A stretch of DNA of 22,752 nt from a virus, in IMG/VR virus record IMGVR_UViG_3300036980_000541, positions 1 to 22,752 of that record; one strand, written 5' to 3'. How positions within the stretch are numbered: position 1 is the first letter of the stretch; each line of letters starts with the position of its first letter. Shown here piece after piece: positions 1 to 22,752 of the stretch. Under the pieces are notes generated by a model. The model was not told the DNA's origin and searched no databases. It saw only the letters and a list, made by a program, of their open reading frames with translations. The position numbers and the translations under genes were made by a program.

Positions 1-159
1 AAAGTGACGTGGTGCGGAAAGGTTGGCAAAGTGGAAGGTCTTGACGGAGAGTTCCGCTATAGCGAGGGTGAGACTGCCTTCCGAATCAGTTACCAGCGCG
101 TCAGTCTTGGCCTTTACGAACTAGTGGACGGACACTGGTTTAGGGCGACGAAAGGATGA
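1..159 (+). CDS. C-terminal fragment of an unidentified phage protein (5' end outside window)
   Basis: An open frame runs from the first base to a TGA at 157-159 and encodes the last 52 residues of a protein that starts upstream. The stop overlaps the ATG of the helicase gene (ATGA at 156-159), so the two genes are probably co-transcribed and translationally coupled. The peptide begins KVTWCGKVGK and ends HWFRATKG. It is rich in aromatic and charged residues with alternating hydrophobics, which suggests a small beta-rich fold. I do not recognise a family and no catalytic motif is visible. The support is the uninterrupted frame and the tight overlap, not homology. Confidence 0.55.
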   Translation, partial: KVTWCGKVGKVEGLDGEFRYSEGETAFRISYQRVSLGLYELVDGHWFRATKG

Positions 160-1583
160 CCCTCTGGCTCCACCAAACCCAGATCCTCAGCGACATCCGC
201 GCCGCCCTAACCCACCCCGAGCATTCCTGCGTCGCAGCGATGCCGACCGGAGCAGGCAAGAGCCGCGTAATGACAACGATGCTGGAAGGTGCCTACCGCA
301 AGGGCAATCCGGCGTTGATCACGGTGCCGAGCCAGGAGATCCTTGACCAGTTCGTCGAGAGCATCGGCGTGCCGGTCGAAGTGCTGCGAGCTGGCAAGAA
401 GCCCGACCTATCGAGGGCGCTGGCTGTGGTCGCCATGAGCCAGACGCTCGCCCGCCGTGACGTGACCTGGCCGGTGCGGCTGATTCTGGACGACGAGATC
501 CACCGCCTGACGGACCAGCGGATCGCCATCGCTGCCCGGCTTGGCAACGCCTATCGCGTAGGCTTTACCGCCACTCCCAGCCGCCTTGCCGGCACCCCGT
601 TGACCGCCTACAGCCCGCATTTGGTCCTTGGCCCACAGGTGCCAGACTTGCAGGCGCTAGGGCTGCTGTCGCCGACCGTGACGTTCCGCGGCCCGTCGCC
701 AAGCCTGCAAGGGATCAAGAAGGTCGCTGGAGACTACTCGCCGCAGGGGTTGCAACAGGCGCACCGCCCGGCGTCGCTGATTGGCGAAGTGCCGAAGTGG
801 TTGAAGCACTGGGGCACGGGTCGGCGGATCATCGGCTTCTCAACCGGCGTGGAGCACTCGGCGGACCTAGTAGCAGCCTGTGGTGCTGCTGGTCTACGGA
901 CAACGGCAATCGACGGCAACACGCCAAGCCTGGACCGAAGGGCGGCGCTCGATGCCTTGCGCGCCGGCTCACTTGACGTGCTCTGGAATTGCATGTTGCT
1001 GGTCGAGGGCTTGAACCTTGTGGAGTGCGACGCGGTATCGCTGAACTTCTCTACACTTTCCGTTGACAAATACATGCAAGCGGTCGGGCGCTGCCTGCGG
1101 ATGAGCCCGCACACGGGCAAGGTCAACGCGCACATCTACGACTTTGGCGGCAACAGCTTCCCAGAGCGGCACGGCTTGGTCGACCAGCCGCGCGATTGGG
1201 AGCAGGGCGGCAAGGTCGCGACCGCCAAGGGTGCGCCCGGTCTGCGGACATGTGAGGAATGCTTGGCGCTGTGGCTTGGTCCTCCGGTGTGCCCCAGGTG
1301 CGGCCACGTTCGCGAAGCCGAGGGGCGCGACTTGCCGCGAATGGTGGTCGGCGAGATGGCGCCGGTGGTCAGCAAAGCGGAGTTGGAGCGGTTGGCGGTT
1401 GTTGGCAGTCGCGCGACTGGACCGCGACCATGCCCGTCTTGGGCTGCAACAGACGCGGACCTGTGGACCAGACTGGAGCGTAAACGGCACCGCGAGGGCT
1501 ACGCGCTAGGCGACGGCAGCCGCGCCCACCCCGGCTGGACGGCTGTAGCCTGGCAGCAGATCAAGTCGCGCGCTCAAGCATAA
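156..1583 (+). CDS. Superfamily 2 DEIH-box helicase with C-terminal zinc ribbon
   Basis: This 475-residue protein carries the SF2 helicase motifs in order: an N-terminal LWLHQTQIL segment (Q-motif-like), Walker A MPTGAGKS (29-36), Walker B DDEIH (112-116), motif III GFTATP (136-141) and motif VI QAVGRCLR (308-315, with the arginine finger). A four-cysteine zinc ribbon follows, with CxxC pairs at C366/C369 and C379/C382. The C-terminal segment around REGYALGDGSRAHPGW resembles tails of phage DEAD-like helicases. It should use ATP hydrolysis to remodel or unwind DNA in phage replication or recombination; the exact substrate cannot be told. Its ATG overlaps the upstream stop. The last 23 bases overlap the convergent minus-strand gene at 1561-1902. 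Confidence 0.92.
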   Translation: MTLWLHQTQILSDIRAALTHPEHSCVAAMPTGAGKSRVMTTMLEGAYRKGNPALITVPSQEILDQFVESIGVPVEVLRAGKKPDLSRALAVVAMSQTLARRDVTWPVRLILDDEIHRLTDQRIAIAARLGNAYRVGFTATPSRLAGTPLTAYSPHLVLGPQVPDLQALGLLSPTVTFRGPSPSLQGIKKVAGDYSPQGLQQAHRPASLIGEVPKWLKHWGTGRRIIGFSTGVEHSADLVAACGAAGLRTTAIDGNTPSLDRRAALDALRAGSLDVLWNCMLLVEGLNLVECDAVSLNFSTLSVDKYMQAVGRCLRMSPHTGKVNAHIYDFGGNSFPERHGLVDQPRDWEQGGKVATAKGAPGLRTCEECLALWLGPPVCPRCGHVREAEGRDLPRMVVGEMAPVVSKAELERLAVVGSRATGPRPCPSWAATDADLWTRLERKRHREGYALGDGSRAHPGWTAVAWQQIKSRAQA

Positions 1584-1902
1584 GGAATTCCTCAGTGTCC
1601 ATTCGCATATACACCTTGTTCCCGCCAGAGCCGTAGACCAAGGCGATGTTGTCAAGGATGAACCAAAAGGAGTCAAACCCAACACGCCCCTTGCATCCCG
1701 GCACAATGAAGCGAGGGTGGTTGACGCGGAACTCAGGGTCTTGCAGCAGCGCCAACTCACTGATCGCCTCCTCGTAAGCGGTGCCGAGGATGACTGTCTT
1801 GGGTTCCTTCTGGCAGTACGGCTTGGCGGCACGGATGATGCGCGCCATCTTGGCCAGGTCGAGCACCTGCGGCACCTTGGGTCTGCGCTGGCGACCGCTC
1901 AC
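1561..1902 (-). CDS. Unknown 113-residue protein, third gene of the recombinase operon
   Basis: This reading frame starts at GTG 1902-1900, which overlaps the recombinase stop by four bases (GTGA on the minus strand). A GAGG Shine-Dalgarno at 1914-1911 lies eight bases upstream, so translational coupling to the recombinase is likely. The protein is basic at the N-terminus (MSGRQRRPK), has a helical middle (residues about 14-55) and a beta-rich C-terminal half with GFDSFWFILDNIALVYGSGG. I recognise no family. Its place behind an HTH protein and a serine recombinase suggests a recombination accessory or host-interaction role, but that is context only. It ends within the 3' end of the convergent helicase gene. 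Confidence 0.7.
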   Translation of the reverse strand: MSGRQRRPKVPQVLDLAKMARIIRAAKPYCQKEPKTVILGTAYEEAISELALLQDPEFRVNHPRFIVPGCKGRVGFDSFWFILDNIALVYGSGGNKVYMRMDTEEFLMLERAT

Positions 1903-2585
1903 GACACCATCCTCTGCACCTGCTGGGGGGCGAACACGGTGCCCTTGCGGGTGGCAAAGCCGGCGAGCTGCAACTCCACGCCGATGTCGCGCAGGGAGTA
2001 GCCTTGCCCGCGGAGTTTGCGAGCGAGGACGATGGCGCGCTGCTCGTTGGCGTCGTCGACCAGCACGCCGCCTTCTACCCGCTTGCCAACCAGCACGCCG
2101 CCTTCTACCCGCTTGCCAACCGGCACCGAGCCCGTACGCTCCCCGCGAGCCTTCTTGGCAGCCAGGGCGGCTTTGGTGCGGGCGACGATCATCTCGCGCT
2201 CCAGCTCGGCCACGGCGTCGAGGATGCGGCGCATGAACTTGTCAGTCGGGCCTTCTCCGTCCACGCCACCGTCTACAGTGCAGAGCCGTGCGCCGACCTT
2301 GGCCACTTCGCGCTCAGTGAGGATGGACACCAGCGGGTCGCGGGCGATACGGTCGCGCTTGTGGGCGACGAGGAAGTCTGCGGAGTGAACGCTTAGGTCG
2401 GCCAACGCGGCGAGCAGACCGTAGCGCGCTGCGATGTCCGCCTTTCCGCTAACGTGTTCCTCATGGTAGGCGAGGACGTTGACATTGTTGAGTGCAGCCC
2501 AGGCGTCGATGGCTGCCCGCTGCACGTCGATGCCGTTCTCTTGCTTGTTGGTACTGACCCGTAGCAGAGCGATTGCCGTCTTCAT
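1899..2585 (-). CDS. Small serine recombinase (resolvase/invertase-type) with tandem-repeat linker
   Basis: The 228-residue protein has an N-terminal resolvase catalytic domain with the nucleophile S11 in RVSTNKQ, HVSGKAD (44-50), and DRIARDP (78-84) supplying the conserved arginines R79 and R82. The long helix AELEREMIVARTKAALAAKKARG (about 126-148) typically carries the dimer interface and DNA contacts. The C-terminal part (about 180-228, GQGYSLRDIGVELQLAGFATRKG) is an HTH of the kind that follows serine recombinase catalytic domains. It lacks the long zinc/coiled-coil region of large serine integrases. Between the domains lies an exact ten-residue tandem duplication (156-175). Its ATG overlaps the upstream HTH gene stop (ATGA). 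It probably performs site-specific integration, excision, inversion or dimer resolution for the phage; which one cannot be decided here. Confidence 0.93.
   Translation of the reverse strand: MKTAIALLRVSTNKQENGIDVQRAAIDAWAALNNVNVLAYHEEHVSGKADIAARYGLLAALADLSVHSADFLVAHKRDRIARDPLVSILTEREVAKVGARLCTVDGGVDGEGPTDKFMRRILDAVAELEREMIVARTKAALAAKKARGERTGSVPVGKRVEGGVLVGKRVEGGVLVDDANEQRAIVLARKLRGQGYSLRDIGVELQLAGFATRKGTVFAPQQVQRMVS
2061..2120. repeat. Perfect 2 x 30-bp tandem repeat inside the recombinase gene
   Basis: Bases 2061-2090 and 2091-2120 are identical. Because 30 bp is ten codons, the duplication preserves the reading frame and gives two copies of GKRVEGGVLV-type sequence in the linker between catalytic and DNA-binding domains. 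The perfect identity at all codon positions suggests a recent slippage or duplication event. Confidence 0.98.
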
Positions 2586-2749
2586 TGTCCCACCACCACC
2601 CGCAGCGCTTCGACTGCGGCAACGTCAATCCAGATGCGACCGCCAATCTTCTCGGCGGTCAGTCGCTTCTTGGCGATCCAACTGCGAACGGTGCCGGGCT
2701 TTACGCCCATCCGCTTTGCAGCCTCTGCCGGTGTCAACTTGCCTTCCAT
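2582..2749 (-). CDS. Excisionase/MerR-type helix-turn-helix protein (55 aa)
   Basis: A short minus-strand gene begins at ATG 2749-2747 with GGAGG at 2758-2754 and ends at 2582, where its stop overlaps the recombinase ATG (ATGA). The product reads LTPAEAAKRMGVKPGTVRSW near its start and then KRLTAEKIGGRIWID, followed by a short helix. This is the classic HTH_17 / excisionase layout of a winged-helix DNA-binding domain. Two roles are plausible: a recombination directionality factor for the adjacent recombinase, or a repressor acting at the GTAGCGT repeats just upstream. The arrangement of a MerR-like HTH immediately before a serine catalytic domain resembles IS607-type recombinases, but here it is split into two coupled genes. 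Confidence 0.85.
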   Translation of the reverse strand: MEGKLTPAEAAKRMGVKPGTVRSWIAKKRLTAEKIGGRIWIDVAAVEALRVVVGQ

Positions 2750-2762
2750 CGGTCCTCCACCC

Positions 2763-2814
2763 GTAGCGTAAATCGCGCTTGTAGCGTTGTCAACCCTCTT
2801 GACGTTTGTAGCGT
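2763..2814. promoter_or_regulatory. Three GTAGCGT direct repeats, putative operators
   Basis: GTAGCGT occurs at 2763-2769, 2781-2787 and 2808-2814, with start-to-start spacings of 18 and 27 bases. The last two share the longer form TTGTAGCGTT. The first overlaps the minus-strand -10 box, the second lies against the minus-strand -35 box, and the third lies in the plus-strand promoter spacer. A protein bound here would affect both divergent promoters. The HTH protein encoded at 2582-2749 is the nearest candidate ligand. The repeats are directly visible; the operator function is inferred. Confidence 0.6.
2765..2793 (-). promoter_or_regulatory. Putative sigma70-type promoter for the HTH-recombinase operon
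   Basis: On the minus strand a perfect -35 TTGACA (2793-2788) is followed after 17 bases by TACGCT (2770-2765), a weak -10. Transcription would start close to 2758, at the Shine-Dalgarno of the HTH gene, giving a very short leader. A weak -10 box is compatible with a regulated promoter. Confidence 0.5.
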
Positions 2815-2827
2815 TTGGCGATAGAGT
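2799..2827 (+). promoter_or_regulatory. Putative sigma70-type promoter for the rightward genes
   Basis: A -35 box TTGACG (2799-2804, five of six consensus bases) is separated by 17 bases from TAGAGT (2822-2827, four of six). Predicted initiation near 2834 leaves a short leader containing the GGAGG at 2835-2839 that precedes the ATG at 2846. Its -35 box is only five bases from the opposing minus-strand -35 box. Confidence 0.55.
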
Positions 2828-2845
2828 CTGGGGCGGAGGTTCCCA

Positions 2846-3094
2846 ATGACTGAGAAGCGCACCCGCAAACTAGGCCAACTGAAGTGGTGCCGTTGCGACG
2901 AACGCCACGGCTGGATGCAAGATGTCGCCGTGCCCGGCATGGACGACATCACCGACGCCATCGCCGCCAAGAAGGCGCTCGCCGACCACCTGACCACGCT
3001 CAGCGAGGACGTGGAAGGGCAGAAGTTCCGCCTCATCCGCGACGTGGAGGAGGTGGAGCCCAAGGTCCAGGTGCAGCGCAAGGTCCACTTCTAA
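2846..3094 (+). CDS. Unknown 82-residue early phage protein
   Basis: This is the first rightward gene after the divergent promoter region. The ATG is preceded by GGAGG at 2835-2839 with a six-base spacer, and the TAA shares its last base with the next gene start (TAATG). The basic N-terminus (MTEKRTRKLGQLKW) leads to CRCDERHGW, a small C-x-C plus H cluster that might bind metal. A helical segment follows (DDITDAIAAKKALADHL), and an acidic then basic tail with VEEVEPKVQVQRKV. I recognise no family. As the first gene leaving a regulated promoter it could be an early regulatory or accessory protein, but that is position only. Confidence 0.72.
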   Translation: MTEKRTRKLGQLKWCRCDERHGWMQDVAVPGMDDITDAIAAKKALADHLTTLSEDVEGQKFRLIRDVEEVEPKVQVQRKVHF

Positions 3095-3570
3095 TGGACT
3101 TCCCAGCAAACCTGCAAGAAGTGCCATGGTTGGACCAAGCGCCCGAGGAAAAGGAGCGCCAAACCGGCTTGCGCCTGTTCCGAGCCTGGGCAGCCCCCGG
3201 CACCATGGACCAAAGCGCGACCGAGGAGGCGTTTGCCATCCACGCGCCCGCCGAGGACGGCAAAAAGGCGCTGGATCTGGCCATGGCGCTGGAGATTTCG
3301 CCCAACCTGACCGTCCGCTACCAGAAAAACATCAAGTTCTGGGGCCAAACGGTGCTGGAGAGCAAGGTCGACATCGATGCGGTCAACCCAATCGAGCTTG
3401 ACTGCACGTTCACGCTGTCTTTCGAGAGCGCCGACGAGCTTTTCTCCGTTTCCGGCGACAAAACGGTGTCGGAACTGGCGTTTGAAGTGCTTTTGCCCAC
3501 GGTTCGCGCTGTTTCCATGGAGATGATCGCGTTTGCCGGCACGATGTTGCAGGCCAAGGAGAGAAAGTGA
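3094..3570 (+). CDS. Unknown 158-residue phage protein
   Basis: The gene starts at ATG 3094, overlapping the previous stop by one base, and ends in a GTGA overlap with the next gene. The frame stays open upstream to 2884, but that stretch lies inside the preceding gene, so the start at 3094 is preferred. The product begins MDFPANLQEVPWLDQ. It has a charged helical N-terminal third and a central beta-rich region (about 68-112) containing LTVRYQKNIKFWGQTVLES and IELDCTFTLSFES. A hydrophobic C-terminal helix follows and a basic end (KERK). No enzymatic motif is visible and I do not recognise a family. Confidence 0.75.
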   Translation: MDFPANLQEVPWLDQAPEEKERQTGLRLFRAWAAPGTMDQSATEEAFAIHAPAEDGKKALDLAMALEISPNLTVRYQKNIKFWGQTVLESKVDIDAVNPIELDCTFTLSFESADELFSVSGDKTVSELAFEVLLPTVRAVSMEMIAFAGTMLQAKERK

Positions 3571-4124
3571 GCAAGTCCTACCATCGCCCCTACACGGCAG
3601 CCGAGTTCAAGGCGATCAAGTCCTGCCCCCGCGAGACAACGCTTGATGAGTACATGCTCATTGCGTCCTACGAGTGGAACGTCCGCTACAGGAACCACAT
3701 CCCCGGCGCAATCCTGCTAAATCTCTACCATTTGGTCACGCGCAGCCACGTTTCCTGCATCCGCAACGGCAAAGAGAGCTTCTGGAACCCCGACTACTCG
3801 TTCCGCGAGGAGCCGCCAGCGCCGACCATGCCAATCTCACCCGACACCCTGCCTGCGCCTGACAACGACACGCCGATGCCGGCCACGGTCAAAGGCCCCA
3901 AGCGCGAGATGATTGCCCGGCAGATCCTCGGCCTGTTCTGGGAGGGCAAGCCGGTGCAAATCCACAATATCATCCGCAAGATGCTGACGGTGCAGATTGA
4001 GGAGGAAGCGACCCGCAACGTGGTCAGTGCCCTGCGCGTAGGCGGCGTCTTGTCCAACCCGGCTAAGGGTATCTACGCCCGCGTTGACCCCGATGCCCCC
4101 GCCACCGAGGCAGCCGATGCATAA
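3567..4124 (+). CDS. Unknown 185-residue protein with C-terminal winged-helix-like domain
   Basis: The start is GTG 3567, overlapping the upstream TGA (GTGA) and preceded by AAGGAG at 3557-3562. Residues 1-75 (YHRPYTAAEF ... LYHLVTRSHVSC) look globular and helical. A proline-rich linker (about 81-108, PAPTMPISPDTLPAPDND) joins them to a basic C-terminal domain (about 110-172). That domain has a helix-helix-helix-wing pattern around KREMIARQILGLFWEGKPV, ATRNVVSALRVGGVL and GIYARV, typical of winged-helix DNA-binding modules. It may be a phage transcriptional regulator or DNA-binding packaging accessory. The fold assignment is inferred from hydrophobic patterning, not from a recognised family. 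Confidence 0.75.
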   Translation: MSKSYHRPYTAAEFKAIKSCPRETTLDEYMLIASYEWNVRYRNHIPGAILLNLYHLVTRSHVSCIRNGKESFWNPDYSFREEPPAPTMPISPDTLPAPDNDTPMPATVKGPKREMIARQILGLFWEGKPVQIHNIIRKMLTVQIEEEATRNVVSALRVGGVLSNPAKGIYARVDPDAPATEAADA

Positions 4125-4623
4125 CGTCAAAATCACAGGCGAAGTCTACGGCGAGCCCGACGACGGCGCTGTGCCGGACGTGGTGCTGTCGGTGCCGCAG
4201 ACGGAAGCGGCAGCCATCATGCTGTTAGTCCGCACCGACGCGCTGATCCGCAGCCTAGCCCGCCTGATTGGCGAGCGCATACCGGGCGACAAGGTGCCGC
4301 AGCAAATCAAGACGCTCGGCAGCGACACCGCCGACAACACGGTGGTCCTAGCCCGGTCGCTTGCTTCGGCAGCGCTTGAGAAGATGGACGAGGACCGCAC
4401 CCGCGACCCCAACCTGGTCGCCGTGCGGCACCTGACGCAGGACTATTGGGCGGCGCTGGGCAAGATCCGCACCGACCGCGACAGCGCTCCCGGCGTCGAG
4501 TTGGCGTGCCGGTTCATGCACGCGCTGCACTTGGTCCTGCACGCCGAAACGTCGCCCGCACAGAAGGGCGAGGCGCTGGTCAAGTGGAAGGAGTACAAGG
4601 AGAAGATCCTGTGTCGCTGCTGA
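4117..4623 (+). CDS. Unknown 168-residue, mostly helical phage protein
   Basis: The preferred start is ATG 4117 (MHNVKITGEVYGEP), which overlaps the previous gene by eight bases and has GAGG about five bases upstream. An in-frame ATG at 4084 would lengthen it by 11 proline-rich residues and increase the overlap. After a short acidic N-terminus the product is predicted to be largely helical (TEAAAIMLLVRTDALIRSL, NTVVLARSLASAALEKM). The lysine-rich end carries KWKEYKEK and a final CRC. There is no recognisable catalytic motif. The position among small genes just upstream of the terminase suggests a packaging or DNA-binding accessory, but no function is claimed. Confidence 0.72.
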   Translation: MHNVKITGEVYGEPDDGAVPDVVLSVPQTEAAAIMLLVRTDALIRSLARLIGERIPGDKVPQQIKTLGSDTADNTVVLARSLASAALEKMDEDRTRDPNLVAVRHLTQDYWAALGKIRTDRDSAPGVELACRFMHALHLVLHAETSPAQKGEALVKWKEYKEKILCRC

Positions 4624-5375
4624 TCAACACCGACGCCATGGAGGTAGTGGACAACTACTCATGGCGCAGGATGAAGTCGCAGAAGCCGCTGCCACAAGTG
4701 CCAGAGCGGTACTTGGAGTTCAGCGTCAGGGTGGCCCAGGCGCTCGACAAGGAGCCCGCGTACCACGCCAAGATTGCGGCCCCGTTCGTGGCCATGGAGC
4801 TTTGCGTTGGATTGTGGTTTGGGTTCATGCACTATGGGTTCATCGGGCCTGACCAGTACGGCAGGCTCACTGGGCAGTCTCCGCGGGAAGTGCTCAAGAA
4901 CGCGAGGTTAGCAGATGCGCTCATCCGTTGGTGGCAAGAAGTCGGCTACCCGTACATCACCCGCCGCGACGACGTACTCGCCCGCAGGCGGCACCGCATC
5001 CTTGACGCCAGCGCCCCAGGCCACGGTCGACTTGAGGACGCCTTCGCCCACCACAGAGGCATCCAAGCCCACGCCTGCCGATCACTACGACTTGGCCGAG
5101 GTCTTGCCAGCACTGCCGAACTCGATGAGTTATGCGCCGGTGTCCACGCTCGGCACCGATGCGTCGTCCGACATCGATCTCACGGGGCGGGAGCTTGCAT
5201 CCTTTGCGCTGTCCCTATCCCCTGGGAAGTTGTCGCAGACGGACCTGAAGGCAGCCGGCATCCTGCTAATGGCACAAGCCGCCGGAGCTGGGCAGCTAAA
5301 AGAAGCAAACTCGGCGCTGACCACGCTGACAAAGTTGGTGGCACCACCAGCGGCGGGAAAGACAGTAACGAATAA
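4611..5375 (+). CDS. Unknown protein; N-terminal part convincing, C-terminal part overlaps the next gene heavily
   Basis: GTG 4611 has AAGGAG at 4597-4602 eight bases upstream and overlaps the previous gene by 13 bases. The first 110 or so residues look like a real protein rich in aromatics (RYLEFSVRVAQALDK, AMELCVGLWFGFMHYGF, ALIRWWQEVGYPYI). The frame stays open to 5375 (254 residues), but from about 5040 the translation becomes rich in Arg, His and Cys. It resembles an out-of-frame reading of the gene at 4915-5439. Either the two genes truly overlap by about 460 bases, or a frameshift joins this N-terminus to the other frame. No family is recognised. A small terminase-related role fits the location but is unproven. 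Confidence 0.5.
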   Translation: MSLLINTDAMEVVDNYSWRRMKSQKPLPQVPERYLEFSVRVAQALDKEPAYHAKIAAPFVAMELCVGLWFGFMHYGFIGPDQYGRLTGQSPREVLKNARLADALIRWWQEVGYPYITRRDDVLARRRHRILDASAPGHGRLEDAFAHHRGIQAHACRSLRLGRGLASTAELDELCAGVHARHRCVVRHRSHGAGACILCAVPIPWEVVADGPEGSRHPANGTSRRSWAAKRSKLGADHADKVGGTTSGGKDSNE

Positions 5376-5439
5376 CACTGTGATCATTGGCGCTTTGGAG
5401 CGGATTCGTAGGCGGCAAGGGGTTTTGGAGGGGGAGTAG
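4915..5439 (+). CDS. Unknown 174-residue protein upstream of terminase; small-terminase candidate by position
   Basis: ATG 4915 has GAGG at 4904-4907 with a seven-base spacer. Residues 1-60 are low-complexity and Ser/Thr/Pro/Ala-rich (disordered). The remainder is a coherent helical domain: GRELASFALSLSPGKLSQTDLKAAGILLMAQ, a helix through LKEANSALTTLTKLV, then NNTVIIGALERIRRRQGVLEGE at the end. This C-terminal half has the amino-acid texture of a real protein, and its stop abuts the next ATG. A small terminase subunit commonly lies just before the large subunit and ends in a helical oligomerisation or interaction tail. That is the best guess, based on position and length rather than a recognised motif. 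Confidence 0.7.
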   Translation: MRSSVGGKKSATRTSPAATTYSPAGGTASLTPAPQATVDLRTPSPTTEASKPTPADHYDLAEVLPALPNSMSYAPVSTLGTDASSDIDLTGRELASFALSLSPGKLSQTDLKAAGILLMAQAAGAGQLKEANSALTTLTKLVAPPAAGKTVTNNTVIIGALERIRRRQGVLEGE

Positions 5440-5943
5440 ATGGCTGCTATTGACAAACTAATCGCTGAAGTGCGCGCCAACCCGCCGCACCCTAAAAGCC
5501 CGTTGCCGTGGAAGACGCACGCCGAGTACGGCGACGTGAGCGACAGCGGCAACGTGGGTGTGGTGGCAGATATTGAACAGGCGAACGCTGGCCATATTGT
5601 CGCTGCCGTCAACGCTATCGGTCCACTAATTAAGGAGGTTGGGCGGTTGCAATCATTGTTGGACGCCACAGGTGTTCAGCAAATCGACGGCGGCTGGAAG
5701 ATAATGGTCGGCAATTCGATTGGCCTTGGAGCGACGCCTGGCGACGCTATTGAGGCGGTCATTGATGCGGAGGCTCATCGTCGTACCGCTGAATCTCGCG
5801 AAGAAGCGAACTTTTACAGAGAACTGCACAACAAGACGTGCCCAACCGTAGACAAATTTGTGTACGGGAGTTGCAACTGCCGTCTGTCGGTGCAAATCGA
5901 AAGGAATCGCCTCAGCGCGGGCAGCGGCTCAAACGAAACCTAA
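5440..5943 (+). CDS. Phage accessory protein with WK...DSxG...IVAAVNA-type N-terminal domain
   Basis: The ATG directly follows the previous TAG, with a strong purine-rich GGAGGGGGAG at 5427-5436. The N-terminal part (PLPWKTHAEYGDVSDSGNVG, then IEQANAGHIVAAVNAI) matches a pattern I know from many small accessory phage proteins of unknown function. In these, a tryptophan is followed by a D-x-G turn and an IVAAVNA helix. The middle (about 84-113) resembles a short strand-helix unit. The C-terminal part has H130, C134, C145 and C147, a possible metal site. By eye the gene uses more A and T at third positions than its neighbours, which suggests separate acquisition between the pre-terminase genes and the terminase. 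Confidence 0.75.
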   Translation: MAAIDKLIAEVRANPPHPKSPLPWKTHAEYGDVSDSGNVGVVADIEQANAGHIVAAVNAIGPLIKEVGRLQSLLDATGVQQIDGGWKIMVGNSIGLGATPGDAIEAVIDAEAHRRTAESREEANFYRELHNKTCPTVDKFVYGSCNCRLSVQIERNRLSAGSGSNET

Positions 5944-7737
5944 ATGAAACAACCAGTAGACCCCAACGTCTGGAAACAACGTGCCGCCCGCCGCCGCATT
6001 GAAGAAGACCAAGCCGACCGCCGCGCCGCCAAGCAAGCCCGCAGCGCTGCTCACGCCGAGAAGGTAGCCGAGCGCGAACGCCAGCGCCAAGAAGCCATCG
6101 CCGCGGCCCCACCGCCAGCCGAAAAGCCCACACTCCCCGTCAGCCTGCTCGGCGACGACGCCATCAACCAAGTGGTCGACGCCTGGTTGTCGAGCATGGA
6201 GGACTTCGCTGCCACCTTCGACATCCGCACCAAAGACGGCGCAGTTGTCCCGTTCGTTCCAACCGAGATCCAAAAGCAAGTCTTCACCGACGTAAAAGCC
6301 CACAGGTTCGTCCAGTTCCTCAAAGGCCGGCAGATGTTCGTCACGACGGCGACGGTGATCCCGGCGCTGAACGTGTGCTTTGCCAAGCCCGGCAGCCGAG
6401 TCTGCGTCGCCGCCCACGACGAACGCAGCGCCATGGAAATCGGCCAGTTCTACCGGATGATGTACGAGGGCAACCAGGCCCTGCGCGAACTGATGCCGCT
6501 CAAGTCGGGCAGCAAGGGTCAGCGTTCGATCCTGTTCGCCAACGGCAGCAAGATCCTATTCGGCACCGCCAACTCCGAGTTCTGGCGCGGTTTCCCTACG
6601 CACTTCGCGCACATGACCGAAGCGGCCATGTACGACAACCTCGGCAAGACGATCGCCAGCCTTGGCCAGACCGTCCCTGAATCCGGCACCATCGTCATCG
6701 AGACAACAGCCAACGGTGACAACACCTACCGCGAGATGTGGGACGACGACGGCAGCCGGTACTTCCGCCGGTTCCTGTGCTGGCTGAACCATCCCGAGTA
6801 TGTCAGCGACCTTGCGCTGCCCGCCGACCTGACCGACCTGGAACGCGACTACATCACCCGCCGCAAACTCCCAGCACGCCGAGCGAGTTGGTGGGTCCGC
6901 AAGCGCCGGTCTATGCCCATCTCCGAGCGGCACCTGATGCAGCAGGAGTACCCGGTCACGCCGGAAGAAGCCTTCCTGCTGTCGGGCGACAAGTACCTCA
7001 AGCGCCAAGTGGCGTTGCCGCAGTCGCCACCCGCCGACGCAGCGGGCGTGGTGCTGTGCGAGGTCTACAACCCCGAGCACCAGTACGTCGTGGGCATCGA
7101 CGTGGCAGCCGGCTCCGAGCGCGGCGACTTCTCCACAGTGGTCATCGGCAACGTCACCCAGCGCACAGTCGCCGCCACCATGCAAGTGCGCCTGCCAACC
7201 GCGCTGTTCAAACTCGCCGCCCACACGCTCCTTCGCGCCTACGGGTCGCCGACAACCGCCGTGGAAGTGAACACCTACGGTTTGGACGTGCAGAACTACC
7301 TGATTGAGCAGGGTGTCGCCATGTACCGCACCGTCGAGTACGGTGACATGGCCTTCACCTTCGGCAGCGGCATGGGCTGGATCACGGCACCCAACACCCG
7401 CCCGATCCTCTACGGTGCCATCATGGAAGCCGCGACCGGGCAGACCTCCTGGCACGTCGGCGACCGGCGGCTGGCTGAAGAACTGAACGCGCTGTGCTAC
7501 GACAAAAACAACAAACCCGGTGCGCCCAAGAACGGTCACGACGACCTTGGCTGCGCCTTTGGCATCATGGTGCTCGCCTGCCAGCAAGCGCGCCCGCCAG
7601 AGCGCGTGGTCGCAGTCATCCAGCCGTGGGAGACACCGGCGCAGAAGGAGTGGCGCATCCTCATGGAAGGCGGGCAAGAGTCCCTAGAGCGCGAACTGGA
7701 ACGCTACACGGTGCAACCCGGCGACTTCCCGACCTGA
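5944..7737 (+). CDS. terL: Terminase large subunit (DNA-packaging ATPase/nuclease)
   Basis: This 597-residue protein is the motor that cuts concatemeric DNA and pumps it through the portal. After a long basic coiled N-terminus (1-60) the ATPase domain has a P-loop-like KGRQMFVTT (127-135), the Walker B/catalytic segment HMTEAAMY (223-230, E226) and the coupling motif ETTANG (253-258). The C-terminal RNase H-like nuclease has D386 in VVGIDVAAG, E441 in AVEVNTYG and D533/D534 in NGHDDLG. All landmark residues are present. The P-loop, however, has phenylalanine where related terminases of the RQMGFTT type have glycine. The ATG abuts the previous stop without a clear Shine-Dalgarno, which suggests coupled translation. 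The 3' end overlaps the antisense HTH gene by 34 bases. Confidence 0.96.
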   Translation: MKQPVDPNVWKQRAARRRIEEDQADRRAAKQARSAAHAEKVAERERQRQEAIAAAPPPAEKPTLPVSLLGDDAINQVVDAWLSSMEDFAATFDIRTKDGAVVPFVPTEIQKQVFTDVKAHRFVQFLKGRQMFVTTATVIPALNVCFAKPGSRVCVAAHDERSAMEIGQFYRMMYEGNQALRELMPLKSGSKGQRSILFANGSKILFGTANSEFWRGFPTHFAHMTEAAMYDNLGKTIASLGQTVPESGTIVIETTANGDNTYREMWDDDGSRYFRRFLCWLNHPEYVSDLALPADLTDLERDYITRRKLPARRASWWVRKRRSMPISERHLMQQEYPVTPEEAFLLSGDKYLKRQVALPQSPPADAAGVVLCEVYNPEHQYVVGIDVAAGSERGDFSTVVIGNVTQRTVAATMQVRLPTALFKLAAHTLLRAYGSPTTAVEVNTYGLDVQNYLIEQGVAMYRTVEYGDMAFTFGSGMGWITAPNTRPILYGAIMEAATGQTSWHVGDRRLAEELNALCYDKNNKPGAPKNGHDDLGCAFGIMVLACQQARPPERVVAVIQPWETPAQKEWRILMEGGQESLERELERYTVQPGDFPT

Positions 7738-7886
7738 AGCGCCGCGTCAATGTCCGCCCGCAGGTACAGCCGCTTGCGTCCCAACCGACAACTTGGAACC
7801 AAGCCGCTCTTGACCCAATAGGTCAGTGTGCGCCTGCTAATCCGCAATAGTTTCAGCACTTCTTTGCTCGTCATGTACTCGCCCAC
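7704..7886 (-). CDS. Antisense excisionase/MerR-type helix-turn-helix protein (60 aa)
   Basis: GTG 7886-7884 has GGAGG at 7896-7892 five bases upstream; the in-frame ATG at 7874 would leave a 17-base spacing, so the GTG is preferred. The product (YMTSKEVLKLLRISRRTLTYW, then GLVPSCRLGRKRLYLRADIDAAL) is a standard HTH_17 domain: recognition helix, turn, short wing and final helix. It resembles the other HTH protein (2582-2749) in architecture but not in detailed sequence. It stands alone, opposite to the surrounding late genes, and its 3' end runs into the terminase gene. It could be an excisionase or a transcriptional repressor that autoregulates through the GCGCAAAG repeats upstream. Confidence 0.82.
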   Translation of the reverse strand: MGEYMTSKEVLKLLRISRRTLTYWVKSGLVPSCRLGRKRLYLRADIDAALQVGKSPGCTV

Positions 7887-8054
7887 GCTAACCTCCGTGC
7901 AAGTGAGCGCAAAGCGTAGCAGGTAGGCGCAAAGTACGCGCTATCCATTGAGCATTTTCTATCCCAACCCACACTCTGAAGCGTCGCCATAGATTGGCGA
8001 ACGGGCCGCCACCGTTTGGGCGCTTCGTGACGCCAACGATACGGGCGGGAACAC
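7887..8054. promoter_or_regulatory. Intergenic control region with two GCGCAAAG direct repeats
   Basis: This 168-base gap between the antisense HTH gene and the scaffold gene holds GCGCAAAG at 7907-7914 and again at 7927-7934, exactly 20 bases apart (about two helical turns). A relatively A/T-rich patch lies at 7941-7970. The repeats are directly upstream of the HTH gene and may be its binding sites. I could not identify a convincing -35/-10 pair on either strand, so promoter placement is open. Confidence 0.4.
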
Positions 8055-8825
8055 ATGGACTTGGACTTCAAGGCAATCATCGAGCAAGCGGCACAACTGG
8101 ACCAGCAGGGCGGCGCGACCGCACCGGAGCAAACCCCAGAGCCGCAGCAAACCGCAGAACCGACCGCGCAACAGGAAGCCTCAGCGGCACCCGCTCCCGC
8201 GGAACCAACCCGCCAAGACCCGCCCCAGATGGTGCCGGTACAGCGGTTGGCGGCTGCGACCAGAAAGGCCAAAGCCTACGAGCAGCAGTACCACGAAAGC
8301 CAACAGCGCATCAGCGAGTACGACAGCAAGATCAGGGAACTGGAAACAGCCCTTGCTCAAGTGAAGAAAGCGGATGCGACCGACGACGATGCGTGGCTAG
8401 ACGAACATCTCAACGGTGGTGCCGGTGCAGCCGACAAGACCGTGAAAGCCTTGGAGGCGCGTCTAGAGAAGTTCGAGAAGTGGCAGGCGGCTGAAGAACA
8501 GCGCGCCGTTCACGCTCAAGAGGACTCGCTGCTCTCAAGCGCAATGACCGACTTGCAGAACGATTGCCAAAACTTTGACGAGGAGATGATTATCACCCTC
8601 CTCGCCAACAAGTGGAGCCCTGAACAGATCGTGGCCAAGCACGCAACGATGCGTTTTGCGCCCAGAGCGCCGACCGCAACCAAGCCTGCCGCAGCCGCCC
8701 CCGCTCCACCGCCCCAGATCGCGCAGCCCGGCACCGCGCCCAAGGCTACGTCCAACGACATGCCCTTTGACCAGTGGATCAAGAAGGGCTTTAAAGAAGA
8801 CCTCAAGCGTCACGGCATCGCCTAG
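8055..8825 (+). CDS. Capsid scaffolding protein (probable)
   Basis: The 256-residue product immediately precedes the major capsid gene, the usual place of a scaffold. It begins MDLDFKAIIEQAAQLDQ, followed by a Pro/Gln/Ala-rich disordered stretch (about 20-60). Next come helices with coiled-coil character (about 60-105, RLAAATRKAKAYEQQYHESQ ... IRELETALAQVKK, and about 128-160, VKALEARLEKFEKWQAAEEQ). A second Ala/Pro linker precedes a short basic C-terminal helix (DQWIKKGFKEDLKRHG). In scaffolds, a basic helical tail binds the coat protein inside the procapsid. The Shine-Dalgarno is weak (GGGCGGGA). No protease motif is evident. The assignment rests on composition and position. Confidence 0.78.
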   Translation: MDLDFKAIIEQAAQLDQQGGATAPEQTPEPQQTAEPTAQQEASAAPAPAEPTRQDPPQMVPVQRLAAATRKAKAYEQQYHESQQRISEYDSKIRELETALAQVKKADATDDDAWLDEHLNGGAGAADKTVKALEARLEKFEKWQAAEEQRAVHAQEDSLLSSAMTDLQNDCQNFDEEMIITLLANKWSPEQIVAKHATMRFAPRAPTATKPAAAAPAPPPQIAQPGTAPKATSNDMPFDQWIKKGFKEDLKRHGIA

Positions 8826-8843
8826 CGCACCAAGGAGTTACCC

Positions 8844-10127
8844 ATGCCAGCTACCCTCGCAAGCTTGAACGCCATCCTCAAAGAGGCGTACGTCGAGCAG
8901 AAGATCCAGGACCAGTTCAACGAGAACGTCGATTCCTGGAAGGACTTCGACAGCGTTGACCTCAAGTGGACCGGCTCGCAGGCCATCTTCCCGCTGCGCG
9001 TCGCCCGCAACAACAGCGTCAATGCGTCGAGCACCAGCAACACGCCCGCCGCCGGCCAGCAGGGCTACCTGCGCTTGGTCGTGACCGCTCAGAAGGTCTA
9101 CGCCTCGGCGGAAATCCTCGGCGAAGCGATCGCCGCTGCCAGCACCACCGCCGGCTCGTTCGCGGTTGAACCCGCGGAAGAACTCAACGGCATGGTCAAG
9201 GACTACAACAAGCGCCTTTCGCAGTTGTCGTTCTTCGGCGGCGTCTGCATCGGCTTTGTGTGGCAGAAGCAGAACGCGGCCACCTTCGGCTACAGCGGTC
9301 GGTTCTTCGACATCGCCCTCGGCGTTGGCGAAACCGTGTCGTTCTTCCGCATGGACACCTACGCCGCCGTCGGCGCTGCCACGCAGTTGAACGCCATCAG
9401 CAGCACCAGCCTCACGCTGAACGCCGCCATCAACACCGCAGCAGTGACTGCGGGCGTCCTGATCGCGGTCGTCGTGACCGGATTGCAAGCCGCCCTGACC
9501 GAGCCCCGCACCATCGCCCCGACCTCGGCTGCCGGCATCGACCCGGCGCTCACCGCTGAGCCCATCGGCATGATCGGCAACCTCGGCTTGCAGAGCCACT
9601 TTGGCCTGAACCGCAACAGCGGCACCGCGGGCGAAGTGACCTTGCGCTCCAACTTCCGCGCCGTGGACGACACGCTCCCGGCGGGTGGCGCCCTGGGTCT
9701 GGACGACCTGCAAGTGCTGGACTCGACCATCCAGACCGTTTCCGGTCGCCGGAGCGACAAGCGTTGGTCGAGTTGGAACCAGTTGAACAGCTACCCCGCG
9801 CTGCTCCAGGGCACCTCGGCGGGCAACCTGCGCACCGACGTCAAGACCTCGGCCAGCAAGGCGGATGCCGGGTACACCGACTTCGCCTACGCCAACATCC
9901 CGTTCATGGCCAGCGACTCTTGCCCTGACGGTCTGTTCATCAACATCTGCAAGGACACCTGGAGCCGCGCCACGCTGAAGGCTGGCCACTTCATCGACTT
10001 CGGCGAGGGCACCTTCACCCGCGTCCCGAACACCGACAAGGCTCAGGCGTCCTACGCGACCTACTACAACCTCGTCTGCAAGCAGCCCAACGCCAACGGC
10101 GTCATCGCTGCCCTCGACCTGGTGTAG
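8844..10127 (+). CDS. Major capsid protein (HK97-fold type)
   Basis: An excellent Shine-Dalgarno (AAGGAG, 8830-8835) precedes ATG 8844, fitting a highly expressed gene. The 427-residue product shows the order expected of HK97-fold coat proteins. An N-terminal helix (LASLNAILKEAYVEQKIQDQ) is followed by an extended arm with IFPLRVARN and a glycine/serine loop. Then comes a spine-helix region (AEELNGMVKDYNKRLSQLSFFGG) and a long beta-rich segment that may include an inserted domain (about 150-235). The C-terminal part ends in a typical strand set around FINICKDTWSRATLKAGHFIDFG. It follows the scaffold and precedes a strong hairpin. The name rests on pattern and location; no maturation protease gene was recognised nearby. 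Confidence 0.88.
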   Translation: MPATLASLNAILKEAYVEQKIQDQFNENVDSWKDFDSVDLKWTGSQAIFPLRVARNNSVNASSTSNTPAAGQQGYLRLVVTAQKVYASAEILGEAIAAASTTAGSFAVEPAEELNGMVKDYNKRLSQLSFFGGVCIGFVWQKQNAATFGYSGRFFDIALGVGETVSFFRMDTYAAVGAATQLNAISSTSLTLNAAINTAAVTAGVLIAVVVTGLQAALTEPRTIAPTSAAGIDPALTAEPIGMIGNLGLQSHFGLNRNSGTAGEVTLRSNFRAVDDTLPAGGALGLDDLQVLDSTIQTVSGRRSDKRWSSWNQLNSYPALLQGTSAGNLRTDVKTSASKADAGYTDFAYANIPFMASDSCPDGLFINICKDTWSRATLKAGHFIDFGEGTFTRVPNTDKAQASYATYYNLVCKQPNANGVIAALDLV

Positions 10128-10137
10128 TCCACTTCCC

Positions 10138-10177
10138 GCCGCCGTCAGCCTGGGCTTAGGTCTGGGCTGACGGCGGC
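10138..10177 (+). terminator. Strong hairpin after the capsid gene (terminator or mRNA-stability element)
   Basis: GCCGCCGTCAGCC (10138-10150) is perfectly complementary to GGCTGACGGCGGC (10165-10177), a 13-bp stem that can extend inward by three further pairs. The tract after it (TTCAATCT) is not a proper U-run, so it may be a leaky terminator or a 3' stabiliser that raises capsid mRNA relative to downstream genes. The next gene starts only 24 bases later. Confidence 0.75.
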
Positions 10178-10201
10178 TTCAATCTGCAAGGAGAACATCT
10201 C

Positions 10202-11020
10202 ATGGCAAAGGTTACTTTCGTCCCTGTCCAAGACAGCAACGACAACAGCGTCAACGTCCCGGTCAACCAGCTTTGGAACTACCAGAGCGGCGTGCCAGCG
10301 GCCACCAACGACTCCAGCGAAGGCTTCGCAGCCGGCGACCTGTGGGTCGATTCTGCCACCGACACCATGTACGTCTGCTCGGACGCCTCGGTCAACGCGG
10401 CTGTGTGGACCGCTGGTGGCGCGCCCGTGGGCACCATCGTCGCGGCTGATTACGTCGGCAACCACAGCCTGTTGGTCGCGACCACAGGCGGGGTTCCGCT
10501 GCCGCAAGTGGTCGCCGCCGGCGAGTTCGTCGGTCGCGCCATCGCTGGCAGCCTCGGCGTCGTCACCGCCGCACAGGCTCGCGCCATCATCAAGGCGACC
10601 ACCGAAGCGCTGTTCGACGACCTGGCTTCGGCTGGCGTCATCGACGGCGACCGGCTCAAGGCTGGCGGGATCACCCCGAACAAGAACATGGTCAAGGCGT
10701 TCACCGCGCTCGGTGTGGGCAACGTGTCTCCCACTGCTGCGCAGATGGTCAACGGCGTTCTCAGCCACCCCGCCGCTGCCGCCCAGACCCTGACCACGGA
10801 CACCGCACCCAACATCATCGCCAACGCCGCGGTCGGCGCTGTCGCCGGGACGTACTTCGAGTTCTTGGTGAGCAACACCGGTGCCGGCACCAGCACCCTG
10901 ACCGCAGACGGCGGCGCCACCGTCACTATTGTCGGCGACCCAGCCGTCCTGACCGGCACCACTGCGTCCTTCCTGGCTGTCGTGACCGGCGCGGCCACCG
11001 TGAGCATCTTCCGCAAGTAG
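10202..11020 (+). CDS. Beta-rich structural protein, likely head decoration or fibre-like
   Basis: AAGGAG at 10188-10193 precedes ATG 10202. The 272-residue product has an N-terminal GFAAGDLWVDSATDTMYVCS (41-60). This GDLW...D...Y.C pattern often appears in phage fibres and surface proteins. A helical middle follows (about 120-200, AQARAIIKATTEALFDDLAS ... MVNGVLSH). The C-terminal beta domain (about 215-272, FEFLVSNTGAGTSTLTADGG ... TTASFLAVVTGAATVSIF) resembles trimeric or jelly-roll surface domains. Its place directly after the capsid gene suggests a capsid decoration or head-fibre protein. No catalytic or binding motif can be named. Confidence 0.72.
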   Translation: MAKVTFVPVQDSNDNSVNVPVNQLWNYQSGVPAATNDSSEGFAAGDLWVDSATDTMYVCSDASVNAAVWTAGGAPVGTIVAADYVGNHSLLVATTGGVPLPQVVAAGEFVGRAIAGSLGVVTAAQARAIIKATTEALFDDLASAGVIDGDRLKAGGITPNKNMVKAFTALGVGNVSPTAAQMVNGVLSHPAAAAQTLTTDTAPNIIANAAVGAVAGTYFEFLVSNTGAGTSTLTADGGATVTIVGDPAVLTGTTASFLAVVTGAATVSIFRK

Positions 11021-11035
11021 ACCAGGAGGCAGCGC

Positions 11036-11311
11036 ATGGACGGATATGAAATCGGCAGTGAAGCGGTTGACCCGTTTGACCAAGCTGCCCTAGCCTCTGC
11101 TGCGAAGCGGAGGCTGGCGTCCATGCGTCGTCGCCCCGTAGGAGTTGAGCCAGACGCCATGGACACCGCCGGGGATACCCTCGGCGGTGCCCTGGCGGGT
11201 GCGGCAACCGGAGCGGCGCTCGGCACTGCTGTCCCGGTGGTCGGAAACGCACTCGGCGCAGGCGTCGGTGGCCTCATCGGCGCGTTCCAAGGGTTCACCA
11301 AGCGCAAGTAG
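11036..11311 (+). CDS. Small glycine-zipper virion-associated protein (91 aa)
   Basis: AGGAGG at 11024-11029 with a six-base spacer supports ATG 11036. The first half is hydrophilic and contains LASAAKRRL (19-27), a peptide shared with other late proteins here. Residues 46-87 form a continuous glycine zipper (GDTLGGALAGAATGAALGTA, then GNALGAGVGGLIGAFQGF) with two membrane-compatible helices, ended by basic TKRK. Glycine zippers insert into or oligomerise within membranes and occur in small ejected virion proteins and some holin- or bacteriocin-like peptides. The position between capsid and portal genes favours a minor internal virion protein. The function is inferred. Confidence 0.75.
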   Translation: MDGYEIGSEAVDPFDQAALASAAKRRLASMRRRPVGVEPDAMDTAGDTLGGALAGAATGAALGTAVPVVGNALGAGVGGLIGAFQGFTKRK

Positions 11312-11317
11312 GAATCC

Positions 11318-13354
11318 ATGATCAACTTCGGCCAAGGCCCAGAACCGCAAATCGACGACGTGCGGGACTTGCAGCCGGAGAGCGCAGGCGGCGTCATCGA
11401 GCCGGGCGACACCGACAGCCCGAGCCTGACGCCCAAGCAAATCGCAGAGTTCTCCGACCAGTTCCTAGCGGATACGCGGAGTTACTACTACAACACCTGG
11501 ATGGAGTGCGTCAACCTCATCAGCGACTTCCGCCGCATGGGTGGAGGCGTCGTTGCCAAGGCGGGCGGCACCACGGGCGCTATGCAGTTCCTGCGCCCCC
11601 GCTTCGTCAACGTCAACATCGTGCAGCCGCTGTACCGCAACGTGGTCGCCCGCCTGAGCGTGGAGCAGCCAAGTTGCGTGGTCATCCCGGCGTCGCCCAG
11701 CACCGAGGACATTGTGCAGGCGCAGGCAGCCGAGCAGGCGCTCAAGTACTTCTGGCGAGCTGCCGAGGTCAAGAAGCACCTGACGGAAATGATCGAGTGG
11801 ATGGCGCTGTTGGGCACCGCGGGGCTGTTCACTGAAGTCGTCAACGGCAGGCAGGCAGGCGACACCTACGTCGGCGACGTGAAGGTCCGCGCCATCAGCC
11901 CTGACCGCATCCGAGCTGAGCCCGGTGTCGGCAACCCCGACGACAGCCGCTTTCTGGGCATCACCATCCTGACCACCAAGGACGCGCTCAAGCGGCAGTT
12001 CCCTGACAAGGCAGTGATCATCGACCAAGCGCCGACGCCCACCATGCCGTTTGGCCCTAGCACGTCGCAGTTCGGTGCCAAAGCCGCACCAGACCGCGTG
12101 GAAGTGCTGCAAGCCTACTGCCGCAGCGGGCACTGGTTCACGCTCTGTGGTGCCGAAGTGCTGGCCCAAGGTCGCGTCGCCGGCAACCGGATGCCGTTGC
12201 AGATTGCCCGCTACACCAAGATCCCCGGCCAGTTCTTTGGCATGGGCATGGTCGAGCCAAACCTGTCGATTCAGTTCCTGTTCAGCGACACACTCAACCA
12301 GATTGCCCAGAACGCTCGCATGATGGGCAATCCCAAGGTCATGGTCGAGCAGAACAGCAAAGTGGCCAACGACGCTTTCACCAGCCGCGTGGGCGAGATC
12401 ATCAAGTTCAGCGGCCAGGCACCGACAGTGTGGGTGCCGCCACCGCTGCCCGCCTACATCCAGCAGATGCCTGCGATGCTGCAAAGCTACAGCCACGACG
12501 TCACCGGCATCCACACCACGACCAGCGGCAAGCGCGCCGTCGGCATCAGCTCTGGTCGCGCGATTGAGGCACTGACCAGCAACGACCTTGCGCAATTGCA
12601 GTCCACGCAGGACGCCATCACCTACGCGGTTGAGGGTATGTCCACGACTGCGCTGGCGTTCATCAAGGCGTACTACCCCGAAGAGAAGGTGATGCGCGCC
12701 TTTGACCAGTACGGGCGCGGGATCTTCAAAGCCATCAGCAAGACCGACTTGGGCGATACGCCGGAAGTGTTCGTGGAAGCCGACACCCTGTTCTCGGCCA
12801 CCGTCAAGGACCGCGACCAGAAAACGCTCGACCTGCTCCGCTTGGGCATGGTCGACGCCGCGACCGCCAAGAAGATGCTGAGTTACCACCTCGACCCCAT
12901 GGCTCCGCTTGAGGAAGTGGCGGACATGCAGCACGCGCAAACCGTGCTCATGACCGTTGCAGACGACGGCTACTGGCTGTTGAACCCTGCGACCGGGTTG
13001 CCGCAAGTGGACGCGCTGACGGGGCAGCAGAAGGCCCGCGTGGTCATCTACCCGACCGATAACCTCGACGTGTTCGAGCGCGTGATCCGCGACTTCATGC
13101 GGACCGACGCCTTCCGCAGCATGGACAAGGAAGCGGCAGACGGTGTGGACGCGCTGTACCAGGAGGTGATCAAGATGATCGCAGCCAAGATGGTGCCGCC
13201 GGAAGCCAAGGAAATGAACAGCAACGGCAACCCCAAGGGCATGGGCGAGCCGGGAGCGCCACCGCTTCCGCAGGCGTTGCCGGGCAATATGGACACCACC
13301 GCCGCGGCTGATGCTGCGGTTGAATCTGCTGAGGCGGATACGGGACTTGCCTAA
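11318..13354 (+). CDS. Portal protein (P22-like podovirus type)
   Basis: The 678-residue protein has the length and pattern of P22-type portals, the dodecameric ring at the packaging vertex that serves as DNA entry and exit. After a 40-residue acidic leader come SYYYNTWMECVNLISDFRRM, IVQPLYRNVVARLSVEQPS and PASPSTEDIVQAQAAEQALKYF (about 45-155). These correspond to the clip/wing start where portals have YRN.VA..SVEQP-type sequence. The central region includes PDRIRAEPGVGNPDDSRFLG and NLSIQFLFSDTLNQIAQNARM, and the long stem/crown helices continue to about residue 620. A Pro/Gly/Ala-rich tail follows. The start has AGGA four bases upstream, and the stop overlaps the adaptor gene (TAATG). It is encoded after the capsid gene, an uncommon order. 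Confidence 0.9.
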   Translation: MINFGQGPEPQIDDVRDLQPESAGGVIEPGDTDSPSLTPKQIAEFSDQFLADTRSYYYNTWMECVNLISDFRRMGGGVVAKAGGTTGAMQFLRPRFVNVNIVQPLYRNVVARLSVEQPSCVVIPASPSTEDIVQAQAAEQALKYFWRAAEVKKHLTEMIEWMALLGTAGLFTEVVNGRQAGDTYVGDVKVRAISPDRIRAEPGVGNPDDSRFLGITILTTKDALKRQFPDKAVIIDQAPTPTMPFGPSTSQFGAKAAPDRVEVLQAYCRSGHWFTLCGAEVLAQGRVAGNRMPLQIARYTKIPGQFFGMGMVEPNLSIQFLFSDTLNQIAQNARMMGNPKVMVEQNSKVANDAFTSRVGEIIKFSGQAPTVWVPPPLPAYIQQMPAMLQSYSHDVTGIHTTTSGKRAVGISSGRAIEALTSNDLAQLQSTQDAITYAVEGMSTTALAFIKAYYPEEKVMRAFDQYGRGIFKAISKTDLGDTPEVFVEADTLFSATVKDRDQKTLDLLRLGMVDAATAKKMLSYHLDPMAPLEEVADMQHAQTVLMTVADDGYWLLNPATGLPQVDALTGQQKARVVIYPTDNLDVFERVIRDFMRTDAFRSMDKEAADGVDALYQEVIKMIAAKMVPPEAKEMNSNGNPKGMGEPGAPPLPQALPGNMDTTAAADAAVESAEADTGLA

Positions 13355-14043
13355 TGTACGTCCACGAAATCGCCGACTACGCCCGCCTAATCGCCGACGA
13401 CCCTGACCAGGTGCAACTGAGCCAAGCCCGGCTCGCCACCATCCTCAAGATCGCCTACAAGCAATTCCGCGGCTACGTCCCAAGCGAGGTCTACGAGATC
13501 AAGCAAGGCCCCGTGACCGCGACCGGGCAGTACAACATCGACCTGAACAATGTGATCTTTGGAACGGCACCGACTGCGGCGCGGGCTCAGAAGTTGACGC
13601 GGGTTCAGTTGGTCGACGCGACAACTGGTGTCGTGGAGCAGATCCTGCCGCCGCGGTCCAGCATGGAATCGCTTGGGCAGAACGGCGCCACGTCGGTCTT
13701 CTGGAACGGTGGCCCCTGCTGGTGGCTAGACGGGCGCGTCCTGCGCTTCTCCGGCCCTGTGACGGGCTCACTTGAAGTCTGGTATCTGCCCGACGAGTCG
13801 GTGAACTGGACGGCTGGCGTGGTCACTGGAGCCAACGTCTATGTCGACGACCTAGACCGCTGGCACGACATCATTGCGCTGCTGGCCATTGGCCGCTCGT
13901 ACTCGATGGCAGACGGCGTCACGCAGGCGAACGTCAAGCAGACCCTCGGCGAACGCCTAGCGGAGATGGAGCAATTCTTCTCCGAGAGCCGCAGTGGCAA
14001 GGCAAGCCGGTACGTTCAGGATGTAGGAGGCTATGGTGGCTGA
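13354..14043 (+). CDS. Head-tail adaptor protein (probable)
   Basis: Overlapping the portal stop by one base, this 229-residue protein lies where podoviruses encode the adaptor that closes the portal after packaging. It begins with a helix (YVHEIADYARLIADDPDQ ... ARLATILKIAYKQFRGY) and has a beta-rich centre (about 45-150, YEIKQGPVTATGQYNIDLNN and WWLDGRVLRFSGPVTG). It ends with long helices (RWHDIIALLAIGRSYSMA, LGERLAEMEQFFSESRS). Terminal helices around a beta domain fit gp4/gp11-like adaptors in length and organisation, but sequence identity to a named family is not recognised. The 3' end contains the AGGAGG used by the next gene. Confidence 0.68.
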   Translation: MYVHEIADYARLIADDPDQVQLSQARLATILKIAYKQFRGYVPSEVYEIKQGPVTATGQYNIDLNNVIFGTAPTAARAQKLTRVQLVDATTGVVEQILPPRSSMESLGQNGATSVFWNGGPCWWLDGRVLRFSGPVTGSLEVWYLPDESVNWTAGVVTGANVYVDDLDRWHDIIALLAIGRSYSMADGVTQANVKQTLGERLAEMEQFFSESRSGKASRYVQDVGGYGG

Positions 14044-14305
14044 CCTATCTGAAGCCGCCAAGCGACGGCTCAACCAACCGTTCCGCACGCCGGGCGAGAA
14101 CAAGAAGTTTGCTGTCTACGTCAACGACGACGGCAAGGACAAGATCGTCCGCTTTGGCGACCCCGACATGGAGATCAAGCGCGACGACCCAGAGCGCCGC
14201 GCCAACTTCCGTGCTCGGCACAACTGCGACGAGAAAACCGACAAGACGACGCCAGGTTACTGGAGTTGCCAACAGTGGCGCGCTGGCGCCAAAGTAGAGG
14301 GATGA
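14033..14305 (+). CDS. Small protein with conserved RARHNC...YWSC domain (90 aa)
   Basis: The product reads KKFAVYVNDDGKDKIVRFGD, then MEIKRDDPERRANFRARHNC and TPGYWSCQQW. I recognise this as a conserved phage domain often found as an extension of capsid maturation proteases or as a free small protein near head genes. The invariant H, C and second C (63, 64 and 78) suggest metal binding; its function is unknown. Here it stands alone, preceded by EAAKRRL (7-13). Start choice is uncertain. AGGAGG (14025-14030) is two bases from ATG 14033 but five from GTG 14036, so GTG 14036 may be the true start. The stop overlaps ATG 14302. Confidence 0.85.
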   Translation: MVADLSEAAKRRLNQPFRTPGENKKFAVYVNDDGKDKIVRFGDPDMEIKRDDPERRANFRARHNCDEKTDKTTPGYWSCQQWRAGAKVEG

Positions 14306-14355
14306 CTATGGAAAACGAGGACAAGATGCTGAGTAGGAGCCCCCATGGACACTGA
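14302..14355 (+). CDS. Possible 17-codon ORF overlapping two genes
   Basis: ATG 14302 overlaps the preceding TGA (ATGA) and reads MTMENEDKMLSRSPHGH before a TGA at 14353-14355. It spans the small gap to the next gene and overlaps its start by 11 bases. Only GAGG lying against the ATG is available for ribosome binding, so it may merely carry terminating ribosomes towards the next Shine-Dalgarno (TAGGAG, 14334-14339). It could be a translational relay or chance. Confidence 0.25.
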   Translation: MTMENEDKMLSRSPHGH

Positions 14356-14518
14356 AATGCTCGCCAATGCAGCCAAGCGCAAACTACAGGCGACGCCGAT
14401 CTTGACCATCACCATCGCCGCTGGCGGTCCTGGCAAGGGTATGGACAAGCCACACCCCGAGGGCTGCAAGTGCGAGGAGTGCGCTGGGGAAGGGGAAGAG
14501 GAGGGGGAGGATGCCTGA
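14345..14518 (+). CDS. Small cysteine-cluster protein with acidic tail (57 aa)
   Basis: ATG 14345 has TAGGAG at 14334-14339 five bases upstream. The product starts MDTEMLANAAKRKLQATPIL, carrying the recurrent LANAAKRKL peptide at residues 6-14. It continues with a hydrophobic strand (ILTITIAAGG), then HPEGCKCEEC (37-46; H37, C41, C43 and C46 could form a metal site). The tail is very acidic (GEGEEEGEDA). The DNA encoding that tail (14491-14510) is a GA-rich run that also supplies the Shine-Dalgarno of the next gene, whose ATG lies inside this gene. I know no family for it. Its placement with other AAKRRL-bearing small proteins suggests a virion-assembly role. Confidence 0.68.
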   Translation: MDTEMLANAAKRKLQATPILTITIAAGGPGKGMDKPHPEGCKCEECAGEGEEEGEDA

Positions 14519-15020
14519 GCCTCGCACTGTTCAAGTGAACTACAACTCGGACGGTCCTGGGTTTGACGACTTAGCAAAGGGGTTGACCCCCGACCAGAAG
14601 CACCGTTATACGCAATGGCGTTCGTCGCAACGGCAGGCGTATGCCGACGCCTACGACAGCGGGAAACTCAAAGGGATGCGCGAGCGCGGAGAGACGTTCC
14701 CCAACACGTTGTCCATGTTCGCTCGCCCAGGCACCGATGAGGATTCGCTATTTGAAATGATGGGCGAAAGCGAGACGGATAGTCAGTCGGAAATTGACCA
14801 CCCCTTCGGCAAAGAGTTCGGCAGCCAGTACGCCAGCCCTCAAGCAGCCGCTCGGCGCATGACCCCGGCACGGCCACCAATGGCCACGCCCAAGGCGGGC
14901 TACAACGACCTCAACAGCCGCCAAGTCGGCATCAGCGAGCGCACCTTTCTGCAACCGGAAAGCCCACTAGCCAACGCCGCCAAGCGCAGACTGGAGAAAG
15001 CCCGTGGCCAACGCCGCTGA
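14511..15020 (+). CDS. Unknown 169-residue virion-module protein with C-terminal LANAAKRRL
   Basis: ATG 14511 overlaps the preceding gene by eight bases and follows a GA-rich Shine-Dalgarno (GAGGAGG). The N-terminal part holds NYNSDGPGFDD, a YNSDG element also seen in the protein at 21264-22001. A helical and charged segment follows (PDQKHRYTQWRSSQRQAYAD), then an acidic stretch (GTDEDSLFEMMGESETDSQS). The C-terminal 60 residues look disordered and basic, with AAARRM (112-117), a GYNDLNS element and LANAAKRRL (153-161) close to the end. I recognise no family. Low-complexity tails with repeated short motifs suggest an internal or scaffold-like virion component rather than an enzyme. Confidence 0.72.
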   Translation: MPEPRTVQVNYNSDGPGFDDLAKGLTPDQKHRYTQWRSSQRQAYADAYDSGKLKGMRERGETFPNTLSMFARPGTDEDSLFEMMGESETDSQSEIDHPFGKEFGSQYASPQAAARRMTPARPPMATPKAGYNDLNSRQVGISERTFLQPESPLANAAKRRLEKARGQRR

Positions 15021-18000
15021 CCAGACGGTGAATCTGACGCCCACCAAGGGCATGGATCTGCGGTCGCTGACCAAGCAGGCCGGCTCGCCGTTTCTCCAGA
15101 ACGTGCTGACGCGCAACGGCGACTTCCAAGCGCGCCCCGGCTTTGGGCTTGTGCGCGCCTACGACACCACGCTCAACAACGGGCGGACGTTGCTGACGAT
15201 CCCGCCGATGGACACCTTCGCTCTTGACGCCCCTATCGGCGTGCAAACCATCCGCACGTCTTGGGGCAGTGACCAGATCGTCACCGTCCACCCCGTCCGC
15301 GGCTACAACGGAAACCTGCGCACAACCAGCACGTTCAGCACCGAGGCCCCACTCGGTGGCCCCCGCGGCTATGTGATGAGCAGCGTCGCCGTGGTGGTCC
15401 ACGACCTGGCCAGTGACCAGCACTTCGAGTTCGTCCTGCACCAGCAAGACGTGCTTGACGCCGACCTGATGCGGCACTTCCCGCACTACGCCACCCGCTT
15501 TGACCTCAACAGCAGCGGTGCCGTGGAGCACACTCGTTGGCTGACCACGCAGCGCACGCCGACGTGGGCGCTGATTGTGCCGTTTGAGTCGGCAGTCATC
15601 ATCGCAATCGACGGCTGCGGGCTGTGGTGCTACCGCCCCGTGGACACGCCGGTTCTACCCGACCGCAAGGTCAACAGCCTGAACATCACGACCAGCAGCC
15701 TGTACGCGCTTGGCGAAGTCGCCGCGTGCAGCCCGTTGAACCTGGCTGACGGTGTGCTGATTGCCAAAGAGCAAAACTACCTGACGCCGAGTGAGTTTGG
15801 GCAACCCAATGCCATGGGCGCCTACGACAACCGCATGATCTACGCGGTTGGCAACGCCCTGTACTTCAGCGACCTGTACCAGCCAAACGCCATCCTGACC
15901 GACAGCATCGAGGTGTGCCCGTTCCTGGACCCCGTGACGGTGGTGTGCAATGTCCGCGGCACCCTGTTCGTGGCCAGCGCCAAGCAATCGTGGGTCTACC
16001 AGCCGGCGCAGGGCACCGTGACCTTGCAGGGCGGTTCATGGACCATGCTGTCTGGTGCGGCAGGGTGCGTAAACAACCGCGCCTTCGCGCTCGCCGACCA
16101 GGGCCTGTTCTTCGTGGAGGACTCTGGCGTCTACTCCTACGCAGGCGGTGTGGTGCTTCAGCACATCAGCGAGCCTGTGGACAGGCTGTGGACAGATGCT
16201 GCAAGTCTGCAAATGGTATTGACAGATTACTACACCGCGACTGGACAGACGCTGTTGACCGACGACCAATTGCCCGCCCGCATCGACGTGCGCGCCGAAA
16301 CACCAAACGCCCGCTGCCATTGGAACCAAGAGCGCGGGATGCTGTTCGTCACGCTCAACAGCGCAACGCTGGTCTACACCTTGGGTTTTGGCTGGTCGGT
16401 CTGGTACTTCGCGTCGCACGCTGGCTGGAACGACGAGGTGTTTGGCATTGCGACCATCGACCACCCCCACTTCGCGTCGTCGGGGCAGCGGCTGTTCATG
16501 GTCGGCGGGGTTGACAATGTTGGCTACAGCGACCCCGAGATCGGTGCCGGTTTTGCAGCCCAATCCTGCTACCTCCTAGAACTAGGCCGTGGCGGCGCGA
16601 TTGACCGCAGCACATCGATTGACCCCGCACTGCGCGACGCCTACACCGTCACGCTGTCGGGCTACTGGACCACTGGCGACACCCTGCGCGTGACCATCAA
16701 CGGCGTAAACTACGACACGGTAATGAGCGCCGCCAACGCCGCGGCCACCGACCCGCTTGCTGCCTTTGCAGCCAGCGTCAACGCTGTCGTCACAGCCAAC
16801 CCCGAGTACTTCACCAACGCCACGCTGACCGGTTGCACCTTCCTGGCACAGACAGCCGGGCTGGTCGCCTTCACGGTGAGCGCGTCGGTGCTAGTCGGCT
16901 CAGGCACAGTGGCCACGGTCCACACCCGCACTGGTGCCGCCGCCGACAACAGCGAGGCGCAACTAGAGGACCAGCGCACCCCGATCGGTGGCTGGGTGAT
17001 GTTCGGCACATTCCCTGACACGACGACGCAACCAAGCGTTTGGGTCGGGCAGCCCGTGGTGGTGCCAGCAGGGTACGAGACTCGCACGGGAGCCGCGTTG
17101 GCTTACGAGTCGCTGTGGTTTCCGGTGTCGATTGGGCATTGGGAGAACGGTGGCGGCGCAGCTCCGACCACGTTCAGCCTGCGCTTTCTGTTCAACAGCA
17201 CGGTCTGGACGCCGGTTCTTGTCGGTGCCACGGCTGAGTTCGACTTCCAGATGCCCAGCCGCCGCATCGCCGCCATCGCAGGCTTTGCCCCTGGTGCGCC
17301 GGTTGCAGCTCGACAAGTCGCCGTCTACGACCCAGGAACTGGCGCGCTGGACCCCGCCGGCAACGAAGTGCGAATCAACTTCAACGGCGCTGCGGGAATC
17401 TGGACCAGCGCACCGCAACTGAATATGAGCCCGGTCGGCCCCGACGAGTTGGTCTGGATTGGCTTTCGCAACGACCTGGACCAGGACTGTTGGCAACTGC
17501 CGATCGCGTCAAGCCAAGTGCGCGTCGATGGCGTCGCATCACCGTTCTACGCCTGGCAGCAGGGCCTGTACGCCGCCGCCTACGAGGACTTGGCCAACAA
17601 GCAGCAGCCGTTGGATTGGGCTGTCAAGACGCTGGAAGTCCAGAGCCGTGGCGAGCAGATCCGCGTGCGCGGCGTCTACCTTGAGGTCCAGCACCTCGGC
17701 ACAGGCAACAACGAAGTCACGCAGTTCTGGCAGTACGGGCCGCTGAACACCGCCACGTCGAGCGATATGCGGGACTACAGCGGGCAGGCCGTGGACTTCT
17801 TCACTACCCCGCCCGGCAACAGCGAGCAGAACGACATCAACCCGCGCAAGCGATTGCAAACTGTGACCGGCACCGAACCGCACCTAAAGACCTTCAACAA
17901 CATCGCCAAGTGGGCCAGCACCGCAGACCCGAGTAAGGGCAACCTATTGATTGACGACGCGCAAGTGGACACGGTAGCCACCACGGACGGGACGCAGGGC

Positions 18001-18114
18001 AACAAAGCCAGCGTACTGGTCCACGGCACCATGAACGCTCCCGGTGACGGCGTGCGCCTCGGCTCCGTTGAAGCGGTCATCCGCGTCGTTGGTGGCCGGA
18101 GAAGGTGGCACTGA
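15004..18114 (+). CDS. Large tail hub/nozzle-like protein (podovirus tail tube component)
   Basis: GTG 15004 overlaps the preceding gene by 17 bases, with GGAGAAAG upstream. The 1036-residue product has an N-terminal NGDFQARPGFGLV (38-50). This is the RPG signature seen near the start of P22 gp10- and T7 gp12-type tail hub/nozzle proteins, which extend the portal-adaptor channel. The remainder is beta-rich with repeated short blades (for example MGAYDNRMIYAVGNALYFSD, GTLFVASAKQSWVYQPAQG, GLFFVEDSGVYSYAGG), suggesting a propeller. Residues about 545-650 look like an inserted beta domain (YTVTLSGYWTTGDTLRVTIN ... AFAASVNAVV). It is longer than typical P22 gp10. The stop overlaps the next gene (TGATG). 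Confidence 0.78.
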   Translation: MANAADQTVNLTPTKGMDLRSLTKQAGSPFLQNVLTRNGDFQARPGFGLVRAYDTTLNNGRTLLTIPPMDTFALDAPIGVQTIRTSWGSDQIVTVHPVRGYNGNLRTTSTFSTEAPLGGPRGYVMSSVAVVVHDLASDQHFEFVLHQQDVLDADLMRHFPHYATRFDLNSSGAVEHTRWLTTQRTPTWALIVPFESAVIIAIDGCGLWCYRPVDTPVLPDRKVNSLNITTSSLYALGEVAACSPLNLADGVLIAKEQNYLTPSEFGQPNAMGAYDNRMIYAVGNALYFSDLYQPNAILTDSIEVCPFLDPVTVVCNVRGTLFVASAKQSWVYQPAQGTVTLQGGSWTMLSGAAGCVNNRAFALADQGLFFVEDSGVYSYAGGVVLQHISEPVDRLWTDAASLQMVLTDYYTATGQTLLTDDQLPARIDVRAETPNARCHWNQERGMLFVTLNSATLVYTLGFGWSVWYFASHAGWNDEVFGIATIDHPHFASSGQRLFMVGGVDNVGYSDPEIGAGFAAQSCYLLELGRGGAIDRSTSIDPALRDAYTVTLSGYWTTGDTLRVTINGVNYDTVMSAANAAATDPLAAFAASVNAVVTANPEYFTNATLTGCTFLAQTAGLVAFTVSASVLVGSGTVATVHTRTGAAADNSEAQLEDQRTPIGGWVMFGTFPDTTTQPSVWVGQPVVVPAGYETRTGAALAYESLWFPVSIGHWENGGGAAPTTFSLRFLFNSTVWTPVLVGATAEFDFQMPSRRIAAIAGFAPGAPVAARQVAVYDPGTGALDPAGNEVRINFNGAAGIWTSAPQLNMSPVGPDELVWIGFRNDLDQDCWQLPIASSQVRVDGVASPFYAWQQGLYAAAYEDLANKQQPLDWAVKTLEVQSRGEQIRVRGVYLEVQHLGTGNNEVTQFWQYGPLNTATSSDMRDYSGQAVDFFTTPPGNSEQNDINPRKRLQTVTGTEPHLKTFNNIAKWASTADPSKGNLLIDDAQVDTVATTDGTQGNKASVLVHGTMNAPGDGVRLGSVEAVIRVVGGRRRWH

Positions 18115-18605
18115 TGCCACGCATTGAACTCATCCCCAACAAGCAGACCGACGAGGCAGCCGAACGGCAGCGGCGGCGCGAAGCCACCTTTGGCGAACTT
18201 GCGCCTATCACCCCAGCGACACGCAACGACATGCTCGCCGCCACCGCCTTTGCTGGCCAGGGCACCTACCGCGGCGGCGTGTTGCCGGAGGACTTCGACC
18301 TGACCGGCGTGCGCGGCGCGGCGTTCGACAGGGCAGTGACCATCAACGGGACCGGCATTGTCCGCGGCTTTGTGTTCAACGAGACAGTGCTACTCGGTGT
18401 CGACGCCAAGGTGTCGTTCATGGGTTGCACCTTTCAGAAGGCCATCACTGTGACCGCAGGAGGCAAAATCGTCGCCACCGGTTGCCTGTTCGACGGCACG
18501 AGCGCGATACTGAACGCTGGCGCGGCGGCGGATTCCGGCATTGTGGGCGGCATAAAAATCAGCGCCGTTGCACACACCAATACCACCGTGATCTTCGAGG
18601 TGTAG
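18114..18605 (+). CDS. Beta-helix-like tail or head surface protein (163 aa)
   Basis: ATG 18114 overlaps the hub stop (TGATG) and is preferred to an in-frame GTG at 18105. The first 40 residues are helical and charged (NKQTDEAAERQRRREATFGE). From about 50 on the sequence shows short repeating strands and turns: GTYRGGVLPEDFDLTGVRGA, FDRAVTINGTGIVRGFVFNE, VSFMGCTFQKAITVTAGGKI, VATGCLFDGTSAILNAG. That is the rhythm of a parallel beta-helix as in pectate-lyase-like phage spikes. Its small size suggests a tail-associated accessory or spike base rather than a complete depolymerase, and no active-site triad can be seen. Confidence 0.7.
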   Translation: MPRIELIPNKQTDEAAERQRRREATFGELAPITPATRNDMLAATAFAGQGTYRGGVLPEDFDLTGVRGAAFDRAVTINGTGIVRGFVFNETVLLGVDAKVSFMGCTFQKAITVTAGGKIVATGCLFDGTSAILNAGAAADSGIVGGIKISAVAHTNTTVIFEV

Positions 18606-18606
18606 C

Positions 18607-19449
18607 ATGGGAACCAGCAACCGTGTGCTACCTCACCAGTTCGCGCCGGGCAACACCGCGGACTTCACGCGCGTCGAGCAGGCGTTGCTCAAACTCACCG
18701 ACACCTTCAACGATGTGCCGGCGCAGTTCGTACAGCGCCGCTGGTCGCACAACTCGCTGGTGTGGGGTTACTCACCACCCGATGATACGACCCCCAACAT
18801 GCTGCCGTTCCTGCGCTGCATCAACAACAGCACGTCGTTCTCAGTGCTTGAGCCGCCAGTAGCCGCCGACATCAAGAACCTACAACGGGTGAAGTCCTGC
18901 TACGTCCCAGCGATTGCGCCCAACAACGGCAGCCAAGACCTGTTGACTTGGGAAGTGGCGTGGCAGTGTGCAAAGCCGACGATTATCGGTGGGTTTACGC
19001 TGGCGGCTGAGGCGCGCGCGTCACTCATAGCCACAGGTCCATACACCAACTTTTGGCGGTTCGGTGCTGGTGCTCCCGTGCCATCCGACCCCGTTGACGA
19101 CTACACGGTACAAGTTTGTATCGACGACGGCTTTGACCTGGTCAACCGTAAACGGCTTCGGCAAGAGGCGCTGGTCTACAACATGCGCTCCGACGCCTTC
19201 CAGTTCTACCCCGCGACGGGCCTCCCGGCAGCACTCGACACCATGCAGCCCGCACACCCAAGCGATGAGGCATGGGACGGCATTCTGATTGACATCGAGC
19301 AATTGGTCCTCGTCCCAGCCGGAGCCCGCGTCCGCTGCCTGTTCACGGTGCCGCTCTACAGCGACGCAACCTACGCGCAATGGGCAGCGACACCGCAGGC
19401 GCTCAACGTGTGGTCCTGCACCGCGCAAGTCTGGGAGGCGACCGTATGA
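18607..19449 (+). CDS. Unknown 280-residue virion structural protein
   Basis: The gene starts one base after the previous stop, with GAGGTG as Shine-Dalgarno, and its stop overlaps the next ATG (ATGA). It begins MGTSNRVLPHQFAPGNTADF, followed by a helix (RVEQALLKLTDTFNDVP). Beta-rich sequence follows with many aromatics (RRWSHNSLVWGYSPP, YTNFWRFG, YTVQVCIDDGFDLVNRK). The C-terminus (ARVRCLFTVPLYSDATYAQW ... NVWSCTAQVWEATV) ends as strands. I do not recognise a family. The QF[AT]P opening recalls the start of the next protein (NQFTPKRF), so the two may be distant paralogues. Likely a minor tail or capsid component. Confidence 0.72.
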   Translation: MGTSNRVLPHQFAPGNTADFTRVEQALLKLTDTFNDVPAQFVQRRWSHNSLVWGYSPPDDTTPNMLPFLRCINNSTSFSVLEPPVAADIKNLQRVKSCYVPAIAPNNGSQDLLTWEVAWQCAKPTIIGGFTLAAEARASLIATGPYTNFWRFGAGAPVPSDPVDDYTVQVCIDDGFDLVNRKRLRQEALVYNMRSDAFQFYPATGLPAALDTMQPAHPSDEAWDGILIDIEQLVLVPAGARVRCLFTVPLYSDATYAQWAATPQALNVWSCTAQVWEATV

Positions 19450-21197
19450 ACCAGTTTACACCCAAACGCTTTGCCCGCGGTGTGCGCGCCACCATCGAGC
19501 ACGTCTACGATCCGTTGGACGACATTGCTACCGCGGCAGCCGACGTTGATGAGTTGATCTCCAACACTGTTGAAGACCTCGGAACCTCAACGGTTGTGTG
19601 GAACGTGCCCTACATGCGGCAGTGGAGCGCGGCACCACGGTCAGTGGCCGACGGGATGCCCGACGCCTACATGCCGTTCCTGATGCCACCGTTCCAGCAG
19701 CAGTTCAACCGCGCGACGTTAGCGCCGCCTGACTACCAAGTGGTCCTGCGCGACCTGTCGATTGCGATTGACCAGCGAGCGGAGGCGTTGGGCATCACCA
19801 GCCCCGACGCCGCAACCCAGGGGCTTCTGACGGCCTGCGACATGACCCGCTACACTGTGACGCTCAAACTATACGAGCGGTCGCCGTGGTCGCTCACAGG
19901 CATTGCAACGTCCGACCTGTCGAGCAAGACGGAGTTGTTGTCGTTGGAAGTGCCCGGCGTGGAAGTCTTTGGCAACGAGTTCACCCTGTCGCCGTTCCTG
20001 CAAGAGAACCTGAACATCACCATCAAGCCGTTCAAGGTCTACTTCTGGGAGGTCTACTGCCCTGGCTTGACGACGACGAACGCGGTCACTGAGGAGGAAT
20101 TGGCGCTGGTGAGCTTCACCCTGCGCGCCACCTTCACGTCGCCGCTGACTACCCGCGATTCCGTCAACGAGTCGGAGTGGGGCGGCACCCCGCCCGGGAT
20201 CCAGAACATCCCCACCAAGCACAACGGCGACAAGACGGCGACCACGATTCCTGTGTCCACGCCAGCCGCTGACGCAATCATCACCGGCACCGACTTGCAG
20301 ACCGCCTTCCATGAGTTTGACGAGACACTGCGCCGCCGGCTACCAAGTGGCTACGGCACGGGCGCGGGGTCGCTTAGCAATTCGATGCAGGCAGCGGACG
20401 CGCCACCGACCGAACTGATACTCGACGACGCCTGCTACCACATGATCGTGGTGCCGATGTGGAGCGGGCAACAGCAGGGCGGCGTGAAGGCGTCACAGAT
20501 TGGCGGTTCTGCGGTGCTACCGTACATGAACTGGCCAGTGGCGGGAGCCCCCTACGCCCGCCCCTGCATCGACACGCGGCTGATCCCCGTGCCGGATAAC
20601 TTCGTGTTGCACCACGCCTTTGCGGTGTGGAACAACTACTGGCCTAACTCGGTGCTGGCGAACAATGGCGAGCGCGCCAAGATTGCTGGAGCGCCCCCAC
20701 CTGCCGACCCTGACTACATCCAAAAGATCGGCATTGCGCTCAACAGTGGTGGAAGATCCGACAGTTACCGCTACCAGCAGGTTGCCTACTTTGAGTGGAC
20801 CGCTGCGCTCAGCACCTACGTCGACTACTACCAAGCCTTCTTCCCCTCCACGCAAACGCTCACCGACCGCTTCAGCATCGTGCAATTGCCGCTGGTGTGG
20901 CCAGACGTGCTATGGGACGACAACAGTTACGAGCCGAGCGGGCAACCGTTCTTCATGGGCACCGCCAACAGCACCACAGCGGCGCGGTCCAATGCCGGGG
21001 CCATGCCTGGCGCGTTTGGTGGCGGTGCGCTTGACGTGCCGCTGACCGAAGGCTGCGAGCGACACCTGGAAGTGCGCTGGATCAAGGAGCGCGACGATGG
21101 CGTCACCGGGCTTGAGGGCGGTGTCGCGACCAGCACCCGTGTTGGCTGGAACGGCGAGTGGATCATCCTGTGCGGCAAGAAAGTGGTCGGCAGATAG
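19446..21197 (+). CDS. Large unknown virion structural protein (583 aa)
   Basis: The start is ATG 19446, overlapping the previous stop (ATGA), with GGGAGG at 19433-19438. The frame continues upstream to 19380, but that stretch lies within the preceding gene. The product begins MNQFTPKRFARGVRATIEHV and has a helical N-terminus with acidic residues (DVDELISNTVED). A long mixed beta region follows with many aromatics and prolines (ADGMPDAYMPFLMPPFQQQF, NITIKPFKVYFWEVYCPGLT, HHAFAVWNNYWPNSV). The C-terminus ends GWNGEWIILCGKKVVGR. No enzymatic motif stands out. Size, composition and position after the hub suggest a tail fibre/spike precursor or major accessory tail protein. I cannot assign a family. 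Confidence 0.72.
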   Translation: MNQFTPKRFARGVRATIEHVYDPLDDIATAAADVDELISNTVEDLGTSTVVWNVPYMRQWSAAPRSVADGMPDAYMPFLMPPFQQQFNRATLAPPDYQVVLRDLSIAIDQRAEALGITSPDAATQGLLTACDMTRYTVTLKLYERSPWSLTGIATSDLSSKTELLSLEVPGVEVFGNEFTLSPFLQENLNITIKPFKVYFWEVYCPGLTTTNAVTEEELALVSFTLRATFTSPLTTRDSVNESEWGGTPPGIQNIPTKHNGDKTATTIPVSTPAADAIITGTDLQTAFHEFDETLRRRLPSGYGTGAGSLSNSMQAADAPPTELILDDACYHMIVVPMWSGQQQGGVKASQIGGSAVLPYMNWPVAGAPYARPCIDTRLIPVPDNFVLHHAFAVWNNYWPNSVLANNGERAKIAGAPPPADPDYIQKIGIALNSGGRSDSYRYQQVAYFEWTAALSTYVDYYQAFFPSTQTLTDRFSIVQLPLVWPDVLWDDNSYEPSGQPFFMGTANSTTAARSNAGAMPGAFGGGALDVPLTEGCERHLEVRWIKERDDGVTGLEGGVATSTRVGWNGEWIILCGKKVVGR

Positions 21198-21206
21198 AAA
21201 ACGCAC

Positions 21207-21221
21207 GCGCCACCTTGGCGC
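21207..21221 (+). terminator. Weak hairpin in the gap after the 583-residue protein gene
   Basis: GCGCC (21207-21211) pairs with GGCGC (21217-21221) around a five-base loop in the 66-base gap before the next gene. There is no U-run, so it is at best a weak pause or partial terminator. Confidence 0.25.
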
Positions 21222-21263
21222 AATGGCCGTTGCCGCGTAGGCTTATGGCGTTTGGAGGGCATT

Positions 21264-22001
21264 ATGGCTCAGTTCGATTTCAAGCAAGCGATCGCGAAGG
21301 TGGAAGCGAACAAGCCTAAGCCGGCACCTGTCGCGCCCAAGCCGGGCTACAACAGCGACGGTTCAGACAGCGCGGTCTGGGGAGAACTGAACAAGTTGGT
21401 GCCGGAAGCCGACGCCAAACTGGCAGGCATTGCTAGCCAAACCGCCGCCAACCAAGCGCAAAAGCTCAGCGGCTACGAGCAACAACTGGCTGCTGCCCAA
21501 GCCGGCGAGCAGGACTTTGCCGTCCGCGAGGGCATGATCTCCAAAGAAGCCACAGCCGCCGCCCGCAACCTGAACAGGCAGGGCGCTGCCATTGCTGCGC
21601 GCAACAAGAACCTTGGACAATCACGCGGACAAGCCAGAGAATTTGCGGACACCCGCGCGCAGATGGATACGGCATACGGTCGGCAACAGTTGGAAAACGC
21701 AGCCCAGCGCCGCGCGGCTCAACAGCAAGCCGGCGCTTTGCAGTCCACGCTGGCCGAGGAGAAGCAGCGGGCTCTGGTCCAGCAGACCACCGGCAAACAG
21801 GACGCGCTCAACCAGATGTACGCGCAGATTGACGAGATTGAAGACTCCACGAACAAAGCCAACCCTGTCCACTTGAGCGACGGGGAAGTGATGCAGGCGG
21901 CTGAGGAAATGCGACGCAAGGTGTTACCAGGCGCGACGAGCGCTGAAGAGCGCGCTGCCATCGAGGCGTACATCCAGCAGTACATCGCCGACAACACCTA
22001 A
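21264..22001 (+). CDS. Coiled-coil, Gln/Ala-rich virion protein (245 aa; internal or ejection-protein-like)
   Basis: GGAGG at 21254-21258 lies five bases before ATG 21264, so this ATG is preferred to an in-frame TTG at 21252. After a short basic/proline linker with KPGYNSDG (26-33), nearly the whole protein is helical and rich in Ala, Gln and Glu (QQLAAAQAGEQDF, NLNRQGAAIAARNKN, LENAAQRRAAQQQ, STLAEEKQRALVQQ). The C-terminal helix contains EERAAIEAYIQQYI. Such helical, repetitive proteins often serve as internal virion or ejection proteins or as scaffolds in podoviruses. The segment LENAAQRRA (143-151) nearly matches the AAKRRL-type motif found in other late proteins. No known family is recognised. 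Confidence 0.72.
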   Translation: MAQFDFKQAIAKVEANKPKPAPVAPKPGYNSDGSDSAVWGELNKLVPEADAKLAGIASQTAANQAQKLSGYEQQLAAAQAGEQDFAVREGMISKEATAAARNLNRQGAAIAARNKNLGQSRGQAREFADTRAQMDTAYGRQQLENAAQRRAAQQQAGALQSTLAEEKQRALVQQTTGKQDALNQMYAQIDEIEDSTNKANPVHLSDGEVMQAAEEMRRKVLPGATSAEERAAIEAYIQQYIADNT

Positions 22002-22012
22002 GGAGGGCTGCA

Positions 22013-22752
22013 ATGGCGCGCATCATCCCGCAGACCCAACCCGATCCGTTTGCCCCGCAAGTCGCAGGGTTGCACTCCACCCGTCAGCGCCCCTACCAGG
22101 GCTTCCAAACCGCCAACAAGTTCTTGGACACAGCCGCCGCAGTGGCCAACTCGCCGCTGACCGGACTTGCCATGCGCGGCATCCAAGCCGGTGCCGGTGG
22201 CATCAGCGACATGCTCTCTGCTGCCGCCGCCCGTCGCATGGAGGAGTACAAGGCTGGCGGGTTGGAAGGCGAGTTGTCGCCTGACCTTGCGGCACCCGAG
22301 CCCTACAAGCCGATGGAAGGGTTGTCGCTGAGCGGCAAGGAGCCAAAGGGGCTTGGGTTGTCGCTGCGGGATATGCCAGAGCAGTCGCCGCCACAGGGCT
22401 GGAGTTCCGAGTCTCGCGTGGGTGAGTTGCAGGACACGCTTGGCGCTGACCTTGCCCGGGCTGCCCAGCGGAAGTTGGGGGTTGAGCCTGTCGATGCCCG
22501 CCAGAGCGCGCTAGGCAAGGGCATCCTGCCTGCGTTCACGTCGCCCCGCGTTCCTGGTTTAGAGATGGACCCCGACGCAGCGCGCCTTGACGCAGCGATT
22601 GCCGAGAGTCCACGACCACGACCACGACCTGTCGGAGCGAGCGCCGTCAAGCAAAGCCTGATCGACAACACCGTCATGGGTGCGTTTGTATCGCCCCGCG
22701 TTCCCGGCTTGGAGATGGACCCCGACGCCGTTAGGTTGACCAGACCGCCCCA
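22013..22752 (+). CDS. Repeat-bearing virion protein, 3' end outside window
   Basis: AGGAGGG at 22001-22007 precedes ATG 22013, and the frame is open to the window edge (246 codons plus two bases). The protein has a helical, Gly/Ala-rich segment (about 47-76, GLAMRGIQAGAGGISDM) ending in AAARRMEEYK. A low-complexity stretch with GLSLSGKEPKGLGLSL follows, then LARAAQRKL (147-155), a member of the recurrent motif. Two copies of AFxSPRVPGLEMDPDAxRL (174-192 and 224-242) repeat 50 residues apart, with PRPRPRP between them. It seems modular and intrinsically disordered rather than enzymatic. It may be an internal virion protein whose repeats continue past the window. Confidence 0.72.
   Translation, partial: MARIIPQTQPDPFAPQVAGLHSTRQRPYQGFQTANKFLDTAAAVANSPLTGLAMRGIQAGAGGISDMLSAAAARRMEEYKAGGLEGELSPDLAAPEPYKPMEGLSLSGKEPKGLGLSLRDMPEQSPPQGWSSESRVGELQDTLGADLARAAQRKLGVEPVDARQSALGKGILPAFTSPRVPGLEMDPDAARLDAAIAESPRPRPRPVGASAVKQSLIDNTVMGAFVSPRVPGLEMDPDAVRLTRPP
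22532..22738 (+). repeat. Two imperfect 57-bp coding repeats, 150 bp apart
   Basis: Units at 22532-22588 and 22682-22738 encode AFTSPRVPGLEMDPDAARL and AFVSPRVPGLEMDPDAVRL. They differ at several bases, many of them synonymous, so the peptide is probably under selection. Further copies could lie beyond the window end. Confidence 0.9.

Follow-up and report, generated by a model that had tools for sequence, protein, structure and literature searches.

A short peptide tag shared by otherwise unrelated virion-module proteins of an uncultured phage group with a P22-like portal, a candidate docking helix

The DNA analyzed here (the window) spans an entire IMG/VR record, 22,752 bases long, from a small, uncultured group of short-tailed phages with a P22-like portal. 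Its late module runs from the terminase (5944) through a scaffold-like protein (8055), the major capsid protein (8844), a small protein (10202), a glycine-zipper protein (11036), the portal (11318), an adaptor-like protein (13354) and three small proteins (14033, 14345 and 14511) to a tail-hub-like protein (15004), three more proteins (18105, 18607 and 19440) and two ejection-module-like proteins (21264 and 22013), the last of which is cut by the end of the record. Roles for which no family match is cited were given from gene order. The portal is a member of the P22 portal family by both Pfam (P22_portal) and PHROGs (phrog_156). Searches with the portal, the major capsid protein and the tail hub gave no close cultured relative, only a distant Microbacterium phage portal, and the search with the terminase gave only distant matches (about 25% identity or less among the matches listed). 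A genome scan with the terminase returned one match, apparently the same contig as one of the viral relatives described below (L004), placed in a bacterial MAG. The L004 contig appears to equal a 16,113-base contig (L039) binned in a deltaproteobacterial MAG (VGRO01000137.1), which is a weak hint at a host. On the minus strand, upstream of the virion module, a serine-recombinase-like protein (1899-2585) lies beside a small helix-turn-helix-like protein (2582-2749), both judged by eye; the pair may reflect a temperate life style. The landmarks of the virion module and the copies of the short peptide that concerns us (the tag) are as follows.

8055..8825, plus strand: scaffold-like protein, by position; acidic coiled coil; candidate partner of the tag
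8844..10127, plus strand: major capsid protein, phrog_14242 (E 1.7e-21); no tag; virion-module landmark
11090..11116, plus strand: LASAAKRRL, in the pre-portal glycine-zipper protein (ORF 11036-11311)
11318..13354, plus strand: P22-like portal, Pfam P22_portal (66 bits, cut-off 26.1) and phrog_156; candidate partner of the tag
14045..14071, plus strand: LSEAAKRRL, at the N-terminus of the DUF5754/phrog_7595 protein (ORF 14033-14305)
14360..14386, plus strand: LANAAKRKL, at the N-terminus of a 57-aa acidic protein (ORF 14345-14518)
14835..14861, plus strand: SPQAAARRM, a weaker interior copy in the 169-aa protein (ORF 14511-15020)
14967..14993, plus strand: LANAAKRRL, near the C-terminus of the same 169-aa protein (ORF 14511-15020)
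21690..21716, plus strand: LENAAQRRA, a looser copy in an ejection-module protein (ORF from the ATG at 21264 to 22001)
22214..22240, plus strand: LSAAAARRM, in the next ejection-module protein (ORF from 22013 to the window end, cut)
22451..22477, plus strand: LARAAQRKL, a strict match and the second copy in the 22013 protein

The first-pass annotation had described a peptide of the form L-[AS]-x-A-A-[KQ]-R-[RK]-L in five late proteins. Its five copies are indeed the only matches to this strict pattern in the six frames, all on the plus strand and all within sense ORFs, and they sit, as it had stated, at the N-terminus, in the interior or at the C-terminus of their proteins. There is usually one copy per protein, of about 9 to 12 residues, and the window variant, AAKR[RK]L, carries like charges. 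The carriers span at least six protein families and comprise six to eight otherwise unrelated small proteins of the virion module. The glycine-zipper carrier resembles P22_gp7 at 16.7 bits, under the cut-off of 28 and over the zipper region only; the 14033 carrier matches phrog_7595 over its domain (E 1.4e-17) and DUF5754 at 24.2 bits, below the cut-off of 27.4. Profile scans found no tag in the coat, portal, terminase, tail hub or early proteins. The protein at 22013-22752 also has an internal repeat, AFTSPRVPGLEMDPDAARL and AFVSPRVPGLEMDPDAVRL.

We compared the window proteome with shuffled versions of itself, in which each protein was permuted over its full length or within 30- or 15-residue blocks so that composition was preserved. 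The strict pattern arose at a mean of 0.0000 to 0.0003 (maximum 1 in 3,000 runs), against five copies observed; for a relaxed pattern, 0.03 were expected and five seen. A pattern-free search, in which 9-mers recurring across proteins were scored by BLOSUM, returned the tag as the most recurrent 9-mer of the window. The observed recurrence was reached by none of 100 block-shuffles at thresholds 28 and 32 and by one of 100 at threshold 30; in the sister genome described below the pattern-free recurrence was not significant. Chance or composition as the source of the tag was rejected by the shuffles and the pattern-free search. At the DNA level, any two copies agree at 14 to 22 of 27 bases; of the 5 to 8 residues that such a pair has in common, 3 to 5 are encoded by different codons. 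A repeated DNA element was rejected on these grounds, and the differing codons indicate that selection acts on the peptide, the unit that is kept, as the first-pass annotation had proposed.

Searches with the portal, coat, terminase and tail-hub proteins yielded a set of relatives (L001, L004, L005, L006, L007, L008, L015/L016, L018, L021 and L022) together with a sister clade (L041-L049). Homologous small proteins retain the tag in about ten relatives while their flanks diverge, including in relatives with 36-38% GC; a high GC content and about 12% Ala characterize the window and several relatives. A profile built from the five window copies only gave the highest ranks to homologous carriers in L001, L004, L005, L007/L026, L015, L018 and L025, and was weak or failed in L006, L008, L021 and the late region of L022. 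A profile built from the relatives only, with the window and the sister clade excluded, ranked the five strict window copies 1 to 5 among 6,643 window 9-mers, followed by LSAAAARRM (22214) in sixth and LENAAQRRA (21690) in seventh place and then by the AAARRM copy in the 14511 protein. Nothing from the coat, the tail hub or the terminase came close to the tag in this ranking. The looser LENAAQRRA match and the AAARRM peptides of two proteins, both flagged in the first-pass annotation, are thus real, the 14511 copy being the weaker. With a profile from the sister clade only, the window copies did not stand out (their best ranks were 3, 4 and 8).

Conservation can be followed carrier by carrier. 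In most relatives, the glycine-zipper protein ahead of the portal has retained a basic helix of the AAKR type (IRNAAKRQL in L018, LAAAAKRRT in L015, LAAAAKREQ in L004, LQEAAKQRK in L005, MREAAKRKK in L007/L026, VQQAAQQEL in L022 and SRDIAKRRL in L041), and relatives of the 57-aa acidic protein retain the tag N-terminally (LQSAAKRAM in L004, LKGAAGRMA in L015, IQKAAMRAL in L018, LKQAAQNAM in L007/L026 and MRDIAKARL in L044). The L015 homologue of the 14511 protein (BLASTP E 1e-17) has LTSAARRKM at the place of the C-terminal LANAAKRRL and SAEAAAKRT at that of SPQAAARRM. In the ejection module, relatives of the 21264 protein have MQEAAQRAL (L018) and MQKIAQQRL (L044 genome), the 22214 copy corresponds to LKEAAAKKL in L007/L026 and to QKIA[KR]xRL in the sister clade, and the 22451 copy to IRQAAARKMGLEPLQ in L018. 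The tag is therefore real, conserved and above chance, and neither the comparison with shuffled proteomes nor that with homologues refuted the original idea.

The same domains also occur without the tag. In the window the tag is an N-terminal extension of the DUF5754/phrog_7595 domain, and six cultured phages have this domain without it. The phrog_2859 domain has N-terminal copies in L001 and L025 (LQDAAKRKL and LAEAARRKL) and a C-terminal one in the sister clade (L041/L044/L066), and the homologues inspected in S-CBS4, DC31 and a Vibrio phage are without the tag. Both of these small domains are widespread, and they are tagged within this phage group only, N- or C-terminally. An inherent place of the tag in the DUF5754 or phrog_2859 domain was rejected on account of these untagged cultured-phage homologues. 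The occurrence of both domains untagged elsewhere, and the N- versus C-terminal tagging of phrog_2859, make the tag a movable fusion. A 50-aa MPFKS domain of the sister clade ends in MQSIAKERLAKMKK, and its Streptomyces phage matches cover residues 1-27 only. In a phage with a different portal (L029:1032-1763), two adjacent small proteins, one of which is a phrog_2859-type domain, begin with similar helices, VLSVVRKKMAEL and VAIMFRKKMDGM; this is possibly an unrelated phage with a tag of its own.

In the sister clade, whose portals are about 39% identical to that of the window, the tag has changed and can still be aligned, as xxxIA[KRQ]xRL, often followed by xxM. A 52-kb sister contig (G007) holds eight carriers of IA[KRQS]xRL, where 0.09 were expected, for a pattern written after reading L041 and L044. 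The alanine at position 5 and the terminal L or M are mostly conserved across clades; charge is not, and the dibasic pair is lost in sister-clade variants (IAQERL). GC content (57% versus 63%) does not explain the change from A to I at position 4. Across nine genomes, the mean BLOSUM score of aligned tags was 23.1 within the same genome across families, and between genomes 15.9 in the same family and 15.4 across families. Tags thus resemble each other by genome and not by protein family, a pattern reached in 0 of 20,000 permutations of genome labels within families, in 9 of 20,000 with the sister genome left out and in 3 of 20,000 with the window left out. Leaving out both gave 2,114 of 20,000 (11%), which is not significant; the signal is driven mainly by these two tag-rich genomes, in which the sites were partly chosen for likeness.

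AlphaFold models of two carriers were poor overall (mean pLDDT 53 and 50), with the tag in both in a predicted helix within the most confident block of the protein. At this low confidence, AF2 placed helix 16-30 in the glycine-zipper protein and a C-terminal helix, 152-168, as the best part of the 169-aa protein. The models serve only to indicate that the tag is predicted to be helical. In such a helix, the hydrophobic face would be made up of tag positions 1, 4, 5 and 9. As to what the helix might bind, the scaffold-like protein has a conserved acidic and aromatic motif, DDDAWLDEHLN (8382-8414), between its coiled coils, and a motif of roughly the form xWLxx[LI]L with acidic neighbors recurs in the scaffold-like proteins compared (L001, L004, L005, L018, L021, L022, L026, L041, L044, L048 and L055). 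This motif, unlike the tag, hardly changes from genome to genome, and no co-variation between the two is visible. The portal ends in a short conserved helix, AADAAVESAEAD, which lies in its last 24 residues (13280-13351) after a disordered-looking Pro/Gly-rich linker and is well kept in close relatives and loosely in distant ones. From these features we infer that the scaffold is the likeliest partner, on account of its acidic, WLxxLL-like motif, and that the portal C-terminal helix comes next.

A tag that is movable, sits on unrelated domains, is missing from the main structural proteins and changes genome by genome fits a docking tag for one partner. We consider it probable, reasoning from sequence, that the tag forms a short, amphipathic helix for docking, an address by which accessory and ejection-module proteins would reach one common candidate partner. 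All carriers of one genome would bind the same site on that partner, and the site would co-evolve with the tag, so that LANAAKRRLEKA and MRDIAKARLKKM would each prefer the scaffold or portal of their own genome. The carriers lie in the virion module and some are ejection-like, which makes entry into the procapsid the likeliest purpose; binding during procapsid assembly would bring the carriers into the head. The shared address proposed in the first-pass annotation (a docking helix for portal, scaffold or terminase, or a signal placing ejection proteins in the head) is accordingly supported in part and is the best supported reading, given the conservation, the accessory and ejection carriers and the within-genome change. 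More tentatively, the tag might be an uncleaved, position-independent and genome-specific packaging address, with a receptor that co-evolves to give each lineage its own code, and any small protein might be loaded by adding a helix of nine to twelve residues. A shared, movable and lineage-specific tag would predict which unannotated small proteins are virion cargo and would point to a single receptor; the orphan domains DUF5754 and phrog_2859 would become likely packaged proteins in these phages.

Other explanations account for part of these observations. The carriers could bind each other through the tag and co-assemble in one internal body with no separate receptor. With such a homotypic zipper one would equally expect tags to co-vary within a genome and a genome to hold many carriers, and the Ala/Leu face of the predicted helix would suit it; however, the tag is short and usually single in a protein, and the like charges of the window variant would disfavor tag-tag packing, so that we regard this as unlikely. 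Alternatively, the injected proteins could all dock, after ejection, on one host factor or membrane site. Several carriers are ejection-like (the glycine zipper, the weak similarity to P22_gp7) and genome-specific variants could track different hosts, but the small acidic and single-domain carriers give no sign of a common host target and the tagged domains exist untagged in other phages; we hold this explanation to be decidedly improbable.

That a host or phage protease cuts at the tag, an alternative already raised in the first-pass annotation, is weakly disfavored by the data and in our estimate very unlikely. The tag has basic residues, and there are precedents: host OpdA removes the first 20 residues of P22 gp7 (PMC8402733) and the T4 capsid targeting peptides are cut off (PMC5694885). 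The gp7 residues that are trimmed are, however, largely dispensable (PMC8402733), and OpdA trimming is therefore a poor model for the tag. Conservation spans both hydrophobic helix ends and not a cleavage bond, copies also lie near the C-terminus or inside proteins, the dibasic pair is missing from the sister clade, and no prohead protease was matched by Pfam or PHROGs among the window proteins scanned, the record being a fragment. The slimmest chance falls to a generic basic, Ala-rich helix for DNA or membrane binding, alike between proteins through composition. The GC-rich, Ala-rich character of the window and several relatives would favor it, yet neither composition-preserving nor block shuffles produce the tag, which also occurs at 36-38% GC and which the profile scans detected in no coat, tail or early protein. 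Charge varies between clades while position 5 and the terminal residue mostly stay, and the varying charge argues against plain binding to DNA or a membrane.

For a docking address, several known systems offer comparisons. A literature search found the T4 capsid targeting sequence (CTS) and giant-phage propeptides, and no description of this tag. Encapsulins are cellular compartments in which short terminal peptides on unrelated proteins load this cargo into an HK97-fold shell; the cargo peptide binds the shell, a likeness to the tag by description. The route of minor and ejection proteins into the procapsid of P22-like podoviruses is only partly understood. These phages have a P22-type portal, and P22 ejection proteins enter with the help of scaffold, which may be required for entry of gp16 and gp20; gp16 is reduced when the scaffold lacks its acidic N-loop (PMC12005531). 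The binding regions in P22 are large, however (residues 21-154 of gp7 and the N-terminal 314 of gp20) (PMC8402733), and the literature searched describes no shared peptide for its ejection proteins. In T4, a capsid targeting sequence is all that the internal proteins have in common, and it leads them into the scaffolding core (PMC3012670). Here too one short peptide is common to dissimilar accessory proteins, whose place in the head is inferred from gene position. The T4 CTS is a propeptide at the N-terminus, 10-20 residues long, which proteolysis later removes (PMC5694885), whereas the tag may be N-terminal, interior or C-terminal and no prohead protease was matched in the window; the two were compared by description. 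We do not class the tag as a T4 CTS, since it also occurs away from the N-terminus and the window gave no protease match; it would work like the CTS if the docking reading is right. Should this be true, these phages would have a counterpart of the CTS beyond T4-type heads, through which proteins of choice could be loaded into phage particles.
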